A stretch of 64,000 nt of DNA from Nanobdellati archaeon. GTDB taxonomy: Archaea; B1Sed10-29; JAGVWA01. Of the stretch, positions 1 through 64,000 are shown in pieces. A program made the position numbers and the translations under genes. The first letter of the stretch is position 1; each line of letters begins with the position of its first letter. The DNA lies in contig JAGVWA010000001.1 in NCBI GenBank assembly GCA_018304505.1, positions 85,960 through 149,959 on the forward strand, given 5' to 3'. The notes beneath the pieces are model-generated. The model made no database searches, was not told where the DNA came from, and was given only the letters and a program-made list of their open reading frames with translations.

Positions 1-1293
1 TGGCAACAGTGCCGTGCCAAGGTTTTTTCGTTCCCTGCTGACCTCGATTATTTGCTTCATGAAGTCAATGCCATTGGTTTTGAACACCCAGCTTCCTGGG
101 CTCGGCTGTGCAGTGTACTTGCCGTTCTCGATTACGAGACCCTCATTAACGTTGAAGTTGAAATTCCCGGTTACGTCATCGGCGCTGTGGGTACCCATAG
201 ACCGAATTGCGAGAATGCCCTTATCGACTGAAGACAGCATTTCTTCTAACGGGGTTTGGCCAGGCTCCATTATGAGGTTCGATGGAACGGGCCTTATTGA
301 ATTGCCTGTGCGTGCAGCGTTTCCTGTCGGCTCCTGATTTGCCTTTTGCGCAGTATCGAGGTCATTAACAAACATCTTGAAGACGCCGTTCTCGATCAGT
401 GTTTTTTTCCTTCCCGGAATGCCTTCATCATCGCAGCGATACGATCCTGTCATGTAGTCCTCCAGCGGGTTGTCATGGAGTGTTATTGGTAATTCTGACA
501 GCGTCATTCCACGTTCTAGTTTTGACAAGCCCTGTTGTTTCGTTAATAATGAGAAATGATTGCTGGCGATGCCTTCTAAGAGCTCTGCAACCGCGTCTGG
601 CGCCAGAATAATGACGGCGTTTTTCCTGTCAATGCCGATGTCCTCCGGGGACTTTTTGTCCTTCAGCACCCGTGCCAGGCATTCAGTTGGAACCCTCGAA
701 AAAGCATCGGGGGAGAGCATTTTCCCGGATTCCTCATATTCTAATTGCTCGTCGTTTATCCCGACCGCAAGCGAAACGCTAGTTCTAGCACCAGGCAGCG
801 GCTCTGCGTTTTTTGATGACTGAAAAATGGATTCTGAGTACTTAAGGGTCAGGTAAGCCTCAGCGGTTTCAAGTTCAACACCCTTGTATTTTGCCTCAGT
901 TTCTATTGTGTCAACCGCTGTTTGTATGAGCTGCTTGGCCCTGGCAGGGTCTTCAATTAGGGCCTTGATTTCGCTGTCCCAAAGCTCAACTTTCGCGGGC
1001 ACTACTTGGGGAAACTCCCTGACGCTTGCTTCTGAGTCTGACTCGAGGGCCTTCTTGACAGCGCTTTTCATTACCTGGGCATCAAAGCTGCTCACTGCCG
1101 CTGATGCTTTTTTGCCGCCCTTCACCATGTCAATCACCAGGGACTCGGCCTTGTCGCTCAACAGCGGCGTTATCTCCCGGTTTTTTGCCTTGAACTTAAG
1201 CGTCGTGTGTTCTGCGGCCTTGTACCGCCACTCGGTGACGCCGTTGCTACTAAGGGCGCTTATGACGTTCTTCGCTAGTTCTTCAGTATTCAT
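1..1293 (-). CDS. pmbA: TldE/PmbA-family metalloprotease subunit, C-terminus cut by window edge
   Basis: Reading the minus strand from the ATG at 1293 gives 431 uninterrupted codons running off the left edge, so only the last few residues are missing. The protein has the PmbA/TldE layout: an N-terminal half with the family's RYK/FKAKNREI-like strands and a C-terminal half ending in the GSW.FKTNGIDF-type segment. It lacks the HExxxH motif seen in the adjacent TldD, as expected for the non-catalytic TldE partner. TldD and TldE form a heterodimeric protease that degrades unfolded peptides. It lies 18 bp downstream of tldD on the same strand, so the two are probably co-transcribed. The family call is secure; the substrate is unknown. 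Confidence 0.88.
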   Translation of the reverse strand, partial: MNTEELAKNVISALSSNGVTEWRYKAAEHTTLKFKAKNREITPLLSDKAESLVIDMVKGGKKASAAVSSFDAQVMKSAVKKALESDSEASVREFPQVVPAKVELWDSEIKALIEDPARAKQLIQTAVDTIETEAKYKGVELETAEAYLTLKYSESIFQSSKNAEPLPGARTSVSLAVGINDEQLEYEESGKMLSPDAFSRVPTECLARVLKDKKSPEDIGIDRKNAVIILAPDAVAELLEGIASNHFSLLTKQQGLSKLERGMTLSELPITLHDNPLEDYMTGSYRCDDEGIPGRKKTLIENGVFKMFVNDLDTAQKANQEPTGNAARTGNSIRPVPSNLIMEPGQTPLEEMLSSVDKGILAIRSMGTHSADDVTGNFNFNVNEGLVIENGKYTAQPSPGSWVFKTNGIDFMKQIIEVSRERKNLGTALLP

Positions 1294-1311
1294 TATTACA
1301 TCCCCTTGCTG

Positions 1312-2790
1312 CTAGGCCTGCACCGTCAGGTTTATGTGTTCTGTTTTTTTGAACCTCGTGAACTCAGGGCCCCCGTCAGACACTGGCTTACGTTGGCCTT
1401 CCTTTCCGCAGTGCCCAATGCCATCAACGCTGATTTTACCGGCAAAGGCGTCTATGTCAAAGAGTGCCTTTTTGGTGTCCATGGAAATGGTTGCCGGTTT
1501 TAAGTATCCTGTGACTTTGCCGTTCTCGACGTAGTGTCCATAGGCTGCCGTAACGTTCATGTTTTCCTTTGCAACAGTGCCTCCGGTCATCCTATACAAG
1601 ATGACGCCTTTCTTTACGTCTTTTAGTAACTCGTGCAGCGATTCCTTGGTCATCGAGCCGTCTGCGGGCTCCAAGTAGGTGCAGTTCATCCTGGGAATCC
1701 TCGAAGAGCCTAATTGGGAGAACGCACCGCCGTTTGGCTTTTTCCCATACCTAGCCGCGGTTTCGCGGGAATGGATCATGCCGTTCAGCTTGCCGTTCTT
1801 GATTAAGTACTTCTTCTGCGGTTCATTACCCTCGTCGTCTATGTATTCGGAGCCGTGTTTTCCTTGCACATTGCCGTCGACGACGTTGACAAAGGGCGGC
1901 GCAATGACGTCCTGCTTTGGTTTTCCGTCCTTGCTCCAGAATGCACTAGAGCCGTCCCTGACAATGTCTGCCTCGAAAGGGTGGCCAATGGCCTCGTGCA
2001 TAAACGTGCCGATGACAGATGAGTGGACTATAACGTGGTCCAGTTCCCTTGTATCATTGCCTGTCATGGTTCGGGCATTGTGCAATTGAACTGACGCCTC
2101 GCAGGCTGTTTCAAACATCGCCTTTGTGGCCGCGTTTAGTGTGCCGTTTTCGTCAACGTAGTGCGAGATGTCCTCGGTCACTGACGTTGATTCCATGTTG
2201 TTTGTTATCGCGCCGTTTCTCTTTGTCTTGTAATAACAATACAGGCTGCTCCGGGGCAGCTCCTGGGTCTTGAACATGCCGTCAGTGTCTGCAATGATTT
2301 TTTGGTCTATCGCTGATGCCACAACAACGTCTGTCTTTATCTCTGTCCCAAGGTGCTCTTTTTCCTTTGCCCGCGCAATTTGCTCGAGCTGCTCTGCAAC
2401 ACGGGCCATGACCTTAGTCATATTCACTGTGCGCAGATCGACCTTCGCATTTGTTGAATAGTGCCCCTCCGTTGGCTCTATTGGGGCCAGCCTAAACTCG
2501 CCTTCTGGCTGCAGTTTCAGCAATGCGGCAGCCTTGTCTATTGCGCCTTTCAAATTGTCAGGGTTCGTCACGCTCAGCTCGATGTTCTGCCCGTTGTTGT
2601 TGACGAGGCGCATGTGCACCCCGACTGAATAGGTGTACGGCGTCATGTCGATCTTTTCAGGCAATTCCCTCGTCAATATGGCCCTGTGCGACGCCTCGTA
2701 AAGCAGATCTGCGTAATCGCATTTGGTCTTAGCATACTCCAGGGCCTCAGTGATCTTGGACCTGAGTTTTTCGTAGAATTCTTGCACCAT
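1312..2790 (-). CDS. tldD: TldD metalloprotease, catalytic subunit
   Basis: This 492-residue protein contains HEAIGHPFEAD near residue 265, the HExxxH zinc-binding signature of TldD. Further family segments follow, such as the SSRIPRMNCTYLEP stretch and the C-terminal GHCGK.GQ..PV motif. The ATG at 2790 is preferred over an upstream in-frame ATG at 2829 because the latter would overlap the upstream gene and adds residues unlike the family. A purine-rich GGGGGTAGTGA lies just upstream. It sits 13 bp after a BofA-like gene and 18 bp before tldE, so this looks like a three-gene operon. Role: cytosolic peptidase with TldE. Confidence 0.93.
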   Translation of the reverse strand: MVQEFYEKLRSKITEALEYAKTKCDYADLLYEASHRAILTRELPEKIDMTPYTYSVGVHMRLVNNNGQNIELSVTNPDNLKGAIDKAAALLKLQPEGEFRLAPIEPTEGHYSTNAKVDLRTVNMTKVMARVAEQLEQIARAKEKEHLGTEIKTDVVVASAIDQKIIADTDGMFKTQELPRSSLYCYYKTKRNGAITNNMESTSVTEDISHYVDENGTLNAATKAMFETACEASVQLHNARTMTGNDTRELDHVIVHSSVIGTFMHEAIGHPFEADIVRDGSSAFWSKDGKPKQDVIAPPFVNVVDGNVQGKHGSEYIDDEGNEPQKKYLIKNGKLNGMIHSRETAARYGKKPNGGAFSQLGSSRIPRMNCTYLEPADGSMTKESLHELLKDVKKGVILYRMTGGTVAKENMNVTAAYGHYVENGKVTGYLKPATISMDTKKALFDIDAFAGKISVDGIGHCGKEGQRKPVSDGGPEFTRFKKTEHINLTVQA

Positions 2791-2803
2791 CGTCACTACC
2801 CCC

Positions 2804-3163
2804 CTACAGCCACCCGAAAAACGTTGCAATCAACAAGGCTCCGACACCGCCGACACCGCCAAGGACCGTGACGAGGATAACAAGCCCATTCATGGGAATC
2901 GGCACGTTGAACAAGTACACTATAATAAGTAGCGCCGCGACGCCCGCGATCGAGTTGACGACGAGGTTCTTGAGCATGTTGAAGATCATGAACGCCAAAA
3001 CGAAGAGTATGACTGCGGCCACGATAAGCGTGAAGTCGCCCTGGAAGCACTTTATGGGCTCGCTCAGGTCACAACCTGCCAGCCTCGAAACAGTGCTTGA
3101 AACAAAACCCGTGGCCACGTCACCTACCAGATCCCCTGTGATGTTCGACACCGCATCAACCAT
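2804..3163 (-). CDS. BofA-like small membrane protein
   Basis: A 119-residue protein with about three hydrophobic segments (roughly 45-65, 68-85 and 90-118). The second half resembles the BofA family (pro-sigma-K processing inhibitor): a conserved Asn-Ser followed by a glycine, a hydrophobic run, an IP.N segment and a glycine-rich GGVGGVGALL end. In bacteria BofA regulates a membrane protease; its archaeal relatives have no assigned role. It is the first gene of the tldD/tldE operon, which is at least consistent with a protease-linked role. The family link is by eye and is tentative. Confidence 0.6.
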   Translation of the reverse strand: MVDAVSNITGDLVGDVATGFVSSTVSRLAGCDLSEPIKCFQGDFTLIVAAVILFVLAFMIFNMLKNLVVNSIAGVAALLIIVYLFNVPIPMNGLVILVTVLGGVGGVGALLIATFFGWL

Positions 3164-3199
3164 ACGCCTTTATAAGGCCCCCATATTATAAAAGCCTTC
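3164..3199. promoter_or_regulatory. Divergent TATA promoter region
   Basis: Only 36 bp separate the BofA-like gene (minus) from the wHTH gene (plus). The gap holds two AT-rich elements, TTTATAAGG near 3168 and ATATTATAAAAG near 3182. Both genes would have to be nearly leaderless or use TATA boxes overlapping each other's start regions. Confidence 0.4.
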
Positions 3200-3853
3200 A
3201 TGTACACTGAGGAACAGGAAAAGATAGCTCGATTATTGCTGAAAGGCCAAAAAACTGTTGAGGACTTGCGCGACGAACTCGACATGCCTGCTGCGGACCT
3301 GCTCAGCGGACTCAAGGAGCTCATCAAGCTCAGGGTTGTGGAAAAACAGGGCAACAACTACAAGCTGATAGACAAGATAACTGCAACTGCTTCTGACGAC
3401 ATTGAAGAGCACTTCAAGCTTCACATGATCATAGAAGGAAGCGGGCCTGAAAAGGACGCCGTGGAAAAGCAGATGAACCTCATGACCCAAAGGCTGAAGG
3501 CCGACAGGATCAAGATCACTATGTTCGAGAAATCCGAGATGCTCAAGACCGACGTTGGTTATAACCAGCACATCGACATCGAGTTCTACGTGCCAGAATT
3601 TCAGGATGCCGTGAAGATGGTCATGAACTACGGGCCGACAATTGTTGAGGTACTGGAACCCAGGGAGACCGAGATTACGGCCGAGACCATGGAAAGGGCC
3701 CTCCAAGAGCTCACAGCATCAGTACACTATTACAGCGAATGGATCGCCAAGTACGAGATGGCAGTCCAGGAGTTGACGAAGAAGCTCAAGGAGACCGCAG
3801 GGGTCGAGAACGTGCTTTTCAGGGACACTACGCAAAAAAAATCGAGGTCCTGA
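3200..3853 (+). CDS. Winged-helix DNA-binding protein, archaeal hypothetical
   Basis: A 217-residue soluble protein. Residues 1-55 (EEQEKIARLLLKGQKTVEDL, then a second helix pair and KLRVVEKQGNNYKLI) look like a winged helix-turn-helix. Residues about 65-150 form an alpha/beta domain, and residues 155-205 are strongly helical and probably coiled coil. The C-terminus is basic. I do not recognise a specific family. It is divergent from the BofA-like/TldDE operon and could regulate it, but nothing in the sequence proves that. Confidence 0.75.
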   Translation: MYTEEQEKIARLLLKGQKTVEDLRDELDMPAADLLSGLKELIKLRVVEKQGNNYKLIDKITATASDDIEEHFKLHMIIEGSGPEKDAVEKQMNLMTQRLKADRIKITMFEKSEMLKTDVGYNQHIDIEFYVPEFQDAVKMVMNYGPTIVEVLEPRETEITAETMERALQELTASVHYYSEWIAKYEMAVQELTKKLKETAGVENVLFRDTTQKKSRS

Positions 3854-3892
3854 AGGCCTAAAATCACAAGGCACGGCCACCCAGAGGGCAAG

Positions 3893-3902
3893 GTATATAT
3901 AC
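3893..3902 (+). promoter_or_regulatory. Upstream TATA box of the S-layer gene region
   Basis: GTATATATAC lies about 110 bp upstream of a second TATA box, in the gap before the S-layer gene. It could be a second, distal promoter giving a longer leader. Confidence 0.4.
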
Positions 3903-4001
3903 CCTTTACGTCAAAAGGAGTAAAAACAACCCGAAAAAGGCGAAAAACTTAGGCAAATGCCGAAGTCAACATAGACAAAAACGCTATGTAGTACCAAAAG
4001 C

Positions 4002-4010
4002 TTTATATAT
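4002..4010 (+). promoter_or_regulatory. TATA box of the S-layer gene
   Basis: TTTATATAT sits so that transcription would start near 4030-4035, about 80 nt upstream of the S-layer ATG. That start point coincides with the beginning of a 10-bp hairpin. Confidence 0.65.
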
Positions 4011-4030
4011 AGAAAATCGATGATGTTTAC

Positions 4031-4056
4031 GAAGCCTAGACTTTGTTCTGGGCTTC
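4031..4056 (+). promoter_or_regulatory. Predicted 5'-terminal hairpin of the S-layer mRNA
   Basis: Bases 4031-4040 pair with 4047-4056 through ten pairs (one G-U), leaving a six-base loop CTTTGT. Because the TATA box at 4002 predicts a start near 4031, the transcript would begin with this stem. Such 5' stems commonly stabilise abundant mRNAs. Confidence 0.5.
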
Positions 4057-4114
4057 TGTAAATCTTGATATACAAGAAAACAAAAAAACAAAAATAAAAA
4101 ATGGAGGAAATACC

Positions 4115-6898
4115 ATGAAAAGCTTGAACATAAAGCGAGCAGCAGCAGTTGCAAGTGGCCTTGCAATGGTTGGAAGCATGATAGCTCCTGGTATCGCTCA
4201 AGTATCAGTAGGCGACGGCGTTGCCAACTTGGTTAGCACTATGAAGTCTAACCTGGACGCAACACAATGTGTCGTCGGTACAAACGGAGCAGCAATCAGT
4301 GACGGTGTACAATGTGCAAAAGTTGTACAGGCACTAATGGCTGCAAACTACGTCGCATCAGCAGACGGCCTCTCAACAGACACAACTGGAGTAGGCGCAA
4401 CATCTACAGGCGACAAGTCTGTTACAGTAACTGTAGCAGGCGGAACAACAGGCACGGTAAAATCACAAACAACCAGCACAAGAGTCGTAGAAATGACCCG
4501 AACCGCGGCTGGAACAGGAGCACCTGCAGTCTACCTAACCGATGAAACAAACAAGACAATCGGACAATCAGAGTTCCCAGACGCACTAAGCAAGACAACA
4601 ATACAGAGCACTGTAAACGGCAGCTCGGACACATACGTGTACGAGGAAAAGATCTGGCTCTGGAACGTGAACGCACAATACCTCGAAGCAACGTCCACAA
4701 CCTACCCAGGACACGGACTATACTTCGTAGCACCATATACTGAACCCGGAGCAACTGGAGAAACAGGACAATCTACAAGTGCAGCCATTGAATATGGTAT
4801 TGAATTCTCCGGAAATGGAATAAAGACCGGCTCTGGTTGGAGCTACCTAGAATCGCCAAGCATTGTAATGTTTGGCAAGGAATTTGGTCTTGACACATCA
4901 AACACAAGAGATGGACAAGCAAAACTATTCCAAGGTGGAACCACAAGCCTGAACTCCGGAGAAACAGTAGTAACAGCTGAGGGCGTGTCAGTAACCTTCA
5001 CCACAGGATCAAAAGTGGGCACAACCGTCTACGGACAATTCAAGGTAGAGGGAACATACTCTGACGGAACAACCTACAGCTTCTCAACAAGCCAACTAGC
5101 AGCAGGGCAAAGCCAAGAATTCGGAAGTGGAACAAAACAAATAACCGTATTCGTAGACTTTGTCGGTGAAGTAGGCACAGGAACATACACTGGAAGGGTA
5201 AGGGTCGGTGCAGCAACAATAACACTAACAGAAGGCTCACCAGTGCCAGCAGCATTCGGAGACGACCGATGGTACGTGTCTGAAGTCAATGGAACCAACA
5301 CATCAACAGCAATAGCTGGTTACGTAAAAAGAATCAAGTTCAGATACGGTAACCCAGCATACACCACAAAACTAGAACGAGGACAATTCGACACAAGCAC
5401 ACAGTACGGCCTAGCACAAGGGGTAACTGTAAACGGACCAAAGAACCTAGGAACAGGCGAAGGATACCTCTTTGACTTGGCAATGACCGGCTTTGGCTCA
5501 ACAAGCAGCCAAGTAGACACAACCGCAGTAAAACTGCAAGGCTCTGGATCAACTACAGCTGAGCAATACATCCGAGCAGAATGGACCTCAAGAGATGGAA
5601 CAGCAAACGTTTTTGCACCAAGCACAGGGGCATTTGCAGTGTTTGCAGTCAACGAAACCGCATCTTTAGGTGTTACAATGACACCAACAACACCAACAAC
5701 AATAGTTAACGACAAGGTCGTAGAGTTCGTCAATGTCGACGACTCAACATCAAGCAACGTCAAGGTAACACTGCGCGTAGGTGGTTTAGGTGGAGAACAG
5801 GTAACCTTTAGCGGTTTCGCAAACGCTAGCGGTGACTCACAAACAGGCCTAAGTGTATGGGACAAGGGAGCAAACCCAATCACCTGTACAATAACCATCA
5901 ACTCAGTAACCAGCGTAACACTAGGCTTTGCAGGAACAACGGCAGCAACGTCAGACGCCTCAAGCGGACTCTGTGACTCACATCCAAACATCATCCCAGT
6001 AGGCGACGCAACAAGGATAACCAACACTGGTGGCAGTGTGCCATACCTCGACATGCTGGGTGCAAAAAATGGGACATACGCAGATGGGTCAGCCATCATA
6101 GTTGACTTGGCCGGCAACGTAACCTTCACTGACGACCAACGAGACTGGAGCTATATTAGACTAGTTGAACCAAATGGAGACAACATAACAGCAGTCTACG
6201 ACAGGGATGTCACTGGTGACATAGATGACACAAGCGACACAGCAGGACAAGGTTTCTTGCTGTACAACGTCCTAGCACCAAACGAATCTGGTTACCTAAA
6301 CTTGACTGGAGCAACAGCAATGGTCCACCAAGTAGCAAGCACAAACGAGGCTAACATCTACGAAAACAACAAGTACCACACAACCAGAGGCGGATCTGTG
6401 ATCGACGGCGCAACAAGGTCATCACTAACACTGGACGTGCCAGAAACAAGCACAGGCAGGAACGTCATCTTGGAAATCACCAAGACCGCAGCAGCGCCAA
6501 CAGGCGAAGCAGTAGAAGCTGGCGACCAGGTAGTGTCTGAAGGAGGCATCGTGAGCGGAGTAACAATCAAGTCAATCACATGCCCAACAGCAACAGTAAC
6601 TGGCCTCGACTCAGTAACCGTAGTCGGCGGAGCAGGTGGGGCCCTCTTTGAGAGGCAAGCAGCTCTGACACCAGGCAGCTTGATCGCAACAGACACCACA
6701 GCAACAGCAACCTACCAGATCGTTGTCGGTGGACCATTCGTCAACAGAGTGGCACAGGCCATGGCAGCTGGACAAAGCACAACAGAACTCGGCGCACAAG
6801 TACTTGCAGCAGAAAGCAACAAAATCTTAGCAGCAGGATACTCTGGAACTGACACAGCAGCAGCAGTCGACGAACTGATCAAATTGCTACGAGCGTAA
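4115..6898 (+). CDS. S-layer protein
   Basis: A 927-residue exported protein. Residues 1-29 are a Sec signal peptide (MKSLNIKR charged start, hydrophobic core, cleavage after a GIAQ-like site). The body is rich in Thr, Ser, Gly and Ala with many N-x-S/T sites. The last ~45 residues (AAGQST.ELGAQVL, then ILAAGYSGTDTAAAVDELI) match the C-terminal domain of the methanococcal/DPANN S-layer family. The start at 4115 is chosen over an in-frame ATG at 4043 because it is preceded by GGAGGA at 4103-4108 and directly begins the signal peptide. Codon use is strongly biased to A/C-ending codons, typical of very high expression. It is followed by a structured terminator and by a glycosylation-type cluster that may modify it. 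Confidence 0.9.
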   Translation: MKSLNIKRAAAVASGLAMVGSMIAPGIAQVSVGDGVANLVSTMKSNLDATQCVVGTNGAAISDGVQCAKVVQALMAANYVASADGLSTDTTGVGATSTGDKSVTVTVAGGTTGTVKSQTTSTRVVEMTRTAAGTGAPAVYLTDETNKTIGQSEFPDALSKTTIQSTVNGSSDTYVYEEKIWLWNVNAQYLEATSTTYPGHGLYFVAPYTEPGATGETGQSTSAAIEYGIEFSGNGIKTGSGWSYLESPSIVMFGKEFGLDTSNTRDGQAKLFQGGTTSLNSGETVVTAEGVSVTFTTGSKVGTTVYGQFKVEGTYSDGTTYSFSTSQLAAGQSQEFGSGTKQITVFVDFVGEVGTGTYTGRVRVGAATITLTEGSPVPAAFGDDRWYVSEVNGTNTSTAIAGYVKRIKFRYGNPAYTTKLERGQFDTSTQYGLAQGVTVNGPKNLGTGEGYLFDLAMTGFGSTSSQVDTTAVKLQGSGSTTAEQYIRAEWTSRDGTANVFAPSTGAFAVFAVNETASLGVTMTPTTPTTIVNDKVVEFVNVDDSTSSNVKVTLRVGGLGGEQVTFSGFANASGDSQTGLSVWDKGANPITCTITINSVTSVTLGFAGTTAATSDASSGLCDSHPNIIPVGDATRITNTGGSVPYLDMLGAKNGTYADGSAIIVDLAGNVTFTDDQRDWSYIRLVEPNGDNITAVYDRDVTGDIDDTSDTAGQGFLLYNVLAPNESGYLNLTGATAMVHQVASTNEANIYENNKYHTTRGGSVIDGATRSSLTLDVPETSTGRNVILEITKTAAAPTGEAVEAGDQVVSEGGIVSGVTIKSITCPTATVTGLDSVTVVGGAGGALFERQAALTPGSLIATDTTATATYQIVVGGPFVNRVAQAMAAGQSTTELGAQVLAAESNKILAAGYSGTDTAAAVDELIKLLRA

Positions 6899-6922
6899 GC
6901 TAGTAGATAAAACCCAAAAAAT

Positions 6923-7020
6923 AAAAAAGGGAAAAACCCTTTAGGGACGCGCGAGGCGCAGGCTCCGACACGGAGCAGCAGGCCACAAAAGCGCCCACCC
7001 CTATTGTTTTTCCCTTTTTT
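6923..7020 (+). terminator. Long structured terminator/3' UTR of the S-layer gene
   Basis: Bases 6923-6936 (six A, three G, five A) are perfectly complementary to 7007-7020, giving a 14-bp outer stem. Inside it, GGCGC at 6955 pairs with GCGCC at 6991, and GCTCCG at 6962 pairs with CGGAGC at 6971 around a three-base loop. A T-rich tract follows from 7028. Together this is a long nested stem with a U-rich tail, probably a terminator and 3' end protector. Confidence 0.65.
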
Positions 7021-7093
7021 CTATTATCTTTTTTTATTTTCTCTACAACAGAAAGCGATAGCTATAAAAAGCGAATAAAAGACAACTGATTGC

Positions 7094-7603
7094 ATGAACA
7101 AAAAAACAACAGCTGTAATGCTCATAGTAGCAGGCCTCCTAATCGCAAACCTGCTGATTTTCGGAGGCTTCATAACAAAGCCCAGTACGCTGGTGTACAA
7201 GGACGCAGAAATCATTGGCCAGAATGACGTGGAGCTAGAAATCCTTCAGGCACTCTCCAAACCAAAAATAGTCCTCATTGCAGAAGGCGACAAGGAAGCA
7301 TCGCAAAAAACCCTGGCAACAACCAACGCCCTCGTGGGGCTGGTCAAGGCCTTGCCTGGAAAGCAAACCGAAATCCTAGGCATTGAGTACCAAAACGGCG
7401 AAGTCGTGAATTGCGTAGACAATGACCTTGAGTACTGCTTAAACCGCGTGCCTGGAGAAGACGAACTCCTAATATTACTTAAGTATCCCAATTACCAACA
7501 CAACCGAATCCTGATAAATGGCAACACCCTCGAGTTTCAGGCCAAGTCCGGGGTCGAGGTGCTGGCCTTAACTCAACTCTTCGAAAAGGCCTTCATAAAG
7601 TGA
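7094..7603 (+). CDS. Membrane-anchored hypothetical protein
   Basis: A 169-residue protein with one N-terminal hydrophobic segment (about 8-28) and an outward-facing domain. Two Cys residues (in NCVDNDLEYC) could form a disulfide. A TATA box (GCTATAAAAA at 7061) precedes the ATG at 7094 by about 25-30 bp, suggesting a leaderless transcript. It starts a same-strand run with the flippase-like gene 7 bp downstream. Not recognised; an extracytoplasmic function near the S-layer is inferred only from position. Confidence 0.75.
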   Translation: MNKKTTAVMLIVAGLLIANLLIFGGFITKPSTLVYKDAEIIGQNDVELEILQALSKPKIVLIAEGDKEASQKTLATTNALVGLVKALPGKQTEILGIEYQNGEVVNCVDNDLEYCLNRVPGEDELLILLKYPNYQHNRILINGNTLEFQAKSGVEVLALTQLFEKAFIK

Positions 7604-7610
7604 GACAAAT

Positions 7611-8516
7611 ATGAAGAATTTCGCGTGGCTTTTACTCAGTTTTCTCATTCTTGCTGCAATCTATGCGCTGACAGGGCCCGAAATCGCCCTTCACAACCTC
7701 AACTTTACCTCAATAGCTGTTGCTGAACTGGCCCTGCTTTCATCAATCTGGGCGTGGGGAATAGCCTGGGGTTTCATCCTGGGGCTAACTCCAAAACAAG
7801 CCCTGAAAAGCAACACCCGGGCGATGCTTGGAATCTTCGCCCCCCTTGGCTTTGGGGCAGATGCCATCAGGGCAATGGAAGGCAAGCGCTATGGTTTGAG
7901 AAAGCGCGAATCAATCAGCGCCAGCTTCATTGTAAAGCTCTTCAAATTTTTACTAATGCTGCTCTTTTTGGGGTTCTCCATCCTGCTACTGAAAACATTA
8001 TCAATAGAGCCTGGCCAACAGATCTCGCTGTTCATAGGCGCAATCGTCTTCACGAGCCTCGGAATCCTCTTCATCATCGCCGCGTCCATGCCGGACATTG
8101 CACGCCTCATTGGAAAAAAATTCAAAAAGAGCACTCTGCTCGACTTCCAACAAGAGCTCTACAACCAGCTGAAACAAATGAGCTTAAAGAAATCAATACA
8201 ATTAACCCTCATTTTGCTCGCTTCATCATTGCTAGAAATCACAGCCGTGTTGTTTACCTTTGACGCAATCTCGAGGCCAGTAACGAGCATCCATGCGTTC
8301 ATTTATTCTGCAATCTCGCACTCGCTGGCCCTAATAACCGTGACGCCGCAGGGCCTTGGCTTTGTCGAAACAGGATCATATCTGGTGCTGCAGAGCGGTT
8401 TCTTTTCATTCCCCGCAAAGGCTATCGGCCTCTTCATCATACTGTGGGCCATAATCCGAATATGGGTACCCAGCCTCCTCGGCCTAGCGTCATACAAGCT
8501 GCTCAGGCACGATTAA
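7611..8516 (+). CDS. Lysylphosphatidylglycerol-synthase-TM-like flippase (UPF0104/AglD-type membrane region)
   Basis: A 301-residue polytopic protein with about seven to eight hydrophobic segments. It carries features of the UPF0104/LPG synthase TM family: the G...P.GFGADAIRA segment after TM3, a basic loop, and the TPQGLGFVETG motif near residue 245. In archaea this domain is often fused to or encoded beside dolichol-phosphate glycosyltransferases. Here a GT2 enzyme follows 46 bp downstream, supporting a role in lipid-linked sugar handling. The family is likely; the substrate is unknown. Confidence 0.8.
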   Translation: MKNFAWLLLSFLILAAIYALTGPEIALHNLNFTSIAVAELALLSSIWAWGIAWGFILGLTPKQALKSNTRAMLGIFAPLGFGADAIRAMEGKRYGLRKRESISASFIVKLFKFLLMLLFLGFSILLLKTLSIEPGQQISLFIGAIVFTSLGILFIIAASMPDIARLIGKKFKKSTLLDFQQELYNQLKQMSLKKSIQLTLILLASSLLEITAVLFTFDAISRPVTSIHAFIYSAISHSLALITVTPQGLGFVETGSYLVLQSGFFSFPAKAIGLFIILWAIIRIWVPSLLGLASYKLLRHD

Positions 8517-8520
8517 AAGC

Positions 8521-8528
8521 TTTATATA
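8521..8528 (+). promoter_or_regulatory. TATA box before the GT2 gene
   Basis: TTTATATA just after the flippase stop predicts a start near 8548-8552. This supports the GT2 start at 8563 rather than an in-frame ATG-like codon at 8536. Confidence 0.55.
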
Positions 8529-8562
8529 CACCGCTGTGCAGAAAGAACATTGGTGCGTAAGA

Positions 8563-9231
8563 ATGCCCAAAATAAGCGTAGTGATACCTGCTTTTAACGA
8601 GGAAAAGCACATTCGGGCAGGGGCCCTGGAGAAAATCGAGGCTGATGAGATCATCGTGGTTAATGACGGATCTACAGACAACACCGAGGAAGCCATCAAG
8701 AAAGCCATGAGCCGAGACGAGCGCATCACCCTGATTTCATACGAACAAAACCGTGGTAAGGGTTACGCAATGCGCCAGGGGGCTCTTGCTGCGGCTAATG
8801 ACACGATTGTGTTCACTGAATCTGACAGGCAGTTCTCACACAGCGACATTCCAAAACTCGCCCAGGCCCTTGAAAACGCAGACATTGTAATTGGAAAACG
8901 AGAAAACAAGCACAGCATCCCAAATAGACGCCGCATGAACCTGTTTTTGACAAAACTCGCCACCTTCCTTGCAACCGGCCACTGGTACCACGATCCGCTT
9001 AGTGGTTTCCGGGCCATCAGAAAAAAGGACTTTGAAGCCCTGGGCCTGCACGAGGACAGGTTCAACATAGAGGCTGAAATGAACACAAAGGCCATCTGGA
9101 GAGGCCTGCGCAGAATCAAATACGTCCCCGTTATTGTAACTTATCACAGCAAGGAGTTCAACAAATTCAATTGGAAGGACGCGAAGAGCCTTGCCAAATA
9201 CCTAACACGGGCAGTTTTTAGACGCGCGTAA
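8563..9231 (+). CDS. Family 2 glycosyltransferase (dolichyl-phosphate sugar synthase type)
   Basis: A 222-residue soluble GT-A enzyme. It begins with ISVVIPAFNEEKHI, then DEIIVVNDGSTDNT (nucleotide-sugar binding), an ESDRQ segment in the DxD position, and DPLSGFRA near residue 145, all typical of dolichol-phosphate glucose/mannose synthases. No C-terminal membrane segment is present; the preceding gene supplies a membrane protein of the kind often paired with it. The start at 8563 fits the TATA box at 8521. It probably loads sugar on a polyprenyl phosphate for surface glycans. Confidence 0.88.
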   Translation: MPKISVVIPAFNEEKHIRAGALEKIEADEIIVVNDGSTDNTEEAIKKAMSRDERITLISYEQNRGKGYAMRQGALAAANDTIVFTESDRQFSHSDIPKLAQALENADIVIGKRENKHSIPNRRRMNLFLTKLATFLATGHWYHDPLSGFRAIRKKDFEALGLHEDRFNIEAEMNTKAIWRGLRRIKYVPVIVTYHSKEFNKFNWKDAKSLAKYLTRAVFRRA

Positions 9232-9258
9232 CAGCGCAGACAGCATGACGGTGTAACA

Positions 9259-9693
9259 ATGCAGCTCCAAGACGAAGTACCAAAGCACGACAACATTGTG
9301 TACGTAGCTTTGATTGCCCTATCGATATACTCTCTGTACACTGTTTTCACGTACTCGCTTATCGACACCAAGGCCACTTACACAATGCGCTTCATCAACA
9401 AACCAGAAGCCCTTAATGCAACGCAGAATTTAGACTTTTCAGTATCCCTCAGAACAGACGCTAGCATCCCCGTGAATTTCACTACACTCGTACTTATTGA
9501 TGGAATTATCGTGGAAAGCGACAGCAAAACAATTGGCCCGCAAAGCGAAAACACACTGCAATTTTCGTTAGCAAATCCCGGTGTTGGAAAACACCGTGTA
9601 CTGTTAAAGGTATTTGATCCTCTGCGGGATTACGATTCTTATTCCAGCAGGGCACGGCCATACGAATTATACTTCAACGTTGATGTGAAATGA
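9259..9693 (+). CDS. Membrane-anchored beta-sandwich hypothetical protein
   Basis: A 144-residue protein with one hydrophobic segment (about 14-34), then a domain of short beta strands resembling CARDB/Ig-like folds (NLDFSVSLRTD, IPVNFTTLVLIDG, GVGKHRVLLKV). It carries N-x-T sites. Its stop overlaps the next start by 4 bp, so it is tightly coupled to the STT3-like gene. Not recognised beyond the fold; perhaps an accessory subunit of the glycosyltransferase that follows. Confidence 0.7.
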   Translation: MQLQDEVPKHDNIVYVALIALSIYSLYTVFTYSLIDTKATYTMRFINKPEALNATQNLDFSVSLRTDASIPVNFTTLVLIDGIIVESDSKTIGPQSENTLQFSLANPGVGKHRVLLKVFDPLRDYDSYSSRARPYELYFNVDVK

Positions 9694-11129
9694 TTTCAAA
9701 ACAGCTATTCATAATCGCAGTGCTCCTGATTTTCATTAGCGGAAGCGCAATTCGCGTGGCCCCAACTATTGTTTACGACAAGCCCCTTAAGTACGACTCA
9801 TACTATCACGTACGCGTGGCAGAACTACTTAAAGAAACCGGCAACATTCCCGAAGTTTTTCCATATCCAAAGACGGGCAGGCCCCACCTTTATCCTCCAC
9901 TGTACCACGTCCTGCTCGGGTTTATCAGCTTTGCCATCGGCCTCTCTGTTATCGATTCTGTTCGGTTGCTACTGCCGTTCATGGCGTCCATAATACCGAT
10001 AGGCGTGCTGTGGTTTGCCACAAAACGATATAATTACTCCACCACAGCCCTGCTTGCGATGTTCTTCGTCTCATTCAGCCCCTTCTTTTTAACGTCAAGC
10101 TTCGATTCGCCAGAACTGATCAGCATCTTCATAAGCATCTTTGCAATAAACTATTTTCTCCAAGAAAAGTACATGCAGGCCAGCATGCTCTACGGCGTCA
10201 GCTTCCTGTTCAGCGCACTATCATCAATTTACACCGCAATCCCCCTCGTGATTCTGTTGCTTTCAGAGAAAAATTTCAAAAAAATCGCTATCCTGCTTTC
10301 AATACCTGCCGTTACAATGGCAGCATGGTATTTGCCGAGATTTGAGCTACTGTACGCATTCGACAATTCCTTCGGCACGATCTTTGTAGAAAAAACGATA
10401 GACTTCTGGACCAAATTTTACACGCCATTCATTGTTGGCTCTGTCATCTCGGCCTTTGCGCTGTTCAATTTGCAAATGGACAGGACAAGGAAGCTTTGGA
10501 TCATCTGGACGCTGTTCTTCATCACTGTATTCTTAACGCATTTCGTGACGCCGGCGTTCCACCCCTGGCGCATGCCCATCTACCTGAACCTCGGCTTTGC
10601 ATTCCTGTTAAGTGACACACTGACACATAATCGGCACAGGCTCAAGTCCCTATTTGCGATCTTCTTCGTCCTTTCATTCTTCTTGATAAGCATGAACGTA
10701 TACGAGTCAAGGATACTCAAGCCCCCATTGCCGAATAATGAGTACGACATGATCTCGTGGATTGACAAGAGCATCCCGAATGACAAAAACGTCCTCTCGG
10801 GCTACGTGTTCTGCAGTAACTTAATGACGTTCAGCGACAACAATTGCCTCCTCGATACGTATTTTGAAAGCATTCCAAACAAGACTGCGTGGTTCGATTA
10901 CGAAAACTTCTTCTGGAACTCGAACATCCAATTCACGCAACGTGTTTTCGATAACTATGACATTGACTACATAGCGTTTTCAAGCCAGGACTGGGGGCAA
11001 GAGCTCGTGAACGACTTTGACTCAGAAAAACTATACGCGACGTGGGAGTGCAAACTCAATTGTCTTCGTGATGCCTCGGTGTACAAGCTTAATAAGCAAA
11101 ACGGCACAGTGAAATACTTAGGTGGTTAA
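9690..11129 (+). CDS. STT3/AglB-like membrane glycosyltransferase (GT-C), short form
   Basis: A 479-residue protein with many membrane segments. Near residue 35 the loop KYDSYYHVR corresponds to the D.YYH.R motif of AglB/STT3 oligosaccharyltransferases. Near residue 400 the segment AWFDYENF resembles a degenerate WWDYG motif. It is much shorter than AglB (about 850 residues) and lacks its large outer domain. It forms an operon with the upstream beta-sandwich protein (4-bp overlap) and the following paralog. It could transfer glycans or single sugars to surface proteins such as the S-layer; activity is inferred. Confidence 0.72.
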   Translation: MISKQLFIIAVLLIFISGSAIRVAPTIVYDKPLKYDSYYHVRVAELLKETGNIPEVFPYPKTGRPHLYPPLYHVLLGFISFAIGLSVIDSVRLLLPFMASIIPIGVLWFATKRYNYSTTALLAMFFVSFSPFFLTSSFDSPELISIFISIFAINYFLQEKYMQASMLYGVSFLFSALSSIYTAIPLVILLLSEKNFKKIAILLSIPAVTMAAWYLPRFELLYAFDNSFGTIFVEKTIDFWTKFYTPFIVGSVISAFALFNLQMDRTRKLWIIWTLFFITVFLTHFVTPAFHPWRMPIYLNLGFAFLLSDTLTHNRHRLKSLFAIFFVLSFFLISMNVYESRILKPPLPNNEYDMISWIDKSIPNDKNVLSGYVFCSNLMTFSDNNCLLDTYFESIPNKTAWFDYENFFWNSNIQFTQRVFDNYDIDYIAFSSQDWGQELVNDFDSEKLYATWECKLNCLRDASVYKLNKQNGTVKYLGG

Positions 11130-11145
11130 AGACGGTGATCGAAAA

Positions 11146-12615
11146 ATGAACAAGAAAATATTGTGGATATCCCTAGCATTTCTGATACTCTACTCCACGC
11201 CGCAACTACTGCGCGACGTGTACCTTGACGGAAACCTGATAGGCTTCACCACATATTTCCACGAACGCTCTGCAGAGAACCTTTTGCAGGGACAATTCTA
11301 TGATAACCTTAGCTTTGGAGGCAGGCCGTACACATACCCCCCTGGATTCCACGTGCTCCTAGCCCTGTTAATGCCAATAGGCAAATACCTAGTTCCATTG
11401 TTCGGCGCCATCGGAATAGTTGTTTGTTATTTCTTCAGCAAGCAGATAGGGCTGAGCGAAAAAGAGGCAACCCTTGCATCGGTTTTCCTTGGAATAATTC
11501 CAGGGTTCTTCTACTTGTCTAGCCACATCAATCCAAGGCTGCCGGCACTGGTTGCGCTTGTTGCGGCGTTTTACTTCCTGCAGAAAACAGAAATGAGAGA
11601 CAAACTCGCCGCAGCATTGCTCTTGTCATTTGTTTTCCTGCTGCACCCATTGGTTGGCTTCACTGGCCTTGTTTTCGGCGCAGTCCTGTTTAACAAGAAC
11701 AAAATCGCCATTCCGTACGCAATCGCCCTTGGCGCATTCGCATTATGGTTTATCCCTTTCACTTACGCCAATGGTCTTCCGATGCCGAGCGAGTTCTACA
11801 GCAACTACTCTGAATTGCAGCGCGGGGTTCAATACTTTATTTACGAAACAGGCACAGCTGGCGACAGCGTCGGCATAATAATGCTTGCCATCGCAGCTTT
11901 CGGCTTGTTCAAGGTCTCTGGGAAAGAAGAGCGGACCATTGCACGGTGGTTCGTTCTCGCCGTTGTTGCAGCATTGGTGCTGGGAAATAGGCTTGATGAA
12001 CAAATCCTGTTCCCGACAGCGATTTTGATGAGCATTGTCATTTCCAGGCATTTAGCTGACTTTGAAAAATCATTCAACCTGAATAAATTCATAGCCCGAA
12101 GCAAGTTAAAGATGCTCTTCAGCGTGTACTGCATTGGCCTTGTTGCCGCGGTTTTCATCAACATGACGACTTTCATGCCCTACCAGAATGACTACCATGC
12201 GTTGCAGTGGATCAAGCTCAACACCCCGCAGGACGCGGTCGTGGCGAGCGCGTGGGAACTGGGGCACTGGGTCACTGGAATCGCAGAGCGAAAGAACATT
12301 ATTGACGCGTATGCAGAGTATGCGCCTGAAATTGACGAGCGCTACAAGGATGTGCAGAACATCTTCTTTTCATCCGATGTTGATGAAGTGCTCCCCATCC
12401 TCAGGAAATACAACATAACATACATATACTATCGCGTAACTGAACTAAACCACTGTTCGGGCCTGCCGTTCCTGACAAGATCAGGGTACTTAGACACGGT
12501 TTTTCAAGAGGCGTCTGCTGATGGCAGATCAACAAGCTTAGTTTTCAAGATTGAGTATAGTGGTACCAACGCAAAACAAGACCTGTGCAGCTCATTAATA
12601 GCTTCAAGCAAATAG
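11146..12615 (+). CDS. Second STT3/AglB-like membrane protein with degenerate motifs
   Basis: A 489-residue polytopic protein, paralogous in layout to the gene upstream. The first outer loop has TYFHER where AglB has D.YYH.R, so the acidic residue is lost. Near residue 375 SAWELGHWVTGIAER corresponds to WWDYGHWI, again altered. The ATG at 11146 with GGTGAT upstream is preferred over a GTG at 11122 that overlaps the previous gene. Its 3' end overlaps the convergent truD gene by 12 bp. The motif losses suggest a changed substrate or a non-catalytic partner. Confidence 0.68.
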   Translation: MNKKILWISLAFLILYSTPQLLRDVYLDGNLIGFTTYFHERSAENLLQGQFYDNLSFGGRPYTYPPGFHVLLALLMPIGKYLVPLFGAIGIVVCYFFSKQIGLSEKEATLASVFLGIIPGFFYLSSHINPRLPALVALVAAFYFLQKTEMRDKLAAALLLSFVFLLHPLVGFTGLVFGAVLFNKNKIAIPYAIALGAFALWFIPFTYANGLPMPSEFYSNYSELQRGVQYFIYETGTAGDSVGIIMLAIAAFGLFKVSGKEERTIARWFVLAVVAALVLGNRLDEQILFPTAILMSIVISRHLADFEKSFNLNKFIARSKLKMLFSVYCIGLVAAVFINMTTFMPYQNDYHALQWIKLNTPQDAVVASAWELGHWVTGIAERKNIIDAYAEYAPEIDERYKDVQNIFFSSDVDEVLPILRKYNITYIYYRVTELNHCSGLPFLTRSGYLDTVFQEASADGRSTSLVFKIEYSGTNAKQDLCSSLIASSK

Positions 12616-13683
12616 TTCTTCAATAGCAACAGTTGCATAGCTGCCCTTAGGCAACTCGAATTGTACGACCTTGTATTCCTGAGTTGACTCGAGCACGTTG
12701 AAGTTTCTCAATTCGACATACAGCGCCCTTCTGTGGCCCTTTGAGGAAAGCTCTTTTAGCTCGCGAATTTCGAACGCCCCTTTTTCCAAACCGTGCTTTT
12801 CGAAAACTTCCCGTTCGAGGGGATTCATAAACTTTGTCTGCGAGCCAAACAGCGGGCCGTCTGTGTAATTCAGTTTTCGTTCAATAACAATGTCCAAGAA
12901 CTCATTGAAGAGCCTTGACTGGAACGCATGCACAAACATCTTCTTTATGCGCCTCGGCAGGCTGTTTATCGCCCCTCTGAAATCCCCCGGGTTCGCGTCA
13001 AGATATCCAAGTAAGGTGCGCTCGTATTTCAAATGCATTGGGTAGTACTGCAGCGCCCCGTGGAAGTCTCCCCAATTATCTACAAGTTTGCGCCTCGCGT
13101 CCAGCGATTCTTTTTCCTCTTTTTCATGTATGTCACAGAGATAGATTTTCACGGCCTGTTCATAATTACGCTTTAAGATCTGCCCCCCCACCACGTCAGT
13201 TATAGCCCGGGTTTTTCCAAAGCGCTGCTCTCCAAAGTAGTTTGGTATTTTAGTAACACTGCGCGGTTCTCTTTCAGTGTACACCTTAATCGTGAACTTG
13301 TTGCCTGAGAGATCGCCGAGCATTATTTGGGCATCTGAAAAATAAATGGGCTGCAGTTCAATGTCGCGTATCCGAATGCCTTTTAATTCCCCGATCTTTT
13401 CAGCCGGCAATGATACCCTCTGTGCTGTTACTGCTTTTTTGTCCTTGGTTCCAGCAATGCCGATTTTGTTGTGGCTCATCCTGAGTTGCTTGGCGATGGC
13501 CTTCAGGGCCTGCTGGTTATCCCAGTTTGTTTTTTGTAATTTACAAATTAGGTATTCCCCCTTCGACGTAGAATCAAAGGATTCAGGCGTGTTGATTTTC
13601 ATTACCTGGGCTTGTGGCGTTATCTCCTCTACTATGAAGTCTTCGGGTGACTTCTTGATTTCGTAGGCCTGTTTATCTGGCAT
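12604..13683 (-). CDS. truD: tRNA pseudouridine synthase D
   Basis: A 359-residue protein with the TruD signatures: FIVEEI near the N-terminus, GIAGTKDKKAVTAQ containing the catalytic Asp, LGDLSGNKFTI, and NYFGEQRFG. TruD modifies U13 of tRNA-Glu and related tRNAs. It starts 3 bp after the stop of the flavin reductase on the same strand and overlaps the convergent STT3-like gene at its 3' end. Confidence 0.95.
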   Translation of the reverse strand: MPDKQAYEIKKSPEDFIVEEITPQAQVMKINTPESFDSTSKGEYLICKLQKTNWDNQQALKAIAKQLRMSHNKIGIAGTKDKKAVTAQRVSLPAEKIGELKGIRIRDIELQPIYFSDAQIMLGDLSGNKFTIKVYTEREPRSVTKIPNYFGEQRFGKTRAITDVVGGQILKRNYEQAVKIYLCDIHEKEEKESLDARRKLVDNWGDFHGALQYYPMHLKYERTLLGYLDANPGDFRGAINSLPRRIKKMFVHAFQSRLFNEFLDIVIERKLNYTDGPLFGSQTKFMNPLEREVFEKHGLEKGAFEIRELKELSSKGHRRALYVELRNFNVLESTQEYKVVQFELPKGSYATVAIEELFA

Positions 13684-13686
13684 GCC

Positions 13687-14406
13687 TTACCACTGCTCTT
13701 TGTGCAATAGGTCTTTAGGGATGCCGTTTTCTTCAAGCATGCTTATCATGGCTTCTGCAAACTGCGGAGAGCCGCAGACGTAGTAATGGCACTCCGCTGG
13801 TTTTTCAACGTACTTCTTGACCATTTCGTAATCTATTCTGCGAGCTTCCCCATCCAGAGTTTCGCCTTCAGCCAAACGGGTAAACGCATTAACTACTACG
13901 ATTTTTTCTTTTGGCACGCCCCTCAATTCCTGGAACTCGGTTTTACACAAGAGCATGTCCTTGTTTTTGCACGAGAAGAAAAAGTAAATCTGCTTTGGAA
14001 AGCCACTTTCCAGTAAGAACTTTGCCATGCTCCTTAACGGCGTTATTCCTGTTCCAGCACCGAGCAGCACCACTGGCCTTGTTTTGTCGTCAAGCAGGTT
14101 GAACTTACCAAATGGCCCATGCACGTTGATTTCTCCACCGATCACGAGTTGATCCTTGAGCTTGTTTGTGAATTTTCCTTCTATGCCTATGATTAGCTCA
14201 ATTTTGTCTGTGACATTTGGTGAGCTGGCTATCGAATACGACCGTTTAAGGTTCGGCTCATCGTCGAAGAACAGCATCACGAATTGCCCGGGAATGAACC
14301 TAAAATCATTAACAGGCAACTTGAGCGTGAATTTGTATACCGTTGGCGCGTCTTCTTCGATCTTCGCGAGTGTGGCTTTCAGAATTCTCGGTTTTGATGA
14401 CTCCAT
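13687..14406 (-). CDS. Ferredoxin-NADP reductase-like FAD/NAD(P) oxidoreductase
   Basis: A 239-residue protein with RSYSIASSP (FAD binding, RxYS motif) around residue 56, GAGTGITPLRSM (NAD(P) binding) around 118, and a C-terminal YYVCGSPQFAEAM segment near the nicotinamide pocket. No iron-sulfur ligand set is present, so it is a stand-alone FNR-type reductase. Electron partner unknown. Probably transcribed with truD, although no functional link is obvious. Confidence 0.87.
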   Translation of the reverse strand: MESSKPRILKATLAKIEEDAPTVYKFTLKLPVNDFRFIPGQFVMLFFDDEPNLKRSYSIASSPNVTDKIELIIGIEGKFTNKLKDQLVIGGEINVHGPFGKFNLLDDKTRPVVLLGAGTGITPLRSMAKFLLESGFPKQIYFFFSCKNKDMLLCKTEFQELRGVPKEKIVVVNAFTRLAEGETLDGEARRIDYEMVKKYVEKPAECHYYVCGSPQFAEAMISMLEENGIPKDLLHKEQW

Positions 14407-14469
14407 ACAATCGTCCGCTCCATTGCCATTTGATTACTTACACGGATTACTTACCTTTTATTATTTACA

Positions 14470-17232
14470 TTACTTGTACCGAAGCATTGCGCCGATTCCG
14501 CCGAAGCCCTGCAGGAACTTCCTCCCAGCTTCTGTTTCCGTTGAAATTATTTCAATCTCCGCGCCGGTTTGTTCAGCAAGTTCAATGAACACATCGACTA
14601 AATCCTTAAGTTCCACTTCCTGTTTTGCATTGCATTCCTTGCAAACGTGGTTCTCCTTGTTGAACTGAAAAACGCTTTTTACTGTTTGCTCCTCAACATG
14701 CCCATTCGTGCACGTCATGGTTGCGCGCTTCCAGTCAATGTCCTCGGACAGCAAAACCAACTTGGCCTGCCCATTTAGTAGGACCTGCTTTACAATCTCT
14801 TCCCCATACACAGCCAAACCTTTTTTGGCGGCCTCCGCGATGAAGTCCTCGACGAGTTTCATTTCCTTGTGTATCTCCAGGTCCTTGATCAGGCCCTCTG
14901 ACATGTTCACTGCTTCCTGAATTCCAAATTCGTCTGTGTAGCCCGTATCGACAATGCCAATGAACTTGGCGGTGATGTTGTTGTGCAGGTTCGAGTTTTT
15001 CGCGAACGCGTGCTTAGTGGGCCCGCTGCCCCCGAGTATGATGCCCGTGATTTTCTCGTCTGCAAAGATCTCATTCATTGATTCTGCGATTTCCTTGAAA
15101 AACAATTCTGCTTGTTCTTCTATTAGGCGATCGAAACGCAGGGCTGAATTGTGTACCACGAGATTGTTGGCTACAAAGGATTCGGTAGCCGGAACCGCCA
15201 AGTCCCAGTACTTTCCTGTTGGGTTTTCAAGCACCTGTTTTTCCTTAACCTCTACCTGCATAAGTTCTGAGGCTCCGATTTTTTCCAGCAGGTTTAGGTA
15301 TGAACGCTCTTCAAAAGACAATAGCTTACCGTGAAGCGCTTTTTTGGCGGCTGAGACAATGTTTTTGTTGTAAACCTTGAAACTGATGTTCCTGTGCCCG
15401 TTCAAAAACCCATTTGCTGCCTGAAACATGGTGGCTTTGAAGCCTAGCCGTAGTAACAGTTCTTTGATGAACCTTCCGCTTACAGGCACTTGGTCTGTGG
15501 TGCTCCTATAAGCCTCGGATAACTTTATCTTCGCTTGTTTTTTGGCGCTTGCAAACCCTATGTGCTCTTTAAAAAGTGCTCTTGAAGTTGGTTCTGAAAT
15601 GTCGATTTCGAATTGGTTTGACTGCGCCTTGACTTTATAGTTTGGCTTTGAGATCACTGATGATATTATGCCAAAGCGCAATAGGAGTAATTGGATTTGC
15701 TTTATCATTAGCTCGTTGGCCATTGCAAGGCAAATTCGTGACCCTCGGCATGAATCCCCTGTTTTTCTGTTGTTGACGTAGCCCTCGCCATCGAATAACC
15801 CTCTGAGGAAACCTTTCAATACCCGGTTTTCTGCCCTCATGATTTTCTCGGGAACGCTTATGGTCTTGCTTTTCTTTTCGAGTTCGGGGAAATTCATAAC
15901 TAAGAAATCCCGGAAGTCGAGGCTGTGGATGGATACGACGTAATGGCCTTTGCTTGGCCTGTTTCTCATCGAGGGTTTGAGGCCTGTGGTTTTTTCAACC
16001 AATGTGCAGTAGTGCCCTGCCACTTGTTTGTCGCCTTCATATAGCCTGATTCTGTTCCGCTCAAGGTTGCCGTCTACGAGCATATACCCGACTAACTGGA
16101 CCAAGTCGCTTGTTAGCGTTTCCTGAGCAATGAAGGGCTCGTACTTCGTCACGTATCTTGAAAAAAAGTCCTCCTTGTCGAGTCCATAAATCGCTAGTAT
16201 CCGTTCTATTGTTGTGTCAAGTAAATCCGCTTTTCCTATCTCAAAGTTAGATAGTGTGGCTTGTGCAATGCCTGCTTTTTCGGCGGCATCCCGCTGAAGC
16301 ATTTTCAGGGATTTGCGTTTGCTTATCAGTTGCTCTCTACCGCTGTTTGTTATTCTATAGACCAGCGGCAGTTGTTGAAGGCTTACAGGCCCTGTGTTGA
16401 CATAAATCTTTCTGACTGACAAAATCATATCCCCTTTTTCGATGTCTGCTGCCTGTTTTGCCCTGATGCCCGTATTGCCTAAGGTGAAGAAATAGTGCTC
16501 GGGTGTGGTGTTGATTTCAAGCTGGGGAGATGTTGTTCTGATAATGTAGGCTTCGTCGCTTGTTTTTGAAAACACTTGCTCGCACTTTTGGCACCCAAGC
16601 TTGAAGTTCACGTTGTCTGAAGACACGACAACGTCGCCCGCCTTCACGTGCTTTAGCGGCAAGATCACGCCATCTTGTCTCTGTATCAGCGTGTCTTCGT
16701 GCAGGCATTGCCCCCCTTTGTGGTGTTTTCCCGGCACTGTGGAGTGCATTTTTTTGATGATGTTTGACTGCTTGCCTTTCATGATCGCCAGGGTCGCCTC
16801 GCGGCGGTCCATTACCACGATGCCGTACTGATCCTTTGCCTCTAAGTATCGCTCTAGGGGCTCTACAAGAAATGTTGAGTCGCAGCGATAGGTCTGAATA
16901 GGTATTGGGTCTTCAGGAGGCACTACTGTAAACACCTCAATTTTGTTGTCGATGCTGCCGGCGAAAATCGCTACGCCGTTCTCTGGCGGTTTATTGACCC
17001 CTTTAAGCATGTGCAGAATCCGCTCCAGGGCAGACTGCACGTTCTTTCTGGTCTGCTTCGACTTGATGTTCGAGGCTTGCCCCATCTCATCGCGCAGTTT
17101 GGCAACTACATCGTTAACATTGTAGCTCGGCGGAATGTAAACACTAATCAACTCTGTGCCCTGCCCGCGTAGCGTTTTCAGGTGCTTGAGCTTCTTCTGG
17201 AACTCGTAGAACTCCCTTGAATGCCGTGCCAT
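14470..17232 (-). CDS. prf1: Peptide chain release factor aRF1, interrupted by an intein
   Basis: The host protein is about 400 residues after removing a 520-residue intein. Residues 1-175 start MARHSREFYEF, contain GTELISVYIPP and end KHHKGGQ, the peptidyl-tRNA hydrolysis motif; the host resumes SALRFDRLIEEQ after the intein. The C-terminal domain keeps the CTNGH and CKEC zinc-type cysteines. Start 17232 is preferred over an ATG at 17268 because a TATA element near 17280 would place the transcript start downstream of 17268. aRF1 reads all three stop codons. Since the intein separates Gln175 from Ser, translation termination should depend on splicing. Divergent from UMP kinase. Confidence 0.95.
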   Translation of the reverse strand: MARHSREFYEFQKKLKHLKTLRGQGTELISVYIPPSYNVNDVVAKLRDEMGQASNIKSKQTRKNVQSALERILHMLKGVNKPPENGVAIFAGSIDNKIEVFTVVPPEDPIPIQTYRCDSTFLVEPLERYLEAKDQYGIVVMDRREATLAIMKGKQSNIIKKMHSTVPGKHHKGGQCLHEDTLIQRQDGVILPLKHVKAGDVVVSSDNVNFKLGCQKCEQVFSKTSDEAYIIRTTSPQLEINTTPEHYFFTLGNTGIRAKQAADIEKGDMILSVRKIYVNTGPVSLQQLPLVYRITNSGREQLISKRKSLKMLQRDAAEKAGIAQATLSNFEIGKADLLDTTIERILAIYGLDKEDFFSRYVTKYEPFIAQETLTSDLVQLVGYMLVDGNLERNRIRLYEGDKQVAGHYCTLVEKTTGLKPSMRNRPSKGHYVVSIHSLDFRDFLVMNFPELEKKSKTISVPEKIMRAENRVLKGFLRGLFDGEGYVNNRKTGDSCRGSRICLAMANELMIKQIQLLLLRFGIISSVISKPNYKVKAQSNQFEIDISEPTSRALFKEHIGFASAKKQAKIKLSEAYRSTTDQVPVSGRFIKELLLRLGFKATMFQAANGFLNGHRNISFKVYNKNIVSAAKKALHGKLLSFEERSYLNLLEKIGASELMQVEVKEKQVLENPTGKYWDLAVPATESFVANNLVVHNSALRFDRLIEEQAELFFKEIAESMNEIFADEKITGIILGGSGPTKHAFAKNSNLHNNITAKFIGIVDTGYTDEFGIQEAVNMSEGLIKDLEIHKEMKLVEDFIAEAAKKGLAVYGEEIVKQVLLNGQAKLVLLSEDIDWKRATMTCTNGHVEEQTVKSVFQFNKENHVCKECNAKQEVELKDLVDVFIELAEQTGAEIEIISTETEAGRKFLQGFGGIGAMLRYK
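15148..16707 (-). mobile_element. Intein with LAGLIDADG homing endonuclease and XRE-type HTH
   Basis: A 520-residue insertion beginning with Cys1 (CLHEDTLIQ, block A) directly after the aRF1 GGQ and ending VANNLVVHN before Ser+1. Block B TTPEH is at intein residues 67-71. Residues about 125-185 form an XRE/HTH_3-like domain (LQRDAAEKAGIAQATLSNFE). LAGLIDADG-type motifs occur at 205-213 (LVGYMLVDG) and 300-309 (FLRGLFDGEG), each with an acidic residue, so the endonuclease may be active. The C-terminal block is WDLAVPATESFVANNLVVHN with His-Asn at the splice junction. All core splicing residues are present. Confidence 0.93.
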
Positions 17233-17277
17233 GCCGATTTCATCTCTGGTGTGTGCGCCTGTGTGCAAAGAAAAGTC

Positions 17278-17311
17278 TTATATTGGTATTATGGGTTCTG
17301 TTAATTATAAA
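17278..17311. promoter_or_regulatory. Divergent promoters of aRF1 and UMP kinase
   Basis: On the minus strand AATATAAG near 17280 is placed for aRF1. On the plus strand AATTATAAATG at 17302-17311 lies about 25 bp before the UMP kinase ATG at 17328, giving a leaderless transcript. Confidence 0.5.
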
Positions 17312-17327
17312 TGTTTCAGGGTATATT

Positions 17328-17993
17328 ATGGTTGTTGTCGTCAGTCTCGGCGGGTCTCTCGTGTTCGACAAGAAACTCGATACTGGCTATTTGAAAAAGC
17401 TGGCTAGGTTACTCCGCGAGTCGAAAAAGCAATACTGCATCACTGTTGGAGGTGGAAAGATTTCCCGAGACTACATCTCTGCTGCGCGGGAGTTCAAGGA
17501 AAACAACTTTGAACTTGACATGATCGCCATTCAACTTACTAAGGCCAACGCGCGCATTGCTGCATCTGCTTTTGGGGGCCTGTTCTTTGACAAGATCTCT
17601 GAGGCCGCGGACTTCATTGCTATTGAGGACAAAACCGTTGTGCTCGGCGGCACTTCGCCTGGGCAGAGCACAGACACTGTCGCAGCGCTGTTGGCCGAGG
17701 ACATTAAGGCAGAGCGCTTTGTCAACCTGAGCAACGTGAACGGGATTTATGATAAAGACCCGAAAAAGCGCGGTGCGAAGCTGATCAAGAAAATGACGCA
17801 CAAAGACTTGACGAAATTTGCTTTTGAGAATGACGAGCGGCAGCCCGGAAAGCACTTCATCATCGACAGCATGGCTGCCAAGATTCTAGAACGGGCCAAC
17901 ATCGAGGGGCACTTTGTCAATGGAAAAAAATGGAAAGACGTGAAGCCTGCCTTGCTGGGCAAGCCTCACAGCGGCACCTTAGTCAAAAATTGA
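17328..17993 (+). CDS. pyrH: Archaeal UMP kinase
   Basis: A 221-residue amino-acid-kinase-fold enzyme: VVSLGGSLV at the start (phosphate binding), VGGGK near residue 40, GGTSPGQSTDTVAALLAE, and VNGIYDKDPKK near the C-terminal third. It phosphorylates UMP to UDP. The ATG at 17328 starts exactly at the conserved strand and fits the TATA box upstream; longer in-frame N-termini are not family-like. The last 15 bp overlap the convergent MW-type gene. Confidence 0.95.
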   Translation: MVVVVSLGGSLVFDKKLDTGYLKKLARLLRESKKQYCITVGGGKISRDYISAAREFKENNFELDMIAIQLTKANARIAASAFGGLFFDKISEAADFIAIEDKTVVLGGTSPGQSTDTVAALLAEDIKAERFVNLSNVNGIYDKDPKKRGAKLIKKMTHKDLTKFAFENDERQPGKHFIIDSMAAKILERANIEGHFVNGKKWKDVKPALLGKPHSGTLVKN

Positions 17994-18305
17994 GCGTTCG
18001 CTTGCCTGCCATGAACCCATTAAGTCTTGTCTTCCTGCTTCTTTTCTCGAGAAGCCATCCTCGGACCCCCCAATAACAGATCTCGGTTCTTGGCTTAGGT
18101 CAACACCTGACGCGTTTGCGTAGAACGCTGCTGCATCTTCTGACGTAGTTGGGCCTTCCATTCGTGCCGTAAATAATTTGCCTCTACTATCTAACGGTTC
18201 TGGTAGTCGCCTCACGAGACCTATTATCTGCGCGCCATCCCTGTTGCTATCGATAATTACACTTCCCCGTGGGCCTTCCCATTGGTCGTCTTGTTGATTC
18301 CACAT
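17979..18305 (-). CDS. Small orphan protein with N-terminal Met-Trp (MWNQQ)
   Basis: A 108-residue soluble protein starting MWNQQDDQW, with a GPRGSVIID strand and several Arg/Ser/Glu-rich stretches. The ATG at 18305 is preceded by GGAGGA and is favoured over an ATG at 18320. It shares its first five residues with the 51-residue gene at 20044-20199. Five other small proteins in this window also start Met-Trp. No known domain is visible. Confidence 0.6.
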   Translation of the reverse strand: MWNQQDDQWEGPRGSVIIDSNRDGAQIIGLVRRLPEPLDSRGKLFTARMEGPTTSEDAAAFYANASGVDLSQEPRSVIGGSEDGFSRKEAGRQDLMGSWQASERSIFD

Positions 18306-18435
18306 GCTGTATTCCTCCACACTGTTGATTTTTTGATTTATTTTACAGAATCGTAGCTAGGGTGAGCTTTCTGTAATAAAATTAAACTTCTCTTGTATTT
18401 AAACATATCGGAGATATCGGGATTTGCCGACATCG

Positions 18436-19383
18436 CTAGGCTTGTAGCGCTTTTAAGGCCTCGTCGGGCAACAAAATGGGCTTTTTGTAGTTCTTCCAGT
18501 CATCGATGACTATTCTTGGGCAGGCGGTAATGACAAAGGCGTCGTATGGCAAATACTCGATTACCTGGGGGCTGACGTGCTCGAGCTCGATCAAGGCTGA
18601 ATTGGGGAGTTTTTCCTTGACCCTCTCAGCCGTGGCCATTAATCGCTGGCCCGGCTTGGTTGAAATGATGATTCCAAACGACTTGGCGTTGAAGGCCTTG
18701 CTTATCCGGAGGTATTTTTCCTTCTCCCATGCCCCGCTCTCAAGTTCCTCGACTTCCCCGCTATACGGGTTGGCCTGAATCACTGGTTTTTTGGCCCAGT
18801 TCTCGATACCGAGGCTGTGGAATTTTCCTGAGCCTATGAAGAGAAATGAATCGACTTGTTCTTGGATCTCTATTGCAGCGCTTACGTCGCACCCCAGCAC
18901 CTGCCCTGAGGCTGTGGCGCGCATAATGTCGCCGTTGGCGAAATTCTCACGCTGCTTGCCGCGGCTTAATACCGGAACTTTGCCCCTATTTTTCAAAAAT
19001 TCCTGTACCTCGTTAAGTTGGTGAATGTGCTGCGAAGTCGTCAAAATGCCGATTTTTTGGCCTTTTAATACTGGAAGTGCCTTCTCGAGCAGTTCATCAA
19101 TACGAGATTGATAATGGCAAGGTATGTAGAGCACGTTGTCATTTGTTTTTATGAATTCGTTGTGGCCAAAGTGCACGGTCAGGTCGTAGCCGGTCTTGAT
19201 GTCGCACGCGCCATAGCAGGGGTCGCTTTGCAGTATCAACATGGCCCCTGTGTCCTCTAGCGCCGTGGAGATGCCAGGGAATTCGCTCTTGAGGCCCTCC
19301 GGCAGCTGTACAAGCACGCGTTTCGCCTTATCTTGCAAGATTCTGGCTTTCACCTTGTCGAGTTCGAAATTGTACTGCCCCAT
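18436..19383 (-). CDS. dph2: Diphthamide synthase subunit Dph2 (archaeal homodimer type)
   Basis: A 315-residue protein with three separated cysteines in the expected contexts, DPCYGACD (about 78), VLGCDVS (about 164) and TACPRI (about 287), which bind the 4Fe-4S cluster. It uses SAM to transfer a 3-amino-3-carboxypropyl group to the diphthamide His of EF-2. N-terminal VLVQLPEGLK is family-typical. Stands alone on the minus strand. Confidence 0.94.
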   Translation of the reverse strand: MGQYNFELDKVKARILQDKAKRVLVQLPEGLKSEFPGISTALEDTGAMLILQSDPCYGACDIKTGYDLTVHFGHNEFIKTNDNVLYIPCHYQSRIDELLEKALPVLKGQKIGILTTSQHIHQLNEVQEFLKNRGKVPVLSRGKQRENFANGDIMRATASGQVLGCDVSAAIEIQEQVDSFLFIGSGKFHSLGIENWAKKPVIQANPYSGEVEELESGAWEKEKYLRISKAFNAKSFGIIISTKPGQRLMATAERVKEKLPNSALIELEHVSPQVIEYLPYDAFVITACPRIVIDDWKNYKKPILLPDEALKALQA

Positions 19384-19559
19384 TATATCCCATTAAATTT
19401 GCAGAACTGAGATGCGTATCAGAGTGCTTTTGTCGTCATTCTCTCCAATGTTGGAGATCGGTGGTTGTTCATTTCATCATCTACGCATATTATTTGCAAC
19501 GAATTGGTATATAAGGCTTGCGACACCCCTGCGCAGGGAATTTCCGCTCAGTGAAGCGT
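19384..19559. other. Gene-free spacer
   Basis: About 176 bp between dph2 and the pilin gene. I see no ORF, tRNA or strong hairpin here. A TATA-like GTATATAAGG near 19508 is on the plus strand and has no clear gene. Confidence 0.4.
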
Positions 19560-19955
19560 TTAGCACCTGAAACCGAAAATGCGCGAGGCATTACTCAAGA
19601 AATACCACGAGTCAGGCGACATGTTGGCTATGTTGATAATCTGCGGTGGGTCGCTTTTGTTCTGCACCTCAAAAACATCGAAGCCAGACGCGTTCAGGGT
19701 AATGTTCACCATGGCCCCCAGGTCGCGGTTGGTGTAGACCGTAAAATGAACTTGGTCTATGTCCTCAAAACCCATGTTCTTGATCCAGATAGATGAGCCG
19801 TTGCACTTGTCAACCCTGATCTTGACAGCCTCCAAATTCGGGCTCCGCTGCTCCAGAAATGCGGGTATCGTGAACACGGTGATGATGAGTATTATTGTGA
19901 AACTGAGGGCTGCTATAAACATGTAGCTCATTAGCGGCGTGATGGCTTTTCTCAT
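19560..19955 (-). CDS. Archaeal type IV pilin/archaellin-like protein
   Basis: A 131-residue protein whose N-terminus is MRKAIT followed by a hydrophobic stretch of about 25 residues, like the class III signal and assembly helix of archaeal pilins (K-A/G-I-S/T-P pattern). The rest is an outward beta-rich head with N-x-S/T sites and Cys residues. It would be cleaved by a prepilin peptidase and assemble into a filament or act alone as a minor pilin. No other pilus genes are nearby. Confidence 0.65.
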   Translation of the reverse strand: MRKAITPLMSYMFIAALSFTIILIITVFTIPAFLEQRSPNLEAVKIRVDKCNGSSIWIKNMGFEDIDQVHFTVYTNRDLGAMVNITLNASGFDVFEVQNKSDPPQIINIANMSPDSWYFLSNASRIFGFRC

Positions 19956-20043
19956 GCCAGTATAACGTAGCAGTCATTAAAAAGCCTTCGCCGTGGCATT
20001 GTTACCGTGGTGTTGTTGCCGTAGGCGTTGTTGTATTGCATGC

Positions 20044-20199
20044 CTACCATGGGTCTTCGTCAGAGAGCCTATCAAGGATTGATCCTCTGCTGCCGCCAAT
20101 GCCCCGACATTCTTTAGGGTCCAGCACAACGTACTGAAAGGCGGGCTTCGCCTTCTTTCCCGATTCTCCCGTTGTTTCTGGTTCTTGCTGATTCCACAT
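20044..20199 (-). CDS. Small orphan protein with N-terminal MWNQQ (51 aa)
   Basis: A 51-residue ORF: MWNQQEPETTGE, a basic GKKAKPAF segment, a YVVLDPKE strand, GGSRGSILDRL and an acidic end. The start has a strong GAGGTGA 8-14 nt upstream and a TATA box (TTTATAAAG) about 40 bp upstream. It shares MWNQQ and an RGS(I/V)-like segment with the gene at 17979-18305, so they may be diverged paralogs. Confidence 0.55.
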   Translation of the reverse strand: MWNQQEPETTGESGKKAKPAFQYVVLDPKECRGIGGSRGSILDRLSDEDPW

Positions 20200-20360
20200 A
20201 GATTGGTCACCTCGACGTCTAAGAATTCTACATGGCTTTATAAACCTTTCGGAAATTGCAACAAGCTTGCTGCAATTGTTTATACGTCTCCGGGGGTATA
20301 AAGTTTTTTATATCCCAGGAAACCTAAGGAACAACAGCCACAAAATCAAAAGAACAACAT

Positions 20361-20497
20361 GGGGATTTAGGGTAGCTTGGCATCCTAGCTGGCTCCAGAC
20401 TTACTGATCTGGAGCGATGAGCTCTATTTTTGAGCAATGATATCCGATTGGTATCGGAAGATACCAGCCGACCTGGGTTCGAATCCCAGAGTCCCCA
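20361..20497 (+). tRNA. tRNA-Trp(CCA) with a 64-nt intron
   Basis: Acceptor GGGGATT pairs with AGTCCCC, discriminator A. Anticodon stem GCTGG/CCAGC, anticodon CCA at 20395-20397. The intron runs from 20399 to 20462, at the canonical position after base 37. It contains CTGA at 20404 and box-C-like CGATGA and AATGATA elements, as in archaeal tRNA-Trp introns that carry a C/D guide RNA. D-arm and T-arm are normal. Confidence 0.93.
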
Positions 20498-20563
20498 CTC
20501 ATCATTACACAACCAAGTTACACAACCCAATCATCATCAAGCAACTTGATTTCAAAGAAAAAA

Positions 20564-20635
20564 CGACCCCGGGAGGGCTCGAACCTCCACCACAAGGTTA
20601 ACAGCCTAGCATCCTGCCAGTTAGACTACGGGGTC
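20564..20635 (-). tRNA. tRNA-Asn(GTT)
   Basis: Acceptor GACCCCG/CGGGGTC, discriminator G, T-arm GGAGG TTCGAGC CCTCC. The anticodon loop CTGTTAA gives GTT; the stem has one T-T mismatch. No intron. Next to gatCAB, which forms Asn-tRNA or Gln-tRNA by transamidation. Confidence 0.92.
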
Positions 20636-20659
20636 AACCAAAATGCTTAATAATCTAAT

Positions 20660-20712
20660 ATTACTAACAACCAAAACATTACTAACAACCCAAACATTAC
20701 TAACAACCCAAG
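20660..20712 (+). repeat. 18-bp tandem repeat, three units, in the gat leader
   Basis: Three nearly identical units (ATTACTAACAACC[C/A]AAAC type) at 20660, 20678 and 20696 lie just before gatC. The repeat is T/A/C-only on this strand, so the leader would be unstructured. Confidence 0.75.
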
Positions 20713-20739
20713 ATTACAACAGCCATTAAGGGGATAACT

Positions 20740-20958
20740 ATGGACATACCAGAACTGTGCAGGATTAAACTGACAGACGAAGAACAAGAACGCCTAGAGG
20801 CGGAAATGAAACAGATCCTCGACTGGGCAGGCGAAATCGGGGTGCCAGAGGCCAAACCAACAGCCTTTGAGGCCATAGTGCCCCGGGGCGACCGTGCGAG
20901 AAAATCGGCTTATGACATACGTTTTCCAAAAACAAAGGACGGGAAGATAGTTATATGA
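20740..20958 (+). CDS. gatC: Glu/Asp-tRNA amidotransferase subunit C
   Basis: A 72-residue protein: LCRIKLTDEEQERLEAEMKQIL at the N-terminus, then a Pro-rich linker, and RGDRARKS near residue 50, typical of GatC. It stabilises GatA in the complex. AAGGGG precedes the ATG. The stop overlaps gatA by 4 bp. Confidence 0.9.
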   Translation: MDIPELCRIKLTDEEQERLEAEMKQILDWAGEIGVPEAKPTAFEAIVPRGDRARKSAYDIRFPKTKDGKIVI

Positions 20959-22130
20959 CACTCAAGGATAGGCACGGCGCGTTCATTTCTCTTACCGACA
21001 CGCCCGGCGAGTTGGCTGTGAAGGACAACATCTGCGTGCAGGGCTTCATGTGCACGGCTTCCTCAAAGCTGCTGGAAAACTATGAGCCACCTTACACAGC
21101 CACAGCCGTACAAAAACTCCAAAAACAGGGCCTGACTGTGATGGGGAAAACAAGCTGCGACGAATTCGCCTGCGGCAGCACCGGAACCCACACAAGCCTC
21201 GCTAATCCACGGAACCCGTTGGACGAAAAGCGCGTGCCTGGAGGCAGTTCAAGCGGTAGTGCAATAGCAGTAAAAGACGGCCTGGTGAGGTATGCAATTG
21301 GCTCAGACACTGGGGGTAGCGTAAGGTGTCCAGCAACGTTCTGCCAAATCGTTGGATACAGGCCAAGCTACGGCCAGATATCGAGATACGGGCTTATGGA
21401 CATGTGCATGAGCTTCGACACCATCGGTACACTGACAAGGAACGTCGACGATGCCATTTACCTCATTACGGGCATGAGCGGCAAGGACGACAAGGACTTA
21501 ACAACCATGAATTCAGTTGATGTTAAGGAAACGCCCGGCTTGGCAGGCAAGCGATTGGTGGCTTTCAGGCAAATCCTGGAATCGTGCGATCCGGGAATCA
21601 GGGAAAAATTCAACGAGGCAACTGAAAAAGCCAAACTCCATGTTGACGTGATCGACTTTCCAGAGATACACAAAAGCATTCCGACATACTACATGATCGT
21701 GTTTGCTGAGTTTGCGAGCGCAATGCAGCGCTTTGACGGAAAATTCTTTGGCAAAAATCGAGAGCTTCTGGGCCAAGAGGTGAAGCGGCGCATTCTACTG
21801 GGCACATTTATTTCGCAGAAGGAAAACAAGGACAAGTGGTACACACAAGCAATCAATGCGAGAAAGTGGTTCCAGCAGAAATTCGAGGCCATGTTTGCGA
21901 AATACGATTTCGTCATAAACCCGACAATGCCCTCGCCTGCACCCCTGGTTGGCGAAATCACTGACCCGATAACAGAGTACTCAATGGACCTTGGCACGAT
22001 TTTCCCAAGTTTAATGATGGGGCCCAGCATCAGCCTGCCCTACCAGGGCATGGGGATACAGCTCACAGGCAAGCGATTTTCTGACTCCGCGCTTCTGTAC
22101 AGCGCGCGTGACTTGGAGGGGGCGCTATGA
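20955..22130 (+). CDS. gatA: Glu/Asp-tRNA amidotransferase subunit A
   Basis: A 391-residue amidase-signature enzyme. KDNICVQG supplies the catalytic Lys, GGSSSGSAIAV the cis-Ser, and GSDTGGSVRCPA the nucleophile Ser. It releases ammonia from Gln/Asn for transamidation. It is shorter than bacterial GatA (about 480). Overlaps gatC and gatB by 4 bp each, so the operon is translationally coupled. Confidence 0.94.
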   Translation: MTLKDRHGAFISLTDTPGELAVKDNICVQGFMCTASSKLLENYEPPYTATAVQKLQKQGLTVMGKTSCDEFACGSTGTHTSLANPRNPLDEKRVPGGSSSGSAIAVKDGLVRYAIGSDTGGSVRCPATFCQIVGYRPSYGQISRYGLMDMCMSFDTIGTLTRNVDDAIYLITGMSGKDDKDLTTMNSVDVKETPGLAGKRLVAFRQILESCDPGIREKFNEATEKAKLHVDVIDFPEIHKSIPTYYMIVFAEFASAMQRFDGKFFGKNRELLGQEVKRRILLGTFISQKENKDKWYTQAINARKWFQQKFEAMFAKYDFVINPTMPSPAPLVGEITDPITEYSMDLGTIFPSLMMGPSISLPYQGMGIQLTGKRFSDSALLYSARDLEGAL

Positions 22131-23298
22131 AGGTGGGCTTTGAATTGCACGTTACGCCACTGACAGAAAGCAAGATGTACTGCGATTGTCCAACAAAAAA
22201 CGCGCAACCGAATTTGCAGGTATGCCCCATTTGCACTGGCCAGCCTGGCAGCAAGCCCATGGCACCAAACGAAACCGCATTACGGGCAGGCATTAAACTT
22301 GCCAAGGCGCTGAACTGCACGCTTAATGAGAGCGTTAGCGTGATGCGTAAGCACTACTTCTACCCCGACCTGCCGAACAACTATCAGCTGACAAGCGAGC
22401 CGTTTGGCGAAAACGGTTCTTTCAACAACGTTGGGATCACCGAAATTCATTTTGAGGAGGACCCTGGGCAATATGACCCAAAGTCGGGCTTGGTTGACTT
22501 GAACCGCAGTGGGTCGCCGTTGCTGGAAGTCGTGACAGAGCCGGACATTGACTCGATCGAGAAGGCGCGCGATTTCCTTGAGGAATTCAGTGCACTGCTC
22601 GGCTTTCTCGGCATATCCCAGAAAATCAAGGCAGACACCAATGTCTCTATCAATGGCGGCGCGCGCGTCGAGGTTAAAAACATAGGGTCGATTAGCGGAG
22701 CCCTGAACGCCATACAGTATGAAGTGAATAGGCAGGCGAAGGAAGGCGCCGTACTCGAGACGCGGCATTACGACAAGGACACCATGACAACCAAGCCGGC
22801 TAGGTTGAAGGAAACCGTGGCCGATTATCGCTACATGCGAGAGCCGAACCTGCCGAGACCGCGCGCATCATTACAAGCGAAAAATGGCTCTACGACTTAT
22901 TCAACAACGTGAACATGGACAAGGCTGAATTGGCGAAATTCCTGCGCCGTGACCTGCTAAATGAACTGAAGTACCGCCAGATTAGTTTTGAAAACAGCAG
23001 CCTTGACGTGCAGAAGCTAGAGCAGCTTTTGAACGAGGGCATAAGCCCGCGAGCCAGGACAGAGAAGTTACGCGCGTTGTTGGACAACAAGGCAGTGGAC
23101 GTAACGGAAGCGAGCCACGATGATTTGGAAAAAGCAGTAGACGCAGTGCTCGAAATTGAGGCCGCAGCTGTTGAGAAATACAAAAACGGGAAAAAGAACT
23201 TGTTCAATTATTTCCTCGGCGAGGTTGACAAGAAACTAGGGCACAGTGTAAAACCGGGCGACATCGCACGCGTGTTGAAAAAGAAACTCGGAAGCTAG
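22127..23298 (+). CDS. gatB: Glu/Asp-tRNA amidotransferase subunit B, with a -1 frameshift near 22855
   Basis: The first frame (22127-22912) encodes the GatB kinase-like domain: GFELHVT, the CPICTG zinc Cys pair, EDPGQYD, ADTNVSI and YRYMREPNLP. After LP at 22855 the homologous protein continues in the -1 frame (ETARIITSEKWLYDLFNN) into the ORF ending at 23298, which carries the shortened helical/YqeY-like tail. The joined product is about 390 residues, shorter than typical GatB (about 470). The shift is either an assembly error, a real mutation, or recoding; no clear slippery heptamer is seen. Confidence 0.85.
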
Positions 23299-23335
23299 GG
23301 CCGCTTTCCGTTGCTAGAACCACTTTCCACTTTTG

Positions 23336-24079
23336 CTAGAACAGCTTTCGCATGCTCTCGCTGAAGTACGGGCTCCTGATCCAGGAGGCGACTTCTGTCT
23401 TCGAGTTCTCTGGCGTGAGGAACAAAAGCACGTCGTTGTCTACTATCATCATCCTGTGAAACGATTCAGACTTGACTGAATGCGCAATCTGCCGGGCTTC
23501 CTTCAGAACGGCGGTAGAGCTCTTTGAGTTGATCTTTATCTCCACGCCCCGGTCTCGCGCTGTCTTAAGATGAGTGCTGAAGAGATCAAGCTTGTCCTTG
23601 AGCTTCTTCTCAGATGTCGCAATGTAAATGTGCTTCTGCGCACCTGTGAGAAGGTTATCGATTTTTGAGTTGATGTTCTGGCTGTCCTTGAGCACCCACA
23701 CGAAATCGCCTGCAGACGGGCTCTCTTTCATGTCAGTGTCCTTCATGGTTTTTTTGAAGTCATTCTTTATGACCTCCATGTCACCGAGGTCCTGATTGTG
23801 TTCAGACACCTTGTGCTTTTTCAGATTCATGAATGCCTCTTCTATAGGCACTGCGGCAAACTTGATTGGCCTGCCAGGTTGCGAACTTATCAAGCCGCGC
23901 TTTTCCAGTTTATCCAGGACATCGTACGCCCTCGGCCGGGGAATGTCGGCTATGTTTGCCGAGTCACTGGCAGACGTAGCACCCTTGGTAAGCAAAGCTA
24001 AATATAACCTTGACTCGTATTGATTTAAGCCCACCCTTTTCAGCAAATTGAGCGCGTCTTCATTCATCTTGACTTCCAT
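23336..24079 (-). CDS. TrmB-family transcriptional regulator
   Basis: A 247-residue protein with an N-terminal winged helix (LNQYESRLYLALLTKG, then ADIPRPRAYDVLDKLEKRGLI) and a C-terminal phospholipase-D-like effector domain (HIYIATSEKKL, FHRMMIVDNDVLLF). TrmB proteins usually bind sugars and control transport genes. The ATG at 24079 is preceded by GTGGAGTGA. It is divergent from the surface protein at 24155, which it may control. Confidence 0.88.
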   Translation of the reverse strand: MEVKMNEDALNLLKRVGLNQYESRLYLALLTKGATSASDSANIADIPRPRAYDVLDKLEKRGLISSQPGRPIKFAAVPIEEAFMNLKKHKVSEHNQDLGDMEVIKNDFKKTMKDTDMKESPSAGDFVWVLKDSQNINSKIDNLLTGAQKHIYIATSEKKLKDKLDLFSTHLKTARDRGVEIKINSKSSTAVLKEARQIAHSVKSESFHRMMIVDNDVLLFLTPENSKTEVASWIRSPYFSESMRKLF

Positions 24080-24154
24080 AATCACTCCACGTATATATTA
24101 TTTACCACAACCTTTAAATAGTTTACTACTTCATAATAGTAACAAGGTAATAAT

Positions 24155-25765
24155 ATGAGATTATTGCACGCCGCGGTGTTTCTAATCCTCCTGATGTCAA
24201 CAGCCATTGCTATAACCCAAACAGACCCAACAATAGAGACGCAAAGCTCAAAAACCGTGTTCCATGGGGACACGGCAAACTACCGCATCTCGATTACCAA
24301 CAACGAGGCCACGAGCAAGGCCTTTAAGCTCACAATAAGCGAGAACCCCCAAAACCTCCCAATCAGGATACCGACAACTGATTTAACAATACAACCCAAG
24401 GCCACCAAGGCCTTTGACATCTTTATAGATACTACTAAACTGAGTCTCGGCACATATACCTTTGGGTTGTCAGTATCAAAAGACAGCGACGTGTTCGAAG
24501 GCCCGTTCACGCTGCAGGTCCAGGGAGCCTCGGGTGACTTATCCATAAGTTCGGCTTACAAAACGCTGGAAGTGACGCAAGGCGAGTACAAAGAACTGCG
24601 TTTTACCGTCACAAATAGGGGCGCAATCCAGCTGAAAAACCTAATCCTAACCTCGAACTTGCCGGCAGAATTCCTGCCAAAGTACCCTGAGCCCTTTAAC
24701 CTGGCCGCGTCTGAAAGGCGTGAAGTCAAAATCGGCATCACAACCCAAGACGGCGCAGCAGTTGGCGAGCGAGACTTCAGGATAGAAGCGGCCTCTGGTA
24801 ATGTAGAGGCATCAACAACAACCACGCTAAGGGTGCAGAAATCGCTAGACTTAACGCAAGACCTCATCCTTGAACTCTTACTGCCCTGGGATCCTATCAA
24901 GGAAAACGGCAACGTCATCGGATACCAAATCCCATACAGGCTGACGAATCGCGGTGACCACAAAATCTCTCAGGTATCAGTAGACGTCCTTAATGTCTCC
25001 CCAGAATGGACCGTGGAGAAGAACAGGCCCATAGACTTAGACAGCAAGGAAACCAAGGACTTTACATTAAGAATTATTCCAACAACACTCGAAGACACGC
25101 AGGCAATCATTTCCATGTCGCAAAACATGCAGCCCGTAGAGAATGTTACAATAAACCTCGCAGGCTACAAGGTGGGCGCGGCCAGCAGCGCTTCCGGCAA
25201 CGTCATCATGGGCGGCTCTGGCACGGCCGGCATAATGCTCATACTCGTATTTGTCCTGGGCTTCCTGGTTTACAAGCAGCGCAACGAATACAAGGAAAAA
25301 CTGCAAGACGTAAAGCGCCAAACCTATCTTGACCAACTTGCAGATGACATCACAAAGGAGATGGCGCTCGATGACCCCAAGGAGATCTTTGACAACACCG
25401 AACTACGGCCTCTAAAGGCCGCGCTTGATAAAGAAAAGCAAACGCCGCAAGAGCCACCTGTAACAAAACAAGATGCCCCGGAGGAAATCCGCCTTGGGCC
25501 ATTGACGCTTGTAAAGCCAACGCAAGAACCAACACAAGAACCAACACACGAACCAACACAAGAAAACCTAGAAAAAGCAGCAGAGGAAGACGTGCTCTTT
25601 TACACCTCAAAAAACCCAAAGCCTGAAGCCCCTGAGCCAACAGACGCGGAACCAGAAGACGACGATGATGACGACGCAAGCGCAAGCGAATCACATGAGC
25701 CTGCATCAACACCAGCAGCAGCGAAGCCCAGGAACTTCGCCGAGGTTCTCAGAAAACGCAAGTGA
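24155..25765 (+). CDS. Exported membrane-anchored protein with Ig-like repeats and acidic cytosolic tail
   Basis: A 536-residue protein. Residues 1-20 are a signal peptide. Residues about 25-335 hold three Ig/NEW3-like beta-sandwich units (each with TNN/TNRGA-type turns). A membrane segment lies at about 350-372, then a coiled region, a TQEP/THEP repeat near 450 and a run of acidic residues near 500, ending in a basic RKRK. Topology: N-outside, C-inside. Divergent to the TrmB regulator. No catalytic motif; perhaps a cell-surface scaffold. Family not assigned. Confidence 0.75.
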   Translation: MRLLHAAVFLILLMSTAIAITQTDPTIETQSSKTVFHGDTANYRISITNNEATSKAFKLTISENPQNLPIRIPTTDLTIQPKATKAFDIFIDTTKLSLGTYTFGLSVSKDSDVFEGPFTLQVQGASGDLSISSAYKTLEVTQGEYKELRFTVTNRGAIQLKNLILTSNLPAEFLPKYPEPFNLAASERREVKIGITTQDGAAVGERDFRIEAASGNVEASTTTTLRVQKSLDLTQDLILELLLPWDPIKENGNVIGYQIPYRLTNRGDHKISQVSVDVLNVSPEWTVEKNRPIDLDSKETKDFTLRIIPTTLEDTQAIISMSQNMQPVENVTINLAGYKVGAASSASGNVIMGGSGTAGIMLILVFVLGFLVYKQRNEYKEKLQDVKRQTYLDQLADDITKEMALDDPKEIFDNTELRPLKAALDKEKQTPQEPPVTKQDAPEEIRLGPLTLVKPTQEPTQEPTHEPTQENLEKAAEEDVLFYTSKNPKPEAPEPTDAEPEDDDDDDASASESHEPASTPAAAKPRNFAEVLRKRK

Positions 25766-25879
25766 TTGCTAAACAACACTTTTCGGTATACCAACAGCAT
25801 TGCCTTAAACTGCTGTTCAGTAGTCTCATTATTCCAGTAAATCGAAAGCGCTATATATCCCCGCTGCTTTCTCTTTGTT

Positions 25880-26878
25880 ATGAACGTGCACCAAAGCGCC
25901 GAGGGGATCCTAGTAGAAGACAGGGAAACGAAATTATTCCTAGATCCAAGCCGGCAGATCAAACCAGCACAGGGGATCGTCGGAATTTCGCACGCGCACC
26001 AAGACCATGTACGGAACCACAAGACAGAGTGCATACTAACCCCCGCAACATCTGACTTGTTCCATGCAAGCGAAGCCAAGAGGAAAAAACACGCGTACGG
26101 CAAAAAGACAAGACTCGACAACCTCGTCATCAGCATGCACAGCGCCAACCACATCCTCGGTTCTTCTCAATTCAGGATCGAGAATTCCCAAGTACTGACT
26201 TATACCGGCGATTTCAAACTCCAAAGGTCATTGCTGTATCCTAAATGCGATGTCATCGACACTGACATCCTGATAATGGAAGCCACTTATGGCTCGCCCG
26301 AATACGTTTTCCCAAACCCAGATGGGGTCTACAGGGACATGGGGCTCTGGATCAAATCGAACCCCGGAAAAAACGTGATCATAGGCGCCTACGCCCTTGG
26401 AAAGAGCCAAGAACTCATCAAGGCCCTCAATGAAATGAGCATCGTGCCCGTGACGCATCCAAGCGTTACACAAAACAGCGAAGTCTACAAAAAGCACGGC
26501 GCCAGCATTGAATACATTGACTCAGAATCGCCAGAAGGGAACGAAGTCATGAAGCAAGGCTTTGTCGGAATCGTTCCAAGGCATTTATTAAAGTATGAAT
26601 TCATCCACGGCCTTGAAATGCAGTACATGAAACCTGTTTTGACTAGCTTCGTTTCAGGTTGGGCTACCAAGTACAACTTCGGGGTAGACAAGACCTTTAT
26701 CCTTTCTGACCACGCCGACTTCAGCCAGCTAATGTCCTACGCCGAACTCAGTGGCGCGAAGCAGATTTACACCGTGCACGGGCAAAATCACGAACTGGCT
26801 CGACAGATAAGAAAGCAGCTGGGCATTCCAGCGATTCCGTTAGCAGACAAGGCACAGAAAACGCTGGCAGAATACTGA
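25880..26878 (+). CDS. Metallo-beta-lactamase/beta-CASP nuclease (exonuclease type)
   Basis: A 332-residue protein with HAHQDH (metal-binding HxHxDH) near residue 44, a second His motif SANHILGS, and YTGDF, then the beta-CASP region ending in SDHADF and VHGQNH. Related archaeal enzymes process RNA 3' or 5' ends or repair DNA. TATA CTATATAT lies about 25 bp upstream of the ATG. Confidence 0.88.
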   Translation: MNVHQSAEGILVEDRETKLFLDPSRQIKPAQGIVGISHAHQDHVRNHKTECILTPATSDLFHASEAKRKKHAYGKKTRLDNLVISMHSANHILGSSQFRIENSQVLTYTGDFKLQRSLLYPKCDVIDTDILIMEATYGSPEYVFPNPDGVYRDMGLWIKSNPGKNVIIGAYALGKSQELIKALNEMSIVPVTHPSVTQNSEVYKKHGASIEYIDSESPEGNEVMKQGFVGIVPRHLLKYEFIHGLEMQYMKPVLTSFVSGWATKYNFGVDKTFILSDHADFSQLMSYAELSGAKQIYTVHGQNHELARQIRKQLGIPAIPLADKAQKTLAEY

Positions 26879-26946
26879 GGAAATTGAAACCTTTATAAAC
26901 CCTACACTTCAGAAATATCAACAAGCAATCAACAAGTGAACTTATT

Positions 26947-27168
26947 ATGAGAGGAAAAGCAAAACTCATATCCTGTACATACTGCGGGCGCAGGGTACCC
27001 GTGGACAAGGCAAACAGGATTAGGACGACCAACTTCAGGTATAGTGACGACAGGACCGGTTTAAACTACTTTGGCGGCTTTGACACCGCACGATGCTGCC
27101 CAAGCTGTGCTAGGCACAGGCATGTGAAAAACCTGGTGCCAATGAAAGGCAGGCCAAAGCGACGCTAA
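26947..27168 (+). CDS. rps26e: Ribosomal protein eS26
   Basis: A 73-residue basic zinc-binding protein: LISCTYCGRRVPVDKA matches the eS26 C-x-x-C..C.PKDKA region, and CCPSCARHRHVKN matches YCVSCAIHSKVVRN. Small-subunit protein near the mRNA exit. It is shorter than eukaryotic eS26. Its stop overlaps the convergent hydrolase by 4 bp. Confidence 0.72.
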   Translation: MRGKAKLISCTYCGRRVPVDKANRIRTTNFRYSDDRTGLNYFGGFDTARCCPSCARHRHVKNLVPMKGRPKRR

Positions 27169-27662
27169 ATATCCACAAAGTCCAAGAGCAAATGCGAGAA
27201 GTATCCAAGAGAAGCAAATGCCCCAATGATGGCGCTCAATTCTACAGACCCAAGAACAATGTACGTGAGGCCCATTGACAGCAAGCCGTAAACAACCCCT
27301 GTCTTTAGCCTATGAACAACGCCCCTGTGCCTTGGCAAAAACAAGCCGATGAACATTATAAAAAGCAGGGACAGCGCTGACGACACAAGAATCGAAACCC
27401 CCAATGCATTGTTGCCAGACAAAATAAAGAACGAAACCACGAACACGGCGCCCGCAAGGAAAAACTTCAACTGCTTAAAGATCCATGATTTCTTCGTGTC
27501 AATGTCCGGCAAAACAGACCCTACAATGATAAAGAACAAGCCTATGGCGAGCAGCAAAAGCAAGTCAAGCATTGGGGGATCTGGAAGAAACACAACAGCA
27601 AATGCCGCGTAAATTAAGAAAACCAAGAAGCCAAAAAACTTGTGCACTTTTTGAAAAGGCAT
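27165..27662 (-). CDS. YdjM/DUF457-like membrane metal-dependent hydrolase
   Basis: A 165-residue protein with about four membrane segments and the family's three polar motifs: SVLPDID, PRHRGVVHR and GYFSHLLLDFVD. The His and Asp residues at the membrane surface likely bind metal. The family (LexA-regulated inner-membrane hydrolase type) has no well-defined substrate. Confidence 0.8.
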   Translation of the reverse strand: MPFQKVHKFFGFLVFLIYAAFAVVFLPDPPMLDLLLLLAIGLFFIIVGSVLPDIDTKKSWIFKQLKFFLAGAVFVVSFFILSGNNALGVSILVSSALSLLFIMFIGLFLPRHRGVVHRLKTGVVYGLLSMGLTYIVLGSVELSAIIGAFASLGYFSHLLLDFVDI

Positions 27663-27684
27663 CCTTTAATCACACAGCCCAGAC

Positions 27685-28947
27685 TCACTTTTTAGCTGCT
27701 TTAGGTTTTACATGAGCCGATTTTTTACCTAACCGCCCTGCTTGAACATTCCCATCGTCATCGTAGTGAATTCTGCCAATGTAAAAAAGCGCAAGTGTTG
27801 AAATCAGAACAGTGGTGAGAATTATTCCAAACGTCACGTCTGCAAAGAAATACGTGTTGTGGATTCCACGCGTAAACGGGATGTAAGCCAAAACAGCAGC
27901 AGCAAGACCTCTCGGGAACATCGCCATCATTAAATGCCGTTCCTTGTCACTAATCTTCATTTTGTGCATAGCGGCCCGTATTGCCAATGGCCTTATTGAG
28001 AAGAGCGCAATGGCAAGCAGGATCCCAAAAATGATGCTCCTGAAGTCAATGAATGAAACCAGGATGCCGAGGTAGACAAAGAAGAACGTTCTTATGATAA
28101 ACGCTATGAGGGCATGATACCTGCGTGCGGGCTTGTCTAATTCAAACTCCATGTTCTGGTATTTGAGCATTCCAAATATCTTTTTTCCGTTTCCAAGCAC
28201 AACGCCGAAACTCAAGCAGGCAATGGCCCCGCTTCCGCCAAGGCTTTCCACGAAGCTGTAGAGCAGAAATATAATACCGAGGGTTACAAGGTATGAGAAT
28301 TCTTCTTCCCTAAATCTCCGGCTTATTGGAATCCAAAACAAGCCGCTGAGCGAGCCGATAACGATTCCGATAGAAAAACCAGAAGCGAGGATCTGTCCAA
28401 CAGCCTGCAGGCCAATACCTGAAATTATGGTTTCCATTACTACAATCGCCATCAGGATCGACAAGGCATCGGTTAAAGCAGACTCTATGCTCAGGACTGT
28501 TCTGACGTGGTTGCTTACACCAGGAATCTTATTAATGATCGGAATAACGATTGGCGAGCTAGTTCCACCGACAATTACACCGAGCAGGAGCCCAGTGAGA
28601 ACATTAAAACCAAGCGCCACCATAATTACGGTAACGATTAAAGCAGAGAACGTAAACGCGAGCAGCGTTAACATCAATCCCCTTGGGGCTTCCCTAAACA
28701 ACTTGTAAATGTCAAGATTAAGGCCGCCCTCGAACAGGATAATGATTACGGCAATAGCTGCAAACAACTCGCTGATGTTCAAGAACACTGAGGCGTCCAC
28801 AATTTTCAAAATCGGGCCTAGCAGCAAGCCGAATAGGAGCAGCCAGATAATGCTTGGCACGTCTGTCTTTTTGAAAATCAGGTCTCCTACAAAGCCGATG
28901 AAGATGATTACACCAATTATGGTTATCGGCAACAATACGTCTACCAT
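27685..28947 (-). CDS. Sodium/proton antiporter, CPA1 family
   Basis: A 420-residue polytopic protein with about 12 membrane segments. FEGGLNLD and GGTSSPIVIPI and SIESALTDALS correspond to the CPA1/NhaP core helices; the ion-site pair is TD. It exchanges Na+ or K+ for protons. The C-terminus is short and basic. Confidence 0.88.
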   Translation of the reverse strand: MVDVLLPITIIGVIIFIGFVGDLIFKKTDVPSIIWLLLFGLLLGPILKIVDASVFLNISELFAAIAVIIILFEGGLNLDIYKLFREAPRGLMLTLLAFTFSALIVTVIMVALGFNVLTGLLLGVIVGGTSSPIVIPIINKIPGVSNHVRTVLSIESALTDALSILMAIVVMETIISGIGLQAVGQILASGFSIGIVIGSLSGLFWIPISRRFREEEFSYLVTLGIIFLLYSFVESLGGSGAIACLSFGVVLGNGKKIFGMLKYQNMEFELDKPARRYHALIAFIIRTFFFVYLGILVSFIDFRSIIFGILLAIALFSIRPLAIRAAMHKMKISDKERHLMMAMFPRGLAAAVLAYIPFTRGIHNTYFFADVTFGIILTTVLISTLALFYIGRIHYDDDGNVQAGRLGKKSAHVKPKAAKK

Positions 28948-28987
28948 GATTTGAAAATGAATCCTTGGTTATTAAACATTCCCATAT

Positions 28988-29043
28988 AAACAAGTAAACA
29001 AGCAAACGAGTAAACAAGCAAACAAGCAAACGAGTAAACAAGC
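28988..29043 (+). repeat. 8-bp tandem repeat, seven units
   Basis: Units of AAACAAGY/AAACGAGT repeat from 28988 to 29043 with a higher-order 24-bp pattern. It lies between the divergent antiporter gene and the Zn-ribbon gene. Confidence 0.85.
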
Positions 29044-29153
29044 AACGGGCGTGCGATTAACAAGTGCGCGGTGACTCGGTGCGCGATGAACAAATGCGTG
29101 GCCGAGCGCGGCTGGGCTGGTATGCTTATATACCAATGTCCCCTAGCTATCTT

Positions 29154-29459
29154 ATGGTGTTTTGCGGAGTTTGTAAAGAAACGAAAGAAGTTAAAAACAG
29201 ATGGAACATTAATGAGCACTCTGCCGACAACAACATAATGCGCAATTTCAAGGTGTGCGACGGCTGTGCCGTTTCCCTTGTCAAGCGCCTCAGCGAGGAA
29301 GAGCGCGATGATAGCGCGCCGGACAAAATTAATATGGTGAGAAGCTCCCTCATCAAGGAGTTCTATCTGGCAGAAGACGGAAATCTTGAACTGACTATTT
29401 CGATGGACCTGGCAAAAGCCAGAAAACTAATTCTCGAAGAAACAAATACCAAAGAATAA
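29154..29459 (+). CDS. Small zinc-ribbon protein
   Basis: A 101-residue protein starting MVFCGVCKETKEVKNRW with a second pair CDGC, forming a CxxC..CxxC zinc ribbon. The rest is helical and charged. The ATG at 29154 lies about 28 bp after a TATA (CTTATATACC at 29124), so the message is leaderless; a GTG/ATG upstream is therefore unlikely. Function unknown. Confidence 0.7.
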   Translation: MVFCGVCKETKEVKNRWNINEHSADNNIMRNFKVCDGCAVSLVKRLSEEERDDSAPDKINMVRSSLIKEFYLAEDGNLELTISMDLAKARKLILEETNTKE

Positions 29460-29465
29460 CGGGCC

Positions 29466-29639
29466 TTAAAAGTAAAGGAATTTTATAACCGCCCCTATCA
29501 AAAAAGCCAGCAACGCAAAGCCTATGGCTATGTTCCAGTAAATCAGGCCCCGCAATTCGAGCTGCCTCCTACGGAGAAGCTCATTCTGAACCTCCAGCAT
29601 TCTTAGTCTGTACCCTCCCCCTGAATCAGGTGCAGGCAT
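29466..29639 (-). CDS. Small single-pass membrane protein, possible frameshift at start
   Basis: A 57-residue ORF ending in a hydrophobic segment (YWNIAIGFALLAFLIGAVIKF) and preceded by an Arg/Leu-rich helix. A strong ribosome site AGGAGG with an ATG at 29688 lies upstream, but that ATG is out of frame by one base and stops after 20 codons. In the frame of the 57-aa ORF the stretch between encodes PKPRAVKAAIKAV-like sequence, so a one-base error or mutation near 29680 is plausible. It follows the V4R gene on the same strand. Confidence 0.5.
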   Translation of the reverse strand: MPAPDSGGGYRLRMLEVQNELLRRRQLELRGLIYWNIAIGFALLAFLIGAVIKFLYF

Positions 29640-29690
29640 AACTGCTTTTATTGCTGCCTTTACTGCCCTTGGTTTTGGTTGCCGCCATTT

Positions 29691-30479
29691 TTATCCTCCT
29701 AAAGACATGACATGAAACTCGCAAAATGTGCTGCCTGTGCCCCAGCACTTTGTCTCATTAACACTAATGGCTTCTGAGTTTTTAAACTTAACAAATGCCC
29801 CCCTCAAAAAGCCACGTATGTAATTGCACACGGCCCTGTTAACGTAGGGCATGCCAGCTGCAAATGCAGACTCATGGATTCGCAGCACTGCGTCCTTGGC
29901 GATTTTTTGGTCGCCCTCAATTTTTTCCAGGATGCCGATGCCCTCTTCTTTGAATCTCTTTGCGACAACATCAATTAATTCATCCTTGCTATCTGGTTTA
30001 ATTGATGACACAAATTCCCTCGCCTTCAATTCCCCAGCCTGCGATGCTACGCGCTCTGCCTGAAAGTCACCGGCGATATCATAAAGCGCTAAGTGCAGAT
30101 TTCGCAAAACTGACACGTCGACGCTCGATTTCGTGGTCTTTCTTACAGATACATCTACATCAACGATATCCCCTTGCGACCCGAGGGACAGCACTTCCTT
30201 GGTGTCAAATTTTAGCCCCAGGGTTCTCTTGATGTCCTCAATCGCCGTAACCAAATCGACAGCAGCGCTAGCAATCTTTTCCTTCAGGTAATCAAAGCCC
30301 TGCCCTTCAACAAAGGCAGTGATCTTGCCATCGGAAAAAAAGAAGATTCTCACTTCATCAGAACGCCGCTCCAGGACAGTTTTTTCCTCGTCAGCATAAT
30401 CTAGATAATCAAGCTTTGACAGCTTGCCTAAGTCAAGCTGATGCTTTAAATCATAGACCATCGCTTCTGATTTCAACAT
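29691..30479 (-). CDS. V4R-domain protein
   Basis: A 262-residue protein. The C-terminal ~90 residues (AVCNYIRGFLRGAF..., then NETKCWGTGSTFCEFHV) are a V4R small-molecule-binding domain of the kind found in archaeal sensory proteins. The N-terminal half is uncharacterised. Start 30479 has GGTGA upstream. It follows a KaiC-like gene (31248-30547) on the same strand, a pairing common in archaeal signalling. Confidence 0.78.
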   Translation of the reverse strand: MLKSEAMVYDLKHQLDLGKLSKLDYLDYADEEKTVLERRSDEVRIFFFSDGKITAFVEGQGFDYLKEKIASAAVDLVTAIEDIKRTLGLKFDTKEVLSLGSQGDIVDVDVSVRKTTKSSVDVSVLRNLHLALYDIAGDFQAERVASQAGELKAREFVSSIKPDSKDELIDVVAKRFKEEGIGILEKIEGDQKIAKDAVLRIHESAFAAGMPYVNRAVCNYIRGFLRGAFVKFKNSEAISVNETKCWGTGSTFCEFHVMSLGG

Positions 30480-30546
30480 ACTCACCTTTTGATACACGCA
30501 CACCTTTTGCTACAACCACACTCGCAACAGCCATTAACAGCACGCG

Positions 30547-31248
30547 CTACAAGAGCTCTTCTTGCAGAAGCACTATGCCTTCTGGCGTTATGTGGAATGG
30601 ATAAATGTTCTTGCTGTGATCAGTGCCGCGCATTTTCAAGATCTCCAGGGCCCTGATGCGCTCGTTCTTCCGGGTAAAGTTGTACAGCACAATGACCCCG
30701 TCGGTAATAAACTCCTCAAGGCCGAACTCAATGCCGCCACGCTCCGAAAACGACCGCTCTGCAATTAATAAGGTTGTCACGTCCTGCTGCCCAAGGAACT
30801 CGAGCATGTTGAAAAGCCCGACCCTGAACTCGGTTTCGTTTTTGAAACACATGTGCATCAGGGACAGCGGGTCGATAACGATCCGCTTGACATTCTGTTG
30901 TAGTATCGTTGACTGCATCATATCCATCAGATTCTGGAAGTTGAACTTCTCCATTTTCAAGATGAACAAATCCTGGTTTTCAACAAGCTCCTTGAGATTC
31001 CAGCCAAAAGCCTGCCCCGTATCCTGGATTAAGCGCTCTGGCGTCTCTTCAAGGCTCAGGTAAGCGCCTTTTTGACCATGCTTTATAAAACCATTGTACA
31101 GGTACTGCATTCCAAACATGGTTTTTCCAGAGCCCGGGCCGCCCATCACGAGCACGTTGTGTTTCCTAGGTAAGCCCCCATTGAGCATTTCGTCAAGCCC
31201 TTCGATACCCGTCAAAACTTTTTCAAGCGCCTTCACCATACTTGACAT
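30547..31248 (-). CDS. KaiC-like RecA-superfamily ATPase
   Basis: A 233-residue single-domain protein. VLTGIEGLDEMLNGGLPRKHN, Walker A GGPGSGKT (near residue 35), a YLSLEETPERL strand, and Walker B RIVIDPLSL. Similar archaeal KaiC homologs act in motility, circadian-like or unknown regulation. Partner V4R gene downstream. Two other KaiC-like genes lie at 57967 and 58735. Confidence 0.9.
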   Translation of the reverse strand: MSSMVKALEKVLTGIEGLDEMLNGGLPRKHNVLVMGGPGSGKTMFGMQYLYNGFIKHGQKGAYLSLEETPERLIQDTGQAFGWNLKELVENQDLFILKMEKFNFQNLMDMMQSTILQQNVKRIVIDPLSLMHMCFKNETEFRVGLFNMLEFLGQQDVTTLLIAERSFSERGGIEFGLEEFITDGVIVLYNFTRKNERIRALEILKMRGTDHSKNIYPFHITPEGIVLLQEELL

Positions 31249-31404
31249 AATGAACGCTTGATTAATAAAACCTACGCCATTGCCAAAAAATTTGGTCCAA
31301 AACCCCTGTTCATTTATAAAGCTTTATATATGAAGACGTTCAGAACCAATGTGGGGTTTATAAATACCCAGAACAGCCCTAATTTTCAACGAGGAGGTAA
31401 AAAA

Positions 31405-32379
31405 ATGGAGATTGATTTTAACATCGTGAACATCGTAGCATCAGCCAATCTAGACTGCGAACTCGACCTTTACAGCATCGCGCGCGAAGTAGACAACGTG
31501 GAATACGAACCAGAACAATTCCCCGGTGCAATACTGAAACTAAAGTCACCGAAGACCAGCCTGCTTTTGTTCAAAAACGGCAAACTAATATGCACAGGCG
31601 CAAGAAGCGAAGAAGACGTAGGAAAGGCTGTAAATCGGACCTTCGAGAAAATCAAGCACTGCGTCCGGGGCAAGGTTGCAGATAAACCAGACATACCATT
31701 CGAAATCGTGAACATCGTAGCTGCAGCCAACCTTGAAAAGGAACTTGACCTTTACGGCATCGCGCGCGAAGTAGACAACGTGGAATATGAACCAGAACAA
31801 TTCCCCGGTGCAATACTGAAACTAAAGAAACCGAAGACCAGCCTGCTTTTGTTCAAAAACGGCAAACTAATATGCACAGGCGCAAGAAGCGAAGAAGACG
31901 TAGGAAAAGCCCTGTCAGTAGCCGTGGAAGCCATAAAAGACAACATCAAGGGCAAGGCCAAGGAGAAGCCCAAGGAGGAGCGCAAGCTGACCCAGGTCTC
32001 CAAGACCAAACAAGAGATCATAACACCAACAATCACCTTTGAAGGCAAGAAGAAACCCAAGAGGAAGGTTGTTGCCGCGCTAAAAGAAGCGGTGGCAAAA
32101 CCAAAAGCAACGGCGGTAAAGCCAGTAGTAAGGGCAAAAGCCCCCAAGGCAAAACCAAAAGCAGTGGCAGCAGCAAAAACAAAAACAAAGGCACCGACAA
32201 AGAAACCAGCAATGAAGAAAAAAGCAGCCCCACGAAAAGCAAAGGCCACAAAGAAAGTGACGGCCAAAAAAACCCCCACGAAGAAAGCAGTAAAGAAAAA
32301 AACAGCAACATCAAGTGCAAAGAAAAAGCCACAGAAAAAGGGGGCACTTTCACGGCTGTTAAAAGCGGTCCGCGGCTGA
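31405..32379 (+). CDS. tbp: TATA-binding protein with histone-H1-like C-terminal tail
   Basis: A 324-residue protein. Residues about 1-90 and 95-185 are the two TBP repeats, each with VNIVA, VEYEPEQFPGAILKL, the LLLFKNGKL strand and CTGARSEEDVGKA; both Phe positions used to kink DNA are present. The two repeats are almost identical over 54 codons (156 of 162 bases). Residues about 190-324 are Lys/Ala/Pro rich with KKA and AKPK motifs like histone H1 tails. Archaeal TBP is normally about 185 residues. GAGGAGGT at 31391 fixes the start. TATA CTTTATATAT at 31322. Confidence 0.92.
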   Translation: MEIDFNIVNIVASANLDCELDLYSIAREVDNVEYEPEQFPGAILKLKSPKTSLLLFKNGKLICTGARSEEDVGKAVNRTFEKIKHCVRGKVADKPDIPFEIVNIVAAANLEKELDLYGIAREVDNVEYEPEQFPGAILKLKKPKTSLLLFKNGKLICTGARSEEDVGKALSVAVEAIKDNIKGKAKEKPKEERKLTQVSKTKQEIITPTITFEGKKKPKRKVVAALKEAVAKPKATAVKPVVRAKAPKAKPKAVAAAKTKTKAPTKKPAMKKKAAPRKAKATKKVTAKKTPTKKAVKKKTATSSAKKKPQKKGALSRLLKAVRG

Positions 32380-32391
32380 GCGGACAGCTCT

Positions 32392-33060
32392 TTATTTCTT
32401 ATCCTTTTTCTCGTTCTTCACAAACCGGAAGCCCCCTGGCCTGCGAATGGCCTCGAGGCGCTTCTTGTACTTTTTCTCCTCTTCTTCTGACTTCTTTATT
32501 TCCTGAAAAATCTGCTCAACATTAAATGCCAACAGAAGCAGCTCGTACACATTTCCAAGCTTGTCAGGCCGTGCCTTGTATCTAACGAATTCCTCCCTGA
32601 TGGCGTTGACTACGCTGCCAATAGTCGCTGTTTTTGGCATGAAGCCTATTATCCGCTCAAGTTCTTTGACCAACGCCTTTTTGTCATTCATGATCTCCTG
32701 CTTGGGGGCTATGTTCTGTACCGCCAGCATCGCAAACTGGTGGAGCTCTTCGATTGATACGTGCGCCGGCTCCTGCATTTGATACATGCCGGTGTAAAAG
32801 TCCTTTTCTGGCATGCTGCCAAAGATTTTTTTCGTCATCCTGCGGACATACAGCGCCTTGGATGAAAAATAAGTCGCCTCTGAATCAGAACCCTGCGCGC
32901 TGGCCTGAGCACTCATGTTTATGTAGTTGTCCGCGAGCATCGCAAAAGCGAAGTGCAAAACGTGGCGCTTCTCGACATCTTTGTAAACAATCAGGTTCTT
33001 TAGGTCCTCAGAATGCTTTTTCAAGTCTTCTATGAATTTATCAATAAGCGACGCATCCAT
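32392..33060 (-). CDS. Helical hypothetical protein
   Basis: A 222-residue, mostly alpha-helical soluble protein with a charged coiled C-terminus (KKSEEEEKKYKKRL) ending in a basic KNEKKDKK. Contains FGSMPEKDFY and PKTATIGSVV segments. No family recognised. Convergent with tbp and upstream on the same strand as the ThiI-like gene. Confidence 0.7.
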   Translation of the reverse strand: MDASLIDKFIEDLKKHSEDLKNLIVYKDVEKRHVLHFAFAMLADNYINMSAQASAQGSDSEATYFSSKALYVRRMTKKIFGSMPEKDFYTGMYQMQEPAHVSIEELHQFAMLAVQNIAPKQEIMNDKKALVKELERIIGFMPKTATIGSVVNAIREEFVRYKARPDKLGNVYELLLLAFNVEQIFQEIKKSEEEEKKYKKRLEAIRRPGGFRFVKNEKKDKK

Positions 33061-33107
33061 GGATATCTAAACTTACCAAGCAATTTAAAGATATCCATAA
33101 ACTGGAT

Positions 33108-33962
33108 TCAATTGGATCCGCTGGCGGACAGCTCGAACAGCTTCTTAAAATAGTCCAGCTGCTCCTTGCCCAATCCGAGCAGGGGCGCCAGCACCAGCTT
33201 GCCCGAACCGTTCTTGATTCTCGAATAGGTTTGCAGGTCAGATGCTCCAGAAACAAGCGTTCCTAGGCGCGTTTGCTTAACATCCGCAAGGTCACTGTAC
33301 CCATGTACATCGATCTTGTGGCCATTCATATAATTATTCACGGATGCCTCCAATGCCGGCTTGCGGTTTTTCGCATAAAACACGGGAAGTGCTCCGCGCT
33401 TCATCACCAAAAGCGCCGCCAGGGCATCATTCTCGTTGTCCAACAAAGCAGCAGCATGCTCTCCAGTGCCCATTGGCAGACCCCCTAGGCCCTTAAAGCT
33501 CTGCGTTGAAATGTAAGCCTTCCCTTTGTATATCTCGATCTTGATTTCAAATCCGGGGTTTTTCAAGTCGACCTTCGTATTGGTTAAGTCCTTAAGCGCC
33601 CCGCCGACGTGCCTTGATATTTCAGGCGACGTCATTTCCATTTCCTTTGAAAGCCGCTGCGTGTTCACTGCAAAGGTTTCCGCTTTACCCACATCTGATT
33701 CATATTGCATGCACGCCGCAGTAATGAGATCCAGGTTTGCCTCAACAACCGTGCATTGGGAATAGGTCGTCACGCCAAACACACGGCCAATGCTCTTCAA
33801 CGCAAGCTCATAATTTTCAACGTAAACCGCGATGCGCCAGTACAAGTTACTCACCTTGGCTTCCGGCAGTACCATACGCAGGTTCCTCGCCAGCTGCGAA
33901 ATGAATCTCTTTCTTACAGGCGGCGATTTTGTGAAGATTTCCCCGTGCCTTACAATTATCAT
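33108..33962 (-). CDS. ThiI-like THUMP protein with degenerate PP-loop motif
   Basis: A 284-residue protein. Residues 1-20 MIIVRHGEIFTKSP resemble the ThiI N-terminal ferredoxin-like domain; the middle THUMP region has KVDLKNPGFEIKIEIYKGKAYIST and KGLGGLPMGT, as in ThiI. Where ThiI has the PP-loop SGGxDS, this protein reads LLDNENDALAALLVMKRG, so the ATP-binding motif is lost. It may bind tRNA without making 4-thiouridine. Start 33962 fits a TATA (CTTTATAAACC, minus) near 34010. Confidence 0.72.
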   Translation of the reverse strand: MIIVRHGEIFTKSPPVRKRFISQLARNLRMVLPEAKVSNLYWRIAVYVENYELALKSIGRVFGVTTYSQCTVVEANLDLITAACMQYESDVGKAETFAVNTQRLSKEMEMTSPEISRHVGGALKDLTNTKVDLKNPGFEIKIEIYKGKAYISTQSFKGLGGLPMGTGEHAAALLDNENDALAALLVMKRGALPVFYAKNRKPALEASVNNYMNGHKIDVHGYSDLADVKQTRLGTLVSGASDLQTYSRIKNGSGKLVLAPLLGLGKEQLDYFKKLFELSASGSN

Positions 33963-34003
33963 GTTCAAAATATGATCTTTTTCGTTAAAAAGCGACATGG
34001 CAA

Positions 34004-34014
34004 GGTTTATAAAG
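34004..34014. promoter_or_regulatory. Shared divergent TATA box
   Basis: AGGTTTATAAAG reads as a TATA box on both strands. It is 26 bp before the plus-strand gene at 34036 (leaderless) and about 45 bp before the ThiI-like start at 33962. Confidence 0.5.
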
Positions 34015-34035
34015 CACATTATAGAAAAGATTTGC

Positions 34036-34764
34036 ATGAACTCATCCGCGGCAGAGGTATTGAGAGAAATAGAGCAAGGGGAACTAGCTAAGAAGACCAT
34101 CGATCTGTACATTGAAATGGCCCTCATGGGAACTGAAATAGAGCCTAGCCAAAACTTTGCCCACTGCCATGACGTGGCAATTAAGGCAGTGGAAGACGCA
34201 GTTAACGAAGGCAAGATCTATGACAGATATGCCTTGCAGAGAATCTATGCGGCCGGTTTCTTTCACAATTCACGATTTAATCCAGAAGAAATAGGCACAA
34301 AACTCAATGACAAATCAATAGCAGACATCATAAACAAAAAATCAAAACACTGGGAACACGTCGCGTTCGCAGACGCCCGCGAAGCCCTGAAGACTGACCG
34401 GATATTTTCTGTCGGCTTGTTTGAAAGAAAATACCTATGGCTCATTCCAGGCATGAGAACAACGATGCTGGAACGCGGTTTAGTCCATAAATTCAATCAA
34501 CTCCCAGAAAAACGACGGAAGCAATTGATGCCAAAGGTTGAGGAAAAAATCAGGAGCCAGGAAATCCAGAACCAAAAGGCCCTCGGACGAGACAAACAGG
34601 CCCTTGATCAGCTCGCAAAAGACGCGGTTAAAAGCCGCATACAACGGACGAGGGAAAAAATCAGGTACCTGCGTGAGATCCACCCTGATCTTGTCGAAAA
34701 ATATGGGAACGACTTTTCAGAAGACGCTGCAATACTCTTCATTAAAATGCCTGACACAAAATAA
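34036..34764 (+). CDS. HD-like domain hypothetical protein
   Basis: A 242-residue protein. Residues about 35-110 contain AHCHDVAIKAVEDAV and YAAGFFHNSRF, which resemble an HD hydrolase core, but the HD pair in the second motif reads HN. The C-terminal third is very basic and helical (repeated QNQK/RIQRTREKIR). Start chosen at 34036 by TATA spacing. Function unknown; nucleic-acid binding is possible. Confidence 0.6.
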   Translation: MNSSAAEVLREIEQGELAKKTIDLYIEMALMGTEIEPSQNFAHCHDVAIKAVEDAVNEGKIYDRYALQRIYAAGFFHNSRFNPEEIGTKLNDKSIADIINKKSKHWEHVAFADAREALKTDRIFSVGLFERKYLWLIPGMRTTMLERGLVHKFNQLPEKRRKQLMPKVEEKIRSQEIQNQKALGRDKQALDQLAKDAVKSRIQRTREKIRYLREIHPDLVEKYGNDFSEDAAILFIKMPDTK

Positions 34765-34773
34765 GCCATTTTT

Positions 34774-35325
34774 TTATTTATCAAGAATCAGATACATGTA
34801 GCCATTTTCTTCAATGATTTTGCCATTGAATTCTTTATAAAACTCTCTCAACTCATCCTTAGACAGCCAGTCTTCATGATCATTTATCCCGTCTGCATCC
34901 AGAACGTGATTAAATCTTTCAAGGAACCCCCCAGTGTCGTAAGGCTCTACCGCTATCACACGTTTCTTGGCTATCCTATTTGCTTGCCCCATTAAATCGT
35001 ACTTCTTGGAGGGCATATGATGCAACGCGTCTATAATGACAACGGTATCTGCTTTTGGAATGTCTTTGTCGAGGACGTTCTTCAATATGACATTGAGGCC
35101 ACGTTTTTTCCCATCGCTAATGAATTTCTTGTTCAAGTCATACCCTCTATAGTCCTGGTTTTTCAAGTGGCTCGCGAGCTTCGCAGAGCCACAGGCCAGG
35201 TCTACAACTGAATTGCCCCTGACTTGTTGTGCTATGAAATCAAATCTTTTATTCCGTTCTTTGCCATGTATAATGTTTAAAATGAATTCATAGATCCAGG
35301 GAGAGGCATACAACGGGCTCTTCAT
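34774..35325 (-). CDS. Class I SAM-dependent methyltransferase
   Basis: A 183-residue protein with the Rossmann methyltransferase signatures SVVDLACGSAKLASHL (motif I), YDLNKKFI (motif II) and ADTVVIIDALHHMP (motif IV). Start 35325 fits a TATA (TTTTATAAATG, minus) about 25 bp upstream; an upstream Cys-rich N-terminus is not supported. The substrate is unknown. It ends about 70 bp before the repeat R0 of the tRNA-Arg cassette array. Confidence 0.83.
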   Translation of the reverse strand: MKSPLYASPWIYEFILNIIHGKERNKRFDFIAQQVRGNSVVDLACGSAKLASHLKNQDYRGYDLNKKFISDGKKRGLNVILKNVLDKDIPKADTVVIIDALHHMPSKKYDLMGQANRIAKKRVIAVEPYDTGGFLERFNHVLDADGINDHEDWLSKDELREFYKEFNGKIIEENGYMYLILDK

Positions 35326-35398
35326 GAATAATACATGGCATCTGCATTTATAAAACAAACACCTACATTTATTTACACACCCATAATAATGCATTACA

Positions 35399-35417
35399 GG
35401 GATTCGAAAGTTTATGC
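35399..35417 (+). repeat. R0: partial tRNA-Arg T-arm repeat at the array edge
   Basis: GGGATTCGAA here is identical to 10 bases of the tRNA-Arg T-arm at 38186-38195, and AAGTTTATGC is identical to the flank of repeat R2. It marks the far edge of the cassette array. Confidence 0.6.
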
Positions 35418-35489
35418 AAAGATTTATATACCCCTTCCTTCAGAATTCGTATACTCAACAAAATTAACATAACAGAAGGTGAATTATAC

Positions 35490-35771
35490 ATGTGGGAAAA
35501 CAGAATATCCGGAAGGGTTATTGACGTAGGCGCACTATCGCATTCCGACAGCCATGAGGGGGGCGCTACTATCCTCTTAGCAGGGCTGAAAAGTATGCTA
35601 GCGATCGACCGTCAAAACTGGCAAAATCTCCAAGACCTAGTTCCGGGCGGGGGACGCGATAGTGCTATATGCGCACTGCACGACAAGGGTCCAGAGATAG
35701 AGAAAGCAGCATCTGACGACAGAACCGTTGTCCTGAATCCGTTTATCGCGAACATTGGAAAAGGGCAATAG
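35490..35771 (+). CDS. Small orphan protein with N-terminal Met-Trp (MWENR)
   Basis: A 93-residue soluble protein starting MWENRISGRVIDVGAL, with a GGGRDSAI loop and an HDKGPEIEKA helix. AGGTGAA lies just upstream and TTTATATACCCC at 35420 is its TATA box. First gene of the tRNA-Arg cassette array, between repeats R0 and R1. No domain recognised. Confidence 0.6.
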   Translation: MWENRISGRVIDVGALSHSDSHEGGATILLAGLKSMLAIDRQNWQNLQDLVPGGGRDSAICALHDKGPEIEKAASDDRTVVLNPFIANIGKGQ

Positions 35772-35788
35772 TTAATTTAAACATCAAC

Positions 35789-36175
35789 ATGCAAAAGAAG
35801 GGCATGCGCTATGCATTGCCCCCCCTTTTATTTCTAGCACTCGTCCTGATTAGCGGCTGCACTGCCCCAAACACGCAGGACATCGATTACAGCACCGTAA
35901 CGAGCAAGGCAACGCAGGCTAGTGGAGCAGCACAAGCTCCACGCGTGCTATACCTCAACGTCACGGGGCTATGGTGCGGCCAATGTGATGAGCGCGTAGA
36001 AAACTTAATAGCAGCAGCCCCCGGCATTGAATCAGTTGAGGTCACGATTACTGACCGAGAAAACGAACTCGGGGTGGCGCGCGTTGTTTACGACCCCTCG
36101 CTGATTATGAAAGAGCAAATCTCTGCACTGACAGAACCGTACTCTTCGAGCATTGTTTCTGACCGAGTTCTGTGA
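35789..36175 (+). CDS. Lipoprotein with heavy-metal-associated (HMA) domain
   Basis: A 128-residue protein with a lipobox (LVLISGC, residues about 18-24) and a Thr/Ser/Ala linker, then residues about 50-120 forming an HMA fold: LYLNVTGLWCGQC (metal CxxC), VENLIAAAPGIESVEVTI, and GVARVVYDPSLI. Such domains bind Cu+ or Hg2+. Ends 13 bp before repeat R1. Confidence 0.78.
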   Translation: MQKKGMRYALPPLLFLALVLISGCTAPNTQDIDYSTVTSKATQASGAAQAPRVLYLNVTGLWCGQCDERVENLIAAAPGIESVEVTITDRENELGVARVVYDPSLIMKEQISALTEPYSSSIVSDRVL

Positions 36176-36190
36176 CAAAACCAAGGTAAG

Positions 36191-36213
36191 TGAAAAGCGT
36201 CCCCACCGGGATT
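36191..36213 (+). repeat. R1: tRNA-Arg 3'-end repeat
   Basis: TGAAAAGCGTCCCCACCGGGATT matches the tRNA-Arg 3' end (core at 38175-38191) with one substitution. It follows the lipoprotein gene and precedes the RHH/RelE pair. Confidence 0.8.
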
Positions 36214-36305
36214 TTCTCCGCAAACCAACGCGCGCTTAATAAATGCACAATAAATCAACAATAAACCTTATATACAATAAACACTGAATATACATTGGTG
36301 ATGCA

Positions 36306-36542
36306 ATGAATGTAGCTCTAGGAACCCCCTATGAAGTAATCATGACCAAGCTCATTGAAAGAGGCTATGCTGGAAACCAAACCGAGGTAATTAGACAAGC
36401 ACTCATGGCTTATGAACGCCAAGTAGACCAAGAGGAAGTTGAGCTCGTTAACAAGGCCATTGAACTCGACATGCAAGACATACGATCCAGCAAGGCGAAA
36501 ACATACAGCCTGGCAGAAGTAAAGAAAAAACTCAAACTGTGA
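36306..36542 (+). CDS. Ribbon-helix-helix antitoxin
   Basis: A 78-residue protein. An N-terminal strand is followed by EVIMTKLIERGYAGNQTEVIRQALMAYE, typical of CopG/ParD-type RHH antitoxins; the C-terminal helix and strand would cap the toxin. TATA CTTATATACA at 36268. Overlaps the toxin gene. Confidence 0.8.
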   Translation: MNVALGTPYEVIMTKLIERGYAGNQTEVIRQALMAYERQVDQEEVELVNKAIELDMQDIRSSKAKTYSLAEVKKKLKL

Positions 36543-36547
36543 TTTTC

Positions 36548-36808
36548 ATGGAAATTGAGTTTTCAGAGCTAGCACTAAAACAGCTAGGCAACATGGACAA
36601 ACATCTACAGACCTTATTTTACAAACACGCCGAGAAATTACAAAACTTGCCCCCGCGGCGGCACATGAAATTCGGCATGCCGTTCAACGTTGAAGAAGTG
36701 ACAAAACAAGCGCGCATGCTCTATGATATTGAAGAAAACACGATGTATATCACCCGGTGTTTCGCAACCCACAAGGACTATGAGAAATTTTTCACGTCCT
36801 ACAAGTGA
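36548..36808 (+). CDS. RelE/ParE-superfamily toxin
   Basis: About 86 residues: FSELALKQLGNMDKHLQTLFYKHAEKLQNLPPRRHMKF, then the core strands RMLYDIEENTMYITRCF and the end HKDYEKFFTSYK, as in RelE/YoeB-like mRNA interferases. A GTG at 36539 is an alternative start. It overlaps or abuts the antitoxin and ends 8 bp before repeat R2. Confidence 0.78.
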   Translation: MEIEFSELALKQLGNMDKHLQTLFYKHAEKLQNLPPRRHMKFGMPFNVEEVTKQARMLYDIEENTMYITRCFATHKDYEKFFTSYK

Positions 36809-36816
36809 AAAATAAG

Positions 36817-36843
36817 TGAAAAGCGTCCCCGCCAAGTTTATGC
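36817..36843 (+). repeat. R2: tRNA-Arg 3'-end repeat
   Basis: TGAAAAGCGTCCCCGCC is identical to the matching part of the tRNA-Arg end; downstream AAGTTTATGC is shared with R0. It separates the RHH/RelE cassette from the HicAB cassette. Confidence 0.8.
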
Positions 36844-37074
36844 TTTAGAGAAAAAAACCTGTTCTAAAATATCAGCTTGCTTTAAAATGCTCTTAAAGGT
36901 CTTCCGTGGCAACTGGCCCTTTTTGTCAGGCACAACCGCTGTTAACTTAACTTCACCCTAGAATTTAATAAGGCATACAGGGCTTCCCTTGCGCCGTATT
37001 GGTGAGAATCCGAAGTTGTTGCACAGAATCTTGAGAACGTCATGCCCTGACAACGGTTTTCGCTTCTGCGACAT
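36838..37074 (-). pseudogene. hicA: HicA toxin pseudogene (amber stop and His loss)
   Basis: Downstream of hicB on the minus strand, the frame from ATG at 37074 reads MSQKRKPLSGHDVLKIL, then RRKGSPVCLIKF, an in-frame TAG at 36958-36960, then GEVKLTAVVPDKKGQLPRKTFKSILKQADI. This is HicA, but the catalytic His position is Pro and an amber codon splits it. Start overlaps the end of hicB by 35 bp. The toxin is almost certainly dead, while the antitoxin frame is intact. Confidence 0.78.
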
Positions 37075-37306
37075 CGCTTCCCCCCTCCCGCGCAAGGTTT
37101 ACCTTGACCTTTATTGGGGGGTTTTCCTCATAGTATACTGAAAGTGCTTCTTCAAATGCCTTTACAGCTTCTTGTTTTGTATCGCCATAACTGCTGACGT
37201 GGGTCACGGGATCTGTCACTACCCAGACCGCACCTTCTTTCTCGATCTCGATTTTTCTCCTCTCAATCTTGTTGAATTGAATTTCAACAGTTTTTAGAGC
37301 CATCAT
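37040..37306 (-). CDS. hicB: HicB-family antitoxin
   Basis: About 88 residues: IEIEKEGAVWVVTDPVTHVSSYGDTKQEAVKAFEEALSVYYEE matches the HicB partial RNase-H-like fold (two strands, helix with EA..A). The ATG at 37306 lies after a G-rich leader; an in-frame ATG at 37342 is less likely. Reads toward the HicA remnant. Confidence 0.78.
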   Translation of the reverse strand: MMALKTVEIQFNKIERRKIEIEKEGAVWVVTDPVTHVSSYGDTKQEAVKAFEEALSVYYEENPPIKVKVNLAREGGSDVAEAKTVVRA

Positions 37307-37410
37307 ATTTATTGCCCCCCCTGCGTTAATAAACCTTGGCATAACTTATGACTGGCTTTGCTTATAACGATTTTGCCACAGGAGATAGTTTAAACTGGTT
37401 TAAACCAGAA

Positions 37411-37437
37411 TGAGTAAAAAGCGTCCCCGCCGGGATT
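37411..37437 (+). repeat. R3: tRNA-Arg 3'-end repeat
   Basis: The 17-base core GCGTCCCCGCCGGGATT at 37421-37437 is identical to the tRNA-Arg 3' end core. It lies between the HicAB cassette and the wHTH/RelE cassette. Confidence 0.85.
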
Positions 37438-37529
37438 CCATTGATGATGTGAAATGACACCAACCTTTATATACGAGTTAATACAAAATAGTTATTAAGT
37501 AATATCAATTCATGGGGGGGTAATGTAAA

Positions 37530-37823
37530 ATGGCAGGGCACGGGCAAACCGTAATGATACAAAAGCAGATGGTGCACCCATCACCGACACTGAATACAGT
37601 AATAATGGTCGAAGAAACATTGAAGAACATGCCTGGAAGCGTTATGAAGGTATCAGATCTCAAACGGGCACTACCAAAAAAGGTTAACCACAACGCCCTT
37701 ATGGTGATTTTAGAATACTTAGACATAAGCAACAAAATCTACATCGGTGTAAAGGGTATCACCTGGCTAGGAGAACCAAATAAGAGGCTACAACGGGCCA
37801 TAGATACAGGTTTCGAACTATGA
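37530..37823 (+). CDS. wHTH antitoxin-like protein
   Basis: A 97-residue protein with a winged-helix pattern (PGSVMKVSDLKRALPKKVNHNALMVILEYLDISNKIYIGVKGITWL). Four-base overlap with the downstream RelE-like gene (ATGA) marks a TA operon. TATA TTTATATACG near 37463. Confidence 0.72.
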   Translation: MAGHGQTVMIQKQMVHPSPTLNTVIMVEETLKNMPGSVMKVSDLKRALPKKVNHNALMVILEYLDISNKIYIGVKGITWLGEPNKRLQRAIDTGFEL

Positions 37824-38167
37824 AAACAACAAGGGTCGTTTTTTCAGATGAAGCAGAGGAAGTCTACAAATATCTAAATGTGCAGGCTAAGAAATCAAAA
37901 ATAGAAGCCAGCATCTTAAGGGCCATCAAAAACAAATCAGAACTCATAAAAGCTAATCCCCAATACGGCGAGACTATAGCTAAAAGCAAAATACCTGAAG
38001 ACTACAAAATCAAGTACGATGTTAAAAGCCTGTACTGGGTTCCCCTGCCAAATTTTTGGCGCATGTTTTACACGCTTTCCAAAAATGGAGAAATAGAAAT
38101 CATAGCCTTTGTTCTAGATTTTCTTGACCACAAACAGTACAATAAGAAATTTGGATACAAAAGTTAG
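37820..38167 (+). CDS. RelE-like toxin
   Basis: A 115-residue protein: VVFSDEAEEVYKYLNVQAKKS, helix pair, then IKYDVKSLYWVPLPNFWRMFYTLSKNGEIEIIAFVLDFLDHKQYNK, the RelE-type strand core with an aromatic/Arg face. Ends 7 bp before repeat R4, which is the tRNA-Arg 3' end itself. Confidence 0.72.
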   Translation: MKTTRVVFSDEAEEVYKYLNVQAKKSKIEASILRAIKNKSELIKANPQYGETIAKSKIPEDYKIKYDVKSLYWVPLPNFWRMFYTLSKNGEIEIIAFVLDFLDHKQYNKKFGYKS

Positions 38168-38174
38168 CAAAGAA

Positions 38175-38191
38175 GCGTCCCCGCCGGGATT
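38175..38191 (+). repeat. R4: core repeat at the genuine tRNA-Arg 3' end
   Basis: GCGTCCCCGCCGGGATT is the complement of the tRNA-Arg T-stem 3' strand, acceptor 3' strand and discriminator. It is the probable donor of copies R0-R3. Confidence 0.85.
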
Positions 38192-38399
38192 CGAACCCGG
38201 GTCTCAGGCTCCGCAAGCCCATATTCTATTTGCCCTACAGTGCCTGGTTTGGAACAGCTCCATTGCGAAGCAATGGGGCGAATCTGCTTTTCTACAGCAA
38301 ATTAAAGATTTACTGAGAAATCGAAAAAGCTTTGCTTTTTCGTATTTCCCCAGGCTTTTGCAGTTGCAAAAGGCTGTATCCAGGCTATACTACGGGGAC
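38176..38399 (-). tRNA. tRNA-Arg(GCG) with about 150 nt of hairpin inserts
   Basis: Acceptor GTCCCCG/CGGGGAC at both ends, T-arm CCGGG TTCGAAT CCCGG, discriminator G. The anticodon arm GGGC TTGCGGA GCC gives GCG. About 150 nt lie between the D-arm and the anticodon arm, filled with perfect hairpins at 38260-38276 (7-bp), 38322-38342 (9-bp) and 38355-38372 (8-bp). One likely insert sits in the D-loop between two AGCCTGG copies, another before the anticodon stem. Exact exon joins are uncertain; isotype is likely. Confidence 0.72.
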
Positions 38400-38482
38400 A
38401 CTTACATTGATTGTGATTTTTGAGTTAATAAAAACAATGGGCTGTGCAAAGCATTTTATAGCGCGGGGGCATAATTAAACTC

Positions 38483-38761
38483 ATGTGGAAAATTAACTTA
38501 ACAGATTTAGATCGCGATGCCTTGAGGGAATTTGAAAACACCTGCGGCGGCCTTAGGGCACGGCTTGTTGTGAGGCCATACATTCAACACGCAGCCAATG
38601 CGATGATCACCATAATGCAGGACGACTCAATCATTGCCGAAAAGCCGGACGCTGGGGCCATGGCGGGCATTACAAGAATTCACTACGGTCCTCATGAATT
38701 CAGAAGAGACAACAAATTCATAGAAACAAAAGACGGCTTTGTTGTCGGGCGCATAGTGTAA
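38483..38761 (+). CDS. Small orphan protein with N-terminal Met-Trp (MWKIN)
   Basis: A 92-residue soluble protein: MWKINLTDLDRDALREFE, then LRARLVVRPYIQHAANAM and a GITRIHYGPHEF strand. TATA TTTTATAG lies about 28 bp upstream, so the transcript is leaderless. No family recognised. Lies just beyond the tRNA-Arg gene. Confidence 0.6.
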   Translation: MWKINLTDLDRDALREFENTCGGLRARLVVRPYIQHAANAMITIMQDDSIIAEKPDAGAMAGITRIHYGPHEFRRDNKFIETKDGFVVGRIV

Positions 38762-38786
38762 TTGATTAAAAAATGATTAATGAGCC

Positions 38787-39041
38787 TTACGAAATCAGTG
38801 ACACGCCAAGCGATTCCAAGTTCTTCACATGCGGAATGTTCCTGATCCGTTCTTCTGTTTCTTCCGGGTTGTCGTTCTTGTCGTCGAAGACAGCGCCGAC
38901 CTTTATGGCCCTTAAGCCGAATGCGAGGTCCTCAAACTCAATCGCCTTGACCTTATCGATATTTTTTAGCTCTTCAGCTATTTGGATTTCTTGTCCCGGT
39001 TCTTCCGGATAAACTCGATATAATGCCATTGCCATACCCAT
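38787..39041 (-). CDS. ef1b: Elongation factor 1-beta (aEF1B)
   Basis: An 84-residue protein with the EF1-beta C-terminal fold: MALYRVYPEEPGQEIQIAEEL, FEDLAFGLRAIKVGAVF, and a final beta/helix IPHVKNLESLGV. It exchanges GDP for GTP on EF1-alpha. Last gene of the rpoK-rps17e-Zn ribbon-ef1b run on the minus strand. Confidence 0.9.
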   Translation of the reverse strand: MGMAMALYRVYPEEPGQEIQIAEELKNIDKVKAIEFEDLAFGLRAIKVGAVFDDKNDNPEETEERIRNIPHVKNLESLGVSLIS

Positions 39042-39054
39042 TTATTCCACCTTT

Positions 39055-39210
39055 TTACGGACCTTCAAATCCGCATTCTTCGCACTTGTACTTAGTCACG
39101 GTCTGCCTGCACTTGATGCAGCGGTATATCGTGCTTTTTCCGCATGCGGGGCAAGGGAATTTGATATAGTCTGATGAAACTTCCTTATGGCAAGTCGAGC
39201 ATTTCAGCAT
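39055..39210 (-). CDS. Archaeal small Zn-ribbon RNA-binding protein
   Basis: A 51-residue ORF: MLKCSTCHKE, FPCPACGKSTIYRCIKC and YKCEECG, giving four CxxC pairs in two ribbons. Proteins of this kind are conserved in archaea, usually beside EF1-beta, as here. Stop 13 bp before ef1b. Confidence 0.8.
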   Translation of the reverse strand: MLKCSTCHKEVSSDYIKFPCPACGKSTIYRCIKCRQTVTKYKCEECGFEGP

Positions 39211-39225
39211 TTGTCATTCACCAAC

Positions 39226-39417
39226 TTAAAGCACTTCTTCCCCCGCGAGCTTCACGAGGTATCCTGCAGAGATGTTTCGTGAAATCTTTGACTGGAAAAT
39301 ACGGAGTTTGTTAAGCGAGTCCTTGTTTTTCTCAAAATCCGTAGAGAAGTCCTGCGGGAACATCTTGTACAGTTCCTCTGTTTTCCTTCTTAGAATCTTT
39401 GATCTCTGCTTACCCAA
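39226..39417 (-). CDS. rps17e: Ribosomal protein eS17
   Basis: A 63-residue protein: MGKQRSKILRRKTEELYKMFPQDFSTDFEKNK matches archaeal eS17, followed by a SRNISAGYLVKL end. Its start overlaps the rpoK stop by 8 bp. Confidence 0.9.
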   Translation of the reverse strand: MGKQRSKILRRKTEELYKMFPQDFSTDFEKNKDSLNKLRIFQSKISRNISAGYLVKLAGEEVL

Positions 39418-39625
39418 TTACTTCACCCTGTGAATTTACCAGTACCTCTTTTCCGTGGTTGTCGATCCTGACAACGGTTAATGGAATCAGGTGCTCCTCG
39501 AACTCCTGCTCAGCGATCTCTAAGCTCCTTGTTGATTTCGGGCTCTTTAGCAAAACCGGAGCTCCCATTCCTATCTGCAGCGCCCTTGCACTTATGATCC
39601 TAGCGACCTCAAAACGAGTCAACAT
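39410..39625 (-). CDS. rpoK: RNA polymerase subunit Rpo6 (K/omega)
   Basis: A 71-residue protein: LTRFEVARIISARALQIGMGAPVLL is the Rpo6 core, with IAEQEFEEHLIPLTVVR after it. It aids assembly of the RNA polymerase. First gene of the run; TATA TTTATAAAG near 39679 (minus). Confidence 0.93.
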   Translation of the reverse strand: MLTRFEVARIISARALQIGMGAPVLLKSPKSTRSLEIAEQEFEEHLIPLTVVRIDNHGKEVLVNSQGEVIG

Positions 39626-39701
39626 GTTATTTCATCACCTGAGAATTAGGTTCTGTGCTGTAATTCGGCGCTCTTTGGGTTTATAAAGCTTTGCGTAGGC
39701 T

Positions 39702-39971
39702 TTACCCAAAGTTTATCGAGCGGGGGTTGTCCCTTACGTGTGCTTCAAGATCCCTGACAAGGCTGTTGTCAAAAACCGGCTTTACCTCTAAAAATACCCC
39801 ATTGACCTTTACAATGGCCGTTCTGTCGCCATGGCGATCTATTACCCGAACTTGCGCTTCTAGCGACCTTCCTTGTCCCGTGCCTGCGTGCACTATTACT
39901 GGCTCCCTTGGCCTTCCAATTGCAAAGCCCGCATAACCTTGGTGCTCGTCTAGTTCTGAAACTCTCCACAT
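39702..39971 (-). CDS. Small orphan protein with N-terminal Met-Trp (MWRVS)
   Basis: An 89-residue protein, mostly beta-strand like: GYAGFAIGRPREPVIVHAG, then RSLEAQVRVIDRHGDRTAIVKVNGVFLEVKPVF. GAGGT lies upstream and a TATA (GGTTTATAAACC) near 40066. No family recognised. It lies in the gap upstream of rpoK on the same strand. Confidence 0.6.
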   Translation of the reverse strand: MWRVSELDEHQGYAGFAIGRPREPVIVHAGTGQGRSLEAQVRVIDRHGDRTAIVKVNGVFLEVKPVFDNSLVRDLEAHVRDNPRSINFG

Positions 39972-40152
39972 ACTAATGAACCTCTTGTTATTTTTGCTGA
40001 TCGGCCGTGCTTTGATGTTGCTTTGTTGCAGTTTTGCCGATTTTGCATGAATTATCCCATGGCGGTTTATAAACCTTTCGCTGGTTTAAACTAGTGTAAA
40101 CTGGATAACGTTGCAAAATCTATATATGTTTCATGAGGCATAACTTAAAAGG

Positions 40153-40293
40153 ATGATAAGGATCAGCCGCATCAGATTTATACGACGCAGGCGCGTGGTT
40201 TACATGCCAGTTGAAGAAGAGTTGGAGCTGGCAATGATTTTCAAGGAACTTGTCGAAGCAAAGGGGTACAAGTGCTCTGTACGGCTGGAGTGA
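40153..40293 (+). CDS. Small basic hypothetical protein (46 aa)
   Basis: MIRISRIRFIRRRRVVYMPVEEEL, then an amphipathic helix and a CSV strand. TATA CTATATATG at 40119 and GAGGC upstream of the ATG support it. Very basic N-terminus. No family recognised. Confidence 0.5.
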   Translation: MIRISRIRFIRRRRVVYMPVEEELELAMIFKELVEAKGYKCSVRLE

Positions 40294-40330
40294 TGTGGAC
40301 TGATGTGGACTGATGAGGACCGATGCGGAC
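40291..40330 (+). repeat. 10-bp tandem repeat, four units
   Basis: TGATGTGGAC repeats twice, then TGATGAGGAC and CGATGCGGAC, starting at the previous gene's stop codon. Confidence 0.8.
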
Positions 40331-40394
40331 TAACGCAACATGACACGGGGATTACATGATTAGCCTTTTATACATCCCGTGGTTTCAAAAACAC

Positions 40395-40745
40395 ATGCTG
40401 AAGCAGATGATCGTTGTCCGTAAGGACTTGAAGATGACCCGCGGGAAAATGAGCGCGCAGGTGGCGCATGCGTCACTGGAGGCGTTTTTAAAGACCCAGA
40501 AACAGCACCCCGACAAGGCGAAGAAATGGCGCGCAAACGGCATGAAAAAAATCGTGCTGGAAATCGACAGCAAGGAAGCCCTTCTCGCCCTGAAGGCCGA
40601 CATTGGAAGCAAGATCCCCACTGCGCTGATAACAGACGCCGGGCACACTCAACTTGAGCCCGGGACCATTACATGCCTCGGCATCGGGCCTTTTGATGAA
40701 GAAGAAATCGACAAGTACACAGGCCACTTGAAGCTGATAAACTAG
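40395..40745 (+). CDS. pth2: Peptidyl-tRNA hydrolase 2
   Basis: A 116-residue protein: QMIVVRKDLKMTRGKMSAQVAHASLEAF, then VLEIDSKEAL, PTALITDAGHTQLEPGTITCLGIGP, the Pth2 core with catalytic Lys/His and the TxLxPGT loop. Releases peptides from stalled tRNA. TATA TTTTATACAT at 40366 supports the start at 40395. Confidence 0.95.
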   Translation: MLKQMIVVRKDLKMTRGKMSAQVAHASLEAFLKTQKQHPDKAKKWRANGMKKIVLEIDSKEALLALKADIGSKIPTALITDAGHTQLEPGTITCLGIGPFDEEEIDKYTGHLKLIN

Positions 40746-40776
40746 TTTATTAAATCAACGGCTCGTATTGATCACG

Positions 40777-41142
40777 ATGACGAACATCAACTACAAGCGC
40801 GGCTACAACCTAGAATACAAGGCGAAGCAAATCTTGACAGAGAACGACTTCCTCGCATTCCGTAGCCCGGGCAGCAAGTCAGAGTCGGACCTGTACGCGT
40901 TCAAGGGCTCAACCAAGCTCTTTATACAGTGCAAAAAGACCACTGGTGACTCGATGTACATCTACAAGCTTGACGATTTAAAGAGCAAGGCAAAGACCCA
41001 CCAGGCCATCCCGCTACTTGTTTACTCATTCAATCGCACGCCAGTGTACGCAACCCTTGTAAAGGCCGAGAAAATAGCCCTGAAAAAATCAGACAGCAAC
41101 ACCCCCCTAAAGGACATCCTAGAGGTTTTTGCAAAACCGTAA
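40777..41142 (+). CDS. hjc: Holliday junction resolvase Hjc-like
   Basis: A 121-residue protein: NINYKRGYNLEYKAKQIL, FRSPGSKSESDLYAF and KLFIQCKKTTG are the archaeal Hjc motifs (Glu, SGS..PD-like loop and xxCK) that bind metal and cut four-way junctions. The ATG at 40777 is chosen over a TTG at 40768. Confidence 0.85.
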   Translation: MTNINYKRGYNLEYKAKQILTENDFLAFRSPGSKSESDLYAFKGSTKLFIQCKKTTGDSMYIYKLDDLKSKAKTHQAIPLLVYSFNRTPVYATLVKAEKIALKKSDSNTPLKDILEVFAKP

Positions 41143-41192
41143 GCATATTAAACCCAAAATGCCCTAATGATTCAAACGAGGTGAAAAAACAC

Positions 41193-41744
41193 ATGATTGC
41201 AAACATCGCAATAAAAGACATAATGACAAAGGGGATTGTGACAGCAAGACCCACAGACTCAGTTCTCACGATCTCACGAATGCTGAAAGCGGCAGGCATC
41301 GGCGCAGTCGTTATAACAGAAGGGCACGACATAAAAGGCATACTTACAGAAGGCGACATCATCCGCAAGGTCGTGTCATTGGACAAGAAACCCGGGGACC
41401 TGCAAGCAAAGGACATAATGACAAGCCCTGTAAGGAGCATCGACGACGACTTTGACATTGAAGAAGCATCGCGCATAATGAGGGACCTCCGTGTTGAGAG
41501 GCTGCCGGTAGCGCGAAACGAAAAACTCGTCGGCATCATTACACAGAACGACTTAACGAGAATCGAGCCTGCACTGCACGTCATCCTCAGGGAAGAGCGC
41601 GAATTGCGGGCAATGAAAGGCGAGGAATACGACCGCCTGTTTTCCGGCATATGCGAAAACTGCAACAGCGCAGTAGTCGATGACCTGAAGATAACCGAAG
41701 ACAAGCGGTTACTCTGCTCTGAATGCAGGGGCGAGACGTCATAA
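41193..41744 (+). CDS. CBS-domain pair with C-terminal zinc ribbon
   Basis: A 183-residue protein. Two CBS repeats (IKDIMTKGIVTA and AKDIMTSPVRSI), each with GIGAVVITE/VERLPVARNE patterns, then a CENC..CSEC zinc ribbon near the end. GAGGTGA at 41178 supports ATG 41193 over the GTG at 41181. A nucleotide- or SAM-sensing regulator; target unknown. Confidence 0.87.
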   Translation: MIANIAIKDIMTKGIVTARPTDSVLTISRMLKAAGIGAVVITEGHDIKGILTEGDIIRKVVSLDKKPGDLQAKDIMTSPVRSIDDDFDIEEASRIMRDLRVERLPVARNEKLVGIITQNDLTRIEPALHVILREERELRAMKGEEYDRLFSGICENCNSAVVDDLKITEDKRLLCSECRGETS

Positions 41745-41779
41745 CGCGCACTGATTTTTCGTCCAAGCACGAACAGAAG

Positions 41780-41788
41780 ATTTATAAA
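41780..41788 (+). promoter_or_regulatory. TATA box of a candidate RNA gene
   Basis: TTTATAAAG lies about 28 bp before 41811, the first base of a perfect outer stem. Confidence 0.55.
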
Positions 41789-41810
41789 GACAAAAACTCA
41801 ATAAAACATT

Positions 41811-41870
41811 AGCGTGGGGATGAAAGCCACCGACACAATGAAGTTGGCTACAACACCACGCTGCACATCA
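41811..41870 (+). ncRNA. Candidate H/ACA guide RNA
   Basis: AGCGTGG (41811-41817) pairs with CCACGCT (41856-41862). An inner stem AGCCA (41825) pairs with TGGCT (41845). The two flanking stretches GGATGAA and ACAACA could be the guide pocket, and an ACA triplet (41865-41867) follows 2 nt after the outer stem. GATGA/ACAATGAAG in the loop could form a kink-turn. The promoter position fits exactly. The target is unknown. Confidence 0.45.
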
Positions 41871-42057
41871 CCAACAATCAATCCAACAAACAATTCCCCA
41901 ATCAAAAAATCATAAGTTCATTACATTCACAAACCTTCACAACCTTGCTTTCACAAAAAGCAAAACCATGAAGTAAACGCGCGCAGCAAAAGGCGTGCAA
42001 ACAAAAGCGGACTACTTTTTTTGATTGGTGCAAACAACAGATGATGAAGCCAACAGC
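41871..42057 (+). other. Gene-free leader, function unseen
   Basis: About 190 bp of A/C-rich sequence between the candidate RNA and the DUF167 gene. A GCTTTCACAAAAAGC hairpin is the only structure I see. No ORF of note. Confidence 0.35.
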
Positions 42058-42333
42058 ATGATGAAGCAAACACAAAATGGAACGATCATAGAAGTCGAAG
42101 TAACGACAAACGGCAGAAAATTTGGCCTCCGCGGAATCGATCCGTGGACACAAAGGCTCAAAATCAAACTGACGCAAAGGGCTCAGGACAACAAGGCAAA
42201 CCAAGAGCTCATACAAGAAACATCAAGGCTATTCAAAGCTGACGTAATAATACTAAAAGGCTCAAAGAGCAACAAGAAAACCCTGCTCGTAAACACGGGC
42301 ATTGACAAAATAAGAGAAGTAACATCACAATGA
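42058..42333 (+). CDS. DUF167 family protein
   Basis: About 91 residues: a strand EVEVTTNGRKFGL, PWTQRLKIKLTQRAQDNKANQELIQETSRLFKADVIILKGSKSNKKTLLV is the DUF167/YggU core. Start 42058 (or 42061). Its stop overlaps the Toprim gene by 4 bp, placing it in the dnaG operon. Function unknown. Confidence 0.82.
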   Translation: MMKQTQNGTIIEVEVTTNGRKFGLRGIDPWTQRLKIKLTQRAQDNKANQELIQETSRLFKADVIILKGSKSNKKTLLVNTGIDKIREVTSQ

Positions 42334-42704
42334 CGCTTGAAAACCTTGACAAGCTCCTAACAGAGCTGCAAGAAGACGATCGGATAAAGATCGTCGAAGG
42401 GAAACGAGACCAGCAAGCCCTAGAGGCTTTCGGCATAAAGAACATCAGAAAAATCAAAGGAAGATTATCAACCTTCATGTCCCGCATAAAAGAAGAAGCA
42501 ATGGACGTGATCGTGCTAACAGACCATGACACGCGTGGAAACCAGCTCGCTGAAAGGCTAAAAGAACTGGCCCACCACGAAGGCATAAAAGCAGACCTCG
42601 GGTATCGAAAGAAACTCAGGATGCTGTCTGGTGTTCTAGAATTCGAAGACCTCGTTTCCCACTATGAAGAAATCAAAAGAAAAGAATCAAAAAAAACGAG
42701 GTAG
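42330..42704 (+). CDS. Small Toprim-domain protein (UPF0292-like)
   Basis: A 124-residue protein: RIKIVEGKRDQQAL (Toprim Glu), VIVLTDHDTRGNQLAERLKELA (DxD) give the metal-binding Toprim fold, as in RNase M5 and the archaeal UPF0292 family. Six bp before dnaG, so probably linked to DNA or RNA metabolism. Confidence 0.85.
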   Translation: MTLENLDKLLTELQEDDRIKIVEGKRDQQALEAFGIKNIRKIKGRLSTFMSRIKEEAMDVIVLTDHDTRGNQLAERLKELAHHEGIKADLGYRKKLRMLSGVLEFEDLVSHYEEIKRKESKKTR

Positions 42705-42710
42705 ATAAAA

Positions 42711-44033
42711 ATGGGAAAAACATACATTGACACAGTCAAATACTTAGTACGCGCAGACTTATACATCGACGGTCTCGTGGAAACACCGGACGCGGTCGGC
42801 GCAATTTTCGGGCAAACCGAAGGGCTCCTAGGCGAAGAACTCGACTTACGAGAGCTGCAAAAATCAGGACGCATTGGGAGAATAGAAGTAAAGCTTAATC
42901 CAAAGAACGGCAAATCATACGGCGAAATCATCCTTCCAAGTTCACTCGACAGAATTGAAACGAGTATCCTGGCCGCATCGCTAGAAACAGTCGACCGGGT
43001 CGGGCCATGCGAGGCAAAGATCAAGGTCACGACCATAGAGGACATGCGCACAACCAAACGCGACCAGCTGGTCGACAGGGCGAAATTCATTCTCAGGGAA
43101 CTGATAACAGACAAAGTGCCAGAATCCAGAGAGATCTCTGATATGGTACGGGAAGAAGTCAAGGTCGCTGAAGTCGAGACTTACGGCCCAGAAAAACTGG
43201 CAGCAGGCCCGAACATCAAGGAAGCAGAGCACATCATAGTGGTAGAAGGGCGCGCTGACGTTTTAACAATGTTAAGGGCAGACATCAAAAACGTAATATG
43301 CCTCCAGGGCAAGAACATTCCGCAATCCGTAATCGACCTGAGCAAACAAAAAACCATAACGCTGTTCGTTGACGGCGACCGCGGAGGGGACCTCATTATT
43401 AAAAACATGACCGAACTCGGCGGCGAAGTCGACTTCATCGCAAAGGCCCCTGCGGGCAAGGAAGTCGAAGAACTCACGCAGAAAGAGATCATCAAGTGCC
43501 TCAGGAGAAAGGAACCACTAGAGCAGTACATGGCACGAAAAGGAAACCAAATATCAGGGACTGTAAGCACCGCGGCACCACTACCAGCAGCGCTAGGAAC
43601 ACCCAACCAAGGCGACAGGAGAGAACCAACACACCCCGGCCCAGGATTGCGCACAAGGCGCCCAGAAAGGTCAGACACCAGAGGGCCGCGCGAATACGAC
43701 CGCACAGTTACACCTAGGGCAACAAGGCTCCCTATTGCTATTGCGGAAAAACCAAGAGTGGACGTGCCATTCAAGGAAGAGCTCGAAAAATTGAAAGGCT
43801 CACTCAAGGCCGTGCTCCTTGGAAAAGACAAGAAGCCCCTGGCAGAAGTCAACGTCCGTGACTTAGCTAAAGAAGTCGAAAACACAAAGGACATAGAAAC
43901 AATTGTGCTCGATGGCATCGTCACACAGCGCCTTGTGGATCTTGCAAGCAAAGGCCAGGTAAAACAAATTGTCGGCATCAGAAAAAGCAAGATCGAAAAC
44001 CAGGGGAATGTCGAGATAAGCACCGTGGCCTAA
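42711..44033 (+). CDS. dnaG: Archaeal DnaG primase
   Basis: A 440-residue protein: N-terminal LGEELDLRELQKSGRIGRIEV, central Toprim HIIVVEGRADVLTML and LFVDGDRGGDLI, then a Pro/Arg-rich linker near residue 290-340. Archaeal DnaG binds the exosome and may also make primers. Third gene of its operon. Confidence 0.93.
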   Translation: MGKTYIDTVKYLVRADLYIDGLVETPDAVGAIFGQTEGLLGEELDLRELQKSGRIGRIEVKLNPKNGKSYGEIILPSSLDRIETSILAASLETVDRVGPCEAKIKVTTIEDMRTTKRDQLVDRAKFILRELITDKVPESREISDMVREEVKVAEVETYGPEKLAAGPNIKEAEHIIVVEGRADVLTMLRADIKNVICLQGKNIPQSVIDLSKQKTITLFVDGDRGGDLIIKNMTELGGEVDFIAKAPAGKEVEELTQKEIIKCLRRKEPLEQYMARKGNQISGTVSTAAPLPAALGTPNQGDRREPTHPGPGLRTRRPERSDTRGPREYDRTVTPRATRLPIAIAEKPRVDVPFKEELEKLKGSLKAVLLGKDKKPLAEVNVRDLAKEVENTKDIETIVLDGIVTQRLVDLASKGQVKQIVGIRKSKIENQGNVEISTVA

Positions 44034-44071
44034 AACACCACGGCATCTGCCTTTTTTCCTTTTTTTCTCGT

Positions 44072-44473
44072 TTATTTCCTCTTCTTTAATTTTCTTTTCT
44101 TGTGCAACAGTTCAGGCAATGCAGTGGCTTCTTCCTCAACTGGGACAATAACGCTGCCCGATTGGTAGATCACACCACCCAGAATCACTATGGCGCTCCA
44201 AAACAACAGGTTGGCCAAACTCGGCAACAACAGGCCTAATTGGGTGTTGAGGTCTCGCGGTCCAATGGTTTGTTCAACAGCAAAGCCGCCGATGTTCGCC
44301 GTGACGGTCTGTGCAACGCCGCGGTTGGCCTGCTCCAGCAAATCAGATACTAAAAAAGTCTGATACACCGACGTCAAAAACATAAGAGCGGCGCCGAAAA
44401 ACACGAATGCCCCAATTAGTTTCAATACGTGCAATCGTTTGCTGCCGATCTTGAATATCATCACGCGATGCAT
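44072..44473 (-). CDS. Small two-pass membrane protein
   Basis: A 133-residue protein with hydrophobic segments at about 18-40 and 85-110, an outward loop, and a basic KKRKLKKRK end. The ATG at 44473 is preferred: upstream in-frame codons run into the complement of the tRNA-Val gene. Shares a TATA region (44518) with that tRNA. No family recognised. Confidence 0.6.
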   Translation of the reverse strand: MHRVMIFKIGSKRLHVLKLIGAFVFFGAALMFLTSVYQTFLVSDLLEQANRGVAQTVTANIGGFAVEQTIGPRDLNTQLGLLLPSLANLLFWSAIVILGGVIYQSGSVIVPVEEEATALPELLHKKRKLKKRK

Positions 44474-44517
44474 GCCAATTCCCCGGGTAAACTCAAAGTT
44501 TAAAAAACCATTCAAGT

Positions 44518-44527
44518 ATATAAATAC
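44518..44527. promoter_or_regulatory. Bidirectional TATA element
   Basis: TATATAAATA lies about 33 bp before the plus-strand tRNA-Val and about 44 bp before the minus-strand membrane gene. Confidence 0.45.
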
Positions 44528-44550
44528 CAAGGGGCACAATAACACGGACA

Positions 44551-44685
44551 GGGCCCATGGTCTAGAATTCACATCCTTCCGAGGAGGCGAGTGGAAAACG
44601 GTTATGACGCCACCCTTACAAGCCCATGCAAAAAGCAACTGGCGGAGAAAGGTGGAGATCGATGGTTCAAATCCGTCTGGGCCCA
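44551..44685 (+). tRNA. tRNA-Val(TAC) with D-loop insert and anticodon intron
   Basis: Acceptor GGGCCCA/TGGGCCC, discriminator A, T-arm GATGG TTCAAAT CCGTC. Anticodon TAC at 44617-44619, with a 29-nt canonical intron 44621-44649. The D-loop also carries about 34 extra bases at 44566-44599, ending GGAAAAC before the GG of the loop, with a CCT/AGG hairpin inside. The same GGAAAACGG ending occurs in tRNA-Val(CAC). Confidence 0.85.
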
Positions 44686-44770
44686 CTCACAGGAATACAC
44701 ATACGAGCAGCATACTAACTGTGGAACAACAAATAAAAACGGCACCTTCCAATAATTAAATACTCTAATC

Positions 44771-44917
44771 GCACCAGTAGTCTAGTGGTATGACTCGGCC
44801 TTGCCAACGAAGGGTTTCACCCTCTCGACACCTGAAGCGCACCTTCAGTAGCGCGGTGTTCATGATGAAATCTCAGGTAAACAGGCCGTGGCCCGGGTTC
44901 AATTCCCGGCTGGTGCA
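44771..44917 (+). tRNA. tRNA-Gly(GCC) with a 76-nt intron
   Basis: Acceptor GCACCAG/CTGGTGC, discriminator A. Anticodon stem CGGCC/GGCCG, anticodon GCC at 44803-44805. Intron 44807-44882 at the canonical site holds an AGGGT-TTC-ACCCT hairpin, a CTGA and an ATGATGA (box-C-like). D-arm normal. The MW-type gene follows 46 bp downstream. Confidence 0.9.
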
Positions 44918-44963
44918 CTCAACCTTTTATACCAGAAATTGCAGAATTCATGCTGTGATCAAC

Positions 44964-45221
44964 ATGTGGACAAAACAAGGAGCAACAGCCGCACTACACG
45001 ACCTGCAGAAACACTGGCAAAGGAACCCACCACAAAAAGATTCACAGCAACAACGCCGACAACGAGAAAGGCTGCAGGACACAATAACAAGCCTAGCAAT
45101 AGGCGCACCCAATGAACTAATCATGACACAAATTCAACTCATCCAAGATACCGCCCCTGACAAAAAAACACAGCACCTCACTCAACTAGCACTACATGAA
45201 CTTGAGCCAGAAAACCTATAA
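44964..45221 (+). CDS. Small orphan protein with N-terminal Met-Trp (MWTKQ)
   Basis: An 85-residue Gln-rich helical protein: MWTKQGATAALHDLQKHWQ, a QQQRRQRERLQDTI helix and an LIMTQIQLIQD helix. TATA CTTTTATACC (44924) lies about 35 bp upstream. It follows a tRNA gene closely. It resembles in composition the MW gene at 46835. No family recognised. Confidence 0.55.
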   Translation: MWTKQGATAALHDLQKHWQRNPPQKDSQQQRRQRERLQDTITSLAIGAPNELIMTQIQLIQDTAPDKKTQHLTQLALHELEPENL

Positions 45222-45275
45222 CCCATATAATAAAAGCTTTTTATTCTCAATATCACATAAGTTGAATTGATACCA

Positions 45276-46544
45276 ATGATGGACATCAAACTCATTCGAG
45301 ATGAGACAGACAAAGTCAGGGACAACATCAAGTACCGCGGAACCGATTTCGACATCGACGCCTTTGTCCAGCTAGACAAGGAATGGAAGGAAGCCAAGCA
45401 GGAGCTCGAGGAAAAGCGCGCGCTGCGAAACAAGGTTTCAGAGGAAATCAACGCGGCGATAAAACAGAACCAGAGGCCTCAAAAACAAATAGACGAAATG
45501 AGGATTGTTTCATCGCGAATCAAGGAACTAGAAAAACTGTACACTGAACTTGACGAGCGGAGAAGCCGCGACTGGCTCAAGATTCCAAATTTTGTTCACA
45601 AGGACGTTCCTCAGGGAAAAGATGAACGGGAAAACAAGGAAATCCACAGATGGGGCGACCGCAAACAAAAATTCGAACTAAAAGACCACCTAACCTTGCT
45701 GCAAAACCTCAACCTGATAGACCTCGACAAAGCCGGAGAAATTGCGGGCGCCGGATTCGTGTACCTCAAAGGCGATTTAGTCCTGTTGGATCACGCCCTG
45801 CAGCGCTTTGCACTGGATTTCCTGCTAAAAAAAGGATTCACATTAATGGAGCCCCCATTCATGGTGCGCCGAGAACCCTACGAGGGCCTCGTGGAAATTC
45901 AAGAATTTGAAGACACAATGTTCAAAATCCAGGATGAGGACTTGTACCTGATTGCGACAGCGGAGCACGGTTTAGTGCCCCATTACATGAACACCACAAT
46001 ACCAGAAGAAGAACTCCCGCTCAGGCTGGCCGGCGTCAGCCCAGCATTCAGAAAGGAAATCGGCTCGCATGGAAAGTACACAAAAGGCCTATTCAGGATG
46101 AAGCAGTTCAACAAAATCGAGCAGGTTTCATTTGCGCATCCCGACCAGTCATGGGAAGAATTCACGTTCCTGCAGACCAACAGCGAGGAAATCCTGAAAG
46201 AACTCGAAATACCTTATCGGACCATAGTGCTCTGCACCGGCGACCTCGGAACAATGAAGGCGATGCAATACGACAATGAATTCCTAATGGCCGACGGGGA
46301 ATACCGTGAAATCGGCTCGTGCAGCAACTTAACTGATTTCCAGCCGCGCAGGCTCAACATAAAATACATAACAAAGCGCAACGAAAGAGAATACGTGCAT
46401 GCGCTAAACAATACCGCAATGCCAACAAGCCGCGGCATGCTCGCCATAATCGAAAATCACCAACAGGAAGACGGCTCGATCAAGATTCCCAAAGCCTTGC
46501 AGAAGTACATGAACAACAAAAAGGAACTCGAAGCGCTCAAGTAA
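45276..46544 (+). CDS. serS: Seryl-tRNA synthetase
   Basis: A 422-residue class II synthetase. N-terminal coiled-coil arm (DKEWKEAKQELEEKRALRNKV), motif 2 AFRKEIGSHGKYTKGLFRMKQF, and motif 3 GRGMLAIIE-like PTSRGMLAI. Standard (bacterial/eukaryal-type) SerRS, not the rare methanogen type. ATG 45276 chosen; a TTG at 45267 is unlikely. Confidence 0.94.
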   Translation: MMDIKLIRDETDKVRDNIKYRGTDFDIDAFVQLDKEWKEAKQELEEKRALRNKVSEEINAAIKQNQRPQKQIDEMRIVSSRIKELEKLYTELDERRSRDWLKIPNFVHKDVPQGKDERENKEIHRWGDRKQKFELKDHLTLLQNLNLIDLDKAGEIAGAGFVYLKGDLVLLDHALQRFALDFLLKKGFTLMEPPFMVRREPYEGLVEIQEFEDTMFKIQDEDLYLIATAEHGLVPHYMNTTIPEEELPLRLAGVSPAFRKEIGSHGKYTKGLFRMKQFNKIEQVSFAHPDQSWEEFTFLQTNSEEILKELEIPYRTIVLCTGDLGTMKAMQYDNEFLMADGEYREIGSCSNLTDFQPRRLNIKYITKRNEREYVHALNNTAMPTSRGMLAIIENHQQEDGSIKIPKALQKYMNNKKELEALK

Positions 46545-46616
46545 TTCATAGCGAACGAAAGGCTTTTTATTCTAACTGGACAAAAATATTCTCACTCAAC
46601 AAAATAATGCTAGCTT

Positions 46617-46747
46617 GGGCCCGTAGCTCAGTCTTCCTCAGCCATCCACGGGAGAGCGGGGACTGAAGTGGCAGAGTGATTGGCTCTTAAGCAACCATGA
46701 GTTGCAGAGAAACCAATTTGTCGAGGGTTCAAATCCCTCCGGGCTCG
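46617..46747 (+). tRNA. tRNA-Lys(CTT) with D-loop insert and anticodon intron
   Basis: Acceptor GGGCCCG/CGGGCTC, T-arm GAGGG TTCAAAT CCCTC, discriminator G. Anticodon CTT at 46686-46688, canonical 22-nt intron 46690-46711. About 35 extra D-loop bases lie between AGTC and TGGCAGAG, with CTTC/GAAG and CAG/CTG pairing. A MW-type gene and lysS follow, so tRNA-Lys and its synthetase are neighbours. Confidence 0.85.
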
Positions 46748-46834
46748 CTACAACCTCTTGCAACTGCCGGAGGAAAAACCGACTGCCGCATCAGCTTGCA
46801 CTGATGCAACTGTGACTGTAATTGATGTGATAAT

Positions 46835-47074
46835 ATGTGGAAAACACAAGAGGGAACTGAAATTCAAAAACAACTCTTCAGTGCCCTTGATAGATATACG
46901 GAGAACATGGAAATCCTTGACCCAGAAGACCAGCGCCGAATCGCTGACGCGCTAACACAACTATCAAGAGCGCACACAACAAGGAACACTCAATTAGAAG
47001 CCATAGCGATTGTTGACGAATATTATAGAGAGCGAGGACAACGAAGCGAACCAACACAGCCCGCCGAATTGTGA
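46835..47074 (+). CDS. Small orphan protein with N-terminal Met-Trp (MWKTQ)
   Basis: A 79-residue helical protein: MWKTQEGTEIQKQLFSALDRY, DPEDQRRIADALTQLSRAH, then IVDEYYRERG. It overlaps the lysS start by 4 bp (GTGA), so it is translationally coupled. Lies just after tRNA-Lys. No family recognised. Confidence 0.6.
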   Translation: MWKTQEGTEIQKQLFSALDRYTENMEILDPEDQRRIADALTQLSRAHTTRNTQLEAIAIVDEYYRERGQRSEPTQPAEL

Positions 47075-48630
47075 GTGACATGGAAGAATCTGAAAGAATA
47101 CACTGGGCAGAACAGTACGCCGAGAAGATCATTGAAAACCGCAAGAAGGACCTATATATTGTAGAGTCTGGCATAACCCCATCAGGAGTAGTGCACGCTG
47201 GCAACTTCCGGGAGTACTTAACGCACGACCAGATCTACAAATCCCTAAAAGCGAAAGGCGTCAATGTAATGCACCAGATGGTGTGGGACAACTTCGACCG
47301 CCTCAGGAAAGTTCCTGCCGGAGTGCCAAAGGAATGGGAGCAATACCTCGGCTTACCTACAAGCAAGGTTCCGGATCCATTTGGAAACTGCCACAAGTCA
47401 TACGCACACCATTTCCAAGACTTTGCAGAACAAGAAGCAGCTCGCCTGGGCTTGGAAATGGAATACATCGACATTACTGAGAAATACGAAGCGTGCGAGT
47501 TCACAGAAGAAATCAAGATCGCGCTCGAAAACACGGCCAAGATAAAGACAATTCTTGACAAGTACCGCAAGGACCCCCTGGAAGAAGACTGGTTACCAAT
47601 CAGGGTTTACTGCGAAAAGTGCGGCAAGGACTTTACAAAAGCACGGTACCTCGGCGGGTATGAACTACAGTATGCGTGCGATCAGTGCGGCAATTCAAAC
47701 AAAATCGATTTCAGGAAAAGCGGAAACGTAAAGCTGTCGTGGCGCGTGGACTGGCCAGCAAGATGGAAGCACTACTCTGTTGATTTCGAAAGCTCTGGAA
47801 AGGAACACCAATCCAGCGGAGGCAGCATGTCCACTGGCCTCGAAATCTACAAGGAAGTTTACCACGGCGAAGACTTTCAGCACCCAATGTATGAATTCAT
47901 CAGCATGAAAGGCGAACAGGGGAAAATGAGCAGCAGCAAGGGCAACGTTCTCACAATAAGCGAAATGCTTGAAGTCTACTCGCCAGAAGTGCTGAAGTAC
48001 GTCTACACTGGAAAGATAAGCAAGGCCCTGGAAATACCCTTCGACCTCGATCTGCCAAATACGTTCAACAGGTATGACAATGCAGAACAGATCTACTTCG
48101 GCGTAAAGGAAGGCGACGAGAACGAAAAAACGCGCTACGTCATGACAATGAAAACCATTCCCAAAAAGTTCATTCCAAAGGTCCAATACCTGGTGTGCGC
48201 CAACGTGATACAGTCAGCCAACTATGACATTAACAAGGCCATCGAAATCCTCAAGAAACTCGGCCACGTGCACAACGAAAATGAAGAGCACACACGACAA
48301 AGACTGATCTTAGCCGGCAACTGGGTAAAGAAATACGCGCCGGACAACATCAAGTTCACGTTACAAGAAACACTGCCGCAGGTGGAGCTAACAAAACAGC
48401 ACAAGGAGCTCCTTGGCTACGTCGCTGGCCTATTAGAAAAGGGCTTGCCGGAAGACGATTTGCAAAACGAGATATACAGCAAGGCCAAGGCGCTTGAGAT
48501 CCCTGCAAAAGAAGCATTCCAAAAGTTCTACCAGCTCCTGCTGAACGAAAACAGGGGCCCAAAGCTCGGTTCTTTCCTTGCCTCGCTGGACAGGGACTTT
48601 GCAATCAAGAGGCTCAGGTTAGAAGCATAA
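47071..48630 (+). CDS. lysS: Lysyl-tRNA synthetase, class I
   Basis: A 519-residue class I synthetase: SGVVHAGNFREYL (HIGH-like), CEKCGKDF and CDQCGN zinc ligands, and KMSSSKGN (KMSKS). Class I LysRS is the archaeal form. The start is GTG 47071 (overlapping the MW gene) or ATG 47080. The neighbouring tRNA-Lys is likely its substrate. Confidence 0.95.
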   Translation: MSDMEESERIHWAEQYAEKIIENRKKDLYIVESGITPSGVVHAGNFREYLTHDQIYKSLKAKGVNVMHQMVWDNFDRLRKVPAGVPKEWEQYLGLPTSKVPDPFGNCHKSYAHHFQDFAEQEAARLGLEMEYIDITEKYEACEFTEEIKIALENTAKIKTILDKYRKDPLEEDWLPIRVYCEKCGKDFTKARYLGGYELQYACDQCGNSNKIDFRKSGNVKLSWRVDWPARWKHYSVDFESSGKEHQSSGGSMSTGLEIYKEVYHGEDFQHPMYEFISMKGEQGKMSSSKGNVLTISEMLEVYSPEVLKYVYTGKISKALEIPFDLDLPNTFNRYDNAEQIYFGVKEGDENEKTRYVMTMKTIPKKFIPKVQYLVCANVIQSANYDINKAIEILKKLGHVHNENEEHTRQRLILAGNWVKKYAPDNIKFTLQETLPQVELTKQHKELLGYVAGLLEKGLPEDDLQNEIYSKAKALEIPAKEAFQKFYQLLLNENRGPKLGSFLASLDRDFAIKRLRLEA

Positions 48631-48663
48631 GAATATAAACCCTGTTTTCTTCTCTTCAATCCA

Positions 48664-48858
48664 ATGAAACAGAAGATCAAACAGCTCATCAACGTTATAG
48701 TAGTCAGCGGGGTCGCTGCATTCCTGGCCAGTGCATCCTCTCAATTCATACTATCCGGCACAGGGGAAATCGATTACACCCAAGCCGTCATAACAACCGC
48801 GATATTCATAATCATCTTCTTCTTTTTCGAACAGGCAAAGGCGCGCGGTAAGGTCTAG
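48664..48858 (+). CDS. Small two-pass membrane protein
   Basis: A 64-residue protein with two hydrophobic segments (about 12-30 and 40-57), basic at both ends. Not recognised. Confidence 0.55.
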   Translation: MKQKIKQLINVIVVSGVAAFLASASSQFILSGTGEIDYTQAVITTAIFIIIFFFFEQAKARGKV

Positions 48859-48918
48859 TAAACAATCCAGCCACAAAAACAATCACAAATAAAAACAACA
48901 CCCTCGTTCTCATAACCA

Positions 48919-51192
48919 ATGACGAAGCTAATCAGGTTCTACAATGAAATCGGTAAAGATGACGGAGACATGGTTGGGGGCAAGAACGCCAACCTAGGAG
49001 AAATGATAAACAAAACCAAGGTGCCCGTGCCAGAATTCTTCGCAGTCACTGCAAACGCATACAGGTATTTTATTCACGAGAATCAGCTGCAAAAGAAAAT
49101 AGACGCACTGCTCAAGGAAATAAAAGATCCAAACGACACGAAAACACTTGCCATGACCGGGAAACAAATAAGAGCCCTCATTGTAAAAGCCAAGATACCG
49201 CGCAAGCTAAAGGAGGAAATCCAAAATGCATACATCCAACTTGGAAGGCTCACGGGAAAACCAGAACCCTATGTCGCGGTTCGTAGCTCAGCAACTGCCG
49301 AGGACCTCCCCGACGCGAGCTTCGCGGGGCAGCAGGAAACCTACTTGAACGTCAAAGGCAACTCACAAGTTATACAAAAGGTCAAGGAATGCTACGCTTC
49401 ACTGTACACAGACCGTGCCATATTCTACAGGATACAAAAGGGCTTTGAGCACTCAAAGGTAGCGCTGAGCGCAGCTGTTCAATTAATGGTGAATTCAAAA
49501 GCGGCAGGCGTAATGTTCACGCTCGACGTGCGCAACGGAAAAACAGATGTTGTGATGCTTGAGGGATCATGGGGCCTAGGCGAGCTGGTTGTCCAGGGAA
49601 CAGTAACACCGGACGACTTTTTCATAGACAAAAAAACACTCAAGATAAAAGAGAAACACATCGGCAGGAAGGACAAGCAGCTCATCCGCGACTTAAAGAA
49701 AGGAAACGTCATCAAAAAAATTCCCGAGAAAATGCAGAAAGCGCAGGTATTAAATGACAAACAGGTCAAGCAGTTCGCAAAGTACGCCATTGCACTGGAA
49801 AAACACTACAAGCACCCGCAGGATTCGGAGTGGGCCATAGACACGGATTCAAACAAGTTATACATCACCCAGACGCGCCCTGAGACCGTATGGAGTTTGA
49901 AGAAAAAAGGAAAGGCTGCCGAGGAAGTCAAAGGTAAGATACTCTTAAACGGGCAGCCTGCAAGCCCGGGAGTAGGCTCAGGGGTAGTAAAAATCGTTCA
50001 CTCGATTAAAGAGCTCTCAAAAATCAATCCTGGTGACATTCTCGTTGCCAGCATGACAAGCCCTGACATGGTGCCTGCAATGAAAAAAGCCTCTGCGATA
50101 ATAACTAACGAAGGCGGCGCGACTAGCCATGCTGCTATCGTTTCCAGGGAATTAGGAATACCCTGCGTAGTCGGCACTGGCATCGCGACAAAGAACCTGA
50201 AGGATAACCAGCAAGTAACGGTAGACGGAAACAGGGGAAACGTGCTCGAGGGAATCATAACCGTTGCAGCTGCTGAAAAACTCGTGGTGCCGAAGGGCCT
50301 CAAGACAAAGACGAAGATTTATGTGAACATGGGCGTGCCAGAGATTGCAGATACAGTGGCGAAGAAACCATGCGACGGCGTTGGATTAATGCGAATGGAG
50401 TTCATCCTCGCGGCCTACATCAAGGAACACCCCCTCTCACTCATTGAAAAAGGAAAGGAAAAGGAATTCATAAACAAGCTCACCAACGGCATTGAAATAG
50501 TGGCAAAGGCCTTCTATCCTCGCGAAGTAATCCTGCGCTTCTCGGATTTTAAGACAAACGAATACCGCAAATTAAAAGGTGGAGAGAAATACGAACCAGA
50601 AGAAGAGAACCCAATGCTTGGCTGGCGAGGCTGCTCTCGATATTACTCTGGAGAGTACATCGAGGCGTTCAAGCTAGAAATCGAGGCTATCAAAAAAGCA
50701 CGCAAGAAGTACAAGAACATCTACGTAATGCTGCCTTTCGTCAGAACACTAGATGAAATAAAGAAAGTTAAAAAGATAATGAAAGACGAGGGCCTCGAAA
50801 GGTCAAAGAATCTAAGGTTGTACATGATGGCCGAAATCCCAAGCAACATCTTCCTCGCAGACAAGTTTGCAAAAGAGGTAGACGGATTCAGCATCGGCAG
50901 CAATGACTTAACACAACTCATACTCGGTGTTGACAGGGACTCGGAAACGCTTGCAAAACTCGGCTTGTTTAATGAAAACAATGAAGCTGTTAGAAGAGCA
51001 ATTGCGCAGTTGATAAAAACAGCGCACGCAAACAAAGTCACTGTAGGGATTTGCGGCCAGGCCCCAAGCAATTACCCTGACTTCGCCATGTTCCTGGTCG
51101 ACAAAGGAATCGACTCAATATCGCTAAACGCGGACGCGGTGGAAAAAGTCAAGCTTCTTGTTTTTGAGCGAGAAAAGAAAAAGAGGAAATAA
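48919..51192 (+). CDS. ppsA: Phosphoenolpyruvate synthase (pyruvate, water dikinase)
   Basis: A 757-residue protein: VGGKNANLGEMI and RSSATAEDLPDASFAGQQ (ATP-grasp domain), GGATSHAAIVSRELGIPCVVG with the phospho-His, and the C-terminal TIM barrel ending GICGQAPSNYPDF with the catalytic Cys. It converts pyruvate to PEP for gluconeogenesis. Confidence 0.96.
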   Translation: MTKLIRFYNEIGKDDGDMVGGKNANLGEMINKTKVPVPEFFAVTANAYRYFIHENQLQKKIDALLKEIKDPNDTKTLAMTGKQIRALIVKAKIPRKLKEEIQNAYIQLGRLTGKPEPYVAVRSSATAEDLPDASFAGQQETYLNVKGNSQVIQKVKECYASLYTDRAIFYRIQKGFEHSKVALSAAVQLMVNSKAAGVMFTLDVRNGKTDVVMLEGSWGLGELVVQGTVTPDDFFIDKKTLKIKEKHIGRKDKQLIRDLKKGNVIKKIPEKMQKAQVLNDKQVKQFAKYAIALEKHYKHPQDSEWAIDTDSNKLYITQTRPETVWSLKKKGKAAEEVKGKILLNGQPASPGVGSGVVKIVHSIKELSKINPGDILVASMTSPDMVPAMKKASAIITNEGGATSHAAIVSRELGIPCVVGTGIATKNLKDNQQVTVDGNRGNVLEGIITVAAAEKLVVPKGLKTKTKIYVNMGVPEIADTVAKKPCDGVGLMRMEFILAAYIKEHPLSLIEKGKEKEFINKLTNGIEIVAKAFYPREVILRFSDFKTNEYRKLKGGEKYEPEEENPMLGWRGCSRYYSGEYIEAFKLEIEAIKKARKKYKNIYVMLPFVRTLDEIKKVKKIMKDEGLERSKNLRLYMMAEIPSNIFLADKFAKEVDGFSIGSNDLTQLILGVDRDSETLAKLGLFNENNEAVRRAIAQLIKTAHANKVTVGICGQAPSNYPDFAMFLVDKGIDSISLNADAVEKVKLLVFEREKKKRK

Positions 51193-51194
51193 AA

Positions 51195-52409
51195 ATGGTA
51201 CAGACAATAGCAAAACGCGTACTAGAGATAAAGGCATCTCCAATAAGGCGCATAGCAGCCATGATCGAGAAGGCAGCGCACGATCCAAACATCATAAGCT
51301 TCGGGGGCGGGGCTCCAAGCCTAGCGCCGCCGCAGGAAGTCACCGACTACTTATGCGACCTGATGAAAAAACGCCGACAGTGGGCCACGAGTTATACAAG
51401 CACGCAGGGCATCTCGGAATTGATTTCGGAAATCAGGCACCTACTTAAACGCGAAGAGAAAGTGAATCTTGAATCGGAAGAAAACATCACAATTACCTCT
51501 GGGGGAACAGAAGGCTTGCTGCTGTCGATGTTTGCGCTGGTCAACCCAGGGGAAGAGGTCATCATAACAGACCCGACCTATGTCGGATACAACCAGCCCA
51601 TACTGCTTGCCGGCGGCGTGCCGAAAACCATTCCGCTTCATTATGACGAGGACTACCAGTTCTCCGGCGAGGACATTGAAAAAATCGTGACAAAGAAAAC
51701 CACTGCCGTGCTTGTGTGCGACCCCGACAATCCAACAGGCAGGGTTTTGGAAAAGGACAACATGAAATCAATAGTCGACGTGTGCGAAGACAAGAAGCTC
51801 TGGCTCATCACCGACGATGTATACAAAGACATACTTTACGACGGCCGCAAATTCGTAAACTGGCGCACCTATGGTTCAGGGGATAACATCATAAGCTGCT
51901 GCAGCTTTTCAAAATCAGGCAGCTTGCCGGGCATCAGGCTTGGGTATAACTATGGCCCACGCAACGTTGTTAATGAAATGCAAAAACTGAAACAGTTCAC
52001 GTCTCTTTGTTCGAGCAAGACCGCGCAATTGATGGCGCTCAAGCTGATAGAAAACAAGGGAAAGATCAAAAATGAGTACGTTTCAAAAACCGTCATTCCC
52101 ACTTATGAAAAACGCAGGGATGCGATGATGAAGCAATTCCAAGAACAGTTGCCAGATGCGGGAATCAGCAAGCCAAAAGGCGCATTTTACTTCTTTGCAA
52201 ACATGTCGAACTACTATGACTTCAAGAAGCACCCTGACTCAGAGATTGCAGATAAGCTATTTGCAGAAAAGAAGACCGTCCTAATTCCTGGCCAGGGCTT
52301 TGGGGAAACTTCAAAAAATCACCAACGCTTTACCTTTGTCTCCGAAAACGAGGAACGCATCGCTGAAGGTATGCAGCGCATTAGCAAATTTTTCGACAGC
52401 TTGAAGTGA
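51195..52409 (+). CDS. PLP-dependent aminotransferase, class I/II
   Basis: A 404-residue enzyme: FGGGAPSLAPP, TSGGTEGLLLSMFALVNPGEEV, DPDNPTGRV, and SFSKSGSLPGIRLGY with the PLP lysine. Related to 2-aminoadipate/aromatic aminotransferases (LysN/AroAT-type). Two bp after ppsA, likely in the same unit. Exact substrate unclear. Confidence 0.9.
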   Translation: MVQTIAKRVLEIKASPIRRIAAMIEKAAHDPNIISFGGGAPSLAPPQEVTDYLCDLMKKRRQWATSYTSTQGISELISEIRHLLKREEKVNLESEENITITSGGTEGLLLSMFALVNPGEEVIITDPTYVGYNQPILLAGGVPKTIPLHYDEDYQFSGEDIEKIVTKKTTAVLVCDPDNPTGRVLEKDNMKSIVDVCEDKKLWLITDDVYKDILYDGRKFVNWRTYGSGDNIISCCSFSKSGSLPGIRLGYNYGPRNVVNEMQKLKQFTSLCSSKTAQLMALKLIENKGKIKNEYVSKTVIPTYEKRRDAMMKQFQEQLPDAGISKPKGAFYFFANMSNYYDFKKHPDSEIADKLFAEKKTVLIPGQGFGETSKNHQRFTFVSENEERIAEGMQRISKFFDSLK

Positions 52410-52415
52410 AGATTC

Positions 52416-53714
52416 ATGAAAGAGATCAACAGGCAGAGCTTGACTTACGAAGCCGGCACTTACGGCGTTTACTTCGCGCTAACATACGCCATGATAACGA
52501 TATTCGCCCTGGCCATTGGCGCATCCAGGACTGAAATCGGAATAATCAGCGCCATACCATTTATTGCCTTGCTGCTGAGCCAAATTCCCGGGTTGCAATT
52601 GTTACAGGGGTTCAAGCGCAAATTCATTATCGTGGCCTTCGACATTATCGAAAGAGCACTATGGATTGGGGTAGGCGTGCTCCTAATTATTGGCTTTAAG
52701 CTCAACGTAGTGAGCTTCATGGTTCTGCTTTTCCTAATGACATTCAACGCCGGCTTAGTCAGCCCGTCATTTAATTCGCTTTTCGGTGACGTCATTTCAA
52801 AACCATACAGGGAGGACGTTTTGAGCAAGCGACAAATACTCGGCAGTGGCCTCGGGATCATTGCCACGCTTTTCGGCGCCTACTTCCTTGACCTGTTTCC
52901 ATCAGATAACTTTAGTGGTTTTGGCTTCCTCCTCATTGCAGGCACCTTGTTTGGTTATCTAACAATCTACTTCCTAAGCAGGATACAAGAACCGATGCTA
53001 AAAGAAGACTCAACTCAACCATTGTCGAGAAAACTGGCAACGACCCCACGGTTTAAGAAACTCCTCATATACATGGGCGTTTTCAATTTCGCGTTCATGT
53101 TCAACTCTCCATTTATTACGGTCTTCAGGATCCAAGAACTCGGCGTAAGCAATGGCTTCATTCTTTTTCTTGCAGCTATAGGTGCCGTTTTCACAATTTT
53201 TGGGTCAAGGCACTGGGCGGTTATTGGCAAACGGTTCGGGGACAAATCCGTACAGGTAATAACCACATCAGTTATCGCCATAACTCCGCTGCTGAACCTC
53301 TTGGTGCCTCCTGACAAGGCCCTTTGGCTCATACCCGTAGAGATCATCGCGTACTTCTTCTTCGCAGGCGTCACATTATCAGGGTACAATCTGTTCCTGG
53401 GAATGAGTGACTCTAAACACCGGGCTACCCAGACAGCTTTGTTGAATGTTGTAATCAGCATATCCCTAATAATTGCCCCCATACTGGCAGGCATCATATC
53501 TGACGAAGTCATTCTGCTTGGCTTTGGTGGGTCTGCACTCGTATTAGTGCTTGGGTCAGTAATGCGGGCCTTCACACTGCTGTTCCTGCTGCCGATTAAA
53601 GAACCACAGATGCTCGAAGAAGAAGACCACTTCGACAAAGTGCTCATGGCGTCACTGCATTTTCAGCACAATGGAGGCCTGCGCACCTTTAAAAAGCTGT
53701 TGCACAGGGGCTAA
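52416..53714 (+). CDS. Major facilitator superfamily transporter
   Basis: A 432-residue protein with about 12 membrane segments in two halves and a loop between TM6 and TM7. GDVISKPYREDVLSKRQILGSG is MFS-like (loop 2-3). Substrate unknown. It starts 6 bp after the aminotransferase and overlaps the convergent EF-Tu-like gene by 4 bp. Confidence 0.85.
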   Translation: MKEINRQSLTYEAGTYGVYFALTYAMITIFALAIGASRTEIGIISAIPFIALLLSQIPGLQLLQGFKRKFIIVAFDIIERALWIGVGVLLIIGFKLNVVSFMVLLFLMTFNAGLVSPSFNSLFGDVISKPYREDVLSKRQILGSGLGIIATLFGAYFLDLFPSDNFSGFGFLLIAGTLFGYLTIYFLSRIQEPMLKEDSTQPLSRKLATTPRFKKLLIYMGVFNFAFMFNSPFITVFRIQELGVSNGFILFLAAIGAVFTIFGSRHWAVIGKRFGDKSVQVITTSVIAITPLLNLLVPPDKALWLIPVEIIAYFFFAGVTLSGYNLFLGMSDSKHRATQTALLNVVISISLIIAPILAGIISDEVILLGFGGSALVLVLGSVMRAFTLLFLLPIKEPQMLEEEDHFDKVLMASLHFQHNGGLRTFKKLLHRG

Positions 53715-54592
53715 GAAACGATAATTCCCGCTCCAACAATTCTCTGTTTTTTGCCTGGGTCAAACACAACAACCATATCATCATCGTTATATGCAAGCCC
53801 TTTCTCGGTCTTTACGGTGCTGTTTTCAAACTCTCCTTGCACGTACTGCAAGCCAAGGCCGACCATGACTTTTTTGGGCACCTCGTCCTGGTAAAATGGA
53901 TTTTTTCTAAATTCGATTTTGAATTCGCTTGCAGACTTGGCCTTTCCAATGACACTGCCCCTACTACACTCGTTTTCATCAGTGCCCTTTAGCGACAAGC
54001 CCACCCTGTCGCCAGCATTGGCTCCTTCATATTCCTTGTCGTGGATCTGAATCGACTTTATCGTGACTTCTTTTTCTGCAGGATGAAGCATAAGCTTGTC
54101 GTATTTCTTTATTGTGCCTTGTTTTAGGTATCCGAGGACAACGAAGCCCACGCTCTTTACGTTGAACGAGTGGTCAATAACCACCATGGGATCGCCCTCA
54201 GATTTCTGTGCTGACAGTTCTTTTGTTTTGTCTATGAGCTTTGGAACGTCATTTTCCATGAACTCATAAGTTGATGCCACGTTGCCTTTAAGCAAAGGCT
54301 CGACTTGCTCCCTAACAACGCCTTCTAGCACAATGATCCCCTTGTCTTTCTTTAGGAAGTCAATCAACAACAGGGTCTCTGCAAGCTGAAAATTCATGGC
54401 CTTCGGCGTCAGGTACAGTATGACCGCGTCGCTCATTGCTACCGCAGTGTACAAGCTCTGGACCTTGTCAGGATACGTTTCAGGCTCGACAAAGCTATCT
54501 CTACGGGCATTATACAATGTTATATCCGTGCTTGTTCCCTTTTTACCAAATTCTTTAGCCAGGCCTTTTTCGCCCAGCACGCTGAATATCAT
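53711..54592 (-). CDS. EF-Tu/SelB-like paralog without GTPase motifs
   Basis: A 293-residue protein. Residues about 120-293 have the EF-Tu domain II/III pattern: VKSVGFVVLGYLKQGTIKKYDKLMLHPAEKEVTIKSIQIHDKEYEGANAGDRVGLSLKG. The first 110 residues have no P-loop (GHVDHGK) or NKxD, so it cannot bind GTP normally. Such EF1-alpha-like paralogs occur in many archaea. ATG 54592 chosen; upstream residues overlap the tRNA-Gln region. Role unknown. Confidence 0.78.
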   Translation of the reverse strand: MIFSVLGEKGLAKEFGKKGTSTDITLYNARRDSFVEPETYPDKVQSLYTAVAMSDAVILYLTPKAMNFQLAETLLLIDFLKKDKGIIVLEGVVREQVEPLLKGNVASTYEFMENDVPKLIDKTKELSAQKSEGDPMVVIDHSFNVKSVGFVVLGYLKQGTIKKYDKLMLHPAEKEVTIKSIQIHDKEYEGANAGDRVGLSLKGTDENECSRGSVIGKAKSASEFKIEFRKNPFYQDEVPKKVMVGLGLQYVQGEFENSTVKTEKGLAYNDDDMVVVFDPGKKQRIVGAGIIVS

Positions 54593-54633
54593 GCAAGTCT
54601 TATAAATAGCAAAGAATAAAATAACTTCTGAAC

Positions 54634-54891
54634 AGTCCCTTAGTCTAGTGGCCATATTGCTATCGCAAGATGCAATTCCATAGAAGGATGACAGGCTCTG
54701 AACCTGTAGACGGCGGTTCGAAACAAGGGACTTCGTCCCCTTGACCCCTGAAAAAACCCACTAGGGTTTTTTCGGGCTTGACAAACGCGCAAGCGTTCTG
54801 TCAAGTCCTGAAATGCCACCCTCGCCTTGGGGCGAAGTGCCATAGTTTCTAGGGGAAGACGAGGCCCTTTGCGAATGTCCGCCAGGGACTA
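54634..54891 (+). tRNA. tRNA-Gln(CTG) with D-loop and T-loop hairpin inserts
   Basis: Acceptor AGTCCCT/AGGGACT with discriminator A at 54891. Anticodon arm ACAGG CTCTGAA CCTGT gives CTG. About 30 bases are inserted in the D-loop between CCATA copies. The T-stem GGCGG (54712) pairs with CCGCC (54879), and the T-loop TTCGAA is broken by about 155 bases (54723-54877) full of hairpins, such as AAAAAACCC/GGGTTTTTT at 54751-54772 and a 12-bp stem at 54777-54805. Excision would restore TTCGAAT. Confidence 0.8.
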
Positions 54892-54932
54892 TACACCCCA
54901 TATAAAACATTACACGGAGATGAAACAAAAAC

Positions 54933-55109
54933 ATGGCAGTAGAATTCGGAGAATTTAAGGGAAACAAAATCATAAAGCTGAAGCGCGACGACCAGGACCC
55001 ATACCCATTCAGCTTCGGGAAAAACAAGGCGAAACTGATAGTAGAAAATTTTGAAGACATCAAGAAGTTCGCAGAGGAAGCGGGAACCGAGGAAGCTGGG
55101 GCAGAGTGA
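54933..55109 (+). CDS. Small archaeal hypothetical protein (58 aa)
   Basis: A 58-residue protein: FKGNKIIKLKRDDQDPYPFSFGKNKAKLIVENFEDIKKFAEE. TATA TATAAAAC lies about 30 bp upstream. Small proteins with this YPFSFGKNKAKLI pattern are, to my knowledge, common in archaea and of unknown role. It sits between two tRNA genes. Confidence 0.65.
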   Translation: MAVEFGEFKGNKIIKLKRDDQDPYPFSFGKNKAKLIVENFEDIKKFAEEAGTEEAGAE

Positions 55110-55126
55110 CCTGGCCGCCCTTTGTT

Positions 55127-55231
55127 GGGCCCGTGGTCTAGTGCTTTCCCGTCTCACGGGCGGGGAGCGGAAAACGGCATGACGCTGCTTTCACAGAGCA
55201 GAGATCAGGAGTTCAAATCTCCTCGGGCCCA
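55127..55231 (+). tRNA. tRNA-Val(CAC) with D-loop insert
   Basis: Acceptor GGGCCCG/CGGGCCC, discriminator A. Anticodon stem CTGCT/AGCAG, anticodon CAC at 55192-55194. The D-loop holds about 34 extra bases (55142-55175) with a CCCG/CGGG hairpin, ending GGAAAAC before GG. No anticodon intron. Confidence 0.88.
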
Positions 55232-55274
55232 TCACACCTTTTATAGTACAAAATGCATAAAGTAAAAGGTACGC

Positions 55275-56177
55275 ATGAACTTTAGGAACAGAAACTTTGT
55301 TTCTTTACACGATTTTTCAAAAGAAGAAATAGAACATGTGTTTAAAACAGCAGATTCTATTCATGAAAAAAAAGATATCTGCGCAGGGAAAATTCTTGCA
55401 ACCTTATTTTATGAACCAAGCACTAGAACAAGACTTAGTTTTGAAAGCGCAATGCATCGACTTGGAGGAAATGTAATAGGCTTTACAGATATAGCAACAA
55501 CAAGTGTAAAAAAAGGAGAAACAATTGCTGACACTGGACGAAGTGTAGAATGTTATTCAGATATTATTGTTTTAAGACATCCTGATGATGGTGCAGCAAA
55601 GATAATGGCGGATTATACAAAAGTTCCCATAATAAACGGGGGGGATGGAAGCCATCAACACCCAACACAGACTTTACTAGATATGTACACCATAAGACAG
55701 GAACTTGGAAAATTAAAAGGATTAAAAATCGGGATATGCGGGGATTTAAAGTATGGAAGAACAGCACACTCACTAGCAGAAGGCCTCTCATTGTATAATA
55801 ATGAATTTATCTTTGCTTCACCAGAAGAGTTAAAACTCCCAGACTATGCTAAAAGAAAACTCGATGAAAAAAACATAAAATATGAAGAAAAAAGAGAACT
55901 AAAAGATACTTTAGACGTTGATGTATTATACATGACAAGAATACAAAAAGAAAGATTCCACGATCCAATAGAATATGAACGAGTGAAAAATAACACAATA
56001 CTAACAAAGGAACTCGGACAAAAAACAAATGCACTGATAATGCACCCATTGCCACGAGTAAATGAAATCGCTTATGAAATAGATGAAAAACAAAACGCAG
56101 CATACTTTCGACAAATGAAATACGGTGTAACCGTAAGAATGGCATTAATATCATTATTACTAGGTGTTGTTGAATGA
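55275..56177 (+). CDS. pyrB: Aspartate carbamoyltransferase catalytic subunit
   Basis: A 300-residue enzyme: FYEPSTRTRLSFESAM (carbamoyl-phosphate site), GGDGSHQHPTQTLLDMYTI, and LMHPLPRVNEI. Second step of pyrimidine synthesis. Its codons are A/T-rich, unlike the flanking genes. It overlaps pyrI by 4 bp and lies between tRNA-Val and tRNA-Glu. Confidence 0.96.
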   Translation: MNFRNRNFVSLHDFSKEEIEHVFKTADSIHEKKDICAGKILATLFYEPSTRTRLSFESAMHRLGGNVIGFTDIATTSVKKGETIADTGRSVECYSDIIVLRHPDDGAAKIMADYTKVPIINGGDGSHQHPTQTLLDMYTIRQELGKLKGLKIGICGDLKYGRTAHSLAEGLSLYNNEFIFASPEELKLPDYAKRKLDEKNIKYEEKRELKDTLDVDVLYMTRIQKERFHDPIEYERVKNNTILTKELGQKTNALIMHPLPRVNEIAYEIDEKQNAAYFRQMKYGVTVRMALISLLLGVVE

Positions 56178-56596
56178 TGAGAATGGTTGAAAACATCAAA
56201 CAAGGAACTGTAATAGATCACATACCTAGTGGAAAAGCATTAGATTGCTTAGACCTACTATGTTATAATAACAAAACAAGATTATTCATGGCAGTAAATG
56301 TTCCTTCAAATAAAATGATTAGTAAAGATATACTAAAACTTGAAAACGTATTCTTATCAGAAGATGAAATTAATAAAATAGCAATAATTGCACCAATAGC
56401 GACCGTATCAATTATAGAAAATGAAAAAATAGTTAAAAAGTTTAAAGTTGAACTTCCAAATCAAATTAAAAACTTTCAAAAATGTGTTAATCCAAAATGT
56501 GTAACTAATACTGAACATTATTTGCAACCATTACACAATGTTAATAAAAAAAGAAATGCACTAGAATGTGCTTATTGTGAAAGAACATTGCATTAA
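56174..56596 (+). CDS. pyrI: Aspartate carbamoyltransferase regulatory subunit
   Basis: A 140-residue protein: GTVIDHIPSGKALDCL at the N-terminal allosteric domain, and four zinc cysteines near the end (CVNPKC and CAYC). Binds CTP/ATP and bridges PyrB trimers. Same A/T-rich codon use as pyrB. Confidence 0.95.
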   Translation: MMRMVENIKQGTVIDHIPSGKALDCLDLLCYNNKTRLFMAVNVPSNKMISKDILKLENVFLSEDEINKIAIIAPIATVSIIENEKIVKKFKVELPNQIKNFQKCVNPKCVTNTEHYLQPLHNVNKKRNALECAYCERTLH

Positions 56597-56685
56597 AGAT
56601 GCTTTGCCATATACGAAAACATAAACTTCCCTGGAAAAGCAGAAGCTGTTTTTATAAAGGGACAGGTACAATAATAGAGACTAAT

Positions 56686-56872
56686 GTCCCGTTAGTCTAG
56701 TGGCCATCTGCTGCCTCTTCACTGGGGAGCAGCAGGCCAAGAGGATCTCGCCCTCTCATACCTCTCCTACCGAATTGGGGGGTGGGGTGAAGAAAGGCGG
56801 GGACGCGGGTTCAAAGCGCAACGAGTTAGGCTCATTGGCCTTTCTCCTGCGGAGAAAATCCCGCACGGGGCA
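56686..56872 (+). tRNA. tRNA-Glu(CTC) with three hairpin inserts
   Basis: Acceptor GTCCCGT/ACGGGGC, discriminator A at 56872. Anticodon arm AGAGG ATCTCGC CCTCT gives CTC. Inserts: D-loop about 56706-56736 (CTGCTG/CAGCAG hairpin between GGCCA copies), a variable-region insert near 56757-56797, and a T-loop insert 56816-56858 carrying a TTTCTCC/GGAGAAA stem. Removing them restores normal D-, variable and T-arms. T-stem GCGGG/CCCGC. Confidence 0.72.
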
Positions 56873-57080
56873 TTACTGGCCTGCCGAAAGGCGGTCGCGA
56901 ATCACCCCTACGCAATCGGGTAAGACCGCACGGGGCATAGCAATGGCTTCAGCCATTGCATTTCGGCTTGCACATTCGATAGCACTATGCTTTTGAGCGA
57001 AGCGAACGGCATGTCAGAATATCTGCTCGAAAGCGGACACGCCCGACGGGGCGTTCCATGCATGTTCTAATTCCGCAAGG
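56873..57080 (+). repeat. Hairpin array and duplicated tRNA-Glu 3' end
   Basis: CCGCACGGGGCA at 56926-56937 repeats the tRNA-Glu 3' end (56861-56872). Hairpins surround it: a perfect 9-bp GCAATGGCT/AGCCATTGC at 56940-56959, a GCCTGCC..GGCGG element near 56880, and CGCCC/GGGCG near 57039. No credible ORF. Confidence 0.65.
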
Positions 57081-57136
57081 AAGGATTATATACTCCAAAA
57101 CTGATAATATATCCAACATAAGCGGTGATTTAGTAT

Positions 57137-57292
57137 ATGGCAAAACCGATATCTCAAACTCCAACATTAACTGGGAAAATGGCTGATGAATTCATAAAAC
57201 AAATGCTAAAAAAACCAACATCCACAAGAATACAACAGCTACGTCGAACATACAGCAAAATATTCAGACCCCCTTACATAAAAAACTTCTAA
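57137..57292 (+). CDS. Small protein upstream of GNAT, antitoxin-like
   Basis: A 51-residue protein: MAKPISQTPTLTGKMADEFIKQMLKK, then a basic helix and PPYIKNF. The TPTL.G..A..F pattern occurs in small partners encoded before GNAT or PIN toxins. TATA ATTATATACT at 57086 upstream. It may be the antitoxin of the broken GNAT gene. Confidence 0.5.
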   Translation: MAKPISQTPTLTGKMADEFIKQMLKKPTSTRIQQLRRTYSKIFRPPYIKNF

Positions 57293-57316
57293 AGCAAATC
57301 CACGCGAGCAAAAACA

Positions 57317-57952
57317 ATGTCCCCATCACGACCTTCAAACACGGAGTTCATAGAAAATTTATAAATTCGCCCACTAACAGACGAAAACAAACACTTAATA
57401 AACACTTTTGAGAGCACAGACAAAGGACTAAACAACTGGCTAAGGGAAAATGCACTTGAGGGCCAAGATCGCCTAATCTCAAAAACATTCATGGTAATGC
57501 ACCCCGAACATGGTTGCGTCGGCTACTTCTCTCTTTTAACAGACAGTATAAACCTAAAGCCAAACAAAGAACTAAAACAAAAATGGGAATCAAAAGGTAT
57601 TAGATTCAATGCCCTACCCGCATTAAAAATAGGGCGGCTCGCAACCCACAAGGATCATGAGGGTAAAGGCATAGGCCGAACAATGATAGCAAACATACTA
57701 CTCGCTGTACTAACTTCCATCATACCTAAAGCAGGATGCAGATACATAACAGTAGATGCACTACCAAACGCTGTCCAGTGGTATGAACAACTCAAGTTCA
57801 AAAAACTTGAAAAAGCAAAAGAACACCAACACAATGTAGCAATGTATCTCGATCTTGAAGAGTTATTCACTGCATTCATCAACAAAATAAAAGAGACTGT
57901 GGGCGATCAGGGGCATGCCAGCACGGGGCATCCGCCTTTTTATTATCCATGA
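57317..57952 (+). pseudogene. GNAT acetyltransferase (TacT-like toxin), split by a stop codon
   Basis: From ATG 57317 the frame reads 15 codons, then TAA at 57362-57364, then continues IRPLTDENKHLINTFESTDKGLNNWLRENAL to a GNAT core (GRLATHKDHEGKGIGRTMIANILL, GCRYITVDALPNAVQWYEQLKF) ending at 57952. The family is TacT-like toxin acetyltransferase acting on aminoacyl-tRNA. An internal ATG at 57491 could still make a shortened form lacking the N-terminal segment. Confidence 0.7.
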
Positions 57953-57966
57953 TACTGAAATACATC

Positions 57967-58674
57967 ATGGCTGAAAACCAAAAGCTCACAAGATTCGACA
58001 CAGGAATTGACAAGCTTAACAAAATGTTATCAGGGGGTTTTCCAGAGGACTCTGTAATCATGCTGCTCGGCCCGCCCGGCATTGGCAAGTCAAGTTTTTG
58101 CATGCAAGCCGCATACCGCAATGCAGTGAAAGGAACCAAAGTGCTTTACTTGACGACGGGCGCATCTCCCGAATCAGTAAAAGAAACCATGAAGGAATTC
58201 GGTTTCAACTTGCAGCAGAACGAGAAGAACATAATTTTCATTGACGGCTACTCGTGGCGCGAAGGCTCAAGGAAAAATGAAAATGCGGGCTACGTGCTGA
58301 AGAACATGACCAACCTAACAGAAGCCATAGTCATTATTAAAAAGGCTCTTTCAGATAACGATTTTAAAAATGGTTTAGTAATAGTCGATTCTGCTTCTGA
58401 TTTTGTTATGTATGCGGACAAGAGGCCATTGTTCAAGTTCTTCCAAATCCTCATCGCCGAAATAAGAGAGAATCCAAAAACGATCGGCCTGATCAGTATT
58501 GAAGAAGGCATGCATGACTTAAAGGACGTTTCAACCATAACTTATCTGGCTGATGGCGAATTACAATTCGAGTTTAATGGTGAAAATAGGTTTTTCAAAG
58601 TTAACAAAATGGCACAGACCCATCACACGCTAGACCCGATAAACTTCGAGATAAACAAAGGCAAAGTCGTGTAA
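57967..58674 (+). CDS. KaiC-like ATPase (paralog 1)
   Basis: A 235-residue single RecA domain: FDTGIDKLNKMLSGGFPEDS, Walker A GPPGIGKS, a Thr-rich second strand, Walker B VIVDSASDF. ATG 57967 chosen by TATA spacing. About 40% of its visible motifs match the next gene, so a tandem duplication is likely. Confidence 0.88.
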   Translation: MAENQKLTRFDTGIDKLNKMLSGGFPEDSVIMLLGPPGIGKSSFCMQAAYRNAVKGTKVLYLTTGASPESVKETMKEFGFNLQQNEKNIIFIDGYSWREGSRKNENAGYVLKNMTNLTEAIVIIKKALSDNDFKNGLVIVDSASDFVMYADKRPLFKFFQILIAEIRENPKTIGLISIEEGMHDLKDVSTITYLADGELQFEFNGENRFFKVNKMAQTHHTLDPINFEINKGKVV

Positions 58675-58734
58675 TGATTCGGCATGCACACAATCACCAC
58701 ATTGTTTAATAATCGTGGCTGCTTCTAGAAAACA

Positions 58735-59433
58735 ATGAGATACAGCACGGGCATCAAGCAGCTCAATGATTTAATGGAAGGAGGAATCCCTGAAAAATCG
58801 GCAGTGATGTTGCTTGGGCCCCCGGGTGCTGGAAAATCAACTTTCACTTTTGAAATGACCTACACAAACTTGAACGACAAGGTCCCGTGCATCTACCTCA
58901 CTACTAATGACAAGCCAGACATGGTGCGCAGAAAGATGCTTGCCTTCAACTTTGATATTTCAAAACATGCCGACTTAATGATATTCATTGACGGATATTC
59001 ATGGCGCAGGTCACCAGGTAACTCTGGAGGGTACTTGCTGAAGAGCATCACAAATTTAACAGATGCCATCATAACCATAAAAACCGCAATGAAAGACAAC
59101 GATTTCAAGAACGGCCTCTTTATTATCGACTCGCTGTCAGACTTCCTGCTGTATAATGAGCCCCAGGAGCTTTACAAGTTTCTCCAGATAATCACGGCGG
59201 AAATCAAGAAAACCAATTCAGTAGGCCTAGTAAGCATTGAAGAAGACCTGCACGACCAGAAGGCCATAAGCACCCTCTCATACCTAACAGACGGGGTTAT
59301 GAAAATGAAAACTGCCGATGGACAGAGGCAACTGCAGATCCAGAAGATGCCAAGGACAAAACACAAGCTCGGCTGGGTCAACTTCACCATCAACAAGGGC
59401 ATCGAACTATATGTACAGGAGTTTTTCGAATGA
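58735..59433 (+). CDS. KaiC-like ATPase (paralog 2)
   Basis: A 232-residue RecA-fold ATPase: STGIKQLNDLMEGGIPEKS, Walker A GPPGAGKS, FIDGYSWRRSPGNSGGYLLKSITNLTDAI shared with paralog 1, Walker B FIIDSLSDF. Overlaps the next membrane gene by 4 bp, so it is coupled to it. Confidence 0.9.
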   Translation: MRYSTGIKQLNDLMEGGIPEKSAVMLLGPPGAGKSTFTFEMTYTNLNDKVPCIYLTTNDKPDMVRRKMLAFNFDISKHADLMIFIDGYSWRRSPGNSGGYLLKSITNLTDAIITIKTAMKDNDFKNGLFIIDSLSDFLLYNEPQELYKFLQIITAEIKKTNSVGLVSIEEDLHDQKAISTLSYLTDGVMKMKTADGQRQLQIQKMPRTKHKLGWVNFTINKGIELYVQEFFE

Positions 59434-59807
59434 ACGTGCTTACTAAAAACTTGGGAAAATCGCTGTTGGCAGCCAACATCATCGTGCTTGCCGCTATGTT
59501 GGCAAACACCTTCCTTAGCTATTTAAGCCTCGACAATTCCGTCCTGCTTTTGGCAAACCTCGGAAGCGTTTTAGCAGCCACAACGATTGCGTATTACGTT
59601 TTCAGAACCCAGCAGCTGTTCCACACCAAGAATTTGAAGTTCGCGCTTGCTGGTTTTGTCAGCGTTGCCATTGGGTACACGCTAAGCTTCATAGAACTCT
59701 TAGGCCACGCAGAAGTGTCAATACCACTGCTGGTGCTGATAAACATCCTAATAGCCGGGGGGTATGTCCTCGTGGCTATTGCAATGGGGGGCTCAAAATG
59801 GCAATAG
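59430..59807 (+). CDS. Four-pass membrane protein
   Basis: A 125-residue protein with about four hydrophobic segments, basic start, no polar motifs. It lies between a KaiC-like ATPase and another small membrane protein (10-bp overlap), suggesting one complex. Not recognised. Confidence 0.65.
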   Translation: MNVLTKNLGKSLLAANIIVLAAMLANTFLSYLSLDNSVLLLANLGSVLAATTIAYYVFRTQQLFHTKNLKFALAGFVSVAIGYTLSFIELLGHAEVSIPLLVLINILIAGGYVLVAIAMGGSKWQ

Positions 59808-60091
59808 AGCAGACCCTGCTGGATTTCTATCTATACACCACACTGCTGTCTGCAGGCATCTTCGTAATCATATTTGCGCAGCTGCTGCTGAAGTATTTGA
59901 AAAAAGGCAACAGACTGCACATGTGGGCCATGCTTGGCTTCCTCATGCTGGTTGTGCAAGAGTCCATTGTGCTGAACTGGGTCATAGTAGGCAATGGCTT
60001 CTTTAGCAGGCCGTGGCAACTGCAGACACTTTCGCTGATGCTGTCCCTGGCCCTCATCGGACTCGCAATGACCGGCAAGATAAAGGACTAA
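59798..60091 (+). CDS. Three-pass membrane protein
   Basis: A 97-residue protein with about three hydrophobic segments and a HMWAM turn. It overlaps the upstream membrane gene. Likely the third member of a KaiC/membrane unit. Not recognised. Confidence 0.6.
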   Translation: MAIEQTLLDFYLYTTLLSAGIFVIIFAQLLLKYLKKGNRLHMWAMLGFLMLVVQESIVLNWVIVGNGFFSRPWQLQTLSLMLSLALIGLAMTGKIKD

Positions 60092-60148
60092 AGAAACTGA
60101 ATGCGAAGAGACGCAGGCTTTATTAAGCCCCGCCCCGATATTAGACAC

Positions 60149-60601
60149 ATGGTATCGAAACTGGACCAGACTGACATATTGATTTTGAAGGAACTCTTAA
60201 GGGACGCGCGCCAGAGCTTCAGGCAGATCGCAGAAAAACTGGAAATCGCCCCCGGAACTGTGCAAAGCAGAATCCAGAAACTCGAGAGCCAGGGCATCAT
60301 TCAGGCCTATCGCGCAAAACTTAACTATGAAAAACTCGGGTACACGTTCAGCGCCCTGATCGGGGTGCAGACCTCCAGAGACAAGCTGCAACGGCTCGTC
60401 GAGCACCTGAAAAAGAATCCATACGTTTATGGAATACACATAACAACAGGGGAGTACGACCTTTTTGTGGGCGTGAGAATGAAGAGCTTTGAAGAGCTCT
60501 CTACATTTCTACAGAAAGACCTGATGCCGGAATACGCCGACAAGACAACTACGTTCATGGTGCTCGAAACCAAAAAAGAGGCCCACACGCTACTAGAATA
60601 A
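60149..60601 (+). CDS. Lrp/AsnC-family regulator
   Basis: A 150-residue protein: LDQTDILILKELLRDARQSFRQIAEKLEIAPGTVQSRIQKLESQGIIQ (HTH) and a RAM domain (GVQTSRDKLQRLVEHLKKNPYVYGIHITTGEYDLFVGVRM). ATG 60149 is chosen because TATA-like TTTATTAAG (60119) lies about 30 bp upstream. Could control the KaiC unit or TrkHA nearby. Confidence 0.9.
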   Translation: MVSKLDQTDILILKELLRDARQSFRQIAEKLEIAPGTVQSRIQKLESQGIIQAYRAKLNYEKLGYTFSALIGVQTSRDKLQRLVEHLKKNPYVYGIHITTGEYDLFVGVRMKSFEELSTFLQKDLMPEYADKTTTFMVLETKKEAHTLLE

Positions 60602-60659
60602 AAAACCCCTCCCAAAAAAAACTTGCTCATAAAATTACTGAAAACGAAAGGTAAAAAAG

Positions 60660-62099
60660 ATGCTTAAATTCACGCAACGGGAAATCAGGCTGCTCTTATC
60701 CAGTTTTGGAGAAGTTATATACTACTTCTCATTCGCGTTCCTGCTACCGTTGCTTGTGTCAATATACTACGGCGAGGGGCCTGCAGCCATCATCTCATAT
60801 CTTGTGCCGTTCCTGGTCGCGCTGGCACTCGGATACTCGCTGAAGACTTATTTTAAAATTGACCATGCTGCTAGCGAAGCCACAGCCTTCACGCTGATAC
60901 TGCTCATTTGGACCCTGGCGCCGCTAATAGCCGCAACGCCATACATCACGTACCTTGACGTCCCAGCAATAGACGCGTACTTCGAAAGCATAAGCGCCTT
61001 CACAACAACCGGTTTGACAATGATAACCGCATATCAACCCATTCCAAACAGCCTGCTGTTTTGGAGAAGCCTCGAGGCATGGATCGGGGGCGCTGGTTTA
61101 ATCGTGCTGGCACTCGTCGGTTTACTTAGGTATACGCGCGCGTCACAGCTGTACGAAGCCGAAGGCAGAACAGAGCGACTAAGACCGAATGTCGTCAACA
61201 CCGTAAAGCTTATCTGGAAGATCTACATCAGCCTCACCTTTGCAGGAACCGCGCTTTTGATCCTTACAAAAGTCGATCCGTTCCGGGCCTTGAATTATGC
61301 CATGTCTGCAATATCAACAACAGGCCTGGTTGACACGGCCTCAAACCTTGTCCCGTTTGGTGTTGAAACCCAATTCGCGCTAGCCTTGATTTCGATAACC
61401 GGAGCCACGTCGTTCCTTATAGCGTACCAATTTGTAAAGGGCAACCTGAAAGCGCCACTGCAAAGCCTTGAACTCAAGATGCTCATAACTATGGCTATCA
61501 TTTCGGCAGCGCTAATTGCACCGAAAATCGCGCACCTCTATGGCGAAGAATCGCTTAGGATCGCGACATTCCACAGCATCGCCGCCATTACTAACGGCGG
61601 TTTCGCCACAACACTCATCGACACGTGGGGCGACTTTCCAAAACTCCTCCTGTCGATGCTGATGATTTTTGGCGGGAGCGCTGGAAGCACAGCAGGTGGC
61701 CTCAAACTGATACGCGTATGGATCTACATAAAAAGCCTGTGGTGGCGCATAAAACGCTATTCATACCCCCCAAATGTTATCATTCCGCGCAAAATCCGCG
61801 GTGTCCCTGTAAAGGACGAAGACATATACGCAGTGACAAGGTTTATAATCCTCTATCTCTTATTCATAATGCTGGGCATCACCGTGCTTGCATTTACCCT
61901 AGAAAACGTGAATGCAGGCAACATCATCATAGAGGTGACGAGCGCGCAGGGCAACGTTGGCCTCACTTCGGGCATAACGCATGCGGGAATGCCGATAGCA
62001 GCAAAAGCCATGCTGATGCTAAACATGATCGTAGGAAGAATAGAAATATACCCATTAATGGCACTAGTTGGCTTCATCATAAAAATGCGAAGGAGCTGA
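60660..62099 (+). CDS. trkH: TrkH potassium transporter
   Basis: A 479-residue protein with repeated selectivity-filter-type loops (AFTTTGLT, ISTTGLV, TNGGFA, SAQGNVGL) and many membrane segments. TrkH carries K+ uptake and needs TrkA. Ten bp before trkA. Confidence 0.93.
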   Translation: MLKFTQREIRLLLSSFGEVIYYFSFAFLLPLLVSIYYGEGPAAIISYLVPFLVALALGYSLKTYFKIDHAASEATAFTLILLIWTLAPLIAATPYITYLDVPAIDAYFESISAFTTTGLTMITAYQPIPNSLLFWRSLEAWIGGAGLIVLALVGLLRYTRASQLYEAEGRTERLRPNVVNTVKLIWKIYISLTFAGTALLILTKVDPFRALNYAMSAISTTGLVDTASNLVPFGVETQFALALISITGATSFLIAYQFVKGNLKAPLQSLELKMLITMAIISAALIAPKIAHLYGEESLRIATFHSIAAITNGGFATTLIDTWGDFPKLLLSMLMIFGGSAGSTAGGLKLIRVWIYIKSLWWRIKRYSYPPNVIIPRKIRGVPVKDEDIYAVTRFIILYLLFIMLGITVLAFTLENVNAGNIIIEVTSAQGNVGLTSGITHAGMPIAAKAMLMLNMIVGRIEIYPLMALVGFIIKMRRS

Positions 62100-62109
62100 A
62101 AAAGAAAAC

Positions 62110-62760
62110 ATGTACATAATCATTATCGGTGCAAGCAGAATCGGCAGACACCTAGCTAAGACCCTCCATGAAGAACAGCACGACGTCGTGGTTATTGACA
62201 AAAACCAGGACGTGCTGCAAGACATAACAAACGAGGCAGACATAGTCGCCATACGCGGAGACGCGACATCGCCAAAGATCCTTGAAGAAGCAGGCATAGG
62301 GGACGCTGACGCAGTACTATCCCTAACAGGCAACGACCAGACCAACTTGATCATAAGCCTGATGGCGAAACAACTCGGCTGCAAATACGTAGCCGCACGC
62401 CTCGGTGAACTCCACTATGATGAATCAATTCTCACAAACCTTGGCTTAGACTTAGTGATTTATCCAGAAGCAGCAGCAGCAGGCTACATTGCAGAGCTCA
62501 TCACAAAACCCGAAGTCTTGGACCTGGCGTTCCTGGCCCGCGGCGATGCGGAAATTCTGGAAATAGAAGTGAAACCAGAATCCAAAATCGCCGGAAGGAA
62601 AATCAAGGACGTCGAGAACCCGCAAGGCACGGCCATCATAGCGATTTTCGACAAGGGCAAACTAGAAATACCTGGGCCAAATGTAAAAATAAGCGCAGGA
62701 GATAAAATCCTTATATTGGCAAAGAAAGAAAAAATCAAGCAGCTACGGAAGATACTATGA
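62110..62760 (+). CDS. trkA: TrkA potassium uptake regulator
   Basis: A 216-residue protein: MYIIIIGASRIGRHLAKTL (NAD-binding RCK_N) and a C-terminal RCK_C domain (LEIEVKPESKIAGRKIKDV). It gates TrkH with NAD(H)/ATP. Confidence 0.93.
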   Translation: MYIIIIGASRIGRHLAKTLHEEQHDVVVIDKNQDVLQDITNEADIVAIRGDATSPKILEEAGIGDADAVLSLTGNDQTNLIISLMAKQLGCKYVAARLGELHYDESILTNLGLDLVIYPEAAAAGYIAELITKPEVLDLAFLARGDAEILEIEVKPESKIAGRKIKDVENPQGTAIIAIFDKGKLEIPGPNVKISAGDKILILAKKEKIKQLRKIL

Positions 62761-62796
62761 GAAAACAAATGCAATCAAAAATGAGGGAGATAAACA

Positions 62797-63291
62797 ATGG
62801 ATTTTGAAAAAGACCACATACTGTTCGACGGAAAATACGGAAAATGGACCTTAATAGTAAAACAAGACATTGACGCAACAGTAGAACCGATAGAAGTAGC
62901 CCGTGTCCTCGGCCGCGTTAGATTGAGTACTCACAAGAAGACATGGGAATACATCGGCAGCCATTTTGACATTGAGAAACTTGACGAGATCGCCGCAAAT
63001 ATCGTCGGTGCAACGCGAAACCCGAAGAAGGGGCACTGGGAACTCAAAGCCCGCGCTGGCGAAAACGCTATCAATGAAGCTCTCGTGAAACTCAAATCCC
63101 CAAAACTCCTTTCGGACCTCAACCTGGAAATGGCTGAAGAAAAGGCCATCGCGAAGGCCTACCTCAACCGCCGAGTCTTGGACTTCCTAAAATTCCCAAT
63201 AGAACTGATGTACTTCGATGATGCAGGAAAAATAGTAGACCTTGTAGACACATTCCTAACAAAAAAGCAGAAAAAGGAACTCGGCGCCTGA
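62797..63291 (+). CDS. Hypothetical protein
   Basis: A 164-residue soluble protein: strand-rich N-terminus (ILFDGKYGKWTLIVKQ), a VARVLGRVRLSTHKKTWEYIGSH segment, and a helical C-terminus. GGGAG lies upstream of the ATG. Not recognised. Last gene before tRNA-Pro. Confidence 0.6.
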   Translation: MDFEKDHILFDGKYGKWTLIVKQDIDATVEPIEVARVLGRVRLSTHKKTWEYIGSHFDIEKLDEIAANIVGATRNPKKGHWELKARAGENAINEALVKLKSPKLLSDLNLEMAEEKAIAKAYLNRRVLDFLKFPIELMYFDDAGKIVDLVDTFLTKKQKKELGA

Positions 63292-63356
63292 GTTGTGAAC
63301 AACGCAAGGCAAAGTCTTTATATTATAAACTCACCCCAATTAATCCTAATTTTAAA

Positions 63357-63458
63357 GGGGCCATAGGGTAGCCTGGCATCCTTCCAGCTTTGGGTGTGCC
63401 CAGTTATTTCTGGGTTCCGAAACAGCTGGGGACCTGAGTTCGAATCTCAGTGGCCCCG
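63357..63458 (+). tRNA. tRNA-Pro(TGG) with a 29-nt intron
   Basis: Acceptor GGGGCCA/TGGCCCC, discriminator G. Anticodon stem CCAGC/GCTGG, anticodon TGG at 63391-63393. Intron 63395-63423 forms a CCCAG/CTGGG hairpin. D- and T-arms normal. Confidence 0.93.
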
Positions 63459-63471
63459 TAAATCATCCATT

Positions 63472-63575
63472 GCAGGGATGCCGGAGCGGAAAACGGGCAG
63501 GACTTAAGCTTACGTCATTGTAATGAGAAATCCTGTGACTTAGTGTCTACGAGGGTTCAAATCCCTCTCCCTGCA
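63472..63575 (+). tRNA. tRNA-Leu(TAA) with a 21-nt intron
   Basis: Acceptor GCAGGGA/TCCCTGC, discriminator A. Anticodon stem CAGGA/TCC TG, anticodon TAA at 63505-63507, intron 63509-63529. A long variable arm (type II) follows. T-arm GAGGG TTCAAAT CCCTC. Confidence 0.92.
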
Positions 63576-63760
63576 TCAGCCTTTCTCGAAACGAGAAAGC
63601 CTGGGGAAAGAAGATCCGCACCGTTGCAAAGCAACGGGACAGCAAACGCCCATATGCTAATTTGGGCGTTCCCAAATCCCGCTCCCTGCATCGCAACAGT
63701 TTCGGCTGTTGCATCAGCGAAGCACTGCATTCGGCTGCGCCGAAGCAGAGCGGTTCTTTG
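63576..63760 (+). repeat. Hairpin array with duplicated tRNA-Leu 3' end
   Basis: At 63673-63690 an 18-base copy matches 17 of 18 bases of the tRNA-Leu 3' end (63558-63575). Hairpins around it: CTTTCTCG/CGAGAAAG (63581-63599), CCGTTGC/GCAACGG (63621-63637), GCAACAG/CTGTTGC (63693-63712), TTCGGC/GCCGAA (63730-63744). Sits between tRNA-Leu and VapBC. Confidence 0.75.
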
Positions 63761-63791
63761 ATGTTGACACATAATACAAATAGGTGATTAA

Positions 63792-63995
63792 ATGGTGACC
63801 ATGACCGTATCTATCCCAGAGGTGATATATAACGAAATGCAAATCCACTCTGAACTAAAATGGAGTGCCTTTGAAAAGAAAATTAAAGAATTGCACTGGA
63901 TGGACAAAGTGCTTGCAAAAAGTAGGCTAACTGAAACAGAAGCAGATAAGATATCGCACTCAATAAAACGAGGCATAAGAAAGAGATTCCAATGA
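63792..63995 (+). CDS. vapB: VapB-type antitoxin
   Basis: A 67-residue protein: TVSIPEVIYNEMQIHSELKWSAFEKKI (RHH-like DNA-binding), then a helix and KISHSIKRGIRKRFQ. Its TGA overlaps an ATG at 63992 (ATGA) that begins a downstream gene, presumably the VapC toxin, cut off by the window. Confidence 0.72.
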   Translation: MVTMTVSIPEVIYNEMQIHSELKWSAFEKKIKELHWMDKVLAKSRLTETEADKISHSIKRGIRKRFQ

Positions 63996-64000
63996 TAGCA
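63992..64000 (+). CDS. Start of downstream gene (probably VapC), truncated by window
   Basis: ATG ATA GCA at 63992-64000 overlaps the vapB stop as in TA operons. Only three codons are visible, so the family is inferred from the partner alone. Confidence 0.45.

Follow-up and report, generated by a model that had tools for sequence, protein, structure and literature searches.

Toxin-antitoxin modules stacked at the 3' end of an archaeal tRNA-Arg gene: a candidate case of a general cassette process

How chromosomal toxin-antitoxin (TA) pairs move without a nearby transposon or integrase is a long-standing open question. The 64,000-nucleotide stretch of a Nanobdellati archaeon genome that we analysed (the window) raises this question at a tRNA-Arg gene, copies of whose 3' end separate several small modules. 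We consider it rather probable that this locus consists of TA-rich modules stacked serially at the tRNA-Arg 3' end and that it is one case of a general cassette process. The best reading of the sequences appears to be the serial insertion of minimal TA cassettes with long target duplication, for which the mechanism given below is proposed.

The putative insertion target is a tRNA-Arg gene with anticodon GCG at 38177..38399 on the minus strand, the D-arm of which holds a hairpin-rich insert of about 145-150 nt. The Rfam tRNA model scores 28.1 bits across 38176-38244, ARAGORN calls tRNA-Arg(gcg) when the insert is removed, and the gene shows a folding z of -5.0. Four copies of its 3' end, each comprising 19-20 bp and a common trailer, lie at 36187, 36814, 37411 and 38173. 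The core AAGCGTCCCCGCCGGGATT was matched with 1, 3, 0 and 0 mismatches at 36195, 36821, 37419 and 38173, respectively, with a chance expectation of 0 in shuffled sequence. No further match was found elsewhere in the whole 917-kb assembly. A (T/A)AAGTGAAAA-like trailer is common to R1-R4 and extends the repeat unit to about 27-33 bp. Three copies, all on the minus strand, are displaced tRNA 3' ends with their trailer: R1 (36187..36213, one core mismatch), which is the outermost verified copy, R2 (36814..36839, three core mismatches) and R3 (37410..37438, 20 bp identical to R4). The fourth, R4 (38164..38191, minus strand), is the genuine tRNA 3' end (AAGCGTCCCCGCCGGGATTC and flank) with the trailer, and it overlaps the stop codon of a RelE gene. 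The earlier note had counted five copies; these four stand, but R0 at 35399 matches only through GGGATTCGAA, 10 bp from a different part of the tRNA. This match is indistinguishable from chance (estimated p about 0.02-0.05), and R0 was dropped from the copy count. Considering that the borders are nearly equal in all four copies, a site-specific recombinase fits better than random capture.

Two of the intervals in the window contain a RelE/ParE-fold toxin gene overlapping a small antitoxin gene. In one, a predicted RHH (ParD-like) antitoxin (36306..36542, plus strand; NCBIfam TIGR02606, E=2.6e-5) precedes a predicted RelE-fold toxin (36539..36808, plus strand; AlphaFold pLDDT 85), for which the best PDB matches are YoeB, YafQ and RelE. 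Genome G013 has a homolog of this toxin with 57% identity, and its homolog of the antitoxin matches Pfam ParD. In the other, which would be the newest cassette, a predicted wHTH-type antitoxin ORF (37530..37823, plus strand), with homologous pairs in 80 archaeal loci, is followed by a predicted RelE/ParE-fold toxin (37820..38167, plus strand; AlphaFold pLDDT 83). The best PDB matches of this toxin are PfiT and ParE toxins, and its relatives match Pfam ParE_toxin. On the basis of these models and profiles, both are predicted type II toxin-antitoxin pairs of the RelE/ParE superfamily. A HicB-like antitoxin (37040..37342, minus strand) is reversed relative to the other cassettes; its profile support comes from DUF7387 (Pfam E=9e-6) and PHD_like (0.0045), and a putative hicA remnant at 36840-37040 stems from the earlier reading. 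Thus, among the cassette contents proposed previously, the two RelE-fold pairs hold, and the HicB holds weakly. The outermost module contains a 93-aa ORF of unassigned family (the MW protein of the earlier note) and a 128-aa ORF resembling a lipoprotein, in which an HMA domain is weakly recognised (35490..36175, plus strand), and since R0 was dropped, it has no verified left border. The modules do end near a repeat, as had been claimed: the stop of the HMA-like ORF at 36175 is followed by the repeat starting at 36187, and the RelE stops at 36808 and 38167 are followed by a repeat at ~36814 and a repeat core at ~38171, respectively.

Relatives of the two TA pairs in other archaea show the same kind of structure. 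Roughly one in five to one in four carry an insertion scar on both sides, in the form of a duplicated stretch from the end of the adjacent gene, and in the remaining three quarters to four fifths no bracketing repeat is detectable. Direct repeats of 19-107 bp bracket 15/77 relatives of the wHTH/RelE pair, versus 2/851 and 0/609 in controls (a control rate of 0.2-0.35%, the 0/609 being the cross-locus control). For the RHH/RelE pair, such repeats bracket 7/25 relatives, or 6/24 once the case that led to the test is set aside. The repeat copies overlap 3' ends of neighbouring genes in 11/23 cases (null 14.7%, P=1.7e-4; scored with 15 bp slack and the null treated equally, stricter scoring giving 5/23), and 5' ends in only 1/23. 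About 15 different target genes are involved, and the copied ends include those of tRNA-Glu, lysS and guaA. For relatives of both pairs, the repeat mostly lies no more than tens of bases from the toxin stop, with a median of about 12 bp, and inspection by eye suggests that the cassette ends share nothing but the toxin stop codon.

Within the genome of the window, a DUF4258/MqsA pair is enclosed by copies of a tRNA-Phe 3' end, HEPN/MNT is flanked on both sides by a 24-bp copy of a gene 3' end, another gene has a 99-bp exact copy of its 3' end, and a further TA array begins directly past the 23S rRNA. In total, 21 such repeats (unmerged) were found, versus 0 in 10 Markov shuffles of 352 kb, and the repeats at the TA modules of this genome are 20-118 bp long. 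The proposal of step-wise addition at one tRNA 3' end is well supported by the locus-unique repeats, the two TA pairs and the tight borders, and also by the like structures found here at tRNA-Phe and, in another genome, at tRNA-Glu. The integron analogy is weak in this respect, as neither one site nor tRNA genes are required and protein-gene 3' ends serve equally. Two candidate borders were rejected: the 18-24-bp repeats at L030 reflect adjacent PIN paralogues, and the repeat at 2671-2895 of L015 lies inside paralogous coding genes. Separately, several TA-like genes of this genome are preceded by a dispersed GTTTAAACCAGTTTAAAC element.

If the repeats were merely shared regulatory DNA of TA operons (promoters, operators or terminators) or the result of tandem duplication, no insertion would need to be invoked. 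The repeats at L047 and L075 do include the TA promoter, and the dispersal of GTTTAAACCAGTTTAAAC would agree with such an origin. However, the comparison of the upstream window of one TA with the downstream window of another gave 0/609 matches, which rules out shared TA promoters as the source. Moreover, the repeats match the host gene of their own site, one empty site has been seen, and the genes flanking the 57-bp repeat at L047 are only about 40-45% identical; we regard this explanation as very improbable. Even less credence is given to an artefact of metagenome assembly. Most of the genomes compared are draft metagenome assemblies, but the pattern recurs in more than 20 independent assemblies, including the single-contig 1.24-Mb chromosome G037 (GW2011_AR10; L194), and the copies have diverged and have unique sequence on their flanks.

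The earlier note had called for a comparison of occupancy among related genomes. This was run at two loci other than tRNA-Arg, the closest genomes compared with the tRNA-Arg host being of the same order only, and it showed that TA content varies. At one locus, G012, a congener of G013, lacks the RHH/RelE pair of G013 and has one repeat copy, as in an empty site. At the 3' end of an ERCC4 nuclease gene, G012 has two TA pairs, G016 has a different one and G013 has none. An empty site with one copy is also what plain target-site duplication predicts, in which a transposition-like event or a staggered break duplicates the target, no gene end is imported and the copies differ by later decay. Identical or near-identical copies at L075 (107 bp), L022 (99 bp), L029 (24 bp) and L047 (57 bp) agree with it, and the copies at L057 and L129 differ by amino-acid changes only, as such duplication with decay predicts. 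Against this, ten coding copy pairs differ by 34 synonymous and 24 other changes, whereas a decaying dead copy is expected to show 21.8 synonymous ones (P=9e-4). The case rests mainly on two loci, ERCC4, with a synonymous-to-other ratio of 12:2 (P=4e-4), and lspA, with 9:2 (P=0.006), and at both a dead decaying copy is rejected. The range of repeat lengths, about 17 to 118 bp, and the cassette ends that seem alike only in the toxin stop codon also speak against plain duplication, which we consider unlikely. Since most differences within these two older duplications are synonymous, one of the copies was probably imported. The claim that modules may carry their own attachment site is thus supported indirectly, at ERCC4 and lspA and not at tRNA-Arg.

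An imported end could also come from integrase-bearing or helper-using elements that integrated repeatedly at tRNA and other gene 3' ends, after which deletion would have spared only the addictive TA pair. The 3' ends of tRNA and conserved protein genes are classical integrase targets, and the repeat borders common to the tRNA-Arg copies favour this possibility, as does the fit between an element-borne att site and the synonymous divergence. Several related genomes encode Phage_integrase as well. However, the tRNA-Arg host genome, which is 93% complete, yielded no Phage_integrase match, and neither a tyrosine nor a serine recombinase was detected in its 917 kb; the absence of an integrase noted for the window thus extends to the whole genome in the profile search. 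The search covered Phage_integrase, Resolvase and Cas1, none of which was detected in G000, G011, G015 and G016, and PF01867 (Cas1) had no match in G000 or in most members of the phylum, including those with bracketed TA pairs. Not even an integrase remnant was found in the genome of the window or in G011, G015 and G016, and the latter three also have bracketed TA pairs. Considering that the genomes are only 85-93% complete, an integrase could be absent from the assembly or come from a visiting element. Further points against the deleted elements are that a scan of the RelE family in IMG/VR confirmed no TA relative, that the modules are uniformly trimmed to a promoter and two genes with the repeat at a median of about 12 bp, and that about 15 targets would demand many integrase specificities. 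We therefore judge this explanation, too, to be a minor possibility.

Returning to serial insertion of minimal cassettes, we propose that each cassette would comprise a promoter, an antitoxin and a toxin and would end a few bases past the toxin stop codon. It would insert at the 3' end of a host gene, encoding a tRNA or a protein, and duplicate about 17-118 bp of that end. Given the mainly synonymous divergence between the copies in the two older cases, cassettes may arrive as DNA already bearing a homologous gene end and be joined there by recombination. At tRNA-Arg, each insertion would leave a copy of the terminal ~20-30 bp of the tRNA, with the trailer, at a displaced position, and the gene would retain an intact end through every insertion. 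Insertions at 3' ends presumably survive because the host gene remains intact, and the modules may be retained because losing a TA pair costs the cell. Small archaeal genomes under gene-loss pressure may gather addiction modules where insertion spares the host gene. The pairs seem to travel in the form of minimal cassettes that bring along neither a transposon nor an integrase. A stronger version is possible but somewhat doubtful: that DPANN TA pairs are true mobile cassettes, independent of integrases, which swap the carried gene 3' end into new genomes at many targets, where arrays accumulate. If true, gene 3' ends as a class would be attachment sites at which addiction modules collect in arrays. 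With the gene-end duplications, single insertions can be dated and oriented, empty sites become available for comparison, and genomes and gene ends worth examining are predicted.

Several known systems resemble this locus in part. In integrons, including archaeal ones (PMC9668308), short repeats likewise separate small cassettes, which are mostly promoter-bearing; here, however, no integrase was detected, the repeat is a host gene end and orientation is variable, as in the reversed HicB module, so the integron-like logic suggested earlier is weak. Unlike casposons, the locus goes with no detected Cas1 homolog. Tycheposons, as described in PMC10872708, also integrate beside a tRNA gene, but they span 4-200 kb with a tyrosine recombinase, and neither such large cargo nor a recombinase was found here. 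In additive flexible genomic islands, namely those at tRNA-Lys of Methylopumilus (PMC10872708) and the tRNA cassettes of Actinomarinales (PMC7771536), direct repeats of the tRNA 3' end recur between cassettes as they do here. Those islands are bacterial, range from 330 bp to 42 kb and carry metabolic or unassigned cargo, whereas the present cassettes are archaeal, contain TA genes in ~0.6-0.8 kb, and target protein genes too.

Restriction-modification systems are described in PMC3874152 and PMC3031569 as inserting with long target duplication (Nobusato 2000; Furuta 2010). In common with that account, addiction-type modules without a linked mobile element are flanked by long variable duplications, theirs being of the order of 100 bp; here we found long variable duplication and a single-copy empty target (G012 versus G013), and no integrase, resolvase or Cas1 was detected. 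The cargo in the window consists of RelE-type TA pairs and not of a restriction-modification system. Relative to the restriction-modification insertions, the present ones differ in their cargo of type II TA pairs plus HEPN/MNT, in their DPANN-type archaeal hosts, in their targets, which are mainly gene 3' ends with tRNA genes included, and in their tandem stacking at one site.

At the 3' end of the tRNA-Arg(GCG) gene, we found four copies of the gene's terminal sequence. The gene itself (38177-38399, minus strand, anticodon GCG) was called by ARAGORN after removal of an insertion of about 145-150 nt that interrupts its D-arm, and because of this insertion automatic searches either overlook it or leave it slightly below threshold. 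The 19-mer AAGCGTCCCCGCCGGGATT occurs at 36195 (one mismatch), 36821 (three mismatches), 37419 and 38173 (both exact), with no match elsewhere in the whole 917-kb genome and none in shuffled sequence. Alignment with flanks showed that a trailer, for example TAAGTGAAAA, is also common to all copies (18 bp identical between the first two), which brings the repeat to about 27-33 bp. The earlier note had counted five copies within 35399-38399; we dropped the one at 35399, which has only 10 bp in common, from a different part of the tRNA.

The same note placed toxin-antitoxin (TA) modules between the repeats and proposed that they had integrated one at a time, every module supplying an attachment site. 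Two pairs bear out the placement: an RHH antitoxin with a RelE-fold toxin (36306-36808; the toxin model matched YoeB, YafQ and RelE in the PDB) and a wHTH-type antitoxin with its toxin (37530-38167; the toxin model matched PfiT and ParE toxins). A HicB-type antitoxin at 37040-37342, oriented opposite to the other modules, is graded probable, and 35490-36175 holds an ORF of no assigned family and a weakly HMA-like ORF. A recombinase was not detectable in this genome, as searched for Phage_integrase, Resolvase and Cas1. A dispersed 46-66-bp element (GTTTAAACCAGTTTAAAC ... TGGCAAAATCGTTATAAGG) precedes the HicB-like gene as well as other small genes, PIN genes included (37341-37406, 40081-40126; contig positions C14:55034, C5:36024, C11:779, C6:324, C2:4538), and looks like a promoter/operator common to several genes.

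Elsewhere in this genome, we scanned 352 kb around tRNA genes and related sites (score at least 17, spacing 300-2500 bp) and obtained 21 unmerged direct-repeat pairs, against zero in ten Markov shuffles. A few are paralogous coding sequences, and the majority bracket small modules: a DUF4258/MqsA-like pair between copies of a tRNA-Phe end (locus L015), HEPN/MNT between two 24-bp copies of one gene's 3' end (L029), two ORFs of no assigned function flanked by 99-bp copies, identical to each other, of a gene's 3' end (L022), and a RelE-like pair within a duplicated vapC end of 118 bp (L031). At L013, an array including RHH/PIN and nucleotidyltransferase/HEPN-like pairs starts about 15 bp past the 23S rRNA 3' end; the archaeal 23S rRNA gene there contains a group I intron (8721-8980, C15; Rfam E=1.5e-15).

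Beyond this genome, relatives of the wHTH/RelE toxin gave 80 loci from DPANN and other archaeal lineages. Of the 77 loci that could be tested, 15 have the pair bracketed by a direct repeat of 19-107 bp: one copy lies 5' of the antitoxin, and the second is in most cases no more than tens of bases from the toxin stop. This is an enrichment over control windows of matching geometry (2/851), reversed windows (0/77) and upstream windows compared with the downstream windows of other loci (0/609). The unrelated RHH/RelE pair was bracketed in 7/25 loci (6/24 minus the locus that prompted the test). The 3' end is preferred: that of an adjacent protein gene carries the copy in 11 of 23 bracketed pairs (null 14.7%, P=1.7e-4), and the 5' end in one. 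Named targets include genes for an aspS-type tRNA synthetase, lspA, a RimK-like ATP-grasp protein, an exosortase-like protein and an ERCC4 nuclease; further copies match the ends of tRNA-Glu, the class I lysyl-tRNA synthetase gene and guaA. One bracketed case lies on the single-contig chromosome of GW2011_AR10. In genome G029, two guaA 3'-end copies (PPGTIEWE) punctuate two TA pairs on contig C10 (L077/L056), and contig C41 (L199) carries the intact guaA, whose end differs slightly and which has no TA downstream. A longer array in the style of the others lies at L059 (G015:C54, 3400-7300), where TA pairs and an AAA ATPase are set apart by a 21-73-bp repeat present in five copies; the repeat encodes the C-terminus of an antitoxin-like gene (LDVKSLLERVKKRWGE).

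One empty site was found. Genome G013 has an RHH/RelE pair between two copies (about 33 bp) of a membrane-protein gene end, and in its congener G012 the neighbouring genes are the same, with a single copy and no TA. The ERCC4 gene end is reused: in G012, two wHTH/RelE pairs (about 40-45% alike) stand behind 57-bp repeats that are identical; the pair in G016 is VapB/ParE, with a 54-bp copy, and no TA pair is present in G013. A sequence of about 32 bp recurs at many sites of G012 and G013 (query: L047 10588-10626).

If the second copy arose by target duplication alone at insertion, the displaced copy would decay without respect to coding. Under such a dead-copy model, allowing for selection on the gene, synonymous differences are in excess in the G016 ERCC4 pair (12 versus 2 non-synonymous, P=4e-4) and the lspA pair (9 versus 2, P=0.006), which argues against plain duplication; ten pairs pooled gave 34 synonymous to 24 other (21.8 synonymous expected, P=9e-4). 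In these older cases, one copy was probably once a functional gene end of another genome. Since L057 and L129 show the opposite pattern, more than one route, or differing ages, may lie behind the copy pairs. We consider that TA-bearing DNA with a homologous gene end would join by recombination at that end, that 3'-end insertions would be tolerated because the host gene remains whole, and that the module would be retained through TA function. The strongest rival holds that a helper integrase worked in trans, or that larger elements were reduced to their TA pair; it applies above all to the tRNA-Arg array, where the borders are nearly identical in all copies.

Among known systems, the insertion of restriction-modification systems is reported to produce target duplications that are long and vary in length (PMC3874152, PMC3031569, citing Nobusato 2000 and Furuta 2010). 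Additive islands of streamlined bacteria are marked by repeats of the terminal 20 bp of tRNA-Lys, with partial tRNA repeats at inserted cassettes (PMC10872708, PMC7771536). Archaea also have integrons (PMC9668308); however, these require an integrase, and this genome has none detected. In the full-text literature, mostly outside subscription journals, we found no description of archaeal TA cassettes lying between copies of a gene 3' end.

Hairpin-rich sequences, about 100-150 bp long, form a family at some tRNA genes of this genome (38207-38365 and 63590-63700 in the window; L020 ~10980-11160, C8:39980-40160; L029 5370-5530) and are possibly small mobile elements of such genes. One setting is the D-arm of tRNA-Arg; another is the stretch that separates a tRNA-Leu gene from a 20-bp copy of its 3' end. 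Such 3'-end copies occur about 98 bp downstream of the tRNA gene at 63472-63575, at +105 for C16:5287-5369, and at +149 for tRNA-Phe (C5:16650). Several tRNA genes (Leu, Lys, Arg) have insertions in the D-loop region, a non-canonical position for tRNA introns (L029 5245-5370, C16; L015 6180-6300, C5:16186).
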